Assembly (NCBI GenBank): GCA_903907925.1
Contig: CAIVQB010000060.1
Span: forward strand, 1-64,000
Source: an uncultured Verrucomicrobiota bacterium
Lineage (GTDB): Bacteria; Verrucomicrobiota; Verrucomicrobiia; Limisphaerales; UBA9464
DNA: 64,000 nucleotides
Reading direction: 5' to 3'
The position numbers and the translations under genes were made by a program. Below are positions 1 to 64,000 of this stretch, in pieces; positions within the stretch are counted from its first letter, which is position 1, and every line of letters begins with the position of its first letter. Below the pieces are notes generated by a model that was not told the DNA's origin, did no database searches, and worked only from the letters and a program-made list of their open reading frames with translations.

Positions 1-165
1 ATGCACCAGGGAAGAACCGGTCATAGCTTGCCGAGGGTGCCCCACACCCCTCACGTAGCAACGCCCCTAACCCAACGCCAGTTTCTTTCTCCATTAGCCT
101 CCTCACAGGAGGTGTGGGCTGCTTTCATGCTTTCCAGATTCATCCCCTCTCAGCCTGCGGCGGAG
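1..165. other. Window edge, no gene supported
   Basis: These bases lie downstream of the minus-strand L,D-transpeptidase. The plus-strand reading frame that opens at base 1 runs straight into the antisense of that gene, so it is a shadow. A short inverted pair (CCTCC/GGAGG, about 106-120) could be a weak transcription end for the transpeptidase operon, but it has no T-run on the correct side. I see nothing else here. Confidence 0.5.
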
Positions 166-1455
166 CTACGGCTCCACCACCACTGGAGTTCCTACCGCGA
201 CGCGTTGGCGCAACAGTTCGGCGTTCCAATTGGCGAGCCGGAAGCAGCCGTGACTTTCCGTTCGCCCGACCTGTTCCGGACTGGGGGTTCCGTGGATTCC
301 GAATCCGGGGCGGTCGAGTCCGATCCACGCCACCCCGACCGGATTGTTTGGGCCGGGGGCAATGATCAACTTGGTCCGGGTCTGATGCGCCTCGGGTGAT
401 TCGGGAAAGACGGACGGGTCGAAGGTGTAGTTGGGATCCTTGACCGTGACGACCACGTGCAGCGTGCCCACCGGACGCTTCTCGGCCATGCGTCCGATGC
501 TGCATGGAAACTGCAGCAGCAGACCCTCGTGATCGTCGTAGGCGCGCAGCCACCGTTGCGAGAGGCTGATGCGGATCAGGGCGGCGCGGTGGACGGGGAG
601 GGGATCCACCCGGGGAACGATCAACACGGTTTCGGCGGTGAGCGCGCCGAAATTGACCGTGGGATTCAGGCGTTGGATCAACCGCGGATGGGCGTGGGAT
701 TCCTCGGCGACCTGTTCGAGGATGGATTCAAAATCCAGATGCCGGACCTGTGATTTTCCCAACCAGGTGGCCGGAACCGGATGAAGGTGTTCGAGATCGT
801 TGGTAGTGATCGTCCTGGAAACCAGAAGGCGTCCGCCGGGATGCAGACGACGGACCGTCTCGGGATCGGGTCGCCCGGTTTCCTCGATGCCCTGCTGGAG
901 TTGGAACGCCCGGAGCGCAGCACCCGTTTGCGCTCCCGGGAGGCCGTCGAGGGATCCACACGAAAAACCCTGAGCCGCGAGTGCCATCTGCAGAGCCAGG
1001 CTGTTGGTCGCCGGGAGGGAACCCGGCTCTTCCTCGGGTTTCAGCGGCACACGGATTCGATTCGAGAGGCTGTGGGTGCCGGACGATTCGGGTGGTGCCG
1101 ATGTTGGGGAGGGCGCTGGAGTTGGAGTGGATGCCGGAGGAGGGGATTCCGGAACCGTGTGGGTTGCGGGCGGCACGAGCGGCGACGGGATCCGCCTTGG
1201 AACAACGGCATTGGATCCGGCGATGGGAGTCGAAGATGCCGGTTGAACGGCGGACGCGGTGGGTGTTTGAACAGGGTCTGCCACTGCCGGAATGGCCTGG
1301 GGTGGAGTCGACTGTTTGGAACGGGCCTTGTAGGAATACCAAACCCAGACCGCGATTGCGGCCAGCGCGAGCAGCGCCAAAAACCAGAATCCGTTGAAGT
1401 TCCGTCGCCGGGGTGGCCGCCGGCCACCCTGCAACTGGATGGAGGGTCGGGCCAT
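166..1455 (-). CDS. Membrane-anchored L,D-transpeptidase (YkuD) with peptidoglycan-binding domain
   Basis: This protein probably forms 3-3 peptidoglycan cross-links or anchors proteins to the wall in the periplasm. Seen in the sequence: one N-terminal membrane span (about residues 23-42), a Pro/Ser/Thr-rich linker (about 48-140), a PG_binding_1-like helical repeat (about 150-205, including LDGLPGAQT and ALRAFQ), a LysM-like stretch ending in LIVPRVD, and a C-terminal YkuD domain. The YkuD signature is complete: HGT at 388-390 and SHGCFRL at 401-407, with Cys404 the expected nucleophile. At 429 aa it is long for the family because of the linker and the extra domains. The gene follows the small membrane protein after about 10 bases, so they are probably co-transcribed. 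Placement beside a MurNAc-recycling fusion gives the region a cell-wall theme. Confidence 0.9.
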   Translation of the reverse strand: MARPSIQLQGGRRPPRRRNFNGFWFLALLALAAIAVWVWYSYKARSKQSTPPQAIPAVADPVQTPTASAVQPASSTPIAGSNAVVPRRIPSPLVPPATHTVPESPPPASTPTPAPSPTSAPPESSGTHSLSNRIRVPLKPEEEPGSLPATNSLALQMALAAQGFSCGSLDGLPGAQTGAALRAFQLQQGIEETGRPDPETVRRLHPGGRLLVSRTITTNDLEHLHPVPATWLGKSQVRHLDFESILEQVAEESHAHPRLIQRLNPTVNFGALTAETVLIVPRVDPLPVHRAALIRISLSQRWLRAYDDHEGLLLQFPCSIGRMAEKRPVGTLHVVVTVKDPNYTFDPSVFPESPEAHQTRTKLIIAPGPNNPVGVAWIGLDRPGFGIHGTPSPEQVGRTESHGCFRLANWNAELLRQRVAVGTPVVVEP

Positions 1456-1465
1456 TGCCGGAAGA

Positions 1466-1897
1466 TCAGACGTCGATCACCGGTCCGCCGCCGCCATCCC
1501 GGTCGCGTGGACTGCCGGTGCGTGTCTTGACCTTCATGTGGGGTCCCGTTCCCAGAAACAGTCCGGCCACCGTCGACACCACGCTGATCACCAGCGCACC
1601 CCAGAACGCCGGCCAAAAACCTGCCACGTGAAAACCACGGACCAGCGATCCGACAAACCACAAGAGCAGGGCATTGATGACCAGGATGAAAAGGCCGAGG
1701 GAAAACACCAGCAGCGGCAGCGACAACACCAGGAGCAGCGGACGGGCGAATGCGGTCAGGAATCCCAGGAGCAGCGAGGCGACGAGGAGCGCCGTCAGCG
1801 AGTCGTAACGGATGCCATTGACGACGTTGGCGGCGACCAGGACGGCCAGCGTGGTGATCAACCAGCGTTGAAGGAATTGCAGCGCTCTGGCGGGCAT
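1466..1897 (-). CDS. Small four-helix membrane protein, phage-holin-4-superfamily type (PF04020-like)
   Basis: This is a short, very hydrophobic protein of about 143 aa with four predicted membrane segments. Its motif TAFARPLLLVLSLPL resembles the 'N..irPil.llslPl' core of the DUF360/phage holin family 4 proteins common in bacterial chromosomes; the molecular role of that family is unknown. The C-terminus is a short charged cytoplasmic tail ending GGPVIDV. I chose the ATG at 1897 because the conserved helix begins straight after it; an in-frame ATG 36 bases further upstream adds a charged stretch with no family similarity I recognise. It lies directly upstream of the L,D-transpeptidase, probably in one transcript. 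It is a chromosomal protein, and nothing nearby suggests a prophage. Confidence 0.75.
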   Translation of the reverse strand: MPARALQFLQRWLITTLAVLVAANVVNGIRYDSLTALLVASLLLGFLTAFARPLLLVLSLPLLVFSLGLFILVINALLLWFVGSLVRGFHVAGFWPAFWGALVISVVSTVAGLFLGTGPHMKVKTRTGSPRDRDGGGGPVIDV

Positions 1898-2061
1898 CTC
1901 GTCCGAATATAGCCTGTGAACCCGGGCCGCCAACGGGATTCGCGGATTTGGACAGGATGAAACAGAATGAACCGGATCCGATCAGCTCTACCGGAATCCG
2001 GATCATTCCATCTCAATCCGTGGAATCAGTGTCCTCTCTGCTTCACCTGAAGCGTTCCGGC

Positions 2062-3978
2062 TCAGGGCGGGTGACGGCCGCCGGCGAGTTGCAGTCGCAG
2101 GTGTTCCACTCGCGCCACCTGTGGTGGAAACAGGAAGCCGGGCTTGAGTGTTTCCAGTTCGTGGAGGGCATCAATTTTCCGGTGTTCCTGCGCGAACAAC
2201 TCGGAGCGGGCGAAGGCCAGCGAGTTTCGTTGTGAGGGTTCGAGACCTTCGGGATCGATCGACAGCAGGAGTGGTTTGGCGGCCCGTGGGAGACCATTCC
2301 CCAAAAGTGCGAGGCCGTGATGAATCCGAGCCGCCGCGGACGTCGGGTCGGAATCCAGGATCCGGCGGGTCAGTTCCAATTGCCGTTCGGGCTCGGTCTC
2401 ATTCAGGAGCAGTGCCACCGCGAGATCGTTCATCGCTTCCAGGTTGTCCGGTGTGAGTGCCCATTCGCGCCGCGCCGCGCTCAACATCAATTCGGCATCG
2501 CTGCGTTGCACGGCGGCCCGGACCAGGATCCGCCAGAACGAGGGAAGTCCGGCGAATTCCGCTTCGCGCCGGTAAAGGAGGCCCACAGCGACGTCGGGGA
2601 ATTGACGCCGGACCAGATCGGCGGCGGCGGTGAGGGCGGCCCGGGCGTTGCAGGCGGGCGCTTCGAGCAATCGTCGAAATTCACCGGTGGCATCGTTCGT
2701 GTGGCCCGCGCCGAGGCTGGCGACGCCGTCGAGATAGCGGCTGTATCCCATCCACGACGCCACTTCCTCCGGCTGGTTTCGCATGCGGATGGCCAGGTCC
2801 CGCACCTCCCTCCAGCGTTCCAGATGCACCAATGCGGTGCCGTACGCCACCCAGATGCGTCCGCGCCCTCCCAGACGGTCGCAACAACGGGAGTAGAATT
2901 CGACCGCTTCATCCCAAAGCCCCAAGTCGGTCAGGGTCTGACCCACCCGTTCCATTTCGGCGGATCCGACCGGCGGATCGGCATAGGCGAGGGTCAGCCG
3001 TCGGGCCTCCACGTCGCGACCGGCCTGGGACAACAATTGCCAGAATCGCACGTGATCGACGGGAGTGTCGGACCGGTTTTCACGGAGTCCGTTGAGCGCC
3101 AGTCCCGCTGTCGCTGGATCCCGGTGGTGAACCGCTACCAGGAGCTTCAGCCGGAGTGCCGTGTCCCGCACGGCGGCATCCGAATGCGTTGAGACGGTTT
3201 CCAATTCCGCCAGTGCGGCCTGACCCCGTTCTGATGGGTCGACTGCTGCGGTCCATGCCTGCCAATACATCGACCACTCCGTATCCGTGTTTCCGGCCGT
3301 CCACGAAACCCGCGCGGCGTCCCGGGCGAATCCGTCGAAATCCCCAGACCGCAACAGCACCTTCGCCCGCGCGATCCGCAATCGTTGCGAATCCATCAGC
3401 GACTCGTCCGCGAGCATGCCCAGAACCAGATCGTCCGCCTGGAAATGTTCCGCGACCCTGACCGCCCGTTCGGTGTCGGCGGCATTGGTCCCGGAGAGCC
3501 GCAGGAACCAGCGGGCTTCACGACCCAACCGGGCGATGGCGGCGGCATCGCGCACGGGAAGTGTGCCCTCGGCCGTGATCAGTCTGCGAACCGATTGCAG
3601 GTTCGCGGGATTGGCTGCGACGGCTGCACGCCAGTGGATCACCGCACCCTGCCGATCGCCCCGAATCTCGGCGGCTGCGGCAACGCCTGCCTGAAGCCCG
3701 GCCTCCATCCGGTCGAATCCGCTGACGCGAATTTCGGGTTCGAACCCCGCAGCGGTGACCCTCCAAATCCGTGGCAGTCCGGCAACGGTGACTGCGAGAA
3801 CACCGGAGCAAACGAGTGCCGCGACTCGGAACCACGGCTCCGTGCGAAGCTGCCGGCAAAGCGGGCCATCCAGCCACTGCGCCTGGATCGCTTCGCATCT
3901 GGGGTGAGACCAGGCCGCGTTGTGCAGGCGAATCACCTGCCAACGCAATCGGCTGAACCATTTGAAAAACTCACGCAT
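2062..3978 (-). CDS. Membrane-anchored TPR-like repeat protein (paralogue of next gene)
   Basis: A 638-aa protein with a short basic N-terminus, one membrane span (about 50-67), then a long alpha-helical solenoid of degenerate tetratricopeptide-like repeats (for example 'RQGAVIHWRAAVAANPANLQSVRRL' type units, and near the C-terminus 'DNLEAMNDLAVALL' units). The stretch just after the membrane span (LPRIWRVTAAGFEPE) matches PRIWITSPAGFIP in the adjacent gene, so the two are tandem paralogues. Such proteins usually act as scaffolds at the inner membrane. I cannot name a partner. It lies 141 bases downstream of its paralogue on the same strand. The function is unknown; the repeat assignment is by eye. 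Confidence 0.75.
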   Translation of the reverse strand: MREFFKWFSRLRWQVIRLHNAAWSHPRCEAIQAQWLDGPLCRQLRTEPWFRVAALVCSGVLAVTVAGLPRIWRVTAAGFEPEIRVSGFDRMEAGLQAGVAAAAEIRGDRQGAVIHWRAAVAANPANLQSVRRLITAEGTLPVRDAAAIARLGREARWFLRLSGTNAADTERAVRVAEHFQADDLVLGMLADESLMDSQRLRIARAKVLLRSGDFDGFARDAARVSWTAGNTDTEWSMYWQAWTAAVDPSERGQAALAELETVSTHSDAAVRDTALRLKLLVAVHHRDPATAGLALNGLRENRSDTPVDHVRFWQLLSQAGRDVEARRLTLAYADPPVGSAEMERVGQTLTDLGLWDEAVEFYSRCCDRLGGRGRIWVAYGTALVHLERWREVRDLAIRMRNQPEEVASWMGYSRYLDGVASLGAGHTNDATGEFRRLLEAPACNARAALTAAADLVRRQFPDVAVGLLYRREAEFAGLPSFWRILVRAAVQRSDAELMLSAARREWALTPDNLEAMNDLAVALLLNETEPERQLELTRRILDSDPTSAAARIHHGLALLGNGLPRAAKPLLLSIDPEGLEPSQRNSLAFARSELFAQEHRKIDALHELETLKPGFLFPPQVARVEHLRLQLAGGRHPP

Positions 3979-4119
3979 CTCCCTCCTTGGACGGCTCGCC
4001 GTCCTGACCGGCGCCCGTTCTTATCCGGACAAAAAGCAGCGACGCTGTTACCCGACCTCAGTCGCCAGCATTTCCTCCTGCCGTCCGCCATGGGTCGGAC
4101 CGCAGGTCTGTTTCCCCGT

Positions 4120-6063
4120 TCAGCCCTTCGGAAGCCCTGCCAGCGCCTGTTTCATCCATTCGAGCTGTTCGGGAAAAAGGGTCGATTTGTCGATTTTTTC
4201 GGCGGCGGCCCGGGCTTCCGCCGCTTTCCCCTGTTTCTGCAATAGTTCAAGCCGGGCCAGGTGATACTGAGAGGACTGGGCGGATGGAAGCGTGCTGGGA
4301 GCGATGCTTTTGAGCAGGGCTTCACATTCGGCGAAACGTCCGTTTTGAGCCAGCGCCTGGGCATGGTTGATCTGGAAGCTGATCGAGTCGGGAAACCGTC
4401 CCAGCAATTCCAGGGTCAATTGAACCGCCTCACCGGGTTTCTGGCGGATCGTCAGCAAGGCCGCCGCATAATCATTGATGGCGTCGGTGGACCTCGGGTC
4501 GAAATCATAAAGTCGCCGCGCCGCCACCAATAGTTCCCCTGAATTGTGCGCCTCGAAAGCGGTGAGCAGGTACTGCTTCCAAAAAACCACCCCCGCGTTG
4601 GTGGATTGGGTCATTGTTTTCAGCAATGCGAGCCCGTGGTTGGCATACCCGATCCGGGACAACTGCACGGCGGCGGCGTAGTTCACATCCTCCGAAGTCG
4701 TCGGCTGGCTCACGAAATTCTGAAAGGCATCATCGGCCGCCTCGTCGCGATGCAACCCCCGCAATCCGACGCCCTCGAGGAACCATCCATAGTTTCCCAG
4801 GATTGGTTTGATCAGTTCAACCGTGCGCAGTTGGACCCCGAGCGACCGCAATTCATCCCAATCCTTTCCGGCCGCCAGCAACTGCCCGAGTCGCACCCAG
4901 ACGATCGGCGAATACTTGAAACGGCTCAGGCTCTTCCGGGAGAATTCCGCCGCCTCCGGGTAGATTTGGAAGTCGGCCCACACCTGCAGGAGTTGAATGG
5001 CATCGGCGGCGGATTCGGGTTCGCCGAGCTTGGTTCGGGCGAGTGTCGCGGCGTCCTCCGAGCGGCCGACCGACTTCAGCAGCAAGAGGTGGATAATCCG
5101 GTCGTGAAACCGGGCTCCATGTGCCGCCTCCAGCAGTTCGAGGTGGCGTTCGAACGCCGCGACGGACTGGTCCTTTTGATCCAGAAAAAGGGCGAACCGC
5201 AACGCCAGCACCTGCATCGCCGGATCCCGGTTGGCCTGTTCGAGCGCCTCCCGTGCGGCCCTCGTTTCGCTGGGAGAACCCTTTTGCGCCAGCCAGACCA
5301 GATGAAACAGGCGTGACTCGGGATCGTCCTTTACCAACGACTCCCGCTCCTTCCACACCTCGGCAAACCGGTCGAACCGGTCGTAGATGATTAACGAACC
5401 CAGCAGGGAGCGGGAGGTGATCAAGTTGGAGGGGGCACCGGGGATGTCCAACTGTTCCAACACCCAACCGAACTGGTCGTAGCGAAACAGGAAATCAGCG
5501 GCGAGGGTCACGGAGTCGGCGTTGGTCCGGGTGAGCCGGTACAATTCGCCCATTTCGTAGGCGCCCCGCGAGAACCAGTCCGGGTTCGGACTCTTTTGAT
5601 GAGCGAGGGTTCGAAGGTAGCCGCGAAGGGCCTCCACATTGGCGGAGTCGCTTGCCAGTGCGGCCAGCCATTTCTGAAGGGCCTCATCCGTCCGACCGGC
5701 CGCCTCCTCGCGGAGCGCCGCACGTCGGAACGAGCCTCCCTGGATGATGTCGAGACCGCGGACCTTCTTGATCGGGATGAATCCCGCGGGCGAGGTGATC
5801 CAGATCCGCGGCACCAGCGCGATCACGACCAGCATCGACAGCAGCGCCCCGGCGACCGCCCAGCGGAAGAAGCCCTCATAGAACAACAGGTAGAGGAAAT
5901 AATTGCGGCGGATGACCCGGGGAACCCGCTTGGTCCGCATCCGCAGATTGCGCGACATCATCTCCGACATTTCCGCGGGAGTCGCCCGGTTCGGTGTCTC
6001 ATTGGGGCGTGGTGCCCCGCTGGACGCCGAATTTTCGCTGCCGTCGGGAAGTTGATCAGCCAT
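4120..6063 (-). CDS. Membrane-anchored TPR-like repeat protein
   Basis: A 647-aa protein with a Ser/Pro/Asn-rich cytoplasmic start, a basic patch (RTKRVPRVIRRNYF), one membrane span (about 71-90), the shared motif PRIWITSPAGF, and then TPR-like helices to the end (clear units such as RRAALREEAAGRTDEALQKW and FRFPDSISF-type packing). It is the closest relative of the gene just downstream, and the pair presumably arose by tandem duplication. In Verrucomicrobiota such two-gene sets often neighbour secretion or polysaccharide genes, but here nothing fixes the role. The ATG at 6063 is preceded by about 66 bases of spacer after the kinase-etherase gene upstream, so all three may share a transcript. 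Confidence 0.75.
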   Translation of the reverse strand: MADQLPDGSENSASSGAPRPNETPNRATPAEMSEMMSRNLRMRTKRVPRVIRRNYFLYLLFYEGFFRWAVAGALLSMLVVIALVPRIWITSPAGFIPIKKVRGLDIIQGGSFRRAALREEAAGRTDEALQKWLAALASDSANVEALRGYLRTLAHQKSPNPDWFSRGAYEMGELYRLTRTNADSVTLAADFLFRYDQFGWVLEQLDIPGAPSNLITSRSLLGSLIIYDRFDRFAEVWKERESLVKDDPESRLFHLVWLAQKGSPSETRAAREALEQANRDPAMQVLALRFALFLDQKDQSVAAFERHLELLEAAHGARFHDRIIHLLLLKSVGRSEDAATLARTKLGEPESAADAIQLLQVWADFQIYPEAAEFSRKSLSRFKYSPIVWVRLGQLLAAGKDWDELRSLGVQLRTVELIKPILGNYGWFLEGVGLRGLHRDEAADDAFQNFVSQPTTSEDVNYAAAVQLSRIGYANHGLALLKTMTQSTNAGVVFWKQYLLTAFEAHNSGELLVAARRLYDFDPRSTDAINDYAAALLTIRQKPGEAVQLTLELLGRFPDSISFQINHAQALAQNGRFAECEALLKSIAPSTLPSAQSSQYHLARLELLQKQGKAAEARAAAEKIDKSTLFPEQLEWMKQALAGLPKG

Positions 6064-6129
6064 AGGTGCGCATCCGAGGTTTCAAATCGCCGTTCCGTGT
6101 TTCACTGCTTCCACTGGAGTGCCGCCACT

Positions 6130-8118
6130 CTACCGGAGAGGGCGTTCAAACTCCAGCGGGACTCCTGCGGGCTGTCGAACGGGATGCCGGAGCCGGGCGG
6201 ACCTCTGCTTCCGCCGGCGAAGCAATTCCGAAACCGCCGCCCTCACCGATCCCGCCCGAGCCTCCAACTGCACCCGGGCGGACTCACGATCGGCTCCCGA
6301 CAACTCGGTGACGATCCGGAGGGCCCGGTCCCTGAGTTTGGCGTTGGAAGCATTCAGGTCAACCATGAGATTATCCATCACCTTGCCCAGTCGGACCATG
6401 GCGAGGGTCGTCACCGCGTTCAGAATCAGCTTCGTGGCCGTTCCCGCCTTCAGCCGCGTCGATCCGGTCACCACTTCCGGACCGGTCTCGGGGGCGATCA
6501 CGCAATCCGGACGCCATCCGCCCGCAAAGCTCAGACCCGGGTTGAAGGTGATCAATGCGGTCGCCGCTCCGCCGTCCCGCGCTGCGGCGAGGGCACCCCA
6601 CACGAACGGGGTTCGGCCGCTGGCGGCAATCCCCACCACCACATCCTGCGGCCCGACGCCGCGGCATTGGATGGCCCGGCCGCCGGCCGGTCCGTCATCT
6701 TCGGCACCTTCCACGGCGGAATGGAGGGCACCGGGCCCGCCGGCAATGATGCCTTGGACCCAATCGGGCGGGGTTCGAAACGTGGGCGGACATTCGCTCG
6801 CGTCGAGGACTCCGAGACGACCACTGGTTCCCGCCCCCACATAATACAATCGCCCCCCATTTCGGAAGGCGCGGACGACCCGGCGGATCAGCCATTCGAC
6901 CTGGCGATGCTGGGACGCCAATGCCCGCATCCCGCGGGCTTCCTCGCGCCACAGGCAGTTCAACGCCTGCGACAGCGGCATCCGGTCGAGCCCCTTCGAC
7001 CGCGGATTCCGCTGCTCCGTCGGGGACAGGCGGGGACTCTCCGGCACCCAGGGATGTTCTGCGTCGGCGGACCCCGGTTCGGATGCCCGCTCGGTTTTGG
7101 CGGAGAAGGTTGGACGTCCTTTTGGGGCCTCAGGGGTAGACGCGGCCAAGGCATTCAATGCCATCGAAACCGCGCCCCAAACCGATTCGCGTTCGAGCGG
7201 TGTCACGCGGGCTCCCGGCCATTCCGCGCGGATCTGACGGCGGACGGAGCTGGCAAATCGTTCCTGACGCAGCAGGACGCTGCCCGTCAGTGTAAAGGCT
7301 ACCGAGCCCCCCGACGGCATGAGCCGGCGTGCGCAGGCCACCGCATCCACGGCCAGCAGGGCGCTCATGTCGTTCAAGACGGCCTTCGGACCGGCGTCGC
7401 CCCGAGACGCGGCGGCGAACACCTCCGTCGCCAGCCGGGCGATCGCATCCTTGCCCGCCGATTGCATCCAGGCGATCAGATCATCCGGCTCGTTCAACTG
7501 CAGTTGGCGCAGTACTGCTTTTCCGAAAGCATTCCAGCGACCGGTCCGGTCCAATTCCCCGATCGCCTGCCGCAACGCCGAATGGGCGATGTCGTAGCCG
7601 CTCCCGCGATCGCCGAGCCAATGACCCCATCCTCCCACCTTGGCAGTGCGTCCGCGGGGTCCGCGGCCGAAACAACACGAACCGGTTCCGCTCAGAACGA
7701 TGACCCGGCCATCCACCGGGTTGCGACGGGATCGATCCCCGAGATCCGCCGCGGCGAGCGCCGATTGAAGATCGTGATCCACGGCGTGGGGCAATCCCGG
7801 CCAGACGATTTCCAGCACCGCGGCGACCCGGCGGATGTCGGCGGCACCCCGGACACCGGCCATTCCCACCCCCACCGCCGATACCTGGGGAAGGTGGTCG
7901 CGCAGGTGCTGGAACTGCGCGATGAGGTGGGCATCGGACACCAGACGAAGATTGGCGGGACCCGATTCCAGGCGAAGAACCGGCACCAGGGCGGAGTCGG
8001 CGGCCAACGCAACTGTTCGCGTTCCTCCGCATTCGATGCCGAGGACGACGACGCGGGATCCGCGTGAGGCGAGCGGTGTCACGAAGTCAGCATGCGATCC
8101 GAACCGGCCCACGGGCAA
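6130..8118 (-). CDS. murQ: Bifunctional fusion: BadF/GlcNAc-type sugar kinase + MurQ N-acetylmuramic acid 6-phosphate etherase
   Basis: The N-terminal half (about 25-325) is a BadF/BadG-type ATPase of the N-acetylglucosamine kinase/MurK group: phosphate-1 loop GIECGGTRT at 27-35, DHD near 114-116, and [10 protein letters not shown] at 142-151. After a low-complexity linker (about 328-365) the C-terminal half (about 366-650) is a SIS-domain MurQ etherase: [14 protein letters not shown] at 367-380, [12 protein letters not shown], then ASECPPTF and AVEGAED, placing glutamates E442 and E470 where the two catalytic glutamates of E. coli MurQ lie. Known chemistry would let one polypeptide phosphorylate MurNAc (or GlcNAc) and then cleave the lactyl ether of MurNAc-6P to give GlcNAc-6P. 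The substrate of the kinase half is inferred. The gene is divergent from the OYE gene, with 56 bases between. Confidence 0.88.
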
Positions 8119-8174
8119 CCTCTCACGTTCTTGGGTCTTCGTTTTCCGGAGGGGTTCGGTTTGACTGCAGCCCC

Positions 8175-9614
8175 ATGCATTTTCCGAAGATCGCCGGCTT
8201 CCGATCTCCCGAGGCGTTGCGACGCCATGCGACCTCGCTGGGCATCCACCTCGCGTGTGACGATGTTCTGGAATCGGGCCCGGGATCTCTCCTGGCGAGC
8301 CCGGTCCCGTACGGACGCGGTACGATTGGGAACCGGTTTGCGGTCTTGCCGATGGAGGGTTGGGACGGGACCGCGGACGGTCGGCCCACGGATTTGACGT
8401 TGCGACGCTGGCACCGTTTTGGACTCAGCGGGGCCAAGCTGATTTGGGGCGGGGAGGCGGCGGCGGTGCGCCACGACGGCCGGGCGAATCCTCATCAGTT
8501 GCTGCTTAACGAAGCCAATCTGGGTGCCATTGCAGCGGCGCGTGAAACCCTGGTGCAGGCGCATCGCGAACAGTTCGGCACCGCCGATGATTTGCTGGTG
8601 GGCCTCCAATTGACCCACTCCGGAAGATTCAGTCGGCCCAATGATTCCCGGCGGATCGAGCCGCGCGTGGCCTATCGTCATCCATTGCTCGACGCCCGGT
8701 TTTCAGTGACGAGCGATGCGCAGGTGTTCTCCGATGATGAACTGGATCAGTTGGTGGTCGATTTCGTCCAGGCCGCGGGTCGGGCCGCGCGGGCAGGCTT
8801 CGGGTTTGTCGACATCAAGCACTGTCACGGGTATCTCGCCCATGAACTATTGAGCGCGGTCGAACGACCGGGTCGGTATGGCGGCAGTTTTGAAAACCGA
8901 ACGCGGTTTCTCCGATCGATCGTGGAAGGCATCCAGTCGGAATTCCCAAGACTCGGGTTGGGTGTCCGGCTGAGTCTGTTCGATCAACTTCCGTTCCAAC
9001 CGGGAGCCGACCGGGTGGGAATCGCCATGCCGTGGCAGGGACCGTATCCGTTCGCATTCGGAGCGAATCCGCTGGAGCCAACGCGCATTGACTGGGCCGA
9101 GCCGCTGGCGTTCCTCGCGCTGTTGCAATCCCTCGGCATCCGCCTCGTCTGCCTGAGCTGCGGCAGCCCGTATTACAATCCTCACCTCCAACGCCCGGCC
9201 GCCGCTCCGCCGAGTGACGGCTATCTCCCGCCGGAAGATCCGCTGATCGGTGTGGCCCGGCAGTTGGCGGCGGTGGCGCGGGCCAAGGCGGAGTTTCCCA
9301 ATCTCCTTTTCGTGGGCAGTGGCTACAGCTATCTGCAGGATTGGTTGCCGCACGTGGGGCAGGCCCAGGTGGCTGCTGGTGGGGTCGATTTCGTCGGATT
9401 GGGGCGGATGATCCTCAGCTATCCGGAGCTGCCCGCCGATGTGATTTCGGGTCGGCCGCTGGATCGTCGTCGCGTTTGCCGGACCTTTAGTGAATGCACA
9501 ACCGGCCCAAGGAACGGTCTGGTCAGCGGATGCTTTCCGCTCGACGATTTCTACAAGGCTCACCCCGCCGCCGAGGTCCTCAAGGCCTTGCGGCGCGACG
9601 CGGCGCGTTCCTGA
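8175..9614 (+). CDS. Old Yellow Enzyme-family NADH:flavin oxidoreductase
   Basis: An FMN-dependent TIM-barrel oxidoreductase of about 479 aa. Family features visible: an early substrate/FMN region ([15 protein letters not shown]), [12 protein letters not shown] (the OYE 'QL.H.GR' strand), [18 protein letters not shown] (the strongly conserved 'D.H.A.GYL' position, here KHCHGYL), and the C-terminal phosphate-binding segment [19 protein letters not shown] enzymes reduce activated C=C bonds or demethylate; the physiological substrate cannot be read from sequence. I chose the ATG at 8175 because the upstream extension overlaps the divergent gene and has no family similarity. The 3' end overlaps the convergent glycosyltransferase gene by 55 bases. 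Confidence 0.85.
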
Positions 9615-10732
9615 TACAATCGAAGATAGGCGGCCCCCACGACGGTCGCGGATCGATCGACGACGCTCTCCCGGATCGCGACGGGACACGCGAGCGAGAC
9701 CGATCCTTCGATCAACGCCGTGATCTTTGCCGAGAGGTCGGAAACGTTGCCGGGTTCGAACAACAACCCTGTTGAGCCATCGCGGACAATGTCGATGTTG
9801 CCGCCGCTGCGACTGGCTATGACTGGAAGTCCGCAAGCGAGCGCTTCCATCAGGGCGACGGAACAGGGTTCGTGGGTGGAAGGAAGAACGAAGGCATCCG
9901 CGGTTTTCAGGACTTCCATGGGACTGGAGGTGGGACCGGAAAAGCGCAGGCACGGCTCCAGGGCATTGCGTTGGAGTTGATCGCGGAGTTCCGCTTCGAA
10001 GGCGCGGGCATCGGCATCCGGTGGGGTCGGGCCCCAAATTTCACAGTCCAGTTTTTCGCGGACGGTGGCAGGGAGTGCGGCGATGGCGTCCACCAGCACG
10101 TCCCAGCGTTTCCATCGGACAAGATTTCCAACGCCCACCAGTCGAAAGCGCCGTCCGGTCAGCGACGGGCGGCTGGCCGGAAGCGGGAACGCTCGCCAAT
10201 GATCGCCGTAACACGCGGAAAGAATTTCAACCCGGCCCGGACTCTCCGCGATGCCGTAGTGTCGCGCCATGTTTGGCGTGAGCAGGACGGTCCGCATTCC
10301 CGGCAGCCGGACCGCGGCCCGATACAAACCGGTGCGGCGGGCGTAGGCGTGCTGGGTGAACAACACCGGGCGGTGCCGGCTGAGCCAGACGGCCAGGGGA
10401 AGGGCTCCGCGAGTATGGGCGTGAACAACGGTTTCGGATTCCGACTCAAGAAGCCGGCGCAGGCCAGGCCAGGAACGGAGTGCTCCGATCAACAGACGGA
10501 GGTGGCTGGGAGATTCGTCGATCGCGTGGGGATTTCCGATCGTGACCAGCGCGGGTTTCCGAATCTGTCGGAACCCTGAATGTACCCATACTTGGTGGCG
10601 TACCGTATCGACAGTGGCTTCCTGCAATGCGCGGATGACGGAAAAGATTCCGCCGTCATCGGCCCGGGCACCGGTCAGGTGCAATACCGCCAGCCGTTGG
10701 GCCGGCGGCACCGGCTCATTCAGGCTGGGCAT
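9560..10732 (-). CDS. GT4-family glycosyltransferase
   Basis: A retaining GT-B glycosyltransferase of about 390 aa that probably adds a sugar from a nucleotide donor during cell-surface polysaccharide synthesis. It has the N-terminal acceptor fold with a Gly-Gly turn ([13 protein letters not shown]), VVHAHTRG, the inter-domain strand [21 protein letters not shown], and the C-terminal E-x7-E motif EPCSVALME followed by [14 protein letters not shown] and [12 protein letters not shown]. The start at 10732 (second ATG) keeps a modest 17-base overlap with the upstream ligase gene; the ATG at 10753 is possible. The end overlaps the OYE gene tail to tail. It works downstream of, and probably in one transcript with, the O-antigen ligase-like gene. 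Confidence 0.87.
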
Positions 10733-12230
10733 CGGGGGTCGGGACCGGTGCAAACAGATGCCGTGAGCAGGCGACCAGCAGCCCGGTCTGGAGGGCGAAC
10801 AACAGCATCGCGAACTGGCTGTCGCCGTGCAGGAAGGTGAACACGAAGGTGTGGGTGAGGTAGAGCGCGGCCACCACGCAGCACAATCGTCGAAAGGGGG
10901 ATTCGCAGCCGATCTGCCGGACCCGTTTCAAAATACGGATGGCGAGGAACGCACCACAAGCGATGAACGCCATCATCGAGACACCACCGGCGAGGCCGGT
11001 GTTGACCATCAATCCGACCGGTCCGTTGTAGAAGGTTCCCGATTCAATCTGCGAATTGACGTTGGGATCGTCGGTCATCCATTGCGCCTGAACCGTGTCG
11101 GTCTGGCCGAATCCACGGCCAATCCACAGGAAGTGGGGGATGAGACGCATGCCGGCATTTCGCATCAGGGTGCGTCCGTGCAGCGTGGCGGCTGCGTCCT
11201 GTTCCGCGAAGGGATCCAGATGGATGCCGGGAAGGATCGTGAGCGCCCGCTGGGCGGCGAGCGGCAGGCGGTCGCCGACCAGATAGGCGGTAGTGAGTGC
11301 GAAGGTCAGGAGCAGGGAAAGAATCATGACCCGGGGCGGGGTGAAGACCCGTTGAGCCCAACCGACGCCGAGGAAGGTGAGCGAGATCATGACCAGCAGC
11401 GCGCGGTGACCGCCGAGGAATCCGAGGCCAAGGAGCAGGACGACGGGTGGCAGGGTGATCCAGGCGCGGCGATTGATGAAATCGCGGATCGGCACCAGCA
11501 CCAGCAGCAACTGGAAGAAGGCGAGACTGACCGAGGCGAGCGATTGGAAACGCCGGAAGCCCTGAGTCATGCTGGCCACTTCGAAACTGAGGGAGTCATT
11601 GGAGAGCTCGAGAAAATTGAGCAGCCAGTACATGGAACTGCCGCTCGCGAGGGCGAGGTCGGACACGATGAAGCTGAGGCTCAGCACGCATTGCCAGAGG
11701 TAGAGCTTCACCAATTGGTTAGGAGAGAACGGCACCATCATGAACAGCACCGGGAACACGGCCACGCTGACCTGCTGGAAATAGACACGGCCGCCCATAC
11801 GTTCACCGCCGAAGATGCGCAGGCCGGTGCCGCGCATCCGCATGGTGAAGACCAGGGCGCAGACGTAGAAAAACCCCCAGATGAAGAGCCAGCGGTTCTG
11901 GCGGAAGATCTTTGGAAAATCGGGGGAATACCGCCGGAGCGCAAAGGTGATCACCGCCCCTGACCAGCCGAGGAGGGAGGCGAATTCCCAGACGAACGGC
12001 CGGCCGGGAAACCCGGGCACCATGAAGGCCGAGGCGAAGGTCACCAACGCGATCGAGCTCGCCAGCCGGGAATGATACGGCAGCAGGGCGAGCCACAGGA
12101 CCCCTCCGACCGCCAGCACGAGAAGGAACTCGTTGCTGACCATCAGCAGGGCGAACACGAACACCGCGAACAGGGCGGCACCAAACCACAACAGGCGTTC
12201 AAACTGCTGTTGGCGTACAATCTCGGTCAT
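10716..12230 (-). CDS. O-antigen ligase/polymerase-like polytopic membrane protein
   Basis: A protein of about 504 aa with some ten or more hydrophobic segments and a large periplasmic loop near the C-terminal third, containing a region (IWIGRGFGQTDTVQ ... TFYNGPVGLMVNTGLAGG) typical of the Wzy_C/O-antigen ligase fold. Such proteins ligate or polymerise lipid-linked glycans at the outer face of the inner membrane. The start at 12230 (MTEIVRQQQFERLL) is preferred over 12320 because the intervening 30 residues are Arg/Pro rich and lie in the divergent promoter region. The 3' end overlaps the GT4 gene start, suggesting translational coupling. It is divergent from the MBOAT gene with 122 bases between. 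Confidence 0.8.
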   Translation of the reverse strand: MTEIVRQQQFERLLWFGAALFAVFVFALLMVSNEFLLVLAVGGVLWLALLPYHSRLASSIALVTFASAFMVPGFPGRPFVWEFASLLGWSGAVITFALRRYSPDFPKIFRQNRWLFIWGFFYVCALVFTMRMRGTGLRIFGGERMGGRVYFQQVSVAVFPVLFMMVPFSPNQLVKLYLWQCVLSLSFIVSDLALASGSSMYWLLNFLELSNDSLSFEVASMTQGFRRFQSLASVSLAFFQLLLVLVPIRDFINRRAWITLPPVVLLLGLGFLGGHRALLVMISLTFLGVGWAQRVFTPPRVMILSLLLTFALTTAYLVGDRLPLAAQRALTILPGIHLDPFAEQDAAATLHGRTLMRNAGMRLIPHFLWIGRGFGQTDTVQAQWMTDDPNVNSQIESGTFYNGPVGLMVNTGLAGGVSMMAFIACGAFLAIRILKRVRQIGCESPFRRLCCVVAALYLTHTFVFTFLHGDSQFAMLLFALQTGLLVACSRHLFAPVPTPDAQPE

Positions 12231-12352
12231 GGACCGCCATTCCCTAGCGGGGGTATGGCCCGGCGGCAACCGCGATCTTTCTGAAAACCCCTTGTTCCGG
12301 GGCCGGCCGTCGGCTTGCATTCGGCCGCGGTCCCACTGCGAACCCCACCCCG

Positions 12353-13789
12353 ATGCTTTTCAACAGCTGGTCCTTCGCCGTCTTTCTGCCGGTGGTGTTC
12401 CTCCTGCACTACGCACGGCGGTCGCCGCGCTGGCAGATCGGTTCGCTCACGCTCGCCAGCTTCGTGTTCTACGGCTGGAACAACCCCTCGTTGGTCCCGC
12501 TCCTGGCGGCTTCGACCTTCGTCAACGGTCTCTGCGCCCAACAGCTCCTGACCCCCGGCATGCCCGTCGAACGTCGCCGGATGGCTCTGCGCCTGGGCCT
12601 CGGATTCAACCTCGGCGCCCTGGCCTTCTACAAATATGCGGCACTCCTGGCCGGTCTGGTGGTCTCTCCGGCGTGGGCCGAGGCGTTGCATGCGGAGATC
12701 CCCCTGCCCATCGGAATTTCGTTTTACACCTTCCAGGGCATCAGCCTGATCGTGGAATCCTGGTGGGCCGGCGCGCGCGGACTCGAGGGACTGTCCGCCC
12801 CCACCACGCCCGCAGCCCGGTTCGATTTCCACTCCCGGATCTGGTTTTTCAAGGCCTTCTTCCCGCAGTTGGTCGCCGGACCCATCGTCAAGGCCGGCGA
12901 ATTCCTCCACCAGATCGGGGCCAAGGCTTTCCGCGACATCGATTGGAATGACGCGGTGAAGAAGCTGGTCCTGGGCTTCTTCCTGAAATGCGTGGTCGCC
13001 GACAACCTCAAGGACGAGACGGCTGCACTGCACTACCCGGAATTCACCGAACTGCCCCGGTGGAACCTGATCGCGCTGTTGTACGGATTCTCGTTTCAGA
13101 TCCTGGCGGATTTCGCCGGCTATTCACTGATCGCCCAGGGACTGGCCCGGCTGTTTGGTTACCAACTGCCGATCAACTTCAATTCTCCCTATCTAAGCCG
13201 GAGCCTGACGGAATTCTGGAGACGCTGGCACATCAGCCTCAGCTCCTGGCTCCGCCAATATCTTTACCTTCCGCTGGGAGGGAACCGCCGCGGATCTCTG
13301 CGAACCCATTTCAATCTTTTCGTGGTCATGTTCCTCGGCGGGCTGTGGCACGGAGCGGCCTGGAGCTATGCCATCTGGGGAACGGCGCACGGCCTGCTGC
13401 TGGCCGTTGAACGCATGGCCCGGGGCGAATCGAAAACTCCGCCGGACGAACGCTGGACGGCCGCGGGCGTCCTGCGGGCGATCATCGTCTTCTCAGTCGT
13501 TTCCGTCCTGTGGTTGTTGTTCAAGTTGCCGCATTTTCCCGAGGTTATCGCCTACGCCCGGAGCGTGATCTACAACACCGGCTCGCCCCAAACGCAGCCC
13601 CTGTTCGTGCTGGCGATCTTCTCCCTCCCCGTCGTGGCGTGGCACCTGTGGAGTGCGATCCGGCCCTGGCGACAGACACTTCCCAAGAGCTGGATGGCCC
13701 GCACCGAGACCACGCTGTACGCCGGCGCGTTGGTGCTGATCCTGGTGAACTCCGGATCCGCCGGTGAGTTCATCTATTTTCAATTCTGA
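12353..13789 (+). CDS. MBOAT-family O-acyltransferase (AlgI-like)
   Basis: A membrane-bound acyltransferase of 478 aa that resembles AlgI/DltB/PatA proteins, which pass acetyl groups across the inner membrane for polysaccharide O-acetylation. The start MLFNSWSFAVFLPVVF is the classic AlgI-type N-terminus. Visible family motifs: PIGISFYTFQGISL, RFWRRWHISLSSWLRQYLY-type segment (SLTEFWRRWHISLSSWL), the glycine-rich LPLGGNRRG, and the catalytic-His motif LGGLWHGAAW. The gene is followed after only 8 bases by an SGNH-fold partner, the usual pairing in exopolysaccharide O-acetylation. Neighbouring GT4 and ligase-like genes fit a surface-glycan role. The target glycan is unknown. Confidence 0.9.
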   Translation: MLFNSWSFAVFLPVVFLLHYARRSPRWQIGSLTLASFVFYGWNNPSLVPLLAASTFVNGLCAQQLLTPGMPVERRRMALRLGLGFNLGALAFYKYAALLAGLVVSPAWAEALHAEIPLPIGISFYTFQGISLIVESWWAGARGLEGLSAPTTPAARFDFHSRIWFFKAFFPQLVAGPIVKAGEFLHQIGAKAFRDIDWNDAVKKLVLGFFLKCVVADNLKDETAALHYPEFTELPRWNLIALLYGFSFQILADFAGYSLIAQGLARLFGYQLPINFNSPYLSRSLTEFWRRWHISLSSWLRQYLYLPLGGNRRGSLRTHFNLFVVMFLGGLWHGAAWSYAIWGTAHGLLLAVERMARGESKTPPDERWTAAGVLRAIIVFSVVSVLWLLFKLPHFPEVIAYARSVIYNTGSPQTQPLFVLAIFSLPVVAWHLWSAIRPWRQTLPKSWMARTETTLYAGALVLILVNSGSAGEFIYFQF

Positions 13790-13797
13790 CCCGCCGC

Positions 13798-14640
13798 ATG
13801 GACCGCCCGTTCCGACATCAAGCCCTGTGGATCCTTCTGGGAGGAGTGGCGGGCTTTGTCCTGTGGAGCATCTTCAGCCGGCAGTTGGCACCGCCGGAAA
13901 TCGCGGAATCCAACTTCCAGGCCAACCTCCTGCGCCTGGAGCATTGGAAGCTGGATGCCGCGCCTGCCGATGTCCTGGTGGGTTCTTCCATCGGCGCCCG
14001 GCTGTTGCCCCGATATTTCGAGTCCACCCCGTTGACCGGAATCCACAACCTGAGCCTCGATGGCTCGGGTCCTGGCCTGGGTCTGCGGATTCTATTGGAT
14101 AGCACGAACCGACCCCGCCGGGTGTTCATTGAGGTCCATCGTTTGGGAAAGCCATGGCATCCGAACGACGACGCGATTCTCGCGGCGGCTTCCGGATCCG
14201 GGATGCGACTTGCCGGTTTGGCCCCCGGATTTCGCGCCTCGGCCCGGCCCAGCACGCTGCTGTTTTCCTGGATCAAATCCCGTCAACACCCACCCGGTGC
14301 CCCCGCCAAGCCGGGTGAACGGGTACTGGAAACGGCGACCGCCCTGCACCGGGTGGTGCCTGAATGGGAACGGGACCTGGCCCGGCAAATTCAGACTCTC
14401 CGCGACCGTGGAATCGCGGCCATTCTGGTTCAATTCCCGGTCGGCCGGGAAAATCCCGTGGATCCCGAGGCCCACCACGGCGCGGATCAACTCGCCGAAC
14501 ATCTCGGCATTCCGCTCATCGACCTGAACCGCGAAAGCGCCCGCCGGAATCTTCCCATCACCTACACCGACAACCTTCATCTGACCCCCGATTCAGCCAC
14601 CCGCGTGGCCCACCTCCTGGCGGAGCTGGCCGGCCGTTGA
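13798..14640 (+). CDS. Membrane-anchored SGNH-hydrolase-like partner of MBOAT
   Basis: A 280-aa protein with an N-terminal signal anchor (about 9-26) and a periplasmic domain with SGNH features: DVLVGSSIGARL (Ser63/Ser64 near the GDS position), HNLSLDGSGPG (block II-III region), and a C-terminal D-x-x-H (D258, H261) in YTDNLHLTPDS. With the MBOAT protein it probably forms a two-step O-acetylation machine in which the MBOAT protein carries acetyl across the membrane and the SGNH domain transfers it to sugar. This is inference from the well-known AlgI/AlgJ/AlgX and PatA/PatB pairs. The gene starts 8 bases after the MBOAT stop, so they are surely one operon. Which of the two serines is the nucleophile is uncertain. 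Confidence 0.75.
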   Translation: MDRPFRHQALWILLGGVAGFVLWSIFSRQLAPPEIAESNFQANLLRLEHWKLDAAPADVLVGSSIGARLLPRYFESTPLTGIHNLSLDGSGPGLGLRILLDSTNRPRRVFIEVHRLGKPWHPNDDAILAAASGSGMRLAGLAPGFRASARPSTLLFSWIKSRQHPPGAPAKPGERVLETATALHRVVPEWERDLARQIQTLRDRGIAAILVQFPVGRENPVDPEAHHGADQLAEHLGIPLIDLNRESARRNLPITYTDNLHLTPDSATRVAHLLAELAGR

Positions 14641-14728
14641 GACGGGCAGGAGCCAGCAGTGTGAAGGTGCGGCGTTGAATCAATCGGGACGAACCGTGGG
14701 AAGGGAATACTGGAGTGAAGAATGAAAA

Positions 14729-14804
<76 letters not shown>

Positions 14805-15113
14805 TGAATGGAAGTCGGTGACGCCAACCCCGGCCGGCACCGTCCATCTGGGTTCTACTTCGCGCGAGCCCGCGTGGGTGGCAAGCTCATTCGCTGACGG
14901 CCGGCCTCGGCTCGCCCCAATCTGGCTGAAGCATGTTGCCCCTTGCGATCCGCCCGGGACCGGAGACCGCGCCAAGCGAGACCGGGAGTCCAGAACTGGA
15001 ATTGACGACTAGCCGAAAGGAGGCATCGGATTCCATCACCGTCGGGAGTCTATTGAAGGAGAGGCTCTGCGGCGCCAGGTCGACTGGGAACGGGAAGTCA
15101 GCAGTCGGCCGGC

Positions 15114-15242
15114 AGGTTCACCAGCCGCACCCACGCCAGATCAGAGATCTTCGACCACATCGAAGTCTTCTACAACCGTCAGCGCCGTCATACCTCCCTC
15201 GTAGGCCTTTCACCCGCTCAGTTCGAACTCAAAAACAACTAA
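15114..15242 (+). pseudogene. IS3-family transposase (OrfB/InsF-type), C-terminal remnant
   Basis: Only the last 40 or so codons remain. The frame reads FTSRTHARSEIFDHIEVFYN, then RQRRHTSLVGLSPAQFEL, then the stop at 15240-15242. This is the hallmark C-terminus of IS3-group DDE transposases (rve domain end). Upstream the frame continues without family similarity, so the catalytic DDE core is gone. Directly downstream, about 15261-15286 (CTGTCCGTTTTATCG...GGCCCA), is a sequence that looks like an IS3-type right terminal inverted repeat. No left end is visible. The element is dead and marks an old rearrangement in this stretch. Confidence 0.8.
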
Positions 15243-15260
15243 CCAATACCTCCCTTTTCT

Positions 15261-15286
15261 CTGTCCGTTTTATCGAAGCAGGCCCA
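15261..15286. mobile_element. Candidate right terminal repeat of the dead IS3 element
   Basis: The segment starts CTGTCCGTTTTATCGAAGCA and ends GGCCCA, 19 bases after the transposase stop. Many IS3-group right ends have a TGTCC...GCA(G)GC..CA pattern at this distance. With no left end to compare, it rests on position and general pattern only. Confidence 0.4.
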
Positions 15287-15458
15287 CGCCAGCGACGGTG
15301 AGAGGACGCACCGCTCCGTGAATCTCCTCAGTCGCGTTTAAGAGATTTGCTCTCTCACTTCGCCCAAGTCGATAGCTACGAGCAGCTCGGTCAGGGTGAA
15401 GCAGGCCGGACGTTTCATCTAACGATGCCTGGGCATGGATACAAAAGAGCCGTTCTTT

Positions 15459-16229
15459 TCAGCGCATCCATTCCGGCCACTTCAGGTTCGCCGACTTCTC
15501 CGGATCGAAGTTGCGGGACCACTTCTGCTGCCAGAGCTCCTTCACGCGCAGCTTGCGCACGCTGCCATCGAGGAAGCCGCTGTTTACGCCGCCGTTGTGC
15601 CGGTCCATCGCGAAGTGGTGCATTTCGGCGCTGTAGTCGAGAAACTCCCCGTTGAAACTGGGCGGCGCGTCGGTGTCGAAGGGGCCGCCGCCGCGCCACA
15701 TCGAATCAAGGAACAGCGGCACCCGGGTCGGCTCCGAAGCCGCCGCCATCGACCCCCAGTTTGAGGCGGTCGGCCGGCCCTGAATGGCCTTCACGTCGGG
15801 CGGCGCGTCATACATCCACAGGTTGAGTCCGTAACTGCTGCGCTGGCCGGTCGCATGGAGGTAGCTGTTGTGTGGCCCGCCCCATTCCACTTCGAAGAAG
15901 CCATCGCGCCGCGGCCGTGTGGCCTCGGGGCAGAAGTAAAGCGGCGAGTTGGTGGGAATGAGATTTTGTGCCGTCAGAATCCAGGCGCCACGCGCCCACT
16001 CCACAGCGTGGCCTTCGCTGAACTTCCCGTTGTAGTCGTCGGTGTAGAGCGTCCAGGTGAGGCCCCACTGCTTGAGGTTGGAAAGGCAGACCGTCGCTCG
16101 CGCCTTGGCCTTAGACTTGGCCAGTGCTGGCATGAGCATCGCTGCCAGGATGCCGATGATGCCGATGACCACCAGCAGTTCGATCAAGGTGAAGCCAGAC
16201 AGGGGTTTTCTGGGGCGGAGAGTTTTCAT
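15459..16229 (-). CDS. Type IV pilin-like/pseudopilin protein (prepilin cleavage motif)
   Basis: A 256-aa protein beginning [21 protein letters not shown]: a basic leader, then G/FTLIEL, the prepilin peptidase site, and a 20-residue hydrophobic helix ([16 protein letters not shown]). The remainder is the large C-terminal domain seen in the expanded DUF1559-type pilin-like families of Planctomycetes and Verrucomicrobia: [19 protein letters not shown], and near the end [14 protein letters not shown], matching the H-x9-DG pattern. These proteins are probably cleaved by PilD and held on or secreted from the envelope; individual roles are mostly unknown. The ATG at 16229 overlaps the stop of the preceding gene in an ATGA, so the two are translationally coupled. 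Confidence 0.88.
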
Positions 16230-16810
16230 GGAGCACCACGATCCAGCGTGTTGTCTTTCCGGAGCTGCATTCCCTGCTCCTTGAGATAATCGCCCTGGAA
16301 TACCGTCCCGTCGCTCAGCAGAACATGGCCATGGATCGGGCACCGGGCGACGACCACGTTCGGACGCGGATCGTTCAGGTTGGGTGACACGATCACATAG
16401 CTCACGTTGGCGGCCTTTGCCCGGAACCACTTCGTTACCTCCCTCCGGTCGCTGTCCTCAGGACAAGTCAGGTATCGGGGAGAGATTTGTTCCTTCAGAG
16501 CAAAGAGATCGGCGGGGAACCGGTGCCCATGCTTCGCAGACCACTCGTGGGCCGCGCCGCCGATTTGCTTCAGGTTGTCCACGCACCAGACCTTGAGAAT
16601 CTTGTCCCTTTCTTCGGGGTTCTTGGCGAGGAAGCCGTGCCAGTCCGGCACCGGGTTGTTCGCTCCACCTCCTATCCGCCCGTTGTCAGCCTCCGCCAGG
16701 AACGAAGCCTCGAAGGACTTAATCTTGTTCCTGACTACGAGGACGGCGGTAACGCTCAGCAGCAGCACGACAAGCGTGCCGACGACCACTTTGTTTTTGG
16801 TGCTGTTCAT
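16226..16810 (-). CDS. Single-span membrane protein, coupled to pilin-like gene
   Basis: A 194-aa protein with one N-terminal membrane helix (about 9-27, [17 protein letters not shown]) and a periplasmic domain. It contains [20 protein letters not shown] and [10 protein letters not shown], which resemble the 'C..NLKQIG..l..Y..dn' and 'CP.d' patterns of DUF1559 pilin-like proteins, but it lacks a prepilin leader. A late segment, [14 protein letters not shown], looks like the usual terminal HG...SDG. It is probably a derived member of the same family that has lost the cleavage site. The 4-base overlap with the pilin-like gene argues for joint production. The function is unknown. Confidence 0.7.
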
Positions 16811-17288
16811 AGGCTTTGAGGTCCGCGCATTTCACGGGAGAAGGAACATCCGCTGCCGGCGCATTGGTCGGGACCGACAAGCCGTTACGCTTCGCCATCG
16901 CGGGACCCATTTTGAAAGATCCGCCACGCGGAACGCGGCAACGGCCTGCACCGGCTGGACAACCTGCAGGCAGACCGGCACGGCGGATTTGAAATCAAGG
17001 TGAACAATCATGGGAGCGACATTCAGACAGTGGCCTAGGCCACTAGGACAGTCAAACGAAAGGTTTGCGATTGTGAAGGTGAAGGCAAGTACCGGCATTC
17101 ACGGCGGGCGAAACCTCCCTTCACAGCCCGCGGTTCAACCATTCAGCGAGGCCATTCAATGCAGACCAGAGGGGTCTGAGCTAAAACTGAGGCGTTCTCG
17201 TTTTCTAGGTGCCCCACCGCCGCACACACCTGGACCACGGGCATCAAACCTGTGGTGGGTGAGTGCGGGCGGGCAATCGTTTGAACCG
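16811..17288. other. Intergenic stretch, nothing recognised
   Basis: Short open frames exist on both strands, but none shows a plausible start, a repeat-free composition or a family motif. The segment lies between two minus-strand genes and could be decayed DNA from the same rearrangement that left the IS3 relic. Confidence 0.45.
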
Positions 17289-17933
17289 TCACTGCATTTG
17301 CCAGCTACGTTCGCTTCGGCAGGCGAAGTGTTCCTTGGCCACCCTGAGATCGTGGAACCACTGGGGTTTACGGATGGCTTCGGACATCATCGCTTCACCG
17401 AAGAACTCCAGCAATGAGTGCCGGAGTTGGGTCAGGGTACTGATCCGGAGTCGGTGACTGCTTTCGGTGGCGGTCCAGCCTTCACCCAGACATTGTAGTA
17501 ACGCCTGGTCTCCACCATCCCGGGAGGTAACGAAGCATTCCCAGTCCATCTTCCTGGCTGCCTGCCTGCTTGGGTCTTCTTCGTCGCGGCACATCACCTC
17601 GGCCACAGGAATGACGCCATCACCATCACCTGGCAGGTTCACGTCCTCATCAATGGACGCAAGGGAACTGCGACTATTGAGCTGTGTGGCAGAGCCCAGC
17701 ACGTCGGCATTGCTGTAGCCCACCGTCCTGCGGCCTGATTTCAAGTGCTGCAACGTGTAGTAGGCCACGTTGCCGGGGGTCACCTTCTTGCCGTTCTTGT
17801 GAGCGTTCGTGAGGATCTTGGCTGCCATTGCCAGACCGTCCTGCAGCAGCTCCTGGGAGTCTTCAGATCCAACGTGCCGGACAGCATGCGGAATGGCAGA
17901 ACACAGCCTTGGGGCTACTTCATGGAGCAGCAT
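17289..17933 (-). CDS. Hypothetical protein, possible sigma-70-like or mobile-element-associated regulator
   Basis: A 214-aa protein. The N-terminal part (SAIPHAVRHVGSEDSQELLQDGLAMAAKIL) has the helix pattern of sigma-70 region 2 ('..ea.DlvQe....a'), and the C-terminal third (LRISTLTQLRHSLLEFFGE) could be a degenerate DNA-binding helix pair. The central segment, GKKVTPGNVAYYTLQHLKSGRR, looks like a conserved block of an uncharacterised family that I recall from PVC-group genomes, but I cannot name it. An AAGGAG sequence lies just 2 bases before the ATG, too close for an ideal ribosome site. The gene points away from the truncated giant gene that begins a dozen bases beyond its start, so it is part of the inserted or rearranged block. 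Confidence 0.55.
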   Translation of the reverse strand: MLLHEVAPRLCSAIPHAVRHVGSEDSQELLQDGLAMAAKILTNAHKNGKKVTPGNVAYYTLQHLKSGRRTVGYSNADVLGSATQLNSRSSLASIDEDVNLPGDGDGVIPVAEVMCRDEEDPSRQAARKMDWECFVTSRDGGDQALLQCLGEGWTATESSHRLRISTLTQLRHSLLEFFGEAMMSEAIRKPQWFHDLRVAKEHFACRSERSWQMQ

Positions 17934-17944
17934 CTCTCCTTCTT

Positions 17945-20900
17945 CAGGTCGCCCTCAACATCGACTCGATCAACAACTACGGTCTGATCGAGATCTACGA
18001 AACCGTCCTGCGCCGCGGTCGCGCCCTCAGCATTGAGTCGGGCTTCAACTACGGCCCCGCCAATGACGCCCTGTTGCTCGCCTCCGGGTATCTGAACGAC
18101 CTGTATATGACGGTCGGGAACGAAGCCACCGCCGACGCGGCCAACCCGACCATCGGCATCGGCACAGCCGACAAGACCTACGGCGACATCGCCACCTCCC
18201 TGTTTGCCTTCAAAGGACAGGTCCCGTCCCTGCTGGAGGAGGAACTCGCTCTGCTGCGCGGTCGCGACGACACCCTGCTGCCCGGCGTTCAGGTGGCCCC
18301 GGTTTACAATCGGTTGGTGTGGAATTATACCCGCGGCATTGATTCGGGCGAGGTCATCTATGCCCTCAACTACAACATCCAGGAGGATCCCAACCGGACT
18401 CCTGATGGAATCATCAATGCGGCGGATGCCGCGGTCATGTTCCCACAAGGCCATGGCGACGCCTACGGCCACTACCTCACGGCGCTCAAGGGATACTATT
18501 CGCTGCTCATAAACCCGAACTTCGACTGGGTGCCGCGCATCGAGGCGGTGAACGTGCTCGGGCAGCCGGTTTCGGTGGATTACCTCGACGAACGCAAATT
18601 TGCGGCGGCCGCCTCTGCGCTGGCAAACGCCGGTCGACAGATTTTCGACCTCACCTGGCGTAGGGACTACCAATCCGTTCACAAGGATGGATGGAGCGCT
18701 TATTCCGCAACCCAGGAAAACACCCAACGCAGTTACGTCAGCGTCGGCGTCACCCGGCATCCAGTGCGGTATTGGGGGCTCGATCATTGGGCGACACGCG
18801 TGGGTGAAGGTGCCTACCTCAACTGGGTGGCGGGCAATGCCATCCTGCCCGATGTCGACCCGATTCCCACTCACCAGGGAATCCAGAAGATCGACCGCAC
18901 GACGGTGCCCGAGCTCAAGAACCTCGTCACGATCGCCAGCGGCCTTCAGACCGATCTGGACAACGCCGAGGGGGGATTGTCCCCCTTGGGTGTCCCCGAG
19001 GACGGCATGGCCTTCGACATCAATCCGAACCAGGTCACCAGCGACAGCAACGGCACCCACTTCGAACAAATCTATGAGCGCGCGAAGGTGGCGCTCAACA
19101 ACGCGGTGTCGGCCTTCGATGACGCCAAGGATGTGACCCGCCTGATGCGCTCGGAGCAGGACTCGCTCTCGGGGGTCCAGGACGGCGTCGCCAAGCAGGA
19201 GTCGGCCTACAATCAGGCATTGGTCGAACTCTACGGAACGCCCTACGCCGACGACATCGGGGTCGGCAAGACCTACGCGCAGGGTTATGAAGGCCCCGAC
19301 CTCCTCCACTACGGTTACGTCGATCTTCCGGAGCAAACCTTTATCCAGGCGGACCCTGTGATTACGCTCGGCTCCGCCCCCACCAATGGCGTCTCGGATC
19401 TCAGCCTCAATTTTACGACCACTCAATGGACGACGGCCATTCCGGTGGACCTTGGAACGGACATCATGGACACCGATGTCGCTCCCTCGCAAATCTACAA
19501 TGTAACCTTCAACATTGGACCCTTGGGATACCTCGACAAGCCCTCAGCCTGGCAGGGTCAGCGGCGATATCCCGGCAAGCTCCAGCAGGCCATTTCCGAG
19601 CAAATTCTGGCGGCCACGCGCCTCCAGTTCGCAATAACAACCCAGGCTGTGAGCGATAACAGCGATCTGTCGATTGCCATCGCCCGTTTCCACGCCGACA
19701 TAGACACCTACCAGGCGGTCAACGATGAGGAGTCAAAGCTGACCGCCCTCGACAACACGGTTGCCTCGGCACAATTCGTGAACAACTTGTGGGACAAGGT
19801 TCAGTCTTCTGTCGAAAGCGACATCGTGGCGACGGCAAAATCGGCGGCGTCATCACTGCCGGCCAATAACATCGTCGGCGTGGCATCCGGCGGTGACCTG
19901 ACCTCCGCGGCCCGCGGCGCGCTCGAAGACGCCGGCTACACGGTTTCCTCCACCCTCAAGAAACTGGACATCACCCGGTTCGCGCTCCAGGCCGCTCTTG
20001 AGTTGTCGGCATCCATCACCCGAAGCCAGGTGGAGTCGAACGTCATTGATCCGCTCAATCGCGCCGAGGAACTGCGCGCCGCGGTCCTTGGCCTCCGTCA
20101 GGCCCTTTCAGGCGTTCAAAACGATCTCTGGAAGGTGGCGGATCTCGTCCGCCAATATGACGACAAGAAACGCGCCGTTCGGGCGTTGATCGCTTCGGGG
20201 GACGCCATTCAGGCCGATCGCGAAACGTACCGCAAGCACGCGGCGGCCATTGTCCAGGGTTATCGAACCCGCGATGCTGCGTTCCGCCTGTTCCGCAATG
20301 AGAAGCTGGAACGGTACAAGACGCTGTTCGATCTGTCGGCCCGCTACGCCCTCCTCGCCGCCAATGCCTACGACTACGAGACCGGACTGCTCAACACCCC
20401 CACCGGCCGATCCTTCATCAACCGGATCATTTCTTCGCGCGCCCTCGGCGTGGTTCGCAATGCTGAACCGCAGTTTGCCGGAAGCGACACCGGGGATCCC
20501 GGTCTCTCCAGCGCCCTCGCCGAAATGAAGGCGGACTGGGACGTCCTTCGGGGTCGGCTCGGATTCAATAATCCCGATGCCTATGGAACCACGGTTTCCC
20601 TGCGCACCGAAAACTTCCGCATTCTCCCCGGAACCGACGGCGACGTCGCCTGGGTGGACGCCCTCCGAAAAGGGCAAACCGACAACATTCTGGCCGACCC
20701 GGATATTCGCCGCTACTGCATGCAGGTGGACTCCGGCGACGGGTTGAAGGTGCCTGGAATCATCCTGACCTTTGGCACCACCATTGCCAATGGGCTCAAT
20801 CTGTTCGGCCAGCCGCTGGCCGCCGGCGACCACGCCTTCAGCTCGAGTTCCTTTGCCACCAAGATCTTTGGCGTCGGAGCCGCACTTGATGGCTACCTGG

Positions 20901-21457
20901 GGATGGCCAATCCGTCCGCCAACACCGGAGCCGTCGGCGCCGCGGGCGGCACCTCATCGGGAGATCCGGACATTTCATTCCTCGATCCAGACGCCATGTC
21001 CGCGACCCCGTACATCTACCTGATCCCGGTGGGCACCGACTCGATGCGCAGCCCGCCGCTTGGCGACACTTCCACCGTGCGCACCTGGAGCGTGGAAGAT
21101 CTGGCGGTCCCCATGCCTTTCAACATCGGTGCCTCCGGTTTCTCCGACAAGGCGTTCTACCAATCCTCGGATTCACTCACCGAACCACTGTTCGCCCTTC
21201 GGAAACATCAGGCCTTCCGACCGGTTTCCAGCAAGGCATTCTTCAGCCAGGACCTCTACGGCAGCGCCGGCAATCTCCACCGAACCCAGTTCACCAACAA
21301 CCGGTTGATCGGCCGCTCGGTGTGGAACAGCCAGTGGAAACTGGTGATCCCTGGACGGACACTGCTCAACAACCCGGACGAAGGCATCGATCGCTTCATC
21401 CGCACGGTGAAGGACATCAAGTTGAACTTCGTGACGTACTCCTACTCGGGCAACTGA
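17945..21457 (+). pseudogene. 5'-truncated giant secreted protein (about 1,170 codons retained)
   Basis: From about 17945 the plus frame is continuous coding-type sequence for 1,170 codons, beginning VALNIDSINNYGLIEIYETV in the middle of a domain. Before this point the same frame is only the antisense of the divergent gene, so the native start and N-terminal portion are missing. The first plausible internal ATG is at 18107. The retained part has a dockerin-like or calcium-type segment (GIINAADAAVMFPQGHGDAYGHY), long helical stretches rich in Asp/Ala/Gln (about residues 330-760 of the frame) and a beta-rich C-terminus. No membrane segment is visible. I do not recognise the family; it resembles the C-terminal part of multi-thousand-residue Verrucomicrobial extracellular proteins. 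The two genes that follow are probably its partners. Whether a short product is still made is unknown. Confidence 0.65.
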
Positions 21458-21476
21458 TCCTCAACCTTCCACGACC

Positions 21477-22346
21477 ATGAATCCCGCCCGACATCTGGCC
21501 CGTTCCCTGCATCGCATTACGCTGGCATCCTGCGTCGCCCTCGGCTGGGGTGCCGTGGCCTTTCCGCCCGCACCGCATCAGGAAGTCTACGGACTCGTCC
21601 GCGACGAACTCGGCAATCCCGTCACCGCCACCGGTGCCACCGTGCTGCTGGAGGCCAACGGGACCATCCTTGCCAGCGGCACCATTGGCGCAAGCAGCGA
21701 GCCCGGGGTAAACTACCGTCTGCTGATTCCCATCGATTCCGGAGCCACGGCGGACCTCTACAAGCCGTCCGCCCTCGTGCCGACGGTTCCCTTCCGGATC
21801 CGAGTCAAGATTGGCAACGTCACCTATCTCCCGATCGAGATGTCCGGCGCTTCCGCCCTCGTCGCCCAGCCGGGAAAATCGGCTCGGGTGGATTTGACCC
21901 TCGGCGAAGATTCTGATGGCGACGGACTCCCCGATGCCTGGGAGCGCCAGCTCATCCGTGCCCTCGGCAAACCCGGGCTGACCCTGGCGGACATCCGCCC
22001 TGGCGATGACGCTGATGGCGACGGCCTCACCAACCTGCAGGAGTATCTCGCCGGCACCTACGCCTTTGATCCGAAGGACGGATTCGCCCTCGCCCTCAAG
22101 GGACTCAGCAGCGGCACCGCCCAGTTGGAATTCACCGTCATCCACGATCGCTCCTACACCATCGAAGGCGCCCTGACGCCGCAGGGACCCTGGACGCAGA
22201 TCCCCTTTCTCATTCCCGCCGAAGGGACCTCTGCGGCGCAGCACACCGCCTACTTCGCAACCGATGTCCGGCTGCTGCAGGTCACCACCACTCCCTCCAC
22301 GGATCCCGCATCCGAACCGCGGTTTTTCCGGCTGATGGTCCACTGA
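21477..22346 (+). CDS. Secreted protein with thrombospondin type-3/calcium-binding repeats
   Basis: A 289-aa exported protein with a signal peptide (about 1-29, cleaved near GAVAF). An N-terminal beta domain resembles a Cna-B/carboxypeptidase-regulatory fold (VYGLVRDELGNPV...). Two EF-hand-like calcium loops follow: DSDGDGLPDAWERQ and DDADGDGLTNLQEYLAGT, the TSP3 pattern very common in PVC-group and Bacteroidota secreted proteins. The C-terminal strand-rich part (YTIEGALTPQGPWTQI) is of the type that follows such repeats. The gene starts 19 bases after the stop of the truncated giant gene and is presumably in its operon. The role is unknown; calcium-stabilised cell-surface attachment is a reasonable guess. 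Confidence 0.8.
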   Translation: MNPARHLARSLHRITLASCVALGWGAVAFPPAPHQEVYGLVRDELGNPVTATGATVLLEANGTILASGTIGASSEPGVNYRLLIPIDSGATADLYKPSALVPTVPFRIRVKIGNVTYLPIEMSGASALVAQPGKSARVDLTLGEDSDGDGLPDAWERQLIRALGKPGLTLADIRPGDDADGDGLTNLQEYLAGTYAFDPKDGFALALKGLSSGTAQLEFTVIHDRSYTIEGALTPQGPWTQIPFLIPAEGTSAAQHTAYFATDVRLLQVTTTPSTDPASEPRFFRLMVH

Positions 22347-22377
22347 TTCCCGGCGGTATTTCACGTCCCACGCAAAC

Positions 22378-23025
22378 ATGGTCCGTCCGGCTTCCGCGCC
22401 TCCGGCTCTCGAGCAACGCCGCCTCGGCGCGTGGCTGTGGCTCGGCCCCTTGGTCGCCGTGGCGATGACCTTCGTTTGGGTGCGGTTTCACCGAACGGGT
22501 TCCAATTCCCCGGATCAACCCGAACGCACCGCAACGCAACTTGTTCGTCAGGCGGACCGACTTTGCGACAAGGAGGGCGGTCGACCGTTTACCGGCTGGC
22601 TCGTCGAGCGCTATTCCGATTCCGTCGTAAAATCGCGCTCGTGGCTGTCGAACGGTGTCCTTCATGGCCTCTCGGAAGGCTGGTACACCAATGGCACGCT
22701 CCAGGTCCGCGAGCAGTTCGCCAGCGGCGTCTCGGAGGGAACCGTCACTCGATGGCGCGAGGACGGATCGAAGCTGTCTGAAGGCACGGCCCACAATGGC
22801 AAACTGGAGGGGCTATTCCGCCGCTGGCATCCCACCGGCCAACTGGCCGAAGAGGTCCCCTTTCACGCCGGCGTTCCGGATGGTCTCTCGCACGCCTGGC
22901 ATCCCGACGGGAGCTTGAAGGCGGAAGTGCGCCACATAAACGGCACCCTCGGTGACCGCCACTACTGGAAGCCCGGAGACAAGGACGGTCACGTTCTCGC
23001 CGTCCAGGGAATACCCGATCCCTGA
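22378..23025 (+). CDS. Membrane-anchored MORN/YwqK-type repeat protein
   Basis: A 215-aa protein with one N-terminal membrane span (about 18-36) and a domain of MORN-like repeats, each about 22 residues with a W/Y-x-x-G or 'hpdG.l..e....G..hG' signature (LSEGWYTNGTLQVREQFASG, RWREDGSKLSEGTAHNG, RWHPTGQLAEEVPF, AWHPDGSLKAEVRHINGTLG). Databases label such proteins 'toxin-antitoxin YwqK family antitoxin', but that name rests on Bacillus YwqK and there is no toxin here. In this setting it is the third gene after the giant-protein fragment. The function is unknown; it probably binds a surface partner. Confidence 0.75.
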   Translation: MVRPASAPPALEQRRLGAWLWLGPLVAVAMTFVWVRFHRTGSNSPDQPERTATQLVRQADRLCDKEGGRPFTGWLVERYSDSVVKSRSWLSNGVLHGLSEGWYTNGTLQVREQFASGVSEGTVTRWREDGSKLSEGTAHNGKLEGLFRRWHPTGQLAEEVPFHAGVPDGLSHAWHPDGSLKAEVRHINGTLGDRHYWKPGDKDGHVLAVQGIPDP

Positions 23026-23038
23026 TGCGTAACCGGTT

Positions 23039-23062
23039 CCAGCGTGGAGACTTCCACTCTGG
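23039..23062. terminator. Possible bidirectional terminator hairpin between convergent genes
   Basis: CCAGCGTGGA pairs with TCCACTCTGG with one internal mismatch and a four-base loop. It lies between the stop of the MORN gene and the stop of the convergent PEP-CTERM gene. No clear T-run follows, so the call is tentative. Confidence 0.35.
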
Positions 23063-23137
23063 TCACCGCCCATTTCGAACACCGGACCGGCCGGGGCGTG
23101 AAAGCCGGCAGTGGGGCCGGTCCTCCTCGCCTGTGGA

Positions 23138-23848
23138 TCAACGCCAGAAAGCGGACACTCTTCCTTGTCGCCTCAGTATAAAGCCAACCGCCAAACAACC
23201 ACCCATCACCCAGGTTTGAGTCGGCTCAGGGACTCCCGTTATCGATACCGTTCCGATCAAAATAGATGAGTTTCCGGCCCCTCTCGGCAGATTGCCGAAA
23301 TCATTATCGGTCAATGAACCATCCGTCCAATAGCTTTGGTGGAATCCCCCCGCTTGTTGAACTGCGTAGAGATTCCAGGTCCCAGAGGCGTTTGCCGACG
23401 AGTTGATACTCAGTGTTCCCAGATTGTAGGATGTATTGCTGAGCACCGTTCCGAGCAGCGGATCGACGAATTCAATCGCGATTTGAGAATAGGTCGTTGA
23501 ATTGTTGATGCTTGCGGAATTGGCCAGAGTGAAGGTTGACGGTTGGGTGATGGTGATGCTTCCGGCCGAGCCGTCGGGCATCGGATTCGAAACCGGCTGA
23601 GTCAGGCTGCCCAGGGTCAGGGAACCCGTGGTCGTTCCGGACGGAAGCAACTGGATCCCCAATGTCCAGCCCAGGAAATCGGCGGTGATGTCGCCAGCAT
23701 CGTTTCCCGCCGAAAATGTAATCGTTCCGGAGGATGAGGGTGAGAGTGAGAGGCTCTTCCCGGTTTCCAAAACAAGGACGCTCGCATTGGAGTTCAAAAT
23801 CCCACCGGCCAACAATGCCGTCGTCAGTGGGAGAAGCGTCTTCTTCAT
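23138..23848 (-). CDS. PEP-CTERM exosortase-substrate protein
   Basis: A 236-aa secreted protein. It has a signal peptide (MKKTLLPLTTALLAGG, cleaved near NSNA), a Ser/Thr/Gly-rich beta domain of about 180 residues, and a C-terminal sorting tripartite signal: VPEPTQ, a hydrophobic span (VMGGCLAVGFIL), and a basic tail (RRQGR). PEP-CTERM proteins are cleaved by exosortase and held at the envelope or secreted; many are structural parts of biofilm matrix. No exosortase gene is in the window. The gene is minus-strand and convergent with the MORN gene, with its own promoter region upstream of 23848. Confidence 0.9.
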   Translation of the reverse strand: MKKTLLPLTTALLAGGILNSNASVLVLETGKSLSLSPSSSGTITFSAGNDAGDITADFLGWTLGIQLLPSGTTTGSLTLGSLTQPVSNPMPDGSAGSITITQPSTFTLANSASINNSTTYSQIAIEFVDPLLGTVLSNTSYNLGTLSINSSANASGTWNLYAVQQAGGFHQSYWTDGSLTDNDFGNLPRGAGNSSILIGTVSITGVPEPTQTWVMGGCLAVGFILRRQGRVSAFWR

Positions 23849-24512
23849 CGTTTGATTGCACCAAAATGGAGGGCATGGTCAAGACATACCGCCCTAGGGA
23901 GTTGTTTCGTCCGGATTCCGCCGCGGTCCTTGGCAAAATGGCTTCGTTGAAAGCTTCCACGAGGGCTTCCGAGGTGAATGACTCATCCGGGACCACCTCA
24001 CAACCATGGCTCCATCGTCTCTGCCCAGGGGCAATGCGAAGCCTTTGTCGCAAACCTTCGGGGGCAGCGCTTTTGATTTCCGGCGGACTTGCCGGGCAAC
24101 TTCTGGAATTACGGGGTTTTGTTCGCAGGAGAAGAAAACCACTCAAGCTCCGGTCGCATCCTGCCGAGATACCATCTGAAACAGGTGCAACCCCATCCCT
24201 GCGGCAACGAACCCGGCATCCACGCCGGGTGATCCCGTGGAGCGGTTGCGCCCGATCCATCACCAACGAATGATCCATGGCCTCCCCTCGGAGACTGCCC
24301 CAACCGCATCGACCCGCGGAGCGCTGCAGGTCTGAATCCCCCGCGGAAATCACCGAACGATTTCGAATCTGGAGACAGTGAACACCCGATCATCACTGAC
24401 GGTTCCTTGCGACCGCCGGCGACAGGAGTGCCCCGTGGCACCTCTGCGTCCGGTATTCATACGCCGGGTCCTGGTTCGCGGATCCGGCTGCCGTTCCGAC
24501 GGAACCTGACCT
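23849..24512. other. About 660 bases without a supported gene
   Basis: Several frames are open on both strands, but they are rich in Arg/Pro/Ser, lack family motifs, and overlap one another as expected for non-coding GC-rich DNA. This stretch probably holds the promoters for the divergent PEP-CTERM gene and the plus-strand gene at 24513. I see no hairpins of note. Confidence 0.5.
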
Positions 24513-24971
24513 ATGGACCAGAAGAATCTTTGGGGTGAACTGCCCCCTCTGGCCAACGTCAGGACCCCGGTTTCGGTCCTGAAGGAGCAGGCTTCCCACC
24601 TTACGGAAATGACCAAGGGAGTGCTGGTGGGCATGGTCGTGTCAGTCGTCTGGAAGTCCAACCTGTTCGCCTATCAACTGGTCATCCGCGCCCCCGCGCT
24701 GAATGCGTACGAGGCCGACATCCTGATGATCGGCTACGACATCACGTTGTATCCCCTGCGTTTTGCCAACATCGCCACCGATGGAAACGTGATGTTGTGC
24801 GATACCGAGGAAGCCTTCGTCACGCAGATCGAAACGGTGCTGACCAGCGAACCGGTGCGGAAGATCGTGGTGGCCCTGTTCGAACGCGCGCACGCCGCCA
24901 AACGCCTCCACGCCGAGATGGGCAACACCAACCCGGGCCGGATCGCCAGCCTCGGCCGCGGGGGGCGATAG
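24513..24971 (+). CDS. Hypothetical protein, 152 aa
   Basis: A compact alpha/beta protein. I do not recognise the family. It has no signal peptide or membrane segment. The middle (KSNLFAYQLVIRAPALNAYEADILMIGYDITLYPLRF) is a run of beta strands, and the end is a basic helix (ERAHAAKRLHAEMGNTNPG). Codon pattern and length support a real gene. It is monocistronic or heads a set with the two small genes downstream (DUF3892-type and zinc-ribbon), each separated by spacers of several hundred or under a hundred bases. The ATG is not preceded by a clear purine-rich site. Confidence 0.6.
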   Translation: MDQKNLWGELPPLANVRTPVSVLKEQASHLTEMTKGVLVGMVVSVVWKSNLFAYQLVIRAPALNAYEADILMIGYDITLYPLRFANIATDGNVMLCDTEEAFVTQIETVLTSEPVRKIVVALFERAHAAKRLHAEMGNTNPGRIASLGRGGR

Positions 24972-25432
24972 AGCGCGTGCTAAAACGAGGTCGGTCGGTG
25001 TTTCACGTGGCGCAAGTCCCACCGTCGGCTGTCAAACGATCGCAGGAACCCATACCTGCGGGCGCCCCTTCCGGGTTCTCCCCGGACAGCATGCCGACCG
25101 ATCCCATAGGTTGACGCCTGTAAGCGTAAACCATTCAAAAATAGCTGAATAATATTTCACCCGTGCCGTTTACACCGGGTTCACTCACCGGACGGACGTG
25201 AAAACATTCAAGGTGTTGCGCTGTGGCTTGACCCCGGCGGCGTCCGTTCCCAAGGTGTGGCGATCGGGGAGGTGCCGGTGCGGAATCCGGATCCCAGGCC
25301 AGAGCGATGTTGTTGCCAGCCCGTTGATGAGTAACCTTTAAGCAGGTTTTGGCGTCTCTGGCCCGGTAGGCCGGCCGCAGGGGCGTTTCCCTGCGGCCAT
25401 CACCTCGTCTGACCATCGCCGGAAAGAATGTC
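24972..25432. other. Spacer with a strong hairpin before the DUF3892-type gene
   Basis: No gene is visible in these 460 bases. At 25373-25398 there is a perfect 10-bp stem (GGCCGCAGGG/CCCTGCGGCC) with a six-base loop, ending 34 bases before the ATG at 25433. It lacks a T-run, so it is more likely a leader structure than a terminator. It matches no riboswitch pattern I know. Confidence 0.5.
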
Positions 25433-25729
25433 ATGTCACTGAGAGTTGCCATTGAGAGCGTCCTGAAGGAACAGACCTCCGCCGGAAAGGCGCGGGTCCG
25501 GGCCGTGGGCGGGACCACCCTGGGGGGCGGTCGCTGGATGTTGCTGGAAAACCAGGCCATCAACGCCATCGAACGCGGGCGTTCGGAATTCTTCGTTCAC
25601 AAGGAGAATCGTCAGGTCCTCGTGGTGGTCGGGACTTCTGCCGACGGCGTCAAATACCTCAAGACGGTTGAGGACCGCGACGAACCGGACGCGCTCCTGT
25701 CGTTGCCCGACTACAATTCGAAGTTCTGA
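25433..25729 (+). CDS. DUF3892-like small protein
   Basis: A 98-aa soluble protein. The pattern 'W.l.....AI.aIE.G...F.V......v.VvVg....G.kYLKT..D...PdaLLsLP.' fits DUF3892: WMLLENQAINAIERGRSEFF, VLVVVGTSADGVKYLKT and DALLSLPDYN. The family has no established function and is often found near phage or stress genes. A GGAAAG sequence sits 6 bases before the ATG. A strong hairpin lies in the leader. Confidence 0.75.
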   Translation: MSLRVAIESVLKEQTSAGKARVRAVGGTTLGGGRWMLLENQAINAIERGRSEFFVHKENRQVLVVVGTSADGVKYLKTVEDRDEPDALLSLPDYNSKF

Positions 25730-25807
25730 CGAGACATGGCGGTGCGGCTTTGATAGGACCTGCGGCACCGTCTTTTGAACTCCACCTGAGGAATCCCGTC
25801 GTCTCCC

Positions 25808-26032
25808 GTGGCCAACTCCATTCTTTGCGGCGTTTGTTCGAATTTGAATCCGCTCGGCGCGCAATCGTGTGTCGCCTGCCGGCAGCCGCTGTTTTATCAA
25901 TGCTCGCGTTGCGACAGCACGGTCCCGACCCATCGTGAGTATTGCCCTGCCTGCGGCCAGCGTCACCGGCGGTCCATCGTGGGTGCCTTGTTCGGGCGGC
26001 TGAAAACCGCTCTCACCGGCTCGCCGAAATGA
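25808..26032 (+). CDS. Small double zinc-ribbon protein (GTG start)
   Basis: A 74-aa protein with four CxxC knuckles, C7/C10, C21/C24, C32/C35 and C46/C49, enough for two zinc ribbons. The order CGVC...CVAC...CSRC...CPAC is that of 'double zinc ribbon' (DZR) proteins, whose partners are usually unknown. The C-terminus is a basic amphipathic helix. The gene starts with GTG at 25808, and no ATG gives the same conserved first knuckle. The spacing to the DUF3892-like gene is 78 bases, and they may share a transcript. Confidence 0.75.
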   Translation: MANSILCGVCSNLNPLGAQSCVACRQPLFYQCSRCDSTVPTHREYCPACGQRHRRSIVGALFGRLKTALTGSPK

Positions 26033-26129
26033 TTCCCGACATTCTCGGGACCCCCGGGGCTGACGCTGGGAAACACCGTTGATCCGTCGGTTGTCAAACC
26101 CGGCTGTGTTTCGACGGCTGCCGGTGCAA

Positions 26130-28955
26130 TCAGACCCCGTCCGCCTTTTGACGCCGCAATTCGGGGCGAATCGCTCCCGCCGCCTTGTTGGCATCGAACG
26201 GACGTTCCAGGAATGTCGCAAGGCGCACCAATTCCGGCTCCGGTTCAGCAAGCAACGCCGCATAGTCCACCTCGGTCACGGCAATGTCGGGCCGTCCTCC
26301 CAGCGCCCGTTGGACTCCTTCCAACTGCTTCCGATAGGTCGCCATCAATTGCTCGTCACTCAGACCCGCGCCATCCCGGTTCAGCCGCTGGAGCATGGCC
26401 TTCTGCGAGGCGACCACCTCCCGCAAATCGCGGCGCAAAAACACCACCCGATACTGTTCGCCACGCGGCAGCCAGGGGAGGAGTTGGGCCACAACCTTGA
26501 CCACCTTGCCCCGACCCTGCTGCACCCAGGATGAATCCATCGCCAGGTTGGCCGCCGGATCGAATTCATGGTAACCCATCGGATTGTCCTCGTCCGGCTG
26601 TCGAATTCCATCCGTCAACGGTTCCACCCCACCGGCTGCCAGAATCTGCATCATCATCGAAGTGCCGCTGCGGGGCAGACCTGACACCACGGTGATCACT
26701 TGCGCCGGGTCGGCCGGCTGGCTGGCGGGTTGGTTGAAGGAGGGTGGGGCTGCGGCCTCTGGTGCTCCGGTCGGTGCCGAGGTCTCTTTTCCATCCGATT
26801 TGTTCGCCTCCAGCCGCCGGGTGCTTTGCAGGGTCTTGGCGATTCCCTCGTGGAGAAAAGCGTCGGCCGGCCGGTTGAGATGTTTTCGATAGAGCAGCCC
26901 CAACAATGCGTGGGCCTTGACAAATCCCGGTACCTGCGCGACCGCCACCCGCGCGGCCTGTTCCGATTCCACCGGCAACCCCAGATCCAGCAGCGATCTC
27001 GCCAGGATGAAGTGCACCGCCGGCTGGAAATAGATCAACGCCAGCGAATCGGTCGCCGCCTCCACGGCCTTGGACGGATTCCCCGCCTCCATCTCGATCT
27101 CCGCCAACCGCGCCAGCGCCTCGGAGTTTTCCGGGTCGAGCTCCCGCAGTTGCGCAATCACCTCCCGCGCCCGATCGACGTGGCCCAATTCCTTCCACGC
27201 CGCCACGGCCTGCAATCCCATCTCCATCGGAAGGGGACCCGACGCCAGGAGGACCTCCCATTGCCGCCGGGCTTCGGCGAAATCCCGTTCCAACAGGGCC
27301 TGCGACGCCTTCATCCAGGCGATTTGAAGTGGCCGGGGATGCGACTGCTCCAGCCATTGCCGGCGCAAATAGTCGTCGCGCCGCTGGCCGCTCGCCGGCA
27401 CTTCGCCGTCCGGGGCCGCGCCCTCGACCGCCTTCTTCGCGGCCTTTTCGGCGTCGAACTTCGCCAGTTCCTCCTTCGCCAGAACCTGGTAACGCGCGAC
27501 GCGCGATTCGAATTCGAGAATCGATGCCTTCCGCCCCGGAATGTCACCCGCGGCACGCTGGGAATCGATCAATGCGGCGGCGAACCGGTGTTCCCGCGGC
27601 CACCGTTCCCAAAGGACCTTGAACAGGGCCATCGCGTCCGCATGACGACCGGCATCGGTATAAGCCCGGGCCAGATTGTACTGCAGCTCGCGCGTGGTCT
27701 CGTCCACCGTCTCCGCCACATTCGCTCCCGGCGGAGCCACATAGCCGAGCTCCACCAATTGCTTGAACGCCTCTGCTGAAGCCACTGTGTCGAGACGCTT
27801 CTCAGGTGGATGCATCCCGGAGTCGCCGGCAACCGAATCCCAACTGTCGACCGGCTCGATCTGGGGCGGATTCCGGAAGGCATTCAGCAACACCTTTCCG
27901 TCCATGTCCCGGCCCGGTTGCAGTCCCGCCAGTGCGAGAAGGGTCGGACACGCATCCAGCACCGTCGCCCCGTGGATCCGTTCATTCACGCGAATATCCG
28001 GACCCCGCAGCACCACGATTCCAAAATGCCGGTGTTCCACGGCCGGTCCCGCCGGTTCGGCCGGGATGTACGCCGGCCGCAAATGATCCGGATGAAACCC
28101 GTGATCGCTCATCAACATCACCGTGGTGTTCTCATCCGCAAACCGCAGCAACGTGCCCAGCATCCCGTCGTGATACCGGTAGCCGTTGGCCACCACATGT
28201 TGATAGATCGAGAAATCCGCCTCCGAAATCCGATCCTGTCGGGGCGGATGATACGACATGAACGCATGACCAAAATGGTCGATGGCATCGAAATAGACCG
28301 CCGCAAAATCCCAGTCCTCCTTCCCCAGTAACTCGGTGGCGGCGGCGTGGATGGACATCGTTTCGGCCACGATCTTGCCCAGTGAATGCAGCCGGCGGTC
28401 CTTCGATTGATCGACCCGTTGGAAATCGGGCACGAACATCCGGAGGATCTCGCCGTCGAGTTCCATCGGACTGACCCGCAGGTCCGCCAATGGCTCCGAC
28501 CAGCTCGTGGGATGGACGGTGTTGAGCGGCATCTTGTGGCGATCCTCGGGGCCGCCGTGCACTTGGGAATAGTGGTTGGAGACCATCACCCCGTTGATCG
28601 GTTCGGCCGGATGCGACGGCCACCAGCCGACGACAATGCTCTTCAGCCCGTTTTGATTGAGGATGTTCCACACCGCCTTGGTTTTGCGCGAAAGGCTGCT
28701 GATCGGCCGGACGCCGGACCCGTCGGGCAGGGGTTCTGAAAATCCGTGGATGCCGTGCTTGAAGGGTCGTTTGCCGGTGGCGATCGAACTCCACAGCATC
28801 GGGCTCAACACCGGATAGATGGTGGCCATGTTGCCGTGAACGCCGCCGGCCATCAGCCCCGCCAGATTCGGCATTTCCCCCGCTGCGATCAGCGGACGGA
28901 TCACCTTCCAGTCCGCAGCGTCCCAACCGATGAAAAGAATCCGTCGCTTCGACAT
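26130..28955 (-). CDS. Three-domain fusion: alkaline-phosphatase-type phosphodiesterase + TPR + sulfotransferase
   Basis: A 941-aa protein with three visible parts. Residues 1 to about 400 form a type I phosphodiesterase/nucleotide pyrophosphatase-like domain of the alkaline phosphatase superfamily: start KRRILFIGWDAADWKVI, IYPVLSPMLWSSIATGKRP (Ser/Thr nucleophile region), YFDAIDHFGHAF, and MLMSDHGFHPDH. The middle, about 440-720, is a TPR solenoid. The C-terminal part, about 735-941, is a sulfotransferase (PF00685/PF13469 type): the 5'-phosphosulfate loop VSGLPRSGTSMMMQ, later YRVVFLRRDLREVVASQ, and TYRKQLEGV. I chose the ATG at 28955 because the 63 residues upstream are read through a repetitive element. 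Proteins of this PDE-TPR type occur in cyanobacteria and PVC bacteria, and the terminal sulfotransferase is unusual to my knowledge. Substrate unknown; modification of a surface glycan or peptide is a guess. Confidence 0.85.
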   Translation of the reverse strand: MSKRRILFIGWDAADWKVIRPLIAAGEMPNLAGLMAGGVHGNMATIYPVLSPMLWSSIATGKRPFKHGIHGFSEPLPDGSGVRPISSLSRKTKAVWNILNQNGLKSIVVGWWPSHPAEPINGVMVSNHYSQVHGGPEDRHKMPLNTVHPTSWSEPLADLRVSPMELDGEILRMFVPDFQRVDQSKDRRLHSLGKIVAETMSIHAAATELLGKEDWDFAAVYFDAIDHFGHAFMSYHPPRQDRISEADFSIYQHVVANGYRYHDGMLGTLLRFADENTTVMLMSDHGFHPDHLRPAYIPAEPAGPAVEHRHFGIVVLRGPDIRVNERIHGATVLDACPTLLALAGLQPGRDMDGKVLLNAFRNPPQIEPVDSWDSVAGDSGMHPPEKRLDTVASAEAFKQLVELGYVAPPGANVAETVDETTRELQYNLARAYTDAGRHADAMALFKVLWERWPREHRFAAALIDSQRAAGDIPGRKASILEFESRVARYQVLAKEELAKFDAEKAAKKAVEGAAPDGEVPASGQRRDDYLRRQWLEQSHPRPLQIAWMKASQALLERDFAEARRQWEVLLASGPLPMEMGLQAVAAWKELGHVDRAREVIAQLRELDPENSEALARLAEIEMEAGNPSKAVEAATDSLALIYFQPAVHFILARSLLDLGLPVESEQAARVAVAQVPGFVKAHALLGLLYRKHLNRPADAFLHEGIAKTLQSTRRLEANKSDGKETSAPTGAPEAAAPPSFNQPASQPADPAQVITVVSGLPRSGTSMMMQILAAGGVEPLTDGIRQPDEDNPMGYHEFDPAANLAMDSSWVQQGRGKVVKVVAQLLPWLPRGEQYRVVFLRRDLREVVASQKAMLQRLNRDGAGLSDEQLMATYRKQLEGVQRALGGRPDIAVTEVDYAALLAEPEPELVRLATFLERPFDANKAAGAIRPELRRQKADGV

Positions 28956-29045
28956 GAATCCGGAAACGCTCCAATGCCGGCACCGGAGTTGTCGAGCAGG
29001 ATGCGCGATGAACTGCCGCGGGATTCCAGCGAGCGCCTGCCGCCA

Positions 29046-29203
29046 TGGAGTGCGCCGGCAGAGCGAAGCGTCGACGGCGCTGTGGAGCGGGACTTCGGCT
29101 CGCGAGCCGTGGATCCATTCACCACTCCGGGCTGAAGTTTGCACCCGTCCCGCGGGTCAGCGGTTACATAGCGGCGTGGCGCTGCGCTTCCCGCCGCACT
29201 CCA
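29046..29203. repeat. MITE-like repeat, copy 1
   Basis: A 158-bp element with terminal inverted repeats TGGAGTGC...GCACTCCA that pair perfectly over 8 bases. They continue imperfectly inward as GCGGTGGCAGAGCGAAGCG-type sequence against the other end. About 30 bases upstream (29015-29045) are also shared with copy 3. It has no coding capacity of its own; its plus strand translates as 'GRAKRR...', as in many spurious Verrucomicrobial open frames. Confidence 0.85.
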
Positions 29204-29225
29204 CAGGAAGCGCGGCCTCCTGTTA

Positions 29226-29362
29226 TGGACTGCGGTGGCAGAGCGAAGCGCCGACACGGCTATGGAGCGGGACTTCGCCTTGCAAGCCGCGGATCCATTC
29301 ACCACGCCCGGCTGAAGTTTTCACCCGCCCGGCAAAGCGGCGGCTCTGCCACACGCAGTCCA
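29226..29362. repeat. MITE-like repeat, copy 2 (137 bp, shortened)
   Basis: This is the same family as the flanking copies but shorter inside. The ends are TGGACTGC and GCAGTCCA, again perfectly complementary, although both differ from copy 1 at the same position (G-C exchanged for C-G). The paired change shows the terminal pairing is conserved. The 3' end keeps CTCTGCCAC, the complement of GTGGCAGAG at the 5' end, so this copy shows the longest terminal inverted repeat. Confidence 0.85.
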
Positions 29363-29414
29363 AGACGCTGTCCGCGACCTCCCGCCGCGGGATTGGAGCG
29401 AACGCTTGCCGCCA

Positions 29415-29573
29415 TGGAGTGCGGTGGCAGAGCGAAGCGCCGACACCGCTGTGGCGCGGGACCTCGCCTTGCAAGCCGTGGATCCATTCACCACTCCGGG
29501 CTGAAGTTCGCACCCGTCCCGCGGGGTCAGCGGTTACACAGCGGCGTGGCGCTACGCTTCCCGCCGCGCTCCA
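29415..29573. repeat. MITE-like repeat, copy 3
   Basis: A 159-bp copy, nearly identical in order to copy 1 (…GTGGATCCATTCACCAC…, GGCGTGGCGCTACGCTTCCC). The ends are TGGAGTGC and GCGCTCCA, with a single G·T position. The direct repeat with copy 1 extends upstream to 29384 (GCCGCGGGATT). All three copies lie between the phosphodiesterase fusion and the BlaR1-secretin gene, and no transposase is near. Confidence 0.85.
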
Positions 29574-29636
29574 TAGGATGCGCCCGCCCCTCCCTCTTCA
29601 ACCCTGCATCTCTTCAACCCTTCAACTTCCCCCCGC

Positions 29637-32600
29637 TCACTTCCCCTCACCCTTGGCGTCCACTTCCACCGGGCTCACGAACACGTACAGCCGCTTGTGC
29701 TGGACCTGCGTTTCCTCTTTGCGGAAGAGGCGGCCCAACAGCGGAATGTCGCCCAATACCGGCACCTTGTCCTTGAACCGGACGGTGTTGTCGCTGGTCG
29801 GTCCGCGCAGGACCACAGTGTCGCCGAGCTTGATGAAGGGATTGGCCATCGCCAGCCGCACCCGGAGATGCGGGAGCGGCACCACACCGTTCAACGGCTT
29901 GCCGCCGGGCGTGACGGCCTGGACGGTTTGATTGGGCTTCGGTTGATCGTACCCGAGGAATTCCGTGACCTTGGCGGTCAGGGTCATGCGCGCCGAATCG
30001 CCTTCCAGGAAGGTCAACACGTCGAGTGCCGGTCCCACCTGGATCGTCGCGGTCTGATACTGGAGAGCGGCCTTGTTGGTGCTCGAACCCGCGGTGGCGG
30101 TGACGTCACCGACGACGGTTTTCTCCTCGGTGACCGCCATCCGCGCGGGTTGACCCGATCGGGTGATCAGTCGCGGCGCGGCCAGAATATCCACGCCGCC
30201 CTTCGTCTCCAACCGCTTGAGCAAGGCGGCGAACTGGACCGGCGACAATGGGGCGAACTCACCCTCGGTTCGCGACAGATCCACGCGGTAATTGTCACCC
30301 TTGGGATCATTCGCATCGGTCAGGAGCTCGTTCGCCGGACCCGATTTGGCAGCCGGTGCGTTGGTCGGGGTCGGGCCAAAGATCCAATCGAGATCCAGCC
30401 CCTTGCCCCCGGACTCCAGGACCTCAACGAACCGGACATCGAGGCGGACCTGGCGTGCAGGTGCGGAATCCGGCGCGGATATTGCCTTCAACGCGCCCGC
30501 TGCGGCCGTTACGTGGATTTTCAACGCTTTGTAGTCGGAGTTGGCCTGAACCACCCTTGGATCTTGTTCAGGGTACCTGGCCCTCATTTCATCCAATCGC
30601 ATCCTTGACCGGCGGAGTTGTGTTGAAAGATCACCGAGGGCCTCCAGCTCGGCATACCTCGGTGCTTCTGAAGGTGAAGCCGCCGGAATTGATGCATCTG
30701 TTGAGCGACCCAGATCGAGACGCTGGAGTACTTTCTCAATCCCATCCAAATCGTTGAGAGTTGCGCGGACAAACAGGTTGCCGTTTCGGTCGTTGAAGAA
30801 GATCGCGCTTTGATCCTGTGGAGGTGTGTTTGTGCCGTGCAACTCAACGAAGCTAACTCCGTTCGTTGCAAAAAAGGCCCGAACCCCGGCTTGGAGGTTG
30901 GTGCTTCCCGCCGGTAGGAAAGGCTGGAGAACCTTCACAAACTTGTCTCCGTTCAGAGAGAATCTCCGGGTGTGGAGAAACGGGGGCGCCGACAAAATGA
31001 CCGCGTATTCGTCGACCCTCCAGACGAGCGGTTGTGGTGACGCTTCAACGATGGAATTGAGCGCCTCCCGAAGAGTGGCTCCTCGGAGGCTGATGCCAAT
31101 ACGAAGGCTCGGGTAGTTGCCCATGCCAGTGTTTTGGTCGACGGAATAGGTGTTATCTTGGAGGCGAATATTGACTCCGCGCTTTTCCGGGTCGAACTGA
31201 CTGGCCGCATCCACAAGGTCGCGAATGGCCTCGGTGATCGGCATGGGCTCGAGATCGAACTTGGGGAGAACGATCTGGTCGAGCCGGGCGGTGATCCTCG
31301 TTCTCCCGGGTGTATTTGGACCGACGATGCCCACTGAAGAAGCCGGCGAAAAGTGGATGTCACCCCAGTCCTGGATCGTCCAGGGAATGCCCGAGGACTT
31401 GCTGATCGCATCAAGTGCCTCCTCAAGCGGCACGTTGTGGAGGGAAATTCCGCGAAGAAGCGGTGTGGATTCGAGGTGCTGGGAAAACGTTGACGTCGTC
31501 GCCGTCACGTTCGAGAGAATCGTCATGAAAACGCCGATATGCTCAGGATCGTTATGGAGGGTTAAATCGAATAGCTTTGTAACGGCCTCTCCCAACGAAA
31601 CGGTTCCCACCTCGAATTCCGGCAAAATGATCTTCTTCACCGATGCGCGCGTCTTCGCCCCTGAACCGCCGGGCTTTGCGCCGCCTATGTAAACTCTGGA
31701 CGCGTCATAACTCAAAAGGCTCCGGTTGGTTCCGATGTCCGTCGGAAGGGGATTTGTTCTTGCCCCCGAATTGCCGGGTTCCAGCCGGGCCAAAACCAGC
31801 GGCTGATTGGAAGTGCGAGCGGTTGAGTGGTGGATCGCCTCGATCACGTCCACCGAATCATCCGGAGGGAGGGCAACCCTTCCCGACCGGCCGTTGGGCT
31901 TCGTCACCGCGAATGGCTGAATGGGTTCGGCACTGCTTCGTCGGCTGCCCATCGGGCGTGGAGGTCGATTTGTCTCGGTTATCTCATAAAACGTTACCTC
32001 CAAGCCGGAAAAAGCAGTGGTCGGTCGGACTGCGTATCCAAGTGCAACGTCCTTTGAAAGGGAAACGGATTGGAGTCGGTCTAGAACAGGGGCAGAGGGG
32101 AATTCGGACGGGAACATGCGAACACTGACGTCTGGGGCATCAAACGGTTCCTGTTTCTGCTGTCCCGCATTCCGTTGTTCGATAGCCGGCTCCGGTTCCG
32201 CCGTTTTCGCGTCGACGGGTTTCTCCAGCGTTGCGAGTGCGGCCATCAGCACGGGTTTTGCGCCTTCGCCGGGCCAGGGGGCGGCGGTGACCATGACGAG
32301 GGCGGTGGCGAATCCGGTTCCGACGATCCACGGAAGGCGACGGGATCCGATCGAATTCGGATTCGAGAGCAACCGGGTCACGCGGCGGGCGAGTTCGGAT
32401 TTCAACCCGCCTACGCCGAAGCCGGCGGGCGAGGTTTCGGTGATGAGTTTTTGTCCGAGTGCGACCAACGCTTCGGCCAGCGCGACGCGGCCGCCCGGCA
32501 CCAGATTGCTCGCTTCGTCGGCTGCGGCTTCGCTGGTGGCGCGGAGACGTCGCCGGGCCCACCACACCGCCGGATGCCACCAGAGCAGCGTTGCGAGTCC

Positions 32601-33287
32601 GTCGGCCAGGGCCAGCCACAGCGGATCGCGGGCGGCGAGATGGGCGAGTTCGTGGGCGAGCAGAACGCGCAGTTCGAGGGGTGCGTGTTGGTCCGAGAAA
32701 CCGCGCGGGAGTAGGATGGTGGGCCGGACGATTCCGAACGCCACCGGCCCGGTGAATCCTTCGGCCTCGCGCAATTGGATCCGATGAATTCGCAGACCCA
32801 ACCGCGTCGCGAGATCACGGGCGTCATCGACTTCCACGGCCTCGCTGCGCCGCACCAGTCGATGCAATTGCCAACGGCTGAACAGACAACGACCGGCCAT
32901 CGCTAGGGTTCCGATCAACCAAGCTCCGATGAGAAATGACGGCCAGCGCGGATGGACCACGGCCGGTGCCACTGGAGCTTCGTATTGGAAAACGGCCTGC
33001 ACGGAGTCCTCATCCTGAAACGTTTCGCGCGATGAAACCTCGGGGACAAACGTTCGCGACGATCGAGTCTGCGGTGCGCGGAATCGTTCCAGGAGCGCGG
33101 TGCGGAAACCGGGGCGCAGTCCGGTCAACTCGGCGGCGGCCACGATCATCAACACCGACAGGATGGCGCACCACGCGCGTCGGCGGTCGCGGACGGCGGG
33201 AAGGATTCGTTCGGCGATCGCGCCGACGGCGGTGACGATCAACACTTCACCGGCGAGGGTGAACAGAAGCGAGGCGAGCGGGGTCAT
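29637..33287 (-). CDS. BlaR1-type M56 metallopeptidase sensor fused to a secretin
   Basis: A 1,216-aa chimera. The first 350 or so residues are an M56/BlaR1-family membrane peptidase: several membrane spans, zinc motif HELAH at 212-216, WWHPAVWW at 236-243, a downstream Glu/Asp pair (SEAAADEAS), and a last span near 325-345. A Pro/Ser-rich linker follows. About residues 560-850 hold two repeats of a secretin/TonB short N-terminal-like domain (ILPEFEVGTVSLGEAV...LHNVPLEEALDAI; IVLPKFDLEPMPITEAI...LREALNSIV) and a ring-building N-domain (LFVRATLNDLDGIEKVLQRL). After a coiled coil, the last 250 residues are a type II/III secretin domain (LDVRFVEVLESG, GVDILAAPRLITRSGQ, VPVLGDIPLLGRLFR). It follows blaI after 9 bases. 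In classic systems BlaR1 cleaves BlaI on signal. Topology of a single protein spanning both membranes is inferred. Confidence 0.85.
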   Translation of the reverse strand: MTPLASLLFTLAGEVLIVTAVGAIAERILPAVRDRRRAWCAILSVLMIVAAAELTGLRPGFRTALLERFRAPQTRSSRTFVPEVSSRETFQDEDSVQAVFQYEAPVAPAVVHPRWPSFLIGAWLIGTLAMAGRCLFSRWQLHRLVRRSEAVEVDDARDLATRLGLRIHRIQLREAEGFTGPVAFGIVRPTILLPRGFSDQHAPLELRVLLAHELAHLAARDPLWLALADGLATLLWWHPAVWWARRRLRATSEAAADEASNLVPGGRVALAEALVALGQKLITETSPAGFGVGGLKSELARRVTRLLSNPNSIGSRRLPWIVGTGFATALVMVTAAPWPGEGAKPVLMAALATLEKPVDAKTAEPEPAIEQRNAGQQKQEPFDAPDVSVRMFPSEFPSAPVLDRLQSVSLSKDVALGYAVRPTTAFSGLEVTFYEITETNRPPRPMGSRRSSAEPIQPFAVTKPNGRSGRVALPPDDSVDVIEAIHHSTARTSNQPLVLARLEPGNSGARTNPLPTDIGTNRSLLSYDASRVYIGGAKPGGSGAKTRASVKKIILPEFEVGTVSLGEAVTKLFDLTLHNDPEHIGVFMTILSNVTATTSTFSQHLESTPLLRGISLHNVPLEEALDAISKSSGIPWTIQDWGDIHFSPASSVGIVGPNTPGRTRITARLDQIVLPKFDLEPMPITEAIRDLVDAASQFDPEKRGVNIRLQDNTYSVDQNTGMGNYPSLRIGISLRGATLREALNSIVEASPQPLVWRVDEYAVILSAPPFLHTRRFSLNGDKFVKVLQPFLPAGSTNLQAGVRAFFATNGVSFVELHGTNTPPQDQSAIFFNDRNGNLFVRATLNDLDGIEKVLQRLDLGRSTDASIPAASPSEAPRYAELEALGDLSTQLRRSRMRLDEMRARYPEQDPRVVQANSDYKALKIHVTAAAGALKAISAPDSAPARQVRLDVRFVEVLESGGKGLDLDWIFGPTPTNAPAAKSGPANELLTDANDPKGDNYRVDLSRTEGEFAPLSPVQFAALLKRLETKGGVDILAAPRLITRSGQPARMAVTEEKTVVGDVTATAGSSTNKAALQYQTATIQVGPALDVLTFLEGDSARMTLTAKVTEFLGYDQPKPNQTVQAVTPGGKPLNGVVPLPHLRVRLAMANPFIKLGDTVVLRGPTSDNTVRFKDKVPVLGDIPLLGRLFRKEETQVQHKRLYVFVSPVEVDAKGEGK

Positions 33288-33296
33288 GGGATCCTC

Positions 33297-33683
33297 TTAT
33301 TGGGCGCGGCGTTTCGCTTCCTTGATGAGCTTCTCCAGTTGGTCCAGTTCCTCGCGACTGACTTCACGGCTGGTGAGCAGGTGGCTGACCGCCTCGGTGA
33401 GGCTGCCGGCGGAGAGACGTTCGATGAGGTGCTGGCCGACGCTGCGGCTGACTTCCGCGGCGGCGACTTTGGCGCGGTAGAGGAAGCTGCGTCCCTCCTC
33501 GCGATGCAGGACCAGTCCGCGCGCCTCCATCTTGCGGAGCATGGTGGCGACCGTGGTGTAGGCGAGGTCGCGCTCCGGCTTGAGCTCGGCGTGAACCTCG
33601 GCCACCGAGGAATCGGGACGGACCCAGAGCGATTGCAGGATGCGAAGCTGGAGATCTCCAAGCCGATGCGAAGACGATTTCAT
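33297..33683 (-). CDS. blaI: BlaI/MecI-family transcriptional repressor
   Basis: A 128-aa winged-helix repressor (LGDLQLRILQSLWVRPDSSVAEV, then TTVATMLRKMEARGLV, the recognition helix, then EGRSFLYRAKV) with a C-terminal dimerisation helix bundle. In BlaI/MecI the BlaR1 protease cuts the dimerisation domain to relieve repression. The ATG at 33683 is preferred over 33701 because the family begins near LGDLQ. The gene is the first of a two-gene operon with the M56-secretin chimera, and a perfect palindrome lies 25 bases before its start. No beta-lactamase or PBP gene is in the window, so the regulon is something else. Confidence 0.92.
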   Translation of the reverse strand: MKSSSHRLGDLQLRILQSLWVRPDSSVAEVHAELKPERDLAYTTVATMLRKMEARGLVLHREEGRSFLYRAKVAAAEVSRSVGQHLIERLSAGSLTEAVSHLLTSREVSREELDQLEKLIKEAKRRAQ

Positions 33684-33707
33684 GGGAGTGATAACGACCA
33701 AGGTAAT

Positions 33708-33721
33708 ACTACCATGGTAGT
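33708..33721. promoter_or_regulatory. Candidate BlaI operator, perfect 14-bp palindrome
   Basis: ACTACCATGGTAGT is fully self-complementary and lies 25 bases upstream of the blaI start and about 70 bases before the divergent fabI start. BlaI/MecI operators are dyads with TAC...GTA arms, and this site has the same ACTAC/GTAGT arms. It most probably gives autoregulation of the blaI operon. A second effect on the divergent fabI promoter is possible because the intergenic space is only 106 bases. Confidence 0.75.
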
Positions 33722-33789
33722 TAATGTGTCAAGCCGGGTTTGAAATGGATCTTGGGGCTTCGCTGGTTTTGCGGTTTGCTGGGGGGGCT

Positions 33790-34560
33790 ATGTCATCGCT
33801 CCAAGGCAAGTTCGGTGTTGTGTTCGGCGTCGCCAACAAACGTTCCATCGCGTGGGCCATCGCCCAGGCCTGGCATCGCGAAGGCGCCACTCTGGCGTTC
33901 ACCTATCAGGGCGAACGCTTGAAGGAAAACGTCGAAGAACTGGCCGGAACCTTTGGATCCGACACCTTGATCTTGCCCTGCGATGTCACCCGCGATGAGG
34001 ACATCGCCGCGGTGTTCGCCAAGGTCGGCGAGAAATTCGGCCGCCTGGATCTGCTGCTGCATTCGGTCGCCTTCGCGCCGCGCGAGGCGTTGGAAGGGGA
34101 TTTTCTCAACACCAGCCGCGATGCCTTCAAGGTGGCCCACGACGTCAGCGCCTATTCCCTGATCGGTGTGGCCCGCGAAGCCGCGCCGCTGATGACCCAC
34201 GGCGGCAGTATCATCGCCATGACCTATTACGGCGCCGAGAAGGTCATCCCGCATTACAACGTGATGGGTGTGGCCAAGGCGGCGTTGGAAGCGACCACCC
34301 GTTACCTCGCCTACTCGCTTGGAACCCGCAAAATCCGGGTGAATTGCATCAGTGCCGGCCCGATGAACACCCTCGCAGCGCGGGGCATCGCCGGTTTCGG
34401 CGACATGTTGAAGCACTACGAAGCCCACGCCCCCCTGAAGCGCAACGTGCTGCCCGACGAACTCGGTGCCACCGGCGCCTTCCTCGCGAGTGACGGCGCG
34501 GCGGCGATCACCGGCCAGGTCCTCTACGTCGACGCCGGCTATCAGATTATGGGGATGTGA
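33790..34560 (+). CDS. fabI: Enoyl-[acyl-carrier-protein] reductase (NADH), FabI
   Basis: FabI carries out the last reduction in each round of type II fatty-acid synthesis in the cytoplasm. The 256-aa protein shows the SDR fold with the FabI-type nucleotide motif FGVANKRSIAWA, the PCDVT strand, LLLHSVAFAP, and active-site Tyr and Lys within TYYGAEKVIPHYNVMGVAKA: counting from the ATG at 33790, Y156 and K163 fall on the same numbers as in E. coli FabI. It ends in VLYVDAGYQIMGM, as usual. The upstream in-frame ATG at 33724 lies inside the blaI operator region and adds no homologous sequence, so I reject it. It is monocistronic and followed by a hairpin. Confidence 0.95.
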   Translation: MSSLQGKFGVVFGVANKRSIAWAIAQAWHREGATLAFTYQGERLKENVEELAGTFGSDTLILPCDVTRDEDIAAVFAKVGEKFGRLDLLLHSVAFAPREALEGDFLNTSRDAFKVAHDVSAYSLIGVAREAAPLMTHGGSIIAMTYYGAEKVIPHYNVMGVAKAALEATTRYLAYSLGTRKIRVNCISAGPMNTLAARGIAGFGDMLKHYEAHAPLKRNVLPDELGATGAFLASDGAAAITGQVLYVDAGYQIMGM

Positions 34561-34617
34561 GGTGGATGATCTGGAAGGCGGGAAAGCAGGAGGCTGGAGG
34601 CAGGGAAAACGAGAGGA

Positions 34618-34645
34618 CGGGAAAACGGGAAAACGGGAAAACGGG
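34618..34645. repeat. Short tandem repeat, 8-bp unit CGGGAAAA
   Basis: Three full units and a partial fourth, CGGG, occur just after the fabI stop. It is a simple-sequence tract with no obvious role. Confidence 0.8.
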
Positions 34646-34657
34646 TGGGGCAAGTTT

Positions 34658-34685
34658 CGGATGGTAGGGTCGAGGCTACCATCCG
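34658..34685. terminator. Hairpin after fabI, probable terminator
   Basis: CGGATGGTAG pairs perfectly with CTACCATCCG around an eight-base loop, 98 bases past the fabI stop and 100 before the next gene. Only a short GTTTGG tail follows, so termination may be weak or protein-assisted. Confidence 0.5.
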
Positions 34686-34788
34686 GTTTGGGTGATCCTT
34701 TCGTGTGAATCCGTGAAATTCGTGTCCTCTTGCGGTCTCACCCACATTCGCGGTTGAAGCCGGCACCGGGTTCGCGCGTCATTCGTGG

Positions 34789-37700
34789 GTGCACCCCATT
34801 TCCGGAATCCGACGCTGGGCGGTCCTGCTGTTTCTCGTCCTCGTCGCGCCGATTTCATTGCGATTGGCGGCCGACATCTTCGACCGCACCAATCTGGTCG
34901 CCTGGTGCATCGTCCCGTTCGACACCAGAAAACGCGGACCCGAGGAACGCGCCCAAATGCTGGACCGCCTCGGCATCCAACGCCTGGCCTACGACTGGCG
35001 TTCGGAACACGTGCCCACCTTCGACGCCGAGGTTGAGGCACTGAAAAAACATCACATCGAACTCACGGCCTGGTGGTTTCCCGCGGTGTTGAACGACGAA
35101 TCGAAGGCGATTCTTTCGTGTCTCGAACGGCATCACCTGAGCCCGCAGATCTGGGTTTCCATGTTTCCCGGACCAGAATCCGATCCAGCAAAGCTCGAAG
35201 TGGCGATGCGCGAGGCGTTGAAAGTCCTCGGTCCGATCTGCGATGCCGCCCGGCGCATTGGCAGCACGGTAGCGCTCTACAATCACAACGGATGGTTCGG
35301 CGAACCGGTGAATCTGGTGGCACTCGTCGAACGGTTGCGCGCGGCCGGACATGCCAATGTCGGCATCGTCTACAATTTCCATCATGCCCACGATCACATC
35401 GCCGATTTCCCGGAGATGCTGCGCCGGATGCAGCCGTATCTGCTGGCCTTGAATCTGAATGGAATGGTTCCGAACGGAGACAAGCTTGGAAAAATGATTC
35501 TCCCGCTCGGCACCGGTGATTCGGAGCTCCCGATGATCCGCGCCGTGCGAGCCAGCGGATGGAAGGGACCGATCGGCATTCTCGGTCACACGCAGGAGGA
35601 TGCGGAGGAAAAGCTCGGGAAAGAGCTAGCCGGCTTGGCCAAATTGCGACCGCTCATCGACGCACCGATCGAGGAAAAGCCGGTACAGCGCGCGGCGATT
35701 CGGCCAGCGGGCGAACCCGCGGTATCGGGTCGTGATCCCGGCACCCAGGGCGAAGGCGATTGGGTGGACAACCGTTGGCAGCAAACGGATCTCGGACCGT
35801 TTCTGGCCTCCACGTTGCCGTTTCCGGGTGGGCCGCTGGTCAAGGGATTGTCCGTCCGCGTGGGCGATCACGGCGAAGGGGCGGTCGCCTACGACACGGC
35901 CTCCGGGCGTTTGCACGCGGCGTGGACCGGTGGATTCCTTCAATTGGATCCAGCGCGATTCGGCCTGATTCGGCCGCCGAAACCGGCCGGTCCGCTCCAG
36001 TTTTATTCGAAACCAGGACTCGGCTGGAGTTCCGGCACCAACCGATGGCTCGGATTCCGGGTGCAAGGGAATCGCATCCTGATCGAGACCGAGATCAATG
36101 GCGTTCGTGTTGTGGAATCACCGTGGGCGGAACGGGTCGGCAACGGTGTGGTGTTCACGCGAACGCTGGAGATCGCCCCGCACGATCAACCGCTCCGGTT
36201 TCGCATTTCGCTCGCCGGAAATGGGCAATCCGCTGCGATCCATGCCGACGAGGCCCATCCGGAGAAGTCGCACTATCGGAATTGTTGGACCAACGACGGG
36301 GTGATTCACCTGACAACCGTGCAAGGCCCGACGGGTCGATTCGAGAGCGTCGAATGGCCAGACGGCAACCTCATCGAAGCGCCGGAGAGCCAGAAGCCCA
36401 CGCACTGGCGGATCGCCCATTGGCAGGGGTCGGCCGCCGACCTTCCCGCTTTTGACGGCTGGGATGTGGCCGATCGTCCCGAACCCCCGGTGTCGGCTCT
36501 GCAAAAAGCCGGCGCCGCCCGCTGGTTGCCGGAGCTGACCACGGTCGGCGCGCGTGGCATGGATTCCGACATTCTCGCGGTGGACACACTGACAATGCCT
36601 TACGACAACCCGTGGCATGCGCTGTTGTTTGGTTCGGGCGTGGACATCGGAACCGACGGTGCTGTGTACGTTTCGACGATCCACGGCGATGTGTGGCGGG
36701 TGACCGGAGTCGATGGCTCGCTCCGCAAACTGAAGTGGAAGCGGTTCGCCACCGGGCTCTTTCAACCGCTCGGCCTCAAGGTCCGCGGCGGTGAAGTGTT
36801 CGTGCTGGGTCGCGACCGGATCACCCGGTTGAAGGATGAAAACGGCGATGGCGAGGCGGACGTGTACGAGAGCTTTTTCGACGGCATCGCCACGTCACCG
36901 GGCGGCCACGACTACGTGACGTCGTTGGAAGTGGATGCGACGGGCCGGTTCTATTTTGTCGATCCAGTCGGAGTTCATCGCGTCGCCGCCGATGGCAAAT
37001 CGCAGGAAACCCTGGCGACCGGCTTCCGCAATCCAAACGGACTAGGGGTCAATCCCGACGGCTCGATCATCACCGTGTCGCCGCAACAGGGGAATTGGAC
37101 ACCGTCGTCGGTGATCGAGGAGATCAAGACTGGAGGCTACTACGGCTATGGCGGTCCGAGGGTTACGCCGGAGCGGCCGCTGGGTTATGACCCGGTGCTC
37201 TGCTGGATTCCCCATGCGGTGGACAATTCCAGCGGCAGTCAGGTGTGGTTGCCACCGGGTCAATGGGGTCCGTTGGGCGGACACCCACTGCATTTGTTGT
37301 GGGGTCGTTCAACGCTGATGGCGGTGTTGCGGGATACGGTCGGCGGAACGGCGCAAGGTGCGGTGATTTCGTTGCCGGCGAAGTTCCTCAGCGGACCGAA
37401 TCGCGGAACCTTCAATCCACGGGACGGGGCCGTTTACATCGCCGGTAGCACCGGTTGGCAGACCAGTGCGTTGAAGGACGGATGCCTGCAGCGAGTGCGT
37501 TGGACCGGGCGGACCGCGTATCTGCCGGTGGCATGGCACGCCTATTCCAACGGCGTTTCACTGACCTTCAGCCAGCCGTTGCGACGCGAAACCGCCGAGG
37601 ACGTCGGGAGCTATGCGGTCAAACGCTGGAGCTATCGATATGCAGCAGCCTATGGGTCGAAGGATTGGTCGGTGGAGAATCCCGATCGCGAAGGGCGGGA

Positions 37701-37890
37701 CCCGGTGACGGTCCGGTCCGCGCATCTTCAGTCGGATGGCCGGACCGTTTTTCTCGATCTCGGCGAGGTGTCGCCGGTGATGCAAATGGAAGTGAAATGG
37801 AACCTGGATGCCGCGGATGATCGTTCGATGCGAAGCCAGATGTGGATGACCGTGAACCAGCCGGATGCGCCGTGGGCATCGGGACGGTGA
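34789..37890 (+). CDS. Secreted fusion: xylose-isomerase-like TIM barrel + sorbosone/glucose-dehydrogenase-like beta-propeller
   Basis: A 1,033-aa exported protein (GTG start, MHPISGIRRWAVLLFLVLVA signal, cleaved near LAAD). About residues 28-300 resemble an AP-endonuclease-2/xylose isomerase TIM barrel as in sugar-phosphate isomerases (MLDRLGIQRLAYDWR, TVALYNHNGWFGEPVNL, NVGIVYNFHHAHDH, GPIGILGHT). About 330-600 is a beta-sandwich of unknown type with no clear name. About 605-960 is a propeller of the PVC-type L-sorbosone/glucose dehydrogenase family (DIGTDGAVYVSTIHGDVWRV, RLKDENGDGEADVYESFFDG, LATGFRNPNGLGVNPDGSI). Planctomycetes and Verrucomicrobia have many such sugar-oxidation proteins. 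A single polypeptide with both the isomerase-like and the propeller parts suggests coupled oxidation/isomerisation of a sugar in the periplasm; the substrate is unknown. Confidence 0.8.
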   Translation: MHPISGIRRWAVLLFLVLVAPISLRLAADIFDRTNLVAWCIVPFDTRKRGPEERAQMLDRLGIQRLAYDWRSEHVPTFDAEVEALKKHHIELTAWWFPAVLNDESKAILSCLERHHLSPQIWVSMFPGPESDPAKLEVAMREALKVLGPICDAARRIGSTVALYNHNGWFGEPVNLVALVERLRAAGHANVGIVYNFHHAHDHIADFPEMLRRMQPYLLALNLNGMVPNGDKLGKMILPLGTGDSELPMIRAVRASGWKGPIGILGHTQEDAEEKLGKELAGLAKLRPLIDAPIEEKPVQRAAIRPAGEPAVSGRDPGTQGEGDWVDNRWQQTDLGPFLASTLPFPGGPLVKGLSVRVGDHGEGAVAYDTASGRLHAAWTGGFLQLDPARFGLIRPPKPAGPLQFYSKPGLGWSSGTNRWLGFRVQGNRILIETEINGVRVVESPWAERVGNGVVFTRTLEIAPHDQPLRFRISLAGNGQSAAIHADEAHPEKSHYRNCWTNDGVIHLTTVQGPTGRFESVEWPDGNLIEAPESQKPTHWRIAHWQGSAADLPAFDGWDVADRPEPPVSALQKAGAARWLPELTTVGARGMDSDILAVDTLTMPYDNPWHALLFGSGVDIGTDGAVYVSTIHGDVWRVTGVDGSLRKLKWKRFATGLFQPLGLKVRGGEVFVLGRDRITRLKDENGDGEADVYESFFDGIATSPGGHDYVTSLEVDATGRFYFVDPVGVHRVAADGKSQETLATGFRNPNGLGVNPDGSIITVSPQQGNWTPSSVIEEIKTGGYYGYGGPRVTPERPLGYDPVLCWIPHAVDNSSGSQVWLPPGQWGPLGGHPLHLLWGRSTLMAVLRDTVGGTAQGAVISLPAKFLSGPNRGTFNPRDGAVYIAGSTGWQTSALKDGCLQRVRWTGRTAYLPVAWHAYSNGVSLTFSQPLRRETAEDVGSYAVKRWSYRYAAAYGSKDWSVENPDREGRDPVTVRSAHLQSDGRTVFLDLGEVSPVMQMEVKWNLDAADDRSMRSQMWMTVNQPDAPWASGR

Positions 37891-37967
37891 GGGGGGAATT
37901 GGGCGGGATTCTCCACGATTTCCGTCGCCTTGCGCCGTGGGACGTTTTGTCCGAACCTAGCCTGGCC

Positions 37968-38297
37968 ATGGCAATCCTGCCGCCGAGCCTTCTGGAAGAA
38001 ATGACCCGCCGTCTGGTGGCGGAGTTTCAGCCCGAAGAGATCTACCTTTTCGGCTCGCATGCCTGGGGGAATCCCAACACCGACAGTGACGTGGATTTGT
38101 GTGTCGTCCTGCCTGATTCGACGCCACGCACCCGGGAGCAGTCCGCACGCGCAGATGCCGTTTTGGCGGATCTTTCGGTTGCCAAGGATGTCGTCCTGCA
38201 GAGTCGGCGAACGTTTGAATTCTACCGGCAGTCCCCGGTTTCGCTTCAGCATCAGATCTATCATCGCGGTCGACGACTTTATGAACGCGGCAACTGA
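37968..38297 (+). CDS. MNT-type nucleotidyltransferase (MntA-like antitoxin)
   Basis: A 109-aa minimal nucleotidyltransferase. The signature is GSHAWG (29-34), then SDVDL (40-44), giving the G-S-x-A/V-x-G…D-x-D metal-binding site with D41 and D43. In HEPN/MNT pairs the MNT protein neutralises its HEPN ribonuclease, in studied cases by AMPylation. The ATG at 37968 fits the family length; the longer frame from 37842 overlaps the stop of the preceding gene and has no conserved content. The 3' end overlaps the HEPN gene start by 17 bases. Confidence 0.88.
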   Translation: MAILPPSLLEEMTRRLVAEFQPEEIYLFGSHAWGNPNTDSDVDLCVVLPDSTPRTREQSARADAVLADLSVAKDVVLQSRRTFEFYRQSPVSLQHQIYHRGRRLYERGN

Positions 38298-38733
38298 GCG
38301 GGTCGTTCACGACTGGCTTTGGCTCGCGCAGAGGGATCTGGCTGCGGCGCGGCAGTTGGGCGGGTTGCCGGAACCGTTGTTGGAGGCCGCGGTTTATCAC
38401 GGGCAGCAGTGCGCCGAAAAGGCGTTGAAAGGATTCCTTGCGATGCACGGAGTGGTGCCGCCGCGGATCCACAGCATTGGGCTGTTACTCGAAGGCGCGG
38501 AACGGTTCGAGCCGGGCTTCACCCATTGGCGGTCCCAGGCAGATGTTCTGACCCGTGCGGGTGTTGAGTATCGTTATCCCAGCGAAGCGTCCTTCTTTCG
38601 CCCGGAAATGGCCGACTTCGTCACGGTGACCCAGGCGGCCACCGAACTCTTCGAATTCGTGCTCAGTCGCCTTCCCCGGGCGATTCATCCCCGGAACCCA
38701 TTTCCGGAACCTGGCCCGCTGCCCCCGCTATGA
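38281..38733 (+). CDS. HEPN-domain protein (HEPN/MNT pair)
   Basis: A 150-aa all-alpha HEPN protein of the PF05168 type: WLWLAQRDLAAARQL, then AAVYHGQQCAEKALKGFLAMHG, and PPRIHSIGLLLEGA (the 'tHdL..Ll' site). Many HEPN toxins use an R-x4-6-H pair for RNA cleavage. I do not see that spacing (RIH only), so this protein may be a non-nucleolytic member or use other residues. It overlaps both neighbours: 17 bases with the MNT gene and an ATGA with the downstream radical SAM gene, so all three are likely translated together. Toxin activity is inferred from the pairing. Confidence 0.82.
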   Translation: MNAATERVVHDWLWLAQRDLAAARQLGGLPEPLLEAAVYHGQQCAEKALKGFLAMHGVVPPRIHSIGLLLEGAERFEPGFTHWRSQADVLTRAGVEYRYPSEASFFRPEMADFVTVTQAATELFEFVLSRLPRAIHPRNPFPEPGPLPPL

Positions 38734-39593
38734 TCGTTTCCAACCAATGGGCCGTCGTCCAGGATCACTCCCGGGTTTTCCAGGATCTGGTTTACGTGTA
38801 TCCGGTGATTTCGCGGCGGTCGCGGGGTCTGTCGATCGGGATCAACCTTAACCCGGACAAGCGCTGCAATTTCGACTGCGTCTATTGCGAGGTGGATCGC
38901 AAGACGCCCGGGCGTGCTTTGACGGTTGACCTGATCCAGATGCGCGAGGAGCTCATCTGGCTGATTCGCTATGCGCTGGAGGGTGGATTGGCGACGCAAC
39001 CGAAGTTCAACGAGGTGCCGGAATTGACCCGGCAGATCCGGGACATTGCCTTCAGCGGTGACGGTGAACCGACGATGGTCCCTAATTTCGACGCATGCGT
39101 TCGCGTGGCTGTGGAGGTGAAACGCGAATTTGGACTGGCGACCACCCAACTGGTGTTGATCACGGATTCGGCGGGCCTCGACAAGGCTTCGGTCAAACGC
39201 GGCCTCGAGCTGATGGAAGCGAATCAGGGCGAGTTCTGGTGCAAACTCGATGCCGGGACGGAGGAGTACTATCGGCTGGTCAACCGGTCGTTCGTGAAGT
39301 TCGAACGCATTCTCGCCAACTTGCTGGAAACCGCGCGGGCGCGGCCCATCGTTATCCAGAGTCTGTTTCTCAAGATCAACGGTGCGGTCCTTCCGCCGGA
39401 GGAGATCGCGGCGTACTGCGGACGGCTGAATGACATCGTGCAGGGCGGCGGCCGGATCCGCGAAGTGCACGCCTACACGGTGGCGCGGCCGACGCCCGAA
39501 CCATGGGCGACCCGGCTGAGCGCCGGTGAATTGGAGGCCATCGCCGTGCAGATTCGCGAACGCACCGGGCTCAAGGTATTGACCTTCGATTGA
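38730..39593 (+). CDS. Radical SAM protein
   Basis: A 287-aa radical SAM enzyme with the Cx3Cx2C cluster motif (C46, C50, C53 in RCNFDCVYC), followed by FSGDGEPTM (the GGE-like SAM-binding strand) and ELMEANQGEFWCKLDAG, as in the Elp3/MoaA-like small subgroup often called 'radical SAM domain protein, YfkAB/Fe-S oxidoreductase'. The substrate cannot be told. No SPASM domain is present. The start overlaps the HEPN stop in ATGA, and the stop precedes the decarboxylase gene by 11 bases, so it sits inside a five-gene plus-strand set from 37968 to 40843. Confidence 0.85.
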   Translation: MIVSNQWAVVQDHSRVFQDLVYVYPVISRRSRGLSIGINLNPDKRCNFDCVYCEVDRKTPGRALTVDLIQMREELIWLIRYALEGGLATQPKFNEVPELTRQIRDIAFSGDGEPTMVPNFDACVRVAVEVKREFGLATTQLVLITDSAGLDKASVKRGLELMEANQGEFWCKLDAGTEEYYRLVNRSFVKFERILANLLETARARPIVIQSLFLKINGAVLPPEEIAAYCGRLNDIVQGGGRIREVHAYTVARPTPEPWATRLSAGELEAIAVQIRERTGLKVLTFD

Positions 39594-39604
39594 ATCGCGC
39601 CGGC

Positions 39605-40843
39605 ATGGGACGCACGCCTTCCAAACCGGGTGCAAAACCGGATTTCGGGCATTCACCGGAAACCCTCGCGTTCTGGCGGCAACAAATCCGGTCGGCGCTG
39701 AACTCGGGTGCCACCACGCCGTTCTATCTCTTCAGCGCCGAACCTGTCGCGGAGGTGCTTGCCGGATTGGACGCCTTGGAATTGGCCCGGCCTGTCGTTC
39801 ATTGGCTCTCCACCAAAACCCAACCCCTGCCGGCGTTGTTGAACTGGTGGCGTCGGCAGGGGCGGCCCGCGGAAGTGGTCAGCGAACTGGAGTTCCGACA
39901 GGTGGCGGAGGCGGGTTTCGAAACCGGGTCGATTCTCGTCAACGGCCCGGCGAAACACGCGTGGTTGCCGGCGCTGTCGCGACCCGGTCTGCGCGTGAAT
40001 TTCGATTCGTTGCGGGAATTGACCGAGCTGTTGCCGCTGGCCCGGCGTGACCGCTGGCGGGTGGGGCTGCGACTCTGCACGTCGGAGGAGTACGATCCTG
40101 AATCTCCGGAATTCCCGACCCAATTCGGGCTGACACCGGAGGAAGCGGGGCAGGCGGTTCGGCGATTGAAGCGCGTTGGACTGCCAATCGAAACGCTGCA
40201 CGTTCATTTGCGGACCCAGGTGGCTTCAGCGGATTGCTACGGGCGGGCATTGAGCGAGGTGGCGACGTTTTCCGAGGCGAACGGATTGTTGCCGCGGTAT
40301 CTCGATGTCGGCGGCGGCTGGCCGGCGCGTCACACGTTGGGGCGCGGCGGACGGCGATTGGACGCTGGATTTTCCGCGGCGGCCTTCGCGCTGGCCGTGC
40401 GCCAGGCGATGAAACGGTTCCCGACGGTTGAAGCGCTCTGGATGGAAAACGGCCGGCACGTGGCCGCGGGGTCCGGGGTGTTGGTGATCACCGTGCTCGA
40501 TGTGAAGGAACGACGCGGGTTGCGGCAGCTGATCTGCGATGGCGGACGGACGTTGAACGCCTTGGTGTCGGTATGGGAACAACACGAACTGCTGCCGCTG
40601 GAACATCGCTCCGGGGCTGAGGGCCTCACGGCGGTCTATGGGCCGACCTGCATGGCCTTCGATCAACTCGGGCGTCGGGCGATGCCCCGTAGCATTCGTC
40701 CCGGTGACCGCCTGATTTGGTTCGACGCCGGCGCCTATCACCTGCCGTGGGAGACGCGTTTTTCACACGATCTGGCGGAAGTCTGGTGGCAGGAAGGCCA
40801 GGAGCTGGGCCGGGTCCGGGCCCGTTCGACACGCGCTGAATGA
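39605..40843 (+). CDS. PLP-dependent decarboxylase of the LysA/Orn-decarboxylase fold (group IV)
   Basis: A protein of about 412 aa with the alanine-racemase-like barrel: VHWLSTKTQPLP (the Lys in STKTQ replaces the usual YAVKAN), HVHLRTQ (the H.GSQ position), DVGGGWPA (PLP phosphate loop), MENGRHV (family: EPGR), and YGPTCMAFDQLG with DAGAYHLP (second active-site Cys and Tyr). These match diaminopimelate/carboxynorspermidine-type decarboxylases. The substrate is uncertain: several motifs are variant, so it may be a polyamine or specialised amino-acid decarboxylase and not a lysine-biosynthesis LysA. I chose the ATG at 39605; a TTG at 39590 overlapping the previous stop is an alternative. It is co-directional with the radical SAM gene. 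Confidence 0.8.
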   Translation: MGRTPSKPGAKPDFGHSPETLAFWRQQIRSALNSGATTPFYLFSAEPVAEVLAGLDALELARPVVHWLSTKTQPLPALLNWWRRQGRPAEVVSELEFRQVAEAGFETGSILVNGPAKHAWLPALSRPGLRVNFDSLRELTELLPLARRDRWRVGLRLCTSEEYDPESPEFPTQFGLTPEEAGQAVRRLKRVGLPIETLHVHLRTQVASADCYGRALSEVATFSEANGLLPRYLDVGGGWPARHTLGRGGRRLDAGFSAAAFALAVRQAMKRFPTVEALWMENGRHVAAGSGVLVITVLDVKERRGLRQLICDGGRTLNALVSVWEQHELLPLEHRSGAEGLTAVYGPTCMAFDQLGRRAMPRSIRPGDRLIWFDAGAYHLPWETRFSHDLAEVWWQEGQELGRVRARSTRAE

Positions 40844-40879
40844 TCTTCGCCCCAACTGCGGACGCCTCCGCCCGAGTTT

Positions 40880-42169
40880 CTACTTTCGACGTTCGAACAC
40901 CGCTACAAACGCGCCATCCACGCCGTCGATCACCGGATGAAGCTGGCGGGTTCGGAGAAGACTGAATTCTGGGTGCGAGGTCGCGAAGGCTGTGGCCTGG
41001 GCGATGTTCTCCTCCGGTTCCAGACTGCAGGTGGAATACACCAGCGTCCCACCGGGCTTCAGAAGGGGGGCGGTTTCTTCCAGCAGCGTGCGTTGTTCCG
41101 CGGCGAGCCGGACGAGTTCTGAATCGCGCAGGCGCCAGCGCAGTTCGACCCGGCGGCGAAGGACTCCGGTGTTGGAACAGGGTGCATCAATGAGGATGCG
41201 GTCGAACGATTCCGGGGCAAGCGGGGCGGAGAGGTCCACGTGTTCAACACAGCGGATTCCCAGTCGCGCGCAGTTTTCCACCAACCGTTCCAGCCGGTCG
41301 CCGGCGGTGTCGCGGGCTACGATCCGGCCCTGATTTCCGAGCTGCTGGGCGATGTAGGCGGTCTTCCCGCCCGGTGCGGCGCAGGCGTCGAGGATGGTTT
41401 CGCCGGGCCGGGCACCGAGTTCGTGAACCGCGAGAAGCGTGCTGGGGTCTTGAAGATAGAACCCGCCTTTTTGGAAGCTGGGCAGGCTGGCAAGCGGCGG
41501 ATGTTCACCGATTTCGAACATCAAACCCTCAGGAATCCAGTCCTGTTGGATGCGATTGGCCCCGACTCCCTCCGATTTCCAATCCGCGGAAAGAGCGTCG
41601 GCGGTGGTCAGGAGAAGATTGGCGCGGGCGAAGGTATGTGGCGGCGAATTGTTCCATCCGAGAAGCTTTTGCAGCGACTCGGCATCGAGGGTGCGGCTCC
41701 AGCGGTCGACGAGCCATTGCGGATGCGACCAACCGGTGGCTGGATCGGTGTGGCGCAGGGCGAGGAGTTCCTGCGAGAGAGCGGCGTGTTCGCGGAGATG
41801 CGACCTGAGGACGGCGTTAATGAAGCCGGTGCTGCGGGAAAAGCCCAATTCACGGGCCAATTCGACGGTTTCGTTGACCGCGGCGAATCCCGGAATGCGG
41901 TCGAGGAAGTAGAGTTGATAGAGCCCCAGCCGCAGCAGATGCTGGAGAACCGGGGGTTGCGTTCGGCCGTCGGTCTTCCGGGCGATCAGCCAATCGAGCG
42001 TCATCCGCCATCGGGTAACGCCGAACAAAAGTTCCTGAACCAGGCGTCGGTCGTTGGACGGGAGTGCCCGCACGGCAGGGTCGGATTCGAGCCGATGTTC
42101 GAGAAAATCGGCGGGCCCAAAGGGGCTGGCAAGGAGACGGGCGGCAATTTGTCTTGGTGCGGAAACCAT
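40880..42169 (-). CDS. rsmB: 16S rRNA (cytosine-5-)-methyltransferase RsmB
   Basis: RsmB methylates C967 of 16S rRNA. The 429-aa protein has the N-terminal NusB-like RNA-binding domain (RLVQELLFGVTRWRMTLDWLI, LRLGLYQLYFLDRIPGFAAVNETVELAR) and the C-terminal Rossmann methyltransferase: LDACAAPGGKTAYIAQQ, ARDTAGDRLERLVENCARLGI, DAPCSNTGVLRR and YSTCSLEPEEN, the two conserved cysteines of RNA m5C enzymes. The ATG at 42169 is used because conserved sequence begins soon after it; the ATG at 42196 is possible. It is divergent from the GreA-like gene with 53 bases between. Confidence 0.93.
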   Translation of the reverse strand: MVSAPRQIAARLLASPFGPADFLEHRLESDPAVRALPSNDRRLVQELLFGVTRWRMTLDWLIARKTDGRTQPPVLQHLLRLGLYQLYFLDRIPGFAAVNETVELARELGFSRSTGFINAVLRSHLREHAALSQELLALRHTDPATGWSHPQWLVDRWSRTLDAESLQKLLGWNNSPPHTFARANLLLTTADALSADWKSEGVGANRIQQDWIPEGLMFEIGEHPPLASLPSFQKGGFYLQDPSTLLAVHELGARPGETILDACAAPGGKTAYIAQQLGNQGRIVARDTAGDRLERLVENCARLGIRCVEHVDLSAPLAPESFDRILIDAPCSNTGVLRRRVELRWRLRDSELVRLAAEQRTLLEETAPLLKPGGTLVYSTCSLEPEENIAQATAFATSHPEFSLLRTRQLHPVIDGVDGAFVAVFERRK

Positions 42170-42222
42170 CGGGCAGGCATACTGCCCGCCACTCACGTAC
42201 GAGCGAGAATAATGGCGAGTCT

Positions 42223-44040
42223 ATGAAAGAGGAGATGGAGCAGATGGTTGCCGCAGGAAAAATCCTGCCGAGGCATGTGGCGCCCTTGGTGGCGCTGGTT
42301 GAGGCCGGATACTGCCAGCATAAGAGCTGGGGATTCGGCCGGATCAAAGCTGTCGACGGCGTTGCCGGACGGCTGGTGATCGACTTTGTCGCGAAGTCCG
42401 GCCACACGATGGACCTACAATTTTCCGCGGAAAGCCTCCGGGCGATTCCAAAGGATCACATCCTGGCGCGCAAACATTCCGACCTGAAGGGCCTCCAGCA
42501 GATGGCCGCCCTGCACCACCTCGACATGGTGAAGCTGGTGCTGCAGAGCCTCGGTGGCCGCGCGACCGCGGACCAGATCCAGGCCGTGCTGGTGCCCGAT
42601 GTCATCCAGTCCGACTGGAAGAAGTGGTGGGAGGCCGCGCGCAAGGAACTGAAGAAGGACGGCCATTTCCAGGTGCCGTTGAAGAAGACCGAGCCGATCA
42701 TTTTCCAGGCAGAGGAGCAGTCCCTGCACCTGCGGTTGGCGTCCGAATTCAAGGCCGCCAAGGGCCTGAAGGCGCGCGTCGCCGTTGCCAGTGAGATCCT
42801 CAAGAGCATTGGCGATCTCCAGGACCGCAAGGTGGTCGAGGACGCCATCACCACGCTGAACGCCGATGTGGCCAGCCACGTGAACACGATGCAGTCGCTG
42901 GCGTTGGAAGGCATTTTCACGCGCGACGAATTGCGCGTGGCGGCGGGGATTCCCCCGATTACCGACGAGATCGGCGCGATGGCGGTCTGGTCCCAGAACC
43001 CCCGGCTCCGGGAATTGTTCGACGGTATTCCGGCGGTGAAACACCGCAGGACATTGGAATCGTTCAAGGCGGCAGTCCCCGATTGGGATGCTCACCTTGT
43101 CCTTCTCCTGAACAACGTTCCAGCCAAGCTGGCGGGTGAGTGCGCCAAGCTGCTTCTCCAGGAAGACCGCGGACAGTTGCTGAAGGAAACCCTGGCCCGC
43201 CTGATCAGTCAGCACGGTGCCAGCACCGAATTGCTCCTGTGGTTCAGCAAGGAGCGCAGCGATTTCTTTGCCGACCTGCTCACCCCCGAGGTGTTCCGGG
43301 CGATGCTCACCGCTATGGAGCGGGACCAGTTCAACGAACGGAAGACCAACCGCCTGCGCGACCATGTTCTCGAGGATCAGCAGTTGATCCCCGATCTCAT
43401 CGAGTCGGCGGACATCGACGTGATCCGTGACATGACCCGCGCGCTTCAGTTGTCGCCGAGCTTTGACGACATGGACAAGCGGTCGCTCCTGGCCCGGATC
43501 GTGAAGCTGTACCCCGTGATCCAGAGCATGATCACCGGTGAACAGTCCCGGCAGGACAACACCTTCCTGGTCAGTTGGAGCAGCCTCGAACGCCGGAAGG
43601 CCGAGTACGAGGATCTGGTCCAGAAGCAGATTCCCGCCAACGTGAAGGACATCGCCCTCGCCCGCAGCTACGGCGATCTTCGCGAGAACCACGAATACAA
43701 GTCCGCCAAGGAGGCCCAGAAGGTCCTCAACCGGCGGAAGGGTGAACTGGAACTCCAGCTCAGCCGCGCGCGGGGAACCGATTTCTCCAATCCGCGCTTC
43801 GATGTCGTGGGACCGGCCACCCGCGTGACCCTCACCGATCTGGACACGAATCGGGCCGAGACCTTTACTCTGGTCGGCGCCTGGGACGGAGATCCCGACA
43901 AAAGCCTGCTCAGCTACCTGACGCCGCTGGCGCAGGCCCTGGTGAGCAAGCCCGCGGGAACCACCGTGGACTTCACCAACGAAGGCACCACCCGCCGGCT
44001 TCGCATCGATTCCATCGAGGCGGCCGTCGTGCCGGCCTGA
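42223..44040 (+). CDS. greA: Long GreA/GreB-family transcription elongation factor with N-terminal extension
   Basis: A 605-aa protein. The last 165 or so residues are a complete Gre factor: a coiled coil (LERRKAEYEDLVQKQIPANV, LARSYGDLRENHEYKSAKEAQKVLNRRKGELE, with acidic tip residues D/E in GDLRENHEY) and the C-terminal FKBP-like domain ending RLRIDSIEAAV. In front are about 440 residues of helical sequence with no name (KSWGFGRIKAVDGVAGRLVIDF near the start is a small beta domain, WGFGRI being typical). Chlamydial GreA is similarly extended (about 715 aa). The Gre part rescues backtracked RNA polymerase; the extension's role is unknown. It is monocistronic, with a strong terminator behind it. 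The ATG at 42223 is the one in frame with the conserved start. Confidence 0.9.
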   Translation: MKEEMEQMVAAGKILPRHVAPLVALVEAGYCQHKSWGFGRIKAVDGVAGRLVIDFVAKSGHTMDLQFSAESLRAIPKDHILARKHSDLKGLQQMAALHHLDMVKLVLQSLGGRATADQIQAVLVPDVIQSDWKKWWEAARKELKKDGHFQVPLKKTEPIIFQAEEQSLHLRLASEFKAAKGLKARVAVASEILKSIGDLQDRKVVEDAITTLNADVASHVNTMQSLALEGIFTRDELRVAAGIPPITDEIGAMAVWSQNPRLRELFDGIPAVKHRRTLESFKAAVPDWDAHLVLLLNNVPAKLAGECAKLLLQEDRGQLLKETLARLISQHGASTELLLWFSKERSDFFADLLTPEVFRAMLTAMERDQFNERKTNRLRDHVLEDQQLIPDLIESADIDVIRDMTRALQLSPSFDDMDKRSLLARIVKLYPVIQSMITGEQSRQDNTFLVSWSSLERRKAEYEDLVQKQIPANVKDIALARSYGDLRENHEYKSAKEAQKVLNRRKGELELQLSRARGTDFSNPRFDVVGPATRVTLTDLDTNRAETFTLVGAWDGDPDKSLLSYLTPLAQALVSKPAGTTVDFTNEGTTRRLRIDSIEAAVVPA

Positions 44041-44086
44041 ATCGCCGAATTTCCGGTTTCGACCGGGACCGGCGCTCGACTTCGAG

Positions 44087-44128
44087 CGCGTCTGAAACTG
44101 GGGCACTTCCCAGTTTCAGACGCGTTTT
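44087..44128 (+). terminator. Rho-independent terminator after the greA-like gene
   Basis: A perfect 16-bp stem, CGCGTCTGAAACTGGG with CCCAGTTTCAGACGCG, has a six-base loop and is followed by TTTTGG. It lies about 46 bases past the stop. It is the clearest terminator in the window. Confidence 0.92.
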
Positions 44129-44228
44129 GGTATTTGCTGGATCGATGGAGTGGAATTGGGCATCCACCGCAGATTCATACTGCTGGACGCAGGATCCTTG
44201 CGGATTCGGTGCCAGAGTTTCTCTTCCC

Positions 44229-44340
44229 CCGGTAGGGCGAACCTCCCGGTGATCCGAAGTGGACGGACGGATTCCACCTCGCAATGCGGCGTCCATCGTC
44301 CTACCACGCACCCGGCTCGGCAGGAGCCTCTCCCTACCGG
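44229..44340. repeat. Palindrome-ended 112-bp repeat-like element (second family)
   Basis: The ends CCGGTAGGG and CCCTACCGG are perfect inverted repeats of nine bases, flanking a 94-base interior. Inside near the right end is CGGCTCGGCAGGAGCCTC, which I recall as a common dispersed motif in Verrucomicrobial genomes. It sits between the greA terminator and the end of pyk, with no coding content. A single copy is seen here, so the family assignment is from its shape and memory only. Confidence 0.6.
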
Positions 44341-44375
44341 TGAACCTTGCGTGTTTTATATTGAAGTGTTTCGGC

Positions 44376-45788
44376 TCAGATCGTTCGCGGGCTGACGGCG
44401 TCGACCACCTGGTCGCCGGCGGTCACGTTTCCGAGGATCACCGCGGTGTCGCCACGCTTCAGCTTGCCTTCGCGCACCAGCAGGGCGAGCGCGGCGTCGA
44501 CCGTTTTCTCGGGTTGTGAATAGAAGAACGGCGTGACCCGCGGGTGAACTCCGCGACACAGCGTCAGCGCGTCGGCCGCCGGCCAGCGATCGGCGAAGGC
44601 GTAGATCGGGGAGTACTGGGGTCGCAACCACGATACGTACCGCGCCATGTGGCCTCGTCGGGTGAACACAATCAGTGCGGCCGCCCGCAGTTCGTTGGCC
44701 AGCAGGACGGCGCTTTTCGCCAGTTTTTGTCGTGGCGAGGTGAGTTCCGCGAGTTCGTGGTAGCGGGCCCCACCGCTGCGTTCGATCCGGCAGGTGATGG
44801 TGTTGAACACCTCAAGACACTGGAGCGGATACCTCCCCACGGTGGTTTCGCCGCTCAACATGATGGCGTCGGCCATCTCGAAGGTGGCGTTGGCGACGTC
44901 GGTGATCTCGGCGCGCGTCGGCATCGGATTCGAAATCATGCTCTCCAGCAGGTGAGTGGCGACGATGACCGGCCGGCCCAGTTCCTGGCATTTCTTGACG
45001 ATCCGCCGCTGGATGATGGGGAGTTCCTCGAACGGACATTCGATTCCGAGGTCCCCGCGGGCGACCATCACAGCGTCTGCGACCCGCGCGATGGCCTCGA
45101 AATGATCGACCGCAAACTGGTGTTCGATCTTGGCGATCAGCCGCGGTTGATGGGGTGAGTTGGCAACCAGGGCCCGCAATTCCTCCATGTCGGATGGATC
45201 CCGCACGAAGCTGAGGGCGATGTAATCAACCCCGACCTCGAGTCCCAGCGCGATGTCGGCGCGATCCTTTTCTGTGAGAGCCGGCATCGACACACGGACG
45301 CCGGGGAGATTGATGTGACGACGGCTTCCCATCGAACCCTCGGTCAAAACTTCGCATTCGACCCGCGTGGCGGTCTTGGCCAGGACGCGCATCCGGATCT
45401 CACCATTGTCGACGATGATGGTTTTCCCGACTTCAACATCGGCGGCAAACCGGTCGTAGCCGACGCTGGTGGACAACACTCCCTCGGGAACCGGGTCCAC
45501 GTCCTCACGGGTTAGAAACAGGAAACGGTCTCCGACGCGCAGCGGGATTTTGCTCGCGACATCACCGGTGCGGATGGCCGGACCCTGGGTGTCGAGCAGG
45601 ATGCCGACCGAGATACCGCGGGCCTTGGCGTGGTCGCGGAGATCCCGCACCACTCGCCGCACCCAGTCCGCCGGCGCATGCGACATGTTGAGACGAGCGA
45701 TGTTCATGCCCGCATCGATCATGCGGCCGAGCATTTCGGTGGAATCGGTGGCCGGTCCGAGCGTTGCAATGATCTTGGTTTTGCGCAT
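44376..45788 (-). CDS. pyk: Pyruvate kinase
   Basis: This enzyme converts phosphoenolpyruvate and ADP into pyruvate and ATP in glycolysis. The 470-aa protein starts MRKTKIIATLGPATDS, then ARLNMSHA, GILLDTQGPAIRTG, LSFVRDPSDM, the catalytic region MVARGDLGIE, and VIVATHLLESMI...PTRAEITDVANATFEMADAIMLSGET. The C-terminal regulatory domain is present but short. It is the last gene of the seven-gene minus-strand run, separated from the REC-HATPase gene by 79 bases, so it may have its own promoter. The product may use a non-standard activator; nothing in the sequence says which. Confidence 0.97.
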   Translation of the reverse strand: MRKTKIIATLGPATDSTEMLGRMIDAGMNIARLNMSHAPADWVRRVVRDLRDHAKARGISVGILLDTQGPAIRTGDVASKIPLRVGDRFLFLTREDVDPVPEGVLSTSVGYDRFAADVEVGKTIIVDNGEIRMRVLAKTATRVECEVLTEGSMGSRRHINLPGVRVSMPALTEKDRADIALGLEVGVDYIALSFVRDPSDMEELRALVANSPHQPRLIAKIEHQFAVDHFEAIARVADAVMVARGDLGIECPFEELPIIQRRIVKKCQELGRPVIVATHLLESMISNPMPTRAEITDVANATFEMADAIMLSGETTVGRYPLQCLEVFNTITCRIERSGGARYHELAELTSPRQKLAKSAVLLANELRAAALIVFTRRGHMARYVSWLRPQYSPIYAFADRWPAADALTLCRGVHPRVTPFFYSQPEKTVDAALALLVREGKLKRGDTAVILGNVTAGDQVVDAVSPRTI

Positions 45789-45867
45789 GGGGGCATGTCC
45801 GGCAGGGGTTTTGCCGGCGAATTCGGTTGTGGGTAATTCTCTGGATCCGCGCCTGCCGCGACTCGGA

Positions 45868-47154
45868 TCAAGCCGGAGGGGGCTTGTGTCCGTCCGGCAC
45901 CGCGGCGGGGATCCAAAGAAAGGCGGAGGTGCCGACCCCGGGGGTCGTCTTCAGGTGCAGGGCGCACCGGCTGGTCGACACCAGTTCGCGGATGACCGAG
46001 AGTCCGAGTCCAACATCGCCCTGATCATGCTTGGTGGTGAGCGGATGAACGAACAGGTGTCGCCAGAGCGCGGGCGGGATGCCCGGGCCGGTGTCGCGGA
46101 CTTCGACCACCACGGCCGGCGGACGGTTGTCGAAGGTGTCCCGAAGAACGATGCAGCCCTCGTCGGGTCGGGATTCGGGAAGACGGGCGGGTTCGGTCGA
46201 AATCCAGCTTTCGACAAAGACCTGGTGGGGTGCCACGCAGGCTTCCAGGGCGTTGCGGCCGAGATTGGAAAGGATGCGCAGCACGGCGACCGGATGAGCC
46301 CGCAGATGGATCGGATCGGAGGGTGGGCGGACGGTCAATTGATGACGCTTGGCACCGCGATGGGCTCGAAGCAGTCGCCGCAGATCTTCAAACACCGGTG
46401 CGGCATCAACGGTTGCGGGAGGCGACTGGACTTCCGTCTGGGGCGGTTTGGAGATCCGCCGGCACAGCGCCGCCTGGCGCGCAAGCGTGGCTACTTCGCG
46501 ACGCCAGTCCTGAATTTGATCCGAGCTCGGCAGGGTGGCCCGGCCGAGATCGACCTCCAGAGCCTCCAATCCACCGGTGATTCCCGCCAGGGCGTCCGAA
46601 ATCTCGCCGGTGATGCTGGCGAGCAGATGACGTTCGTGGAGTGCGGCGTCGCCGTTCAGCGCGGCCAGGCGCAGCGCGGCTTCGCGTTTGCGTTCGAAGC
46701 GCAGCCAGTCGCGTCGTCGGGCCGCCTGTTGCACCGCCAACCGCAGGACCTGAAGTTCGAAGGGCTTGGGGAGAAAATCGAAAACGCCGAGGCGGACCGC
46801 CTTGCGCGCCATTTCAAAGGTGTTCTGTCCGCTGAGAATCACCGTCTGCACCTCGGGATCGATGACCCGGAGCCGTTCGATGAACTCGATGCCTGACATG
46901 CCCGGCATGCGGAGATCGACCACCGCGACATCGATCGTCCCGCGCTGTAGTCCGGACAGGGCGTCGGGACCCGAACCCGCGAGCCGGACCTCGAACATGT
47001 GGTCGAAAATCAGCCGCAGGGCCTCCCGGAGCGGTTCGTCGTCGTCGACCACCAGCACCACCGGCCGGCGGACCGAGGCCCGCGGGATGTCGGCGTGTTC
47101 CTCGGCACCCGTTTGCGGCGGGATTTCACCGAGGCGAATGGTGCGGGAATTCAT
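45868..47154 (-). CDS. Receiver + HATPase protein, PhcR/PhcQ-type
   Basis: A 428-aa protein with a receiver domain (about 33-150; DDDE at 37-40, phospho-acceptor D80 in VDLRMPGMSG, KPF at the end) and a C-terminal HATPase_c domain (about 290-420; N-box region LGRNALEACV, DTGPGIPPALW, VGLGLSVIREL). The region between (about 180-230) is helical, with a possible degenerate His motif; I do not see a clear HisKA histidine. Such a receiver with a kinase-like output and no DNA-binding domain matches PhcR/PhcQ of the Ralstonia phc operon by layout. It lies 11 bases behind the previous receiver-kinase gene, so it is in the same transcript. Confidence 0.85.
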   Translation of the reverse strand: MNSRTIRLGEIPPQTGAEEHADIPRASVRRPVVLVVDDDEPLREALRLIFDHMFEVRLAGSGPDALSGLQRGTIDVAVVDLRMPGMSGIEFIERLRVIDPEVQTVILSGQNTFEMARKAVRLGVFDFLPKPFELQVLRLAVQQAARRRDWLRFERKREAALRLAALNGDAALHERHLLASITGEISDALAGITGGLEALEVDLGRATLPSSDQIQDWRREVATLARQAALCRRISKPPQTEVQSPPATVDAAPVFEDLRRLLRAHRGAKRHQLTVRPPSDPIHLRAHPVAVLRILSNLGRNALEACVAPHQVFVESWISTEPARLPESRPDEGCIVLRDTFDNRPPAVVVEVRDTGPGIPPALWRHLFVHPLTTKHDQGDVGLGLSVIRELVSTSRCALHLKTTPGVGTSAFLWIPAAVPDGHKPPPA

Positions 47155-47165
47155 GGGTCAGGCCA

Positions 47166-48419
47166 TCAAGCGGTGGCCAGCAATCGTTCCCACAGCCGTT
47201 CATTGGTCATCACCCGGACCAGGAAATCCTCGCTTTCGATTCCTGGCGCTCCCGCCGACGGTTTCACCGGAAGGAGGATCTGAAAGACCAGTCCGCCGTC
47301 GGCACCTGGTTCTACCGAGATGGTTCCACCGTGATGATGCACGATGAAATAGCATCCCATGAGATTGATTCCGAACTCGTCGGTGTTGTCACTCCGGACA
47401 AAGAACGGATCGAACAGGGAACGGATCGCCTCCTCGGGAAGCCCGGGTCCGTCGTCCTCGATGCGGATGCAGATCGAAGCGGATGCGGCGACGAACGAGG
47501 CCTCGAATTTGACCGTGGCCTGTTCCTGAAGATTGGCGATTTCGTCGCGAAGGATCAGGTCTAGCAGTTTCTCCGCCTTGGGAAGATCGACCCACAGATG
47601 CGGGAGATCGGCTGGGATTCGGTTGAGAACCTGGAGGCGGCGCTGCGCGATTTTTTCGGAATGACGGGCGGTGGCACCGGCAACCAGGTCGCGGAGGCTG
47701 ACCTCGGAATCGAATTCAAACCGGGTGGGCTGGGCATCCTCCGACAGGTGATTGAGCAGTTCCACCAACGCCTTCATCCGGTCCTGAACCTTGGCGTGAA
47801 AATCCTGCCAGAAGGCGGGGTTTTGCAGGCGTCCGAGGTCGATACTCTCCCGATGCAACATCTCCGGCGCGAGGTCGATGAAGGTGCGGATCGCCGCCAT
47901 CGAATTGCGGACATGCTGGCCGAGACCCGCCGCCAGGACACCAAGTCCGAGGATGCGGTCGGTGATGACCATCTTGTGAATGGCCGAAAGTTTCTCCGAC
48001 AGCAACTGGTCGCGTTCCCGCTGGACGATGAAGAATTCCAGGCAACGCTTGAGCGTCTGCTCGATGGATTCGCCGTCGAACGGCTTGGTGATGTACTTGT
48101 AGATGGCACCGGTGTTGACCGCCGCGATGGCCGCGTCCAGATCGGAAAAGGCAGTGGCCAGGATCCGGATGGTGCGGGGACGGAATTGCCGGACCCTTTC
48201 CAGGAACTGAACGCCCTTGGTGCCGGGCATCCGCTGGTCCGACATCACCACGGCAATGGAATCGGCATGCTGTTCCAGCAACCGGAAGCCCTCCTCGGCA
48301 TTTGGTGCCGTGAAGATCCGGAAGGTGTCGCGAAACGCCCGTTCGAAATTCTTCAGCGACAACTCCTCGTCATCCACATAAAGGATGCCGAAGCGGCGAT
48401 AATCGTAGTGCGAATCCAT
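47166..48419 (-). CDS. Receiver + histidine kinase protein, PhcR/PhcQ-type
   Basis: A 417-aa protein. The receiver (about 10-125) begins FGILYVDDEEL, with phospho-acceptor D61 in MSDQRMPG and ATAFSDLDAAIAAVNTGAIY leading to YITKPFD. This is the pattern of the PhcQ/PhcR and RpfG-like receivers. A dimerisation helix (GVLAAGLGQHVRNSMAAIRTF, H169) and HATPase_c (VDLPKAEKLLDLILRDEIANL, IEDDGPGLPEEAI, GINLMGCYFIVHHHGG) follow. No DNA-binding domain is present. In the phc operon the corresponding proteins relay the 3-hydroxy-palmitate-methyl-ester signal. The gene lies 19 bases behind the hybrid kinase gene. That it takes phosphate from that kinase is inferred from position. Confidence 0.87.
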   Translation of the reverse strand: MDSHYDYRRFGILYVDDEELSLKNFERAFRDTFRIFTAPNAEEGFRLLEQHADSIAVVMSDQRMPGTKGVQFLERVRQFRPRTIRILATAFSDLDAAIAAVNTGAIYKYITKPFDGESIEQTLKRCLEFFIVQRERDQLLSEKLSAIHKMVITDRILGLGVLAAGLGQHVRNSMAAIRTFIDLAPEMLHRESIDLGRLQNPAFWQDFHAKVQDRMKALVELLNHLSEDAQPTRFEFDSEVSLRDLVAGATARHSEKIAQRRLQVLNRIPADLPHLWVDLPKAEKLLDLILRDEIANLQEQATVKFEASFVAASASICIRIEDDGPGLPEEAIRSLFDPFFVRSDNTDEFGINLMGCYFIVHHHGGTISVEPGADGGLVFQILLPVKPSAGAPGIESEDFLVRVMTNERLWERLLATA

Positions 48420-48438
48420 TGACCCTTGCCATGGTGTG

Positions 48439-51123
48439 TCATACGGCCAGCGGGAATTCCAATGTAAATTCGCTCCATTCCCCCGGTTGGCTCTTCAGAT
48501 GGATGCGGCCATCGAGCTCGGAAATGATCCGGTAACAGATGCTCAACCCGAGTCCGGTACCCTCGCCCACCTCCTTGGTGGTGAAGAAAGGATCGAAGAT
48601 TTTACCCTGAATCTCCTCGGGAATTCCCGGCCCGTTGTCGCGGAGGGTCACGGTCCGGACTCCGGAATGATCGGCACCGGAGAAGGTGATTTCAGCCTGC
48701 TGGCCCTCGGGATATTGCTTGTGGGCGGTGGCATCGACAGCGTTTTCCAGCAGGTTAATGAAGACCTGAATCAGGCGGTTTTTGTTGGCGCGAACGGTCA
48801 GACCGGCGGGGAGGGTGTTGACGATCCGGATCCGGTCCCCGATCTCGGCCGACAGGAAGCGGAGGGCAGAGGTGACGACGTCCGCCAGATCCACCTGGTC
48901 CATGCTCAGGCTGTCGGGATGGGTGAAGCTCCGGAGATCGGAAACGATGCCAGCCACCCGGGTGATGCCGTTTTCGATGTCGGCCAGAATGTCGATGAAG
49001 TCCGCCTGATCCGCCTCGGGAACCCGTCGTCCGATCTTCCGCAGGGTGAACAGGCCGGTCTTCGCGTAGTTCAGCGGGTTGTTGATTTCGTGGATGATGC
49101 CCGCGCTGAGCCGGCCGAGGGAGGCCAGCTTTTCGGATTGGACCAGTTGCAGTTCGGTTTCCTTGAGATCCTCGAGGGTGGCTTCGAGGATTTGTTTCTG
49201 CCGGACCAATTGTCGTTGCAGCTTGTGGGATTCGACGAGATTGCTGAGGCGCAGATGGAGTTCGGTTCCGGAAAACGGCTTGGTGAGGAAATCGTTCGCA
49301 CCGGCGGCCAGTCCGGCGAGCTTGGTGGCTTCGTCTGCCCGCGCGGTGAGCAGGACGATCGGAATGGAACGGGTCGTGAGCCGCTCGCGGAGTTCGCGGC
49401 AGACCTGCAATCCGTCCTTCTCCGGCATCATCATGTCACACAGCACGGCCTCCGGCAGATATTGCGCAGCCCGATCAATCGCCTGCTGACCGTCGACCGC
49501 CTCGATCACCCGGAAATGCGGCGACAACTGGGTCCTGAGGAATTGCAGCATGTCGGGTTCGTCATCGGCGACCAGCATGGTGGGGCGGGCGTCGCGGACC
49601 GGAGCCTCCTCCGTGCTGACCGATTCCCGGAGTGACGACAGCGCGGGAAACAGTTCAGCGCGGCGGTACAATTCGACCAGCCACTTGTCGCGGGGTTCCT
49701 CGGCGGGCACGTCCGGCGTCGCGGAAACGGAGGGGATCTCAACCCCGGGATCGATCCAGGGCAGCGAAACGGTGAAGGTGGTGCCCTTGTCCACCACACT
49801 GGCCACCGAGACCGTTCCGCTTTGGGCCTCGACGAGTTCCTTCACCAGGGCGAGGCCGATGCCGGCGCCCTGATGTTTGCGTCGCGCCGAAGTGTCCGCC
49901 TGCCAGAAGCGGTCGAAGACGTAGGGCAGTTGGTCGGGATGAATTCCCATCCCGGTGTCGCGCACCTCCAGGATGAGGCGGTCGGCATCGCGTCGCGCCT
50001 GGCAATCGATGGTGCCCCCGCTCGCGGTGAACTTGATCGCGTTGATGATCAGATTGAGCAGCACCTTCTCGATCTTGTCGGGGTCGGCCATCACCGTGCC
50101 CGGGGAGGGATCGGTCAAGGCCCGCAGACGAAGTCCTCGATCCAGGGCGAGCGATGCGGCCGAGGAAACGATGCCCTGGACCAACTGGCCCGCATCGACG
50201 CGTTGACGGGTGACGCTCATGCCACCGGAATCCAGACGAACGAGATCCAGCAGGTCGTTGATCAGCTTGAGGAGTCTCAGCCCGTTGACCTGCATGCGGT
50301 GCAGTTCGACGGCGATTTCGGCGGGTGTGGCGGCTGCGCCGCGGGCGCGGAGTGCGTCGAGCGGTGCCAGCAGGAGGGTGAGCGGCGTCCGGAGTTCGTG
50401 GCTGATGTTGGCGAAGAACCGGCTCTTCAATTCGTCCAGTTCGCGCAGGCGGCGGTTGGATTCCTCGAGCAGCCGCTGATTCCGGTCCAGTTCGAAGCGG
50501 AAGGTGAATTCACGGATTCGCAACTGATTGTAGAGCCAGTTGCCGGCGATCACGATGACCCCGGTGAGGCTGAGGAAATAGAGATTGTTGACCAGGTTGG
50601 AGGCGTTGAACGCAGACGAACGGGCACCGACAAAACAGGCGGCGATATACAGCAGGAGGGTGGATGCCGCGATGGCCAGCGATTCGCGAAGCGTCCAGCG
50701 GGCGACCACGTTGACGGCGATGAGGACAAGGTTGAGCCCGGCGTAGTAGCTCGAGTTCATGCCCCCTTCGCGGGCGATCATGACCGCGATGAAAAAGGCG
50801 GGGAGCAGCGCGATGGGTGGACCCAGCCAGCGGACCCGGCGTTGTCCCCAAGCCGTGTAGTGGGCGGCCAGCAGAAGGCCGGTCAGGGCGGAACACAGCA
50901 ACCGCAGGCCGAGGAACGGGATGAGGGATTCGTGATAGACGAAGGCATCGAGGAGCGATCCGAGCGGCATCAAGACGATGACCAGGGTGCAGCCCAGTTT
51001 TCCGATGCGAAGGCGTTCCCGTCGGTCCTCCTCGAGAAAGGCGGCCCGGAATTCCGCCGGATCCACCGGCTCAGGCGGCGAGGGGCTTGCGGACTTCAAT
51101 GTAGATGTTGACGCCCGTGTCAT
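48439..51123 (-). CDS. Hybrid sensor kinase with two kinase modules and one receiver (PhcS-like position)
   Basis: An 894-aa protein. About six membrane segments (42-200) form an integral sensor without a large periplasmic loop. Then comes HisKA with H242 (SHELRTP), a first HATPase_c (DTGMGIHPDQLPYVFDRF, GAGIGLALVKEL), a receiver with D563 (CDMMMPEKDG), a coiled coil, and a second kinase core with H678 (AGIIHEINNPLNY) plus HATPase_c (DNGPGIPEEIQGKIFDPF, GTGLGLSICYRI). PhcS of Ralstonia is a membrane kinase in the same operon position but simpler. The start is uncertain: the ATG at 51123 overlaps the methyltransferase gene by 53 bases, and a GTG at 51066, five bases past that stop, is an alternative. 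A lipid-like signal sensed within the membrane is plausible. Confidence 0.88.
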   Translation of the reverse strand: MTRASTSTLKSASPSPPEPVDPAEFRAAFLEEDRRERLRIGKLGCTLVIVLMPLGSLLDAFVYHESLIPFLGLRLLCSALTGLLLAAHYTAWGQRRVRWLGPPIALLPAFFIAVMIAREGGMNSSYYAGLNLVLIAVNVVARWTLRESLAIAASTLLLYIAACFVGARSSAFNASNLVNNLYFLSLTGVIVIAGNWLYNQLRIREFTFRFELDRNQRLLEESNRRLRELDELKSRFFANISHELRTPLTLLLAPLDALRARGAAATPAEIAVELHRMQVNGLRLLKLINDLLDLVRLDSGGMSVTRQRVDAGQLVQGIVSSAASLALDRGLRLRALTDPSPGTVMADPDKIEKVLLNLIINAIKFTASGGTIDCQARRDADRLILEVRDTGMGIHPDQLPYVFDRFWQADTSARRKHQGAGIGLALVKELVEAQSGTVSVASVVDKGTTFTVSLPWIDPGVEIPSVSATPDVPAEEPRDKWLVELYRRAELFPALSSLRESVSTEEAPVRDARPTMLVADDEPDMLQFLRTQLSPHFRVIEAVDGQQAIDRAAQYLPEAVLCDMMMPEKDGLQVCRELRERLTTRSIPIVLLTARADEATKLAGLAAGANDFLTKPFSGTELHLRLSNLVESHKLQRQLVRQKQILEATLEDLKETELQLVQSEKLASLGRLSAGIIHEINNPLNYAKTGLFTLRKIGRRVPEADQADFIDILADIENGITRVAGIVSDLRSFTHPDSLSMDQVDLADVVTSALRFLSAEIGDRIRIVNTLPAGLTVRANKNRLIQVFINLLENAVDATAHKQYPEGQQAEITFSGADHSGVRTVTLRDNGPGIPEEIQGKIFDPFFTTKEVGEGTGLGLSICYRIISELDGRIHLKSQPGEWSEFTLEFPLAV

Positions 51124-52504
51124 CGGACTTGGTGACGACGTTGCCCGCCGGTGCCAGGGAGGGATGCAGTTGCTCGAGTTGTTCCGAATCCCGGTAGATC
51201 AGATGCCAGTCGAGCAGGAACTCCATTCCGCAGCGCGTGGGATTGCACGGATCCACGTTGGTGGCGATGAGAAGACCGCCGGGTTCAAGGAGATCGTAGA
51301 AAATGTTCATCAACCGCTGGCAGATACGGTCGGAAAGATAATCGAACAGTCCGGCGCAATAGACGACTTCGTAGCGCACGCGTCCGGCGGCTGGGCGGGC
51401 ACCCTCCTTGAGGACCTGGTGGACCGATTTTTTGACGAAGGAGATGTCGGTGCGACGGCCATGCTCCAGCTTGAGTCGTTCGAGACGGGACCGGGTGTAT
51501 TCCAGGGTTTCGTCGTTGAAATCCATCAGGGTGAAATCGAGCTCATTGCAGATCCCGTCGTGGCCGAGGAGTTCCTGGATTTCACCGGCCGGACCGCAGC
51601 CAAGATTGAGGATGCGGACGCGGCGACCGGAGGCGGCGACGTGGCGGGCCTCGGAGGAGAGCGTTTCGACGAGATACCGGATTCGATTCCGATGGGCGAG
51701 CGCCGGGGCGGAGTTGAGGAAGTACAGGTTGACCGTCTTGGCAAACAGCGAACCGCCCTCCAGCGGGTCGCGGAGGATCATGTTCACCATTTCATAGTCA
51801 CCGGCATAACCGAGCGGCTTCTGGAACGTCCGGTAGGCGAACGGCGAGCAGAGGACCAGCGGGTGCAACTGGCGTTTGATGTACGTCCGGTGCATCGGCT
51901 GCAGTTGCGGATCAATCGCATTGGCGATCGTTTCGAACCGCTTGAACAGGTCGTCGATGGTGGGCAGCACGCCGCGCCCGAGATCCTCGATCACCTGGCG
52001 CTCCAGTTGGATTCGATCTCCGGCGGGTGCCGATCGGATTCCCAGTTCCACCTGCTCCATCCAGCGGCGGAGATCCGCGAGCAGAGTCTGCATGTCGGCG
52101 ACCACCACCTTGAACTCCGGAGTAACCGAATGGATCTTGCGCCAGTCCTGGAGAAAATCCTCGAACTCGGCGAGAAGCCGTTCCCGGTTCCCGGCGGGCA
52201 GGAAGAGGTCAACGTCCAGCCACGCCTCCTCCAGCGTGGCTTCGCACATCAGCATGATGCCGGTGTTGACGAGACTGCTGACGACGGCGCGGCCGTGGTA
52301 GACGAGGCGGTCCTTGACCGTGATGCGGAACTCGCTGAGCACCTCGGACAACTGGACGATGCTGAACGGGTTGTAGACCTCGAAGACGACCGTGAAGCGG
52401 GTCAGGCGCACCGGGGTGGCGCGCACATCGGCGCCCTGGCTGTTCCGGCAACTGATGATCGTTTCGCGCTCACCAATCGGGGCGGTTGTGAGCTTGGTGC
52501 TCAT
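51071..52504 (-). CDS. PhcB-like SAM-dependent methyltransferase (fatty-acid methyl ester signal synthase candidate)
   Basis: A 477-aa protein. The C-terminal part (about 245-470) is a class I SAM methyltransferase: VRILNLGCGPAGEIQELLG (motif I), LDFTLMDFNDETLEYTRSRL (acidic strand 2), RYEVVYCAGLFDYLSDRICQRLM, and GGLLIATNVDPCNP. The first 110 residues are a beta-rich domain that reads like a PilZ fold. In between is a helical region (PLGYAGDYEMVNMILRD). This layout and the operon context match PhcB-type proteins, which methylate 3-hydroxy fatty acids in Ralstonia. The gene is followed directly by the sensor kinase and preceded by FadL and an SDR. The ATG at 52504 fits the domain start. Specific substrate not proven. 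Confidence 0.8.
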   Translation of the reverse strand: MSTKLTTAPIGERETIISCRNSQGADVRATPVRLTRFTVVFEVYNPFSIVQLSEVLSEFRITVKDRLVYHGRAVVSSLVNTGIMLMCEATLEEAWLDVDLFLPAGNRERLLAEFEDFLQDWRKIHSVTPEFKVVVADMQTLLADLRRWMEQVELGIRSAPAGDRIQLERQVIEDLGRGVLPTIDDLFKRFETIANAIDPQLQPMHRTYIKRQLHPLVLCSPFAYRTFQKPLGYAGDYEMVNMILRDPLEGGSLFAKTVNLYFLNSAPALAHRNRIRYLVETLSSEARHVAASGRRVRILNLGCGPAGEIQELLGHDGICNELDFTLMDFNDETLEYTRSRLERLKLEHGRRTDISFVKKSVHQVLKEGARPAAGRVRYEVVYCAGLFDYLSDRICQRLMNIFYDLLEPGGLLIATNVDPCNPTRCGMEFLLDWHLIYRDSEQLEQLHPSLAPAGNVVTKSDDTGVNIYIEVRKPLAA

Positions 52505-52630
52505 CCTGGGTGCCGGGGGGAACGGGACGGGTTCACCTGGGCGATTCTGGCACACGTGTCCGCACGGGCAAACTGGCAGTTCGCCCGGCTGGACCCCCCT
52601 ATTTCAGGGGTGGCACAGATGCGGAAGGCA

Positions 52631-53869
52631 TCAAAAATGCCAGCCGAACGTAAGAAGGATGGCATGGCTGATGAACCGGTAGCGGCCGTCTGCCGATTGT
52701 CCGAAGGCGTTGACACCGCTGCCGGCGACCGTCCGCTCGGGTCCGTACCCGAACTGATAGGCCAGGTCGACTCCGAGGTTGTTTTGTTTCCAGCCCACGC
52801 CGGCGCTGAGGAAATGCCGGTTCAGATCCGCCACCAGGGGCGAGTAGTGATTATCGGGCAGCGAGTTTTCATTGAAAATGTAGCCTCCACTCACGCTCCA
52901 GCCGTGTTCGAGGTACCGGGTGACACCGAACTCATAGTAGGCACTCGAACGCCAGTGCAACTCCTGGCTCACGTCCGGCAGCGGTGCCTGTTGGATGGTC
53001 AGGGTTTTCAGCCGGCTCCAGTCGGTCCAGTCGACGTCGAACTCCAGATTCCACTGCGGAGTGGGTCGATACGAAATACCGGCGGCGATGCTCTGGGGAA
53101 AGGCGAAGCGGGTTTGGGCGGCGGGATTGGCGTTGAACACCGGCGAAGTCAGCGTGGAGGTTCCCGTGAACTCCATCGTCGTCGCACTCTTGTAGGTGAG
53201 ACCGAACTGCCATTCCTTCACCGGATTCCAGAGGATCCCGGCGTTGAATCCCGGGTCCCAACCATTGCCCTTGAAGCGGTACTCGTCACCGACCCCTGCC
53301 GCCGGAGTCAGGAATCCCTGTCGCAGATCGACCTCGGCGAGGTTGAAGGTGGGACCGGCGGCGATGGATAGACCGGGCACCACCTTCCAGGCCGCCACCG
53401 GATGCAGCGTGAGATAGGTGAGACTGCCGCGGGTGGCGACGGTTCGGAATCCGGTGTCCTGCGGCCATTCACTGCTCAGGCCCATCGGGGAATACACGCC
53501 AAATCCGAAGGAGAACCGGCTGTCCGCGGGATTGAGCGTGTAAAAAATCTGCGGCACCGCGTGCAGATCCTTGGCGTTCGAATAGGTCTGCCCCGCCGGC
53601 GAGCGATAACGGACATCCAGCGAAAGCCCGTAGATTCCGGCGCGGAGTTGTTGTCCCTCCACCTGCGTGATGCCGGCCGGATTGTAGAACACTGCGGAGG
53701 CATTGTCGGCGGTGGCGACGAAGGCTTCCCCGCGGGCGGTGGCAAACGCGTCCTGATCCGGTAGCCGGAAGCCGGTGGCCACGGCCGGGTGGAGGGCAAC
53801 GAATCCGGCCAGTCCGGCGACGCCGGCCCAGGTGGTGCGCATCGCGCGCGGAGAGGGTTTGATGCTCAT
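52631..53869 (-). CDS. FadL/TodX-family outer-membrane long-chain fatty-acid transporter
   Basis: A 412-aa outer-membrane barrel protein with a signal peptide (about 1-31, cleaved near AVATG). It has the FadL N-terminal hatch motif GFRLPDQDAFATARGEAFVATADNASAVFYNPAGITQVEG, here shown only by its ends: the NPAG element is diagnostic. Barrel strands such as FGFGVYSPMGLSSEWP and WSVSGGYIFNENSLPDNHYSP follow, and the protein ends FGWHF as outer-membrane proteins do. FadL proteins take up long-chain fatty acids and, in some alpha-proteobacteria, acyl-homoserine lactones. Position next to the PhcB-like gene suggests passage of the fatty-acid signal. The ATG at 53869 gives a normal signal peptide; the upstream extension overlaps the SDR gene. 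Confidence 0.9.
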   Translation of the reverse strand: MSIKPSPRAMRTTWAGVAGLAGFVALHPAVATGFRLPDQDAFATARGEAFVATADNASAVFYNPAGITQVEGQQLRAGIYGLSLDVRYRSPAGQTYSNAKDLHAVPQIFYTLNPADSRFSFGFGVYSPMGLSSEWPQDTGFRTVATRGSLTYLTLHPVAAWKVVPGLSIAAGPTFNLAEVDLRQGFLTPAAGVGDEYRFKGNGWDPGFNAGILWNPVKEWQFGLTYKSATTMEFTGTSTLTSPVFNANPAAQTRFAFPQSIAAGISYRPTPQWNLEFDVDWTDWSRLKTLTIQQAPLPDVSQELHWRSSAYYEFGVTRYLEHGWSVSGGYIFNENSLPDNHYSPLVADLNRHFLSAGVGWKQNNLGVDLAYQFGYGPERTVAGSGVNAFGQSADGRYRFISHAILLTFGWHF

Positions 53870-53909
53870 GGAATCAGGGTGTGTGTGGGGGTGTGGCAGT
53901 GTGACAGTA

Positions 53910-54761
53910 TCAACGGTTCGTGCGGTTCGTGCGGTTCTGGCGTTCCGCTTCGGCCGCGGCGCGAAAAAATGCATTGGCTCCCGTCCATTGTGGCACCCGT
54001 TCCGCGAAGCCCGACCAAAGGGCCATGCAGGCAAGAAGAGGTCGCATCGGGTAGGTGTTGACGATGATTTCCGCGCGATCCCGGGTCAATGCCCGCAACG
54101 TGGCCCGGGCCACTTTTTCCGCGGAACAGGCGGCGAGCAACGGCGGCGCACCCCGACCGGTTCGATTCTTCATCCGCGCATAAATACCGGCGTCGACGAA
54201 TCCGGGCGTGATGACCGAGGCGCTCACACCGGTGCCGCGGTAGGTATTGCGCAGGGAATAGGTGAACGCGCTGAGCCCAGCTTTGGAGGCGGCGTACGGT
54301 TCCTGGAAGCCGGGTCCGGCCTTTCCCGCCAGCGAGGAGATGTTAAGGATGTGTCCCCGGCGGCGTTCCAGCATCCCGGGAAGGACCAGATGAGCGAGGC
54401 GCATCGGAGCCTCCAGATTGACGTTGAGCACCTCGATGATCTGAGCCGATGTCAGGTCATGGTAGGCGGCGGAGTATTCCACGCCGGCGTTGTTCACGAG
54501 CACGTCGACGTGTCCCAGGCGTTCCAATGCCACGTCGATGGTGCGGATCCGTTCGGAATCCAGTCGTAGGTCCGCTACCAGAACGGAGGCTTTCACCCCA
54601 TGTCGGGCGGCGATTGCCTGCGCCTGGTCGAGTCCGATGCCGGGATAGGCAACCAGCAACAGGTGGATGCCGGCGGCCGCGAGTGCCTCGGTCAGCGGGA
54701 GCCCCAATCCACCATTGGCACCGGTCAGAATGGCGGTGAGTCCGGTGGTGTCCGTGATCAT
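53910..54761 (-). CDS. Short-chain dehydrogenase/reductase
   Basis: A 283-aa classical SDR with TGANGGLG at 13-20, NNAGVEYS, NISSLAGKAG, and the catalytic PYAASKAG (YxxxK). The C-terminal tail is NRTNRTNR, coded by a 9-base tandem repeat, and is presumably neutral. SDRs of this type reduce ketones or fatty acyl/ketoacyl groups. Being first in the run with FadL and the PhcB-like gene, it could supply the 3-hydroxy group of the signal precursor; this is a guess from position. The next gene starts 40 bases after its stop. Confidence 0.88.
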   Translation of the reverse strand: MITDTTGLTAILTGANGGLGLPLTEALAAAGIHLLLVAYPGIGLDQAQAIAARHGVKASVLVADLRLDSERIRTIDVALERLGHVDVLVNNAGVEYSAAYHDLTSAQIIEVLNVNLEAPMRLAHLVLPGMLERRRGHILNISSLAGKAGPGFQEPYAASKAGLSAFTYSLRNTYRGTGVSASVITPGFVDAGIYARMKNRTGRGAPPLLAACSAEKVARATLRALTRDRAEIIVNTYPMRPLLACMALWSGFAERVPQWTGANAFFRAAAEAERQNRTNRTNR

Positions 54762-54993
54762 GGGCGATGGTTGAATCTCGACCGACAGCGAACCAAGCTG
54801 GGAATCTGGTTCGAACCGCTTCCACGCGCCTCCCGACCCCGCATCCCCATGGGGTCATGGGTAGACAGCACAGGGGATGCTGCCGAGAAAAAAAGGCGGG
54901 ATGGAGTCCAAACGGGTGAGACACGTCCGACGCGCGAGCCGCTTCAAAATTCACTTGCCCGCACCGGGTTGTCCCGCCCTGAATGATTTCGGA

Positions 54994-55533
54994 ATGCGAA
55001 AGGCCGCTCTCACAGGCTCGCCGGCGCGACGTTCGAGGAGGATCGCCGTCGTCGGGATGGTGTGTCTGCTGCTCCAGCTGGCCTGGTGCAGCCCGGTGCT
55101 TCCCCTCGCCACCGCCCTGGCCGCGTGGATCGACGGCGGCCATTCGGTGGTGTTTGTTGCCGGTGCCACTGACACACGCCTCGAGCTGCGTCACGACACG
55201 CAGCCTCTGTCTGCCCTCTCACCGCAGAGCCCGACCCATCAGCATGGAACCGTCATCCGGGCGTTGATGGTGTTCGCGGAACCCGCGTCTTCCAGCGACC
55301 CGGACCATGTCATCGCCTTCGCCGCCACCGAGTTTGCCACCAGCCCCTCGCGATCGGCGTGGCTGCGAATTCGCGAAGGGTCCGACCTTCGTCCGCGGCA
55401 GAGTTTCCTCTCCGCGGCGTCGACCGGGTTCGCGATCCACTCGTTCGGGACCCGGGTGTTTCCGCCCCGCGTTCCCGACCGACCGCCGGATCCGGGCGTG
55501 GCCCTGTCCCGCAGCGTGGTTCTTCTGATTTGA
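54994..55533 (+). CDS. Small exported protein at the head of the RND operon
   Basis: A 179-aa protein with an N-terminal hydrophobic signal (about 22-43, IAVVGMVCLLLQLAWC). The rest is rich in Ser/Pro with no domain that I recognise. It includes DTRLELRHDTQ and TVIRALMVFAEPASSSDPDH, ending in a hydrophobic patch. It precedes the TolC-type gene by 250 bases on the same strand. Small exported proteins of similar layout commonly lead cus/czc-like operons in PVC bacteria, so a metal-related periplasmic role is possible, but nothing in the sequence shows metal ligands in a clear motif. The ATG at 54994 is preferred to 54877, because the longer start adds a segment antisense to the SDR promoter. 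Confidence 0.55.
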   Translation: MRKAALTGSPARRSRRIAVVGMVCLLLQLAWCSPVLPLATALAAWIDGGHSVVFVAGATDTRLELRHDTQPLSALSPQSPTHQHGTVIRALMVFAEPASSSDPDHVIAFAATEFATSPSRSAWLRIREGSDLRPRQSFLSAASTGFAIHSFGTRVFPPRVPDRPPDPGVALSRSVVLLI

Positions 55534-55783
55534 CGGAAGGTGGCCGGAATCGGTGCCCGCGATGGGCGCTGTCCGGCTGCTGTTCAGCCCGTCGTTCTGG
55601 TGGTGCTTCGGTCCAACCCGGATTCGAAACAGTTCCGGACACTTCACGGGCGTGATCGCCACAGTGGATTGCGCCCGTCACTTCGGCATTTCGTTGCCGT
55701 TCATTCCGCCGTCCGCGTTCGCGCGTGGCGTTGATCCCGTCAGATCCTGCCCGTTGTTTCACCGTGGTCCCTCTTTCGTTGTT

Positions 55784-57091
55784 ATGACTCTCTTTTGTCG
55801 TGGGTGTGTCGCCGCCTGGATTGCGGCTTCAGTTTCGGTGTGGAGCCCTGCCGCCCCACTGCCCGCTTCCGTACCTCCGTCACCGGTTTCGCCCGAAGCG
55901 TTCGTCGCCGAAGTGCTCGAACGGAATCCGGAACGCCGGTTTTATGAGGCGGAGATCACCCTGGCCCGAACCTCGGCGCGCCTGGCGACGCAACTCCCGC
56001 CGCCGGAGATCAGCGGGAGCGTCGGACGCAAACGCACCACCGACCTGGCCGGTCAACTGGCCGGCGAAGGCGTCGCCTGGAGTGCCGGGGTGTCGCAGAC
56101 CTTCGAATGGCCGGGACGGCTCGGACTGCGGAAGGCGATTGCCAATCGTGACGTGATTCTGGCGGAGCTGGGTTATGCCCGGTTCACGCATGCCCTTGCC
56201 GCGCGGGCCCGCTCGCTCGCGCTCGGACTCGCCTGCGCCACCGAGAAGGCCCGCGTGGCCGGGGAGGCGGCCGAGCGATTTCGTGCGTTGCGCGAGGTGC
56301 TGGTGCAGCGGGATCCGGCGGGGATCGCCCCGGTTCTGGAGATCCGGGTCCTGGAGGCGATGGAACTCAGTCTGCGTCGAAAGGCGGCGCAGGCGGACCT
56401 CGGTGTCCGAACCCTGCGGGCGGACCTCAATCCGTTGCGCGGGGAGCCGTCCGATCAGGCACTGGACATTCTTCTGATCGAGCCGGCACTCGGACCGGTT
56501 CCAAACCTGGAGACGGTTCTTGCCGCGGCTCAGACGAATAATTTCGAGTTGCGGGTTCGCGTGGTGGAACTGGAGCAGCAGGGATTCCGGGTTCAATTGT
56601 CGCGAAACGAACGCTGGCCGGCCTTCACCGTGGGCACTCACTACTCGGAGGAACGCTCCGATGCGCGGGATCAGATGGTCGGCATCGGAGTCAGTTTTCC
56701 GCTGCCGTTGTGGCGGAACACCGCGGTGCGCACCGAGGCCGCCGAAGCCCGCCGGGTGCAGGCCGCGACGGTGCTGGCAACGGCGCGTCGGGATCTGGAA
56801 CGCCGGATCGTGATCGCCGTGCGGGGGTATGAGGCGCGAACCGCCGAGCTTGCCCGCTGGCGCGGTGACACTGTGGAACAATTCCGCTCTGCCGCCGAAC
56901 TGGCCGACCGCCATTACCGCCTAGGAGCCGTTCCCGTCGCCACCTACGTCGAGCTGCAAAAACAGTATTATGAGGCGGTGGAATCGGTGCTGGAGACGCG
57001 TCGCGAGATCCTCGAGGACGCCCAGGAAATCGAACAGCTCTCCGGTGTCCCGGTTCTCGGTCACGCCAACCCCCAACCGGCAACCCCATGA
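55784..57091 (+). CDS. TolC/CusC-type outer-membrane efflux channel
   Basis: A protein of about 435 aa, with a signal peptide (MTLFCRGCVAAWIAASVSVW) and the outer-membrane efflux protein fold: paired coiled-coil helices (EAEITLARTSARLATQLPPP, then strands SAGVSQTFEWPGRLGLRKAI, the 'GRR/G' beta hairpin, and a second repeat GVSFPLPLWRNTAVRTEAAEA...). It ends in EQLSGVPVLG. This is the channel of a tripartite RND pump. The stop overlaps the start of the RND gene by four bases (ATGA), so they are coupled. The usual adaptor gene between channel and pump is absent. I used the ATG at 55784, which gives a clean signal peptide. Confidence 0.88.
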   Translation: MTLFCRGCVAAWIAASVSVWSPAAPLPASVPPSPVSPEAFVAEVLERNPERRFYEAEITLARTSARLATQLPPPEISGSVGRKRTTDLAGQLAGEGVAWSAGVSQTFEWPGRLGLRKAIANRDVILAELGYARFTHALAARARSLALGLACATEKARVAGEAAERFRALREVLVQRDPAGIAPVLEIRVLEAMELSLRRKAAQADLGVRTLRADLNPLRGEPSDQALDILLIEPALGPVPNLETVLAAAQTNNFELRVRVVELEQQGFRVQLSRNERWPAFTVGTHYSEERSDARDQMVGIGVSFPLPLWRNTAVRTEAAEARRVQAATVLATARRDLERRIVIAVRGYEARTAELARWRGDTVEQFRSAAELADRHYRLGAVPVATYVELQKQYYEAVESVLETRREILEDAQEIEQLSGVPVLGHANPQPATP

Positions 57092-60000
57092 TCGATCGGA
57101 TCCTTGAAATCGCCTTGCGCCAGCGGGTCGTGGTGCTGCTCGGCGCGGTCGCCCTCCTGCTGGTCGGCATCTGGGCGGCGCGCGACCTGCCGATCGACGC
57201 CGTTCCTGACATCACCCAGCCCCAGGTCCAGATCAACACCGAAATCCAGGCTCTCGCACCCGAGGAGGCGGAATTGCTGGTGACCCGGATTCTCGAACAG
57301 GAACTGGCCGGCTTGCCGCGGGTGACCGAGATGCGGTCGCTGACCAAGTTCGGATTGTCGCAGGTCACACTGCAATTCGAAGACGGAGTCGACATCTACC
57401 GTTGCCGCCAACTGGTGACCGAACGAATCCAGGCGGTGCGCGACCGCCTGCCGTCCGGGGCCGAACCGCGGCTGGCACCGATCACCACCGGTCTGGGCGA
57501 GATTTTCTACTACACCCTGGCCTGGACCGCCGGATCCACCAACGCACCGGCGACGGAAATGGAACAGCTCATGGAGTTGTTCGAGGCCCAGGAATACATT
57601 GCCAAACCCTTCCTCCGATCCACACCCGGGGTCGCTGAGGTGAATTCGATCGGCGGACACGAACGCCAGTATGTCATTCATCCGGATCCCAAGCGGCTGC
57701 ACGACGCCAATCTCACCTTTGGCGAACTGGCCGACATCGTTGCCCGCAACACCCTCAATTCCGGTGGTGGCATTATCAACCAATCCGGCCGAAAATTGAT
57801 CGTTCGCGCGGTTAGCAAGGCGCAGACGGCGGAGGAACTGGCGAATCTGCCGGTGAAGTTCGCCGCGGGTTCGAGTCCGCTCCGGGTCCGGGATCTCGCC
57901 GACGTGGAGGTGGACGCGGCGGTCCGGACCGGCGCGGCGACCGAGAATGGCAGGGAAACCGTCCTGGGAACGGTGATGATGCTGGCCGGTGAGAACAGCC
58001 GCATTGTCGCCCACCGGATCGGTGAGCGGATGAGACAATTGCAGGAACGCCTGCCGACCGGCGTGGAGGCCCGCGTTCAGTATGACCGGTCGGAGCTGGT
58101 GGACCGCACCATCGGCACGGTGCGGAAGAACCTGTTTGAAGGCGCCATTCTGGTGGTCGCCGTTCTCCTCGGACTTCTCGGAAGCTGGCGCGCGGCGTTG
58201 ATCGTGGCCACGGCCATTCCGTTGTCCTTTCTCTGCGCCCTGATCGGAATGTCCTACCTCGGGATCTCCGGCAACTTGATGAGCCTTGGCGCGGTGGACT
58301 TCGGATTGATCATCGATGGCGCGGTCGTGATTGTAGAAAACATCGTCCGGCAGGTGGCCCACCGGCAGCAGCAGCTTGGGCGCGGGCTCACGGCGGAGGA
58401 ACGGGCGCGGACCGTTTTGGCGGCCTCGAAACAGGTGGCGGGTCCGATGTTCTTCGGCGTGCTGATCATCACCGTCGTCTACCTTCCCATCCTGGCGCTC
58501 TCGGGGATCGAGGGGAAAATGTTCAAGCCAATGGCTCTGACCGTGATGCTCGCCCTCGGAGCGGCGCTGGTGCTGGCCCTCACCCTGATGCCAGCCCTCG
58601 CGTCGTTGCTGCTGCGGAGTCCCGTCGGTGAATCCGAGAACCAGCTGATGCGCCACGCCGGGGAGGTTTATCGTCGTTTGCTGAATGCCGCCCTGGCGCG
58701 TCGCGCGATCGTCATCGGAACGGCCCTCGGCCTCTGCGCGTTGGCGGGCTTCATTCTTCCGCGGCTGGGAGCCGAGTTCGTCCCCACCCTGGATGAGGGC
58801 TCCACTACCATGATGTTGTACCGGCCGGTCGGGCAGAATCTGGCGTCGTCGGTCGCCGATCAGCTAAAGACCGAGGAACTCGTCCGGCGGAAGTTTCCCG
58901 AGGTTTCGCGGGTGTTTGCCCGCATCGGCACCTCCGAAGTGGCGACGGATCCCATGCCGCCGAACGAGGCGGATTTCTACGTCTTCTACCGGCCCCGCTC
59001 GGAATGGGCCTCGCGCGACGGCTCTGTTCCGACCAAGACGGCCCTGGCTCGGAAGGTGGCCGCTGAACTTCAGTCCACGATGACGAATACCACGGCGCTG
59101 GTGGCCCAGCCGATTGAGATGCGGTTCAATGAGATGCTGGAGGGCGTTCGCTCCGATATTTCGGCGAAGGTGTTCGGTCCCGACTTCGAAGTCCTCGAAT
59201 CCCTGGCCCGCCGAATCAAGGAACTGTTGGAAAAGCTCCCGGGCTCCAGCGAGGTGGAGTTTGAAACCGAGGGCCGGTCACCGGTGCTGACCGTCACCGC
59301 GCGGAAGGACGTCCTCGCCCGGCGCAACATCTCTTCCGGTGCCGTCAATTCCGCCATCGCCACGGCGCTGGCCGGTCAAACGGTGGGCACGCTGTCGCAT
59401 GATGGACATGTTCACGAAGCGGTCGTCCGGCTGCGGGGCGATCTTCGGGATCAGTTGGAACAAATTCGCGCCCTCGATGTCCGGGTGGGGGAATCGGGTT
59501 TGATCCCGCTCGGAGACCTGGTCGACATTCAAACGGTGGAATCCGTCGAGCCGATCCGCCGGGATGATGGCCGGCGTCGTTCCGCGGTCATGGTGAATCT
59601 CAACACCGCCGATGTGGAGGGTTGGGTCCGTTCGGCGCAGGCGCGGGTGCATGAGGTGGTCCCACTGCCCGAAGGCTACACGGTGGAATTCGGAGGCAAG
59701 TTCGAGCATTTGCGGGAGGCACGCGCGCGCTTGATGATCGTGGTTCCGGCGGCTCTGTCGCTCATTCTGGTGCTGGTATTTCTGGCGTTTCGGAGCGTCC
59801 GGCAGGCGCTGGTGGTGTGTTCCGGGATTCCCCTGGCGCTGACTGGCGGCGTGCTCGCCCTGGCGGTGCGCGGCATGCCCTTCAGCATCACCGCCGCGGT
59901 CGGGTTCATCGCTCTCAGCGGTGTGGCGGTGTTGAATGGGGTGGTGATGGTCAGCTACTTCAACGAACTTCGCGAAGAGGGCCGCGAATTGATGGCGGCG

Positions 60001-60243
60001 GTGATTGAAGGGGCGCTCACCCGGTTGCGGCCGGTGTTGATGACGGCCCTGGTGGCGTCACTGGGATTTGTACCGATGGCGCTCGCGACGGGTGCGGGTG
60101 CCGAAGTTCAACGTCCGCTGGCGACGGTGGTGATCGGAGGTATCTTGAGCTCCACGTTGCTGACCCTGCTCGTCCTGCCGGTCCTGTATGCGTGGATCGA
60201 ATTTCGCAAGCCGGTCCTTGCACCAGGGGCGAACCCGGGTTGA
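57088..60243 (+). CDS. CusA/CzcA-type heavy-metal RND efflux pump
   Basis: A 1,051-aa inner-membrane proton/metal antiporter. It starts MIDRILEIALRQRVVVLLG, then DLPIDAVPDITQPQVQINT (the HME-RND signature DxxVP), and the helix-4 motif DFGLIIDGAVVIVENIVRQ with the conserved Asp and Glu pair of metal-transporting members. A later ALSGVAVLNGVVMVSY segment is the helix-10/11 counterpart. It therefore exports a metal such as Cu(I), Ag(I), Zn or Co; which one cannot be read off. It is coupled to the TolC-type gene by an ATGA overlap. No adaptor gene of the CusB kind is in the window. Confidence 0.95.
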   Translation: MIDRILEIALRQRVVVLLGAVALLLVGIWAARDLPIDAVPDITQPQVQINTEIQALAPEEAELLVTRILEQELAGLPRVTEMRSLTKFGLSQVTLQFEDGVDIYRCRQLVTERIQAVRDRLPSGAEPRLAPITTGLGEIFYYTLAWTAGSTNAPATEMEQLMELFEAQEYIAKPFLRSTPGVAEVNSIGGHERQYVIHPDPKRLHDANLTFGELADIVARNTLNSGGGIINQSGRKLIVRAVSKAQTAEELANLPVKFAAGSSPLRVRDLADVEVDAAVRTGAATENGRETVLGTVMMLAGENSRIVAHRIGERMRQLQERLPTGVEARVQYDRSELVDRTIGTVRKNLFEGAILVVAVLLGLLGSWRAALIVATAIPLSFLCALIGMSYLGISGNLMSLGAVDFGLIIDGAVVIVENIVRQVAHRQQQLGRGLTAEERARTVLAASKQVAGPMFFGVLIITVVYLPILALSGIEGKMFKPMALTVMLALGAALVLALTLMPALASLLLRSPVGESENQLMRHAGEVYRRLLNAALARRAIVIGTALGLCALAGFILPRLGAEFVPTLDEGSTTMMLYRPVGQNLASSVADQLKTEELVRRKFPEVSRVFARIGTSEVATDPMPPNEADFYVFYRPRSEWASRDGSVPTKTALARKVAAELQSTMTNTTALVAQPIEMRFNEMLEGVRSDISAKVFGPDFEVLESLARRIKELLEKLPGSSEVEFETEGRSPVLTVTARKDVLARRNISSGAVNSAIATALAGQTVGTLSHDGHVHEAVVRLRGDLRDQLEQIRALDVRVGESGLIPLGDLVDIQTVESVEPIRRDDGRRRSAVMVNLNTADVEGWVRSAQARVHEVVPLPEGYTVEFGGKFEHLREARARLMIVVPAALSLILVLVFLAFRSVRQALVVCSGIPLALTGGVLALAVRGMPFSITAAVGFIALSGVAVLNGVVMVSYFNELREEGRELMAAVIEGALTRLRPVLMTALVASLGFVPMALATGAGAEVQRPLATVVIGGILSSTLLTLLVLPVLYAWIEFRKPVLAPGANPG

Positions 60244-60272
60244 ATTTGGACGGTCGGCTTCACGCATCCACA

Positions 60273-61025
60273 ATGCCCTATTCCCATCCCCAGCCGATCG
60301 ATTCGCTGCAGGTGTTCCGGCGGGTCCGGCATCTGTTGCCCGGTGCCGCGGCGCTGGCGGGAACGGCGGGCTATGTCAATTCGGTGGTGCTCGGTTTCTT
60401 CCACACGCCGGTCAGCCACATGACCGGTGCGGTGTCGCACCTGGCGTTGGACCTCGCCGACGGACGGGTGGCCGACGCGACAGCCTCGTTCAGCATCGTG
60501 CTGGGGTTCCTCGGCGGAGCGATCATCGCGGGCGTCCTGGTCGGGGCGTTGAAACTGATTCCGAACCGTGTTTACGGGGTGGTGATGATGCTCGAAGGCG
60601 TGCTGTTGGCGGTGGCGACGGCGCTCTTGATGGCCCGCCATCGGCTCGGTCTCCCGGCGGTGGCCATGGCCTGTGGGCTTCAGAATGCGATGACCAGCAG
60701 CTACTGCGGTCTGGTCATTCGAACCACCCACGTGACCGGCACGGTGACCGACATCGGGGTGATGATCGGGCACTGGCTGCGGCATCGGAAGATTGAGCTG
60801 TGGAAGCTGCGGTTTCTCGCGGTGATCATCGTCGCGTTCGGTGGTGGCGGCTGGCTCGGTGCGCTGGCGGACGCGCGGTTCGGTCCGCAATGCCTGGCGC
60901 TCGCGGCGGCCGGATGCTTCGTGGTGGGCGGCATTTTCTGGTTTGTCACCCACAGCGGGTTGGTGGACCTGATGCAGGAGGCCGGTCCGCGACCGCCGCG
61001 AACCGGAAGTTTTCCGAATCATTGA
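60273..61025 (+). CDS. YoaK/DUF1275-family membrane protein
   Basis: A 250-aa protein with six or seven membrane segments of the DUF1275 family: AALAGTAGYVNSVVLGFFHTPVSHMTGAVSHL (the 'GyvDa.....g.f.s..TGn' motif), CGLQNAMTSSY (the 'lQNa.....g..v..t..TG' repeat) and TTHVTGTVTDIG. The family has no firm function. The ATG at 60273 is 30 bases after the RND stop and may be in the same transcript. The longer frame starting inside the RND gene is rejected. Confidence 0.9.
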   Translation: MPYSHPQPIDSLQVFRRVRHLLPGAAALAGTAGYVNSVVLGFFHTPVSHMTGAVSHLALDLADGRVADATASFSIVLGFLGGAIIAGVLVGALKLIPNRVYGVVMMLEGVLLAVATALLMARHRLGLPAVAMACGLQNAMTSSYCGLVIRTTHVTGTVTDIGVMIGHWLRHRKIELWKLRFLAVIIVAFGGGGWLGALADARFGPQCLALAAAGCFVVGGIFWFVTHSGLVDLMQEAGPRPPRTGSFPNH

Positions 61026-61085
61026 GGTTGGCGCGACGCGGACTTGCCGGAGGTGCAGGGGTGGCGTTTGCTTCACCCCACTTCC

Positions 61086-63101
61086 ATGCGAATCCCCCGT
61101 TTTCTCCCCGTGCTGCTGGCCGGTTGGGTCACTGGCGTTCTGGCGGATGGTCCCGCCGACAACCGTTCCGATCAGGTCCGGCGTGTTCCGCCGCCCGGTG
61201 TTGCAGTGCCCGAGGTGGCCCGCGCCGAGTTGACCGCTGCGGTCACGCAGTTGGGAACCGATCTGGAATCGCTCCGGAATGACATCGCCGGCAAACCTGC
61301 GCTGCTGGCGCGTTTGCCCGACGTTCAGATCTATCACAAGGCCGTGGATTGGGCCTTACGCTACGACGAATTCTTCCGGACCAACGAGGTGGATGCCGCG
61401 CGGTTGCAATTGAAGGTGGCGGCGGATCGCGTGGCCGCGTTGCGGTCGGGTTCAGCGCCGTGGACGAGCCAGACGGGTCTCGTGGTGCGCGGCTACCGGT
61501 CGCGCATTGACGGTTCGGTGCAGCCATACGGGTTGGTCGTGCCGCCGTCGTGGTCGCCCAATTCACCGAACAAGTTCCGGCTCGATTTCTGGTTCCACGG
61601 CCGCGGTGAACAGTTGAGCGAGTTGTCGTTCATCCACGATCGGTCGCGGAGTCCGGGTGAATTCGTCCCCGCGAACGCCTTCGTGTTGCATTTGTACGGA
61701 CGCTATTGCAACGGGTCCCGGTTCGCCGGGGAGACGGATTTTTGGGAAGCGTTGGAAGACGTTCGCAAGAATTATCCGATCGACGAGGATCGCATGGTGG
61801 TGCGCGGATTCTCGCTGGGGGGCGCCTCCTGCTGGCATTTCGCGACGCATTTCGCCAGCCAATGGGCGGCCGCCGCTCCGGGTGCGGGCTTCAGCGAGAC
61901 CGCCGAGTTTCTCAAGGTGTTCCAGAACGAGGAACTGCGTCCGGCCGATTGGGAGCAACGGCTCTGGAGGTTGTATGATTCCACGGCGAACGCGCTCAGC
62001 CTCAGCCAGGTACCTTTGGTGGCCTACAGCGGGGCGGATGACCGGCAGAAACAGGCCGCGGATGCGATGGCCAGGGCCCTTTCCGCAGAGGGCATCGAGC
62101 TCACCCACATTATCGGACCCAAGACTGGTCACAGCTACGAAAAGAACGCCAAGGCCGAGGTGAACCGCCGGATCGACCTGTTGGCAGCGCGCGGACGCGA
62201 TCCATTGCCGAAGGTGGTCCGGATGGTCACCCACAGCCTGAAGTACAACACCATGGCCTGGGTCACGGTGGAGGGACTTGGACAGCATTGGGAGCCGGCG
62301 CGGGTGGAGGCGCGGATCAATCTCGATGACAATGAAATCACGGTGACCTCCACGAATGTCACCGCACTGCGGTTCAACATCCCGTCGGGCCTCTGTCCGC
62401 TCGATCCCACAGTGCCGGTCAACGTTTCGATCAATGGCGACAAGGTGACCACGATTGCGCCGCAGTCCGACCGGTCGTGGACGGCGACGCTGGTCCTGCG
62501 CGGTCCGGCATGGCGGTTTGAAGCACTTCCTGCGGAGGGATTGCACAAGCGCCACGACCTGCAGGGTCCCATCGACGACGCGTTCATGGATTCCTTCATG
62601 ATGGTGACGCCCACCGGAGAGCCGATGAACGCGGCGACCGGAGCCTGGGTGAAAAAGGAATCGGACCGCGCGATCGAACAATGGCGACGCCAGTTCCGCG
62701 GGGATGCCCGTCAAAAAACGGATGCCGCGGTCACCGACGCCGACATCGCCGCAAACAATCTGGTTCTGTGGGGTGATCCTTCCAGCAACCGGCTCCTGGG
62801 GCGCATTGCGGATCGATTGCCGATCCAATGGACGGCCGCTGGCGTACAGGTGGGCCAGAAGAGCTATCCCGTGGGGAGCCACGTTCCGGTCCTGATTTTT
62901 CCGAACCCGCTCAATCCCGCCCGCTACGTTGTCCTGAACAGCGGATTCACATTCCGGGAATACGATTTGCTCAACAACGCGCGTCAGACACCGAAACTTC
63001 CCGATTGGGCGATCATCGACGTCAGTCAGCCGGCAACGGCGCGGACGCCGGGTGGCATTGCCGCCGCGGGGTTCTTTGGCGAACGCTGGGAATTGAAATA
63101 G
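61086..63101 (+). CDS. Secreted alpha/beta-hydrolase (prolyl-oligopeptidase/esterase family)
   Basis: A 671-aa exported protein with a signal peptide (about 1-20, LPVLLAGWVTGVLA). The alpha/beta-hydrolase core has LDFWFHGRGEQ (oxyanion region), the nucleophile elbow GFSLGGAS, YSGADDR (acid region), and TGHSYEKN (catalytic-His region). A C-terminal beta-rich region (about 400-670) is of unknown kind. PVC-group bacteria use many such enzymes on plant or algal polysaccharide esters. The substrate cannot be told. The ATG at 61086 gives a signal peptide; the longer frame from 61044 does not. It is convergent with the DUF535-type gene and is the last gene of the plus-strand set. Confidence 0.8.
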   Translation: MRIPRFLPVLLAGWVTGVLADGPADNRSDQVRRVPPPGVAVPEVARAELTAAVTQLGTDLESLRNDIAGKPALLARLPDVQIYHKAVDWALRYDEFFRTNEVDAARLQLKVAADRVAALRSGSAPWTSQTGLVVRGYRSRIDGSVQPYGLVVPPSWSPNSPNKFRLDFWFHGRGEQLSELSFIHDRSRSPGEFVPANAFVLHLYGRYCNGSRFAGETDFWEALEDVRKNYPIDEDRMVVRGFSLGGASCWHFATHFASQWAAAAPGAGFSETAEFLKVFQNEELRPADWEQRLWRLYDSTANALSLSQVPLVAYSGADDRQKQAADAMARALSAEGIELTHIIGPKTGHSYEKNAKAEVNRRIDLLAARGRDPLPKVVRMVTHSLKYNTMAWVTVEGLGQHWEPARVEARINLDDNEITVTSTNVTALRFNIPSGLCPLDPTVPVNVSINGDKVTTIAPQSDRSWTATLVLRGPAWRFEALPAEGLHKRHDLQGPIDDAFMDSFMMVTPTGEPMNAATGAWVKKESDRAIEQWRRQFRGDARQKTDAAVTDADIAANNLVLWGDPSSNRLLGRIADRLPIQWTAAGVQVGQKSYPVGSHVPVLIFPNPLNPARYVVLNSGFTFREYDLLNNARQTPKLPDWAIIDVSQPATARTPGGIAAAGFFGERWELK

Positions 63102-63122
63102 CCCCGCCGAAGGATCAAACCC

Positions 63123-64000
63123 TCAAACCGTCGGCGTCGGCAGCAGTCCGGGTTCGGCGCTGGTCGCCGATACCGAGCGGGTCGTACCGCTGGCATGCGC
63201 ATCGGTGACCCGTTTGTGGGGTCGCGTGACGATGGATTCAGGCGTTCGGAGTTGTCCGGCAATGGTGCTGCCCAATTCCTCCAGCATGGCGTAGCGACGA
63301 CGATAGAGGGAACGCTTGTTGGCGGGCAGTTCATCCATCCGGCGAACCGTGGGGCGTTCGGGGAGCGAATAATTCCCGTCGGTATCGCGAACCCCCTGGC
63401 TCTCTTCCCAGAAGGTGTCGTAACTGGCGCGAATATCCCGGCGTTTGCGAAAATGCCGGTAGATGTGTTCGGAATCGCCGACGGCGCGGAGGTGGTCGAT
63501 GCCCCAGCATTGGGCCAACCGCTGAATCGCAAACAGGAGGAGCGCCTTGGGACGGAGGCCATGCAACGACCGGGTCAACTGGACCACGTCCTCGCGATCG
63601 TTCGCTCCTTTCCGTCCCTGCAATCCCCCGATAAACAATTCGCTGTGGCCTTCAGACCAGCGGGCGACGGTGAAGGTGAGGGTGAAGGCCGCCAGGTCCT
63701 GGCTCGCGTCGAACAGGACAACGGTCAGATCCCCTTCCTTTTCGAATTGGTCGAGGTAGTGCAGTCGGAGCGAATAGCGGCCGGGTTCGGAGGTTGGAAG
63801 CGCCGCGAGCAGATGGCCCTCGGCGGAGAACACCGCCCGCCGCAACGATTCGTCCATCCGCTGGGTGAGGAATGAATAGTGTTCGGTCAACACGGCCAGC
63901 CGGGCGCGGAGTCCGAGCCGGCGGTGCAGATAGGGGCGCTGGAGCTTGCTGAAAATGCGGGGGTGCGCACCGGCGACTGGGGAAAGCGCCGGCGATTCCA
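63123..64000 (-). CDS. DUF535/VirK-YbjX family protein, 5' end beyond window
   Basis: The frame is open from the window edge through 63123. Seen: HPRIFSKLQRPYLHRRLGLR near the edge, then LTEHYSFLTQRMDES, SLRLHYLDQFEKEGDLTVVLFD, SELFIGGLQGRKGANDREDVVQLTRSLHGLRPKALLLFAI (split in two family blocks), and the C-terminal YDTFWEESQG...LPERPTVRRMDELPANKRSLYRRRY. This matches the VirK/YbjX (DUF535) family, whose members help keep membrane integrity in Salmonella and Shigella. Its N-terminus is missing here; the GTG at 63893 is an internal codon and not the start. Convergent with the hydrolase gene. Confidence 0.85.
   Translation of the reverse strand, partial: ESPALSPVAGAHPRIFSKLQRPYLHRRLGLRARLAVLTEHYSFLTQRMDESLRRAVFSAEGHLLAALPTSEPGRYSLRLHYLDQFEKEGDLTVVLFDASQDLAAFTLTFTVARWSEGHSELFIGGLQGRKGANDREDVVQLTRSLHGLRPKALLLFAIQRLAQCWGIDHLRAVGDSEHIYRHFRKRRDIRASYDTFWEESQGVRDTDGNYSLPERPTVRRMDELPANKRSLYRRRYAMLEELGSTIAGQLRTPESIVTRPHKRVTDAHASGTTRSVSATSAEPGLLPTPTV

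Follow-up and report, generated by a model that had tools for sequence, protein, structure and literature searches.

The phcBSRQ operon is documented in Cupriavidus (PMC2864759; PMC2842291), where the Phc products match those of GMI1000 at 56-75% (PMC2842291). In Ralstonia, PhcB is 464-468 aa, PhcR 368-374 aa and PhcQ 336-337 aa long (PMC8578825), the phospho-histidine of PhcS is H230 (PMC11960443), and replacement of PhcB R22 by Cys lowers signal production (PMC6989110). A survey within Proteobacteria described phc as restricted and betaproteobacterial, and also covered Cqs/Lqs quorum sensing (CqsA/CqsS, LqsA/LqsS) (PMC10653808). For hydrophobic signals of another kind, the available part of PMC9938287 describes uptake of long-chain AHLs through FadL in Sinorhizobium (with reference to Krol and Becker 2014), and that part reports no linkage of fadL to signal genes.

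We analysed a stretch of 64,000 nucleotides from an uncultured Verrucomicrobiota bacterium (hereafter the window), in which six ORFs follow one another on the minus strand. The first two encode a short-chain dehydrogenase/reductase (SDR; 53910..54761, 283 aa, Pfam adh_short) and an outer-membrane channel of the FadL/OmpP1/TodX family (FadL; 52631..53869, 412 aa, Pfam Toluene_X, E 1e-54). They are followed by a PhcB-type methyltransferase (MT; 51071..52504, 477 aa, Pfam Methyltransf_25), a PhcS-type hybrid sensor kinase in which two HisKA/HATPase pairs flank a Response_reg domain (HK; 48439..51123, 894 aa), and two response regulators that each contain Response_reg and HATPase domains, the PhcQ-like RR1 (47166..48419, 417 aa) and RR2 (45868..47154, 428 aa). 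From SDR to RR2, the gaps are 40, 126, -53 (an overlap), 19 and 11 bp. A previous interpretation made without database searches (the sequence-only reading) had proposed this order and these coordinates, with spacings of 11-126 bases or an overlap, and all ORFs and Pfam domains agreed with it. The order SDR-FadL-MT-HK-RR1-RR2 was unbroken in two congeners of the window organism (loci L149 and L150). Promoter and terminator scans of the operon gave no excess over chance. A pyruvate kinase gene (window 44376-45788) lies on the same strand 79 bp downstream of RR2, and genes for an outer-membrane efflux protein and an AcrB-type RND pump (window 55553-60243) lie upstream of the operon on the opposite strand.

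Like phcBSRQ, the window operon has a methyltransferase of about equal length and, downstream of it, a six-helix sensor kinase and receiver regulators without DNA-binding domains. The likeness extends to a reciprocal-only match with PhcB, a PhcQ-like receiver and the conserved phospho-histidine of PhcS. The window operon differs from phcBSRQ in the kinase-receiver module inserted in its sensor, in an RR1 that keeps a kinase-like domain, in a generic RR2, in the SDR and FadL genes that precede it, in having no known PhcA (LysR-type) output regulator, and in coming from a different phylum. In Cqs/Lqs quorum sensing, a membrane sensor kinase is likewise coupled to a signal synthase, which is a PLP enzyme making alpha-hydroxyketones and not a methyltransferase. 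The window operon shares with these systems the combination of sensor kinase and synthase, but it has no PLP synthase. FadL-dependent AHL perception in Sinorhizobium, as presented in the available part of its source, resembles the window operon in that a FadL-family channel serves a hydrophobic quorum-sensing signal; however, the signal there is an AHL, whereas in the window the FadL gene neighbours that of a PhcB-type synthase.

The comparison with PhcB was made via Cupriavidus proteins and not the Ralstonia sequence. The locus of C. pinatubonensis (L100) encodes a methyltransferase of 463 aa, a kinase of 443 aa, a REC-kinase of about 377 aa and a REC protein of 335 aa, and was taken as the probable orthologue of the published Cupriavidus phc operon because gene order and lengths agree. 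With the window MT as query, the sole match in each Cupriavidus genome was PhcB (42-43%, E 1e-112 to 3e-117); with Cupriavidus PhcB as query, the window MT was the sole match in the window genome. This reciprocal best and only match bears out the PhcB-type methyltransferase of the sequence-only reading. The homology spans the full length, the 477 aa of the window MT being close to the length of PhcB, and identity to the PhcB of L100 was 43.9% over 449 aligned residues. R22 of PhcB aligns with R28 of the window MT, and both the full-length architecture and the motif residues were conserved among the MT homologues. A PDB sequence search with the window MT returned no useful match, and no PhcB model matching it was found in NCBIfam. 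Several more distant matches were rejected as orthologues. Those opened from Rhizobium, Roseateles and a Deinococcus plasmid covered the C-terminal half only and had no phc neighbourhood, and 319-aa homologues (P0007; L055, L056) were distant relatives with their own HK and RR neighbours. The latter form a second unit (L055:7505-11346 and L056:6360-10224) comprising the 319-aa methyltransferase, a 495-497-aa kinase and an RR1-like protein, in genomes that also hold a full phc-type system.

Structure prediction for the window MT gave a model with a mean pLDDT of 81, in which a PilZ-fold N-terminal domain (about residues 15-91) and a helical middle part precede a class I Rossmann methyltransferase domain (about residues 290-475). 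The predicted core is that of a class I methyltransferase, with a best Z of 19.6 to 3ocj, itself of unknown function. When the N-terminal domain (residues 1-105, window 52190-52504) was modelled alone, a six-strand barrel was predicted (pLDDT 82); the top 20 VIA-align matches to it were PilZ-containing chains, PilZ domains taking nearly all of the leading positions (Z up to 10.2), and Foldseek matched it to PilZ with E of only 0.01-0.1. The N-terminus is therefore predicted to adopt a PilZ-like fold. We do not claim c-di-GMP binding; the canonical motif RxxxR / [DN]xSxxG was not seen by inspection of the window MT or of the invariant columns of alignment A4. A text search for PhcB together with PilZ led to a paper whose available part mentions pilZ merely as a pilus gene.

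Six N-terminal membrane helices were predicted for the window HK, as for PhcS, and the protein holds two complete kinase modules. The membrane parts of HK and PhcS match at 30-35% over 150-174 aa (35% over 155 aa, E 1e-17). The C-terminal kinase of HK matches that of PhcS at 32-37% with 130-149 bits, whereas the inner kinase reaches 44-61 bits. Because the C-terminal kinase fits PhcS far better than the inner kinase does, the best reading of HK from these alignments is a PhcS-type sensor into which a HisKA-HATPase-receiver module has been inserted. H231 of the L100 PhcS, equivalent to Ralstonia H230, aligns with H678 of HK. Mapping of PhcQ R154 and PhcS L161 onto the window proteins was set aside owing to numbering offsets.

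The sequence-only reading had likened the two regulators to the receivers of phcBSRQ, and the RR1 receiver proved nearer to PhcQ (48%) than to PhcR (33-36%). RR1 joins this receiver to a kinase-like domain with a degenerate ATP site: the receiver D and the Q of the DQRMP motif were invariant in 72/72 RR1 homologues, and the ATP-site N-box was unrecognisable. RR2 has the domain order of PhcR (receiver and HATPase) and a merely generic similarity to it; the H-box histidine, kept in 12 of 18 RR2 rows, is absent from the window RR2. Neither regulator has a DNA-binding domain. A small AraC-type HTH protein (130-150 aa) is encoded just after RR1 in L041, L042, L043, L044, L045 and other loci, and is a possible output regulator.

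The distribution counts cover the class of the window organism within Verrucomicrobiota, and Pseudomonadota. Other members of the class have the 16S site of probe EUB338-III, and two of them that of VER47, which is consistent with Verrucomicrobiota; the assembly of the window organism gave no match to the probe site, so that on these data its phylum is assigned through the other class members. MT was found in 78 of the 384 genomes of the class (about one in five), and a PhcB-type MT in 6 of 349 sampled Pseudomonadota, a rough contrast given that the query and threshold differed from those of the class count. A scan of genome contigs gave at least 570 relatives in the PhcB family, with at least 80 Betaproteobacteria among the matches listed. 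The MT-HK-RR1 block was present in most of the 76 class loci that we read, and in 15 class loci the kinase was scored as shorter, most of these kinases being 450-510 aa long and so about the size of PhcS.

FadL was frequently encoded beside this block. The window FadL, the sole one detected in the window genome, matches Toluene_X (PF03349; cut-off 29.7 bits) along the barrel with a score of 186 bits. FadL is scarce in the class, with 83 copies in the 78 MT carriers and any FadL in 124 of 384 genomes. Nevertheless, it lay within 8 kb of MT in 40 of the 78 carrier genomes against 0.32 expected by chance (the P value for this linkage ignores the relatedness of the genomes), so that the link between FadL and the operon, offered as inference in the sequence-only reading, is statistically strong. 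The linkage spans 22 of 44 genera and 16 of 28 families. The linked FadL was upstream on the same strand in 15 cases, upstream and divergent in 17, and downstream in 9, and, mapped on the MT tree, the trait must have changed 19 times or more; these varied layouts and changes indicate that the linkage is recurrent and not one inherited layout. In the FadL tree, linked copies fell mostly in two clades, and a separate clade held solely unlinked FadLs; most of these came from family f3, in which several genomes have a linked FadL as well. About half of the phc-type loci of the class are without FadL as a neighbour, and in some of these cases FadL is missing from the whole genome. Two of the loci without a neighbouring FadL carry an OprB-family porin gene 16-56 bp upstream of MT (L183:7169-8701 and L177:10600-12078). 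Among betaproteobacterial phc loci, FadL was found in 0 of 81, up to about 8 kb on each side.

Other genes adjoining the block were more sporadic. The window SDR has intact TGxxxGxG, NNAG, S and YxxxK motifs and is a candidate 3-oxoacyl reductase, although its best equivalog matches were below cut-off and it is not a clear FabG. A dedicated 3-oxoacyl-ACP reductase helps DSF synthesis (PMC5941067). With 50% identity as the lower limit, orthologues of the window SDR (52-77% identity) were near MT in just four other loci (L149, L150, L158 and L173), which makes the role of SDR the weakest link of our interpretation; less similar SDR pairs adjoin FadL in other loci. In 11 loci, all of a single MT clade, a type I PKS (KS-AT-DH-ER-KR-ACP) of 2,082-2,134 aa is encoded 18-78 bp upstream of MT (L048:2767-9039, L049:2378-8713, L046:2549-8827 and eight further loci). 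Its position directly upstream of MT points to an acyl chain as the MT substrate. No thioesterase was detected in the one PKS scanned. A gene for a tryptophan-halogenase-like flavoprotein lies divergently upstream of MT in L038-L040, which belong to one genus.

The sequence-only reading had named two findings that would refute it, the absence of a reciprocal match to PhcB-type enzymes and a gene order not kept in relatives, and neither was observed. Taken with the reciprocal PhcB match and the gene order kept among relatives, these data support the phc-type quorum-sensing proposal of the sequence-only reading, and we consider it probable that the operon encodes Phc-type signalling by an acyl methyl ester, with FadL admitting the signal to the sensor. 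The signal would be a hydrophobic methyl ester that MT makes from a precursor, 3-hydroxyacyl or of a similar acyl type, which SDR may supply or tailor. The ester would leave the cell and re-enter via FadL across the outer membrane, reaching the six-helix PhcS-type sensor. HK, with its extra kinase-receiver module, would then pass phosphoryl groups to RR1 and RR2 in a putative phosphorelay leading to the presumed output. That half of the carriers keep FadL beside the core genes suggests that the channel passes the signal, and uptake appears more likely than the export proposed in the sequence-only reading, in view of the FadL-mediated uptake of long-chain AHLs by Sinorhizobium. As a counterpoint, betaproteobacterial phc systems function although no FadL gene is linked to them.

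The chemistry of the signal leaves room for another interpretation. A Phc-like unit might use a different methylated signal, such as the ester of a polyketide acid, with FadL and SDR taking part in its chemistry. Identity between the window MT and PhcB is only about 43%, the MTs accompanied by a PKS group in a single clade beside betaproteobacterial PhcB, and several further accessory genes adjoin the block, all of which would suit such a signal; yet the full-length architecture and motif residues of MT are conserved, and linkage to a fatty-acid channel fits a long acyl chain. We regard this alternative as possible but doubtful. The operon could also serve environmental sensing, FadL importing an external hydrophobic compound (a fatty acid, a hydrocarbon or a neighbour's signal) that HK senses, while MT modifies the compound or a membrane component. 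FadL channels are best known for importing fatty acids and hydrocarbons (PMC7728783), and FadL is often divergent from MT and outside its operon. However, as in phc, the synthase homologue and the sensor almost always occur together, and in one clade a PKS stands beside MT instead, implying synthesis over uptake. We consider environmental sensing unlikely. That FadL and SDR are mere genomic neighbours without a part in the signalling unit could be argued from the abundance of SDRs, the rare linkage of the window SDR and the many loci without FadL. For FadL, this is hard to hold against linkage in half of the carriers, across 22 genera and in several layouts, and we consider such a chance association very improbable.

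The MT trees were quick searches covering Verrucomicrobiota and betaproteobacterial sequences. In them, the MTs of the two groups were split by one branch with support of 100, and the betaproteobacterial clade joined the PKS-linked clade with support of 98. Under midpoint or distant-outgroup rooting, the betaproteobacterial MTs fell inside the diversity of Verrucomicrobiota. A transfer from Verrucomicrobiota to Betaproteobacteria might account for this, which we offer as a suggestion only. More speculatively, phc-type ester signalling might be chiefly a trait of Verrucomicrobiota, with its own outer-membrane channel and, in one branch, a PKS, and the phc system of Ralstonia and Cupriavidus might be a transferred, channel-less offshoot; we hold this wider scenario to be tentative and rather unlikely.

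A full-text literature search found no paper tying phcB homologues to Verrucomicrobia. The phc-type variant with FadL is widespread in the class and, judging by the literature searched, undescribed there. Verrucomicrobiota are abundant in soil and water, and their cell-to-cell communication has been little studied. If our interpretation is correct, a type of signalling that controls virulence in plant pathogens would be common in Verrucomicrobiota, and a fatty-acid-ester signal would have a genetically linked outer-membrane channel, so that the route by which hydrophobic signals of this type pass the outer membrane would become a testable question.
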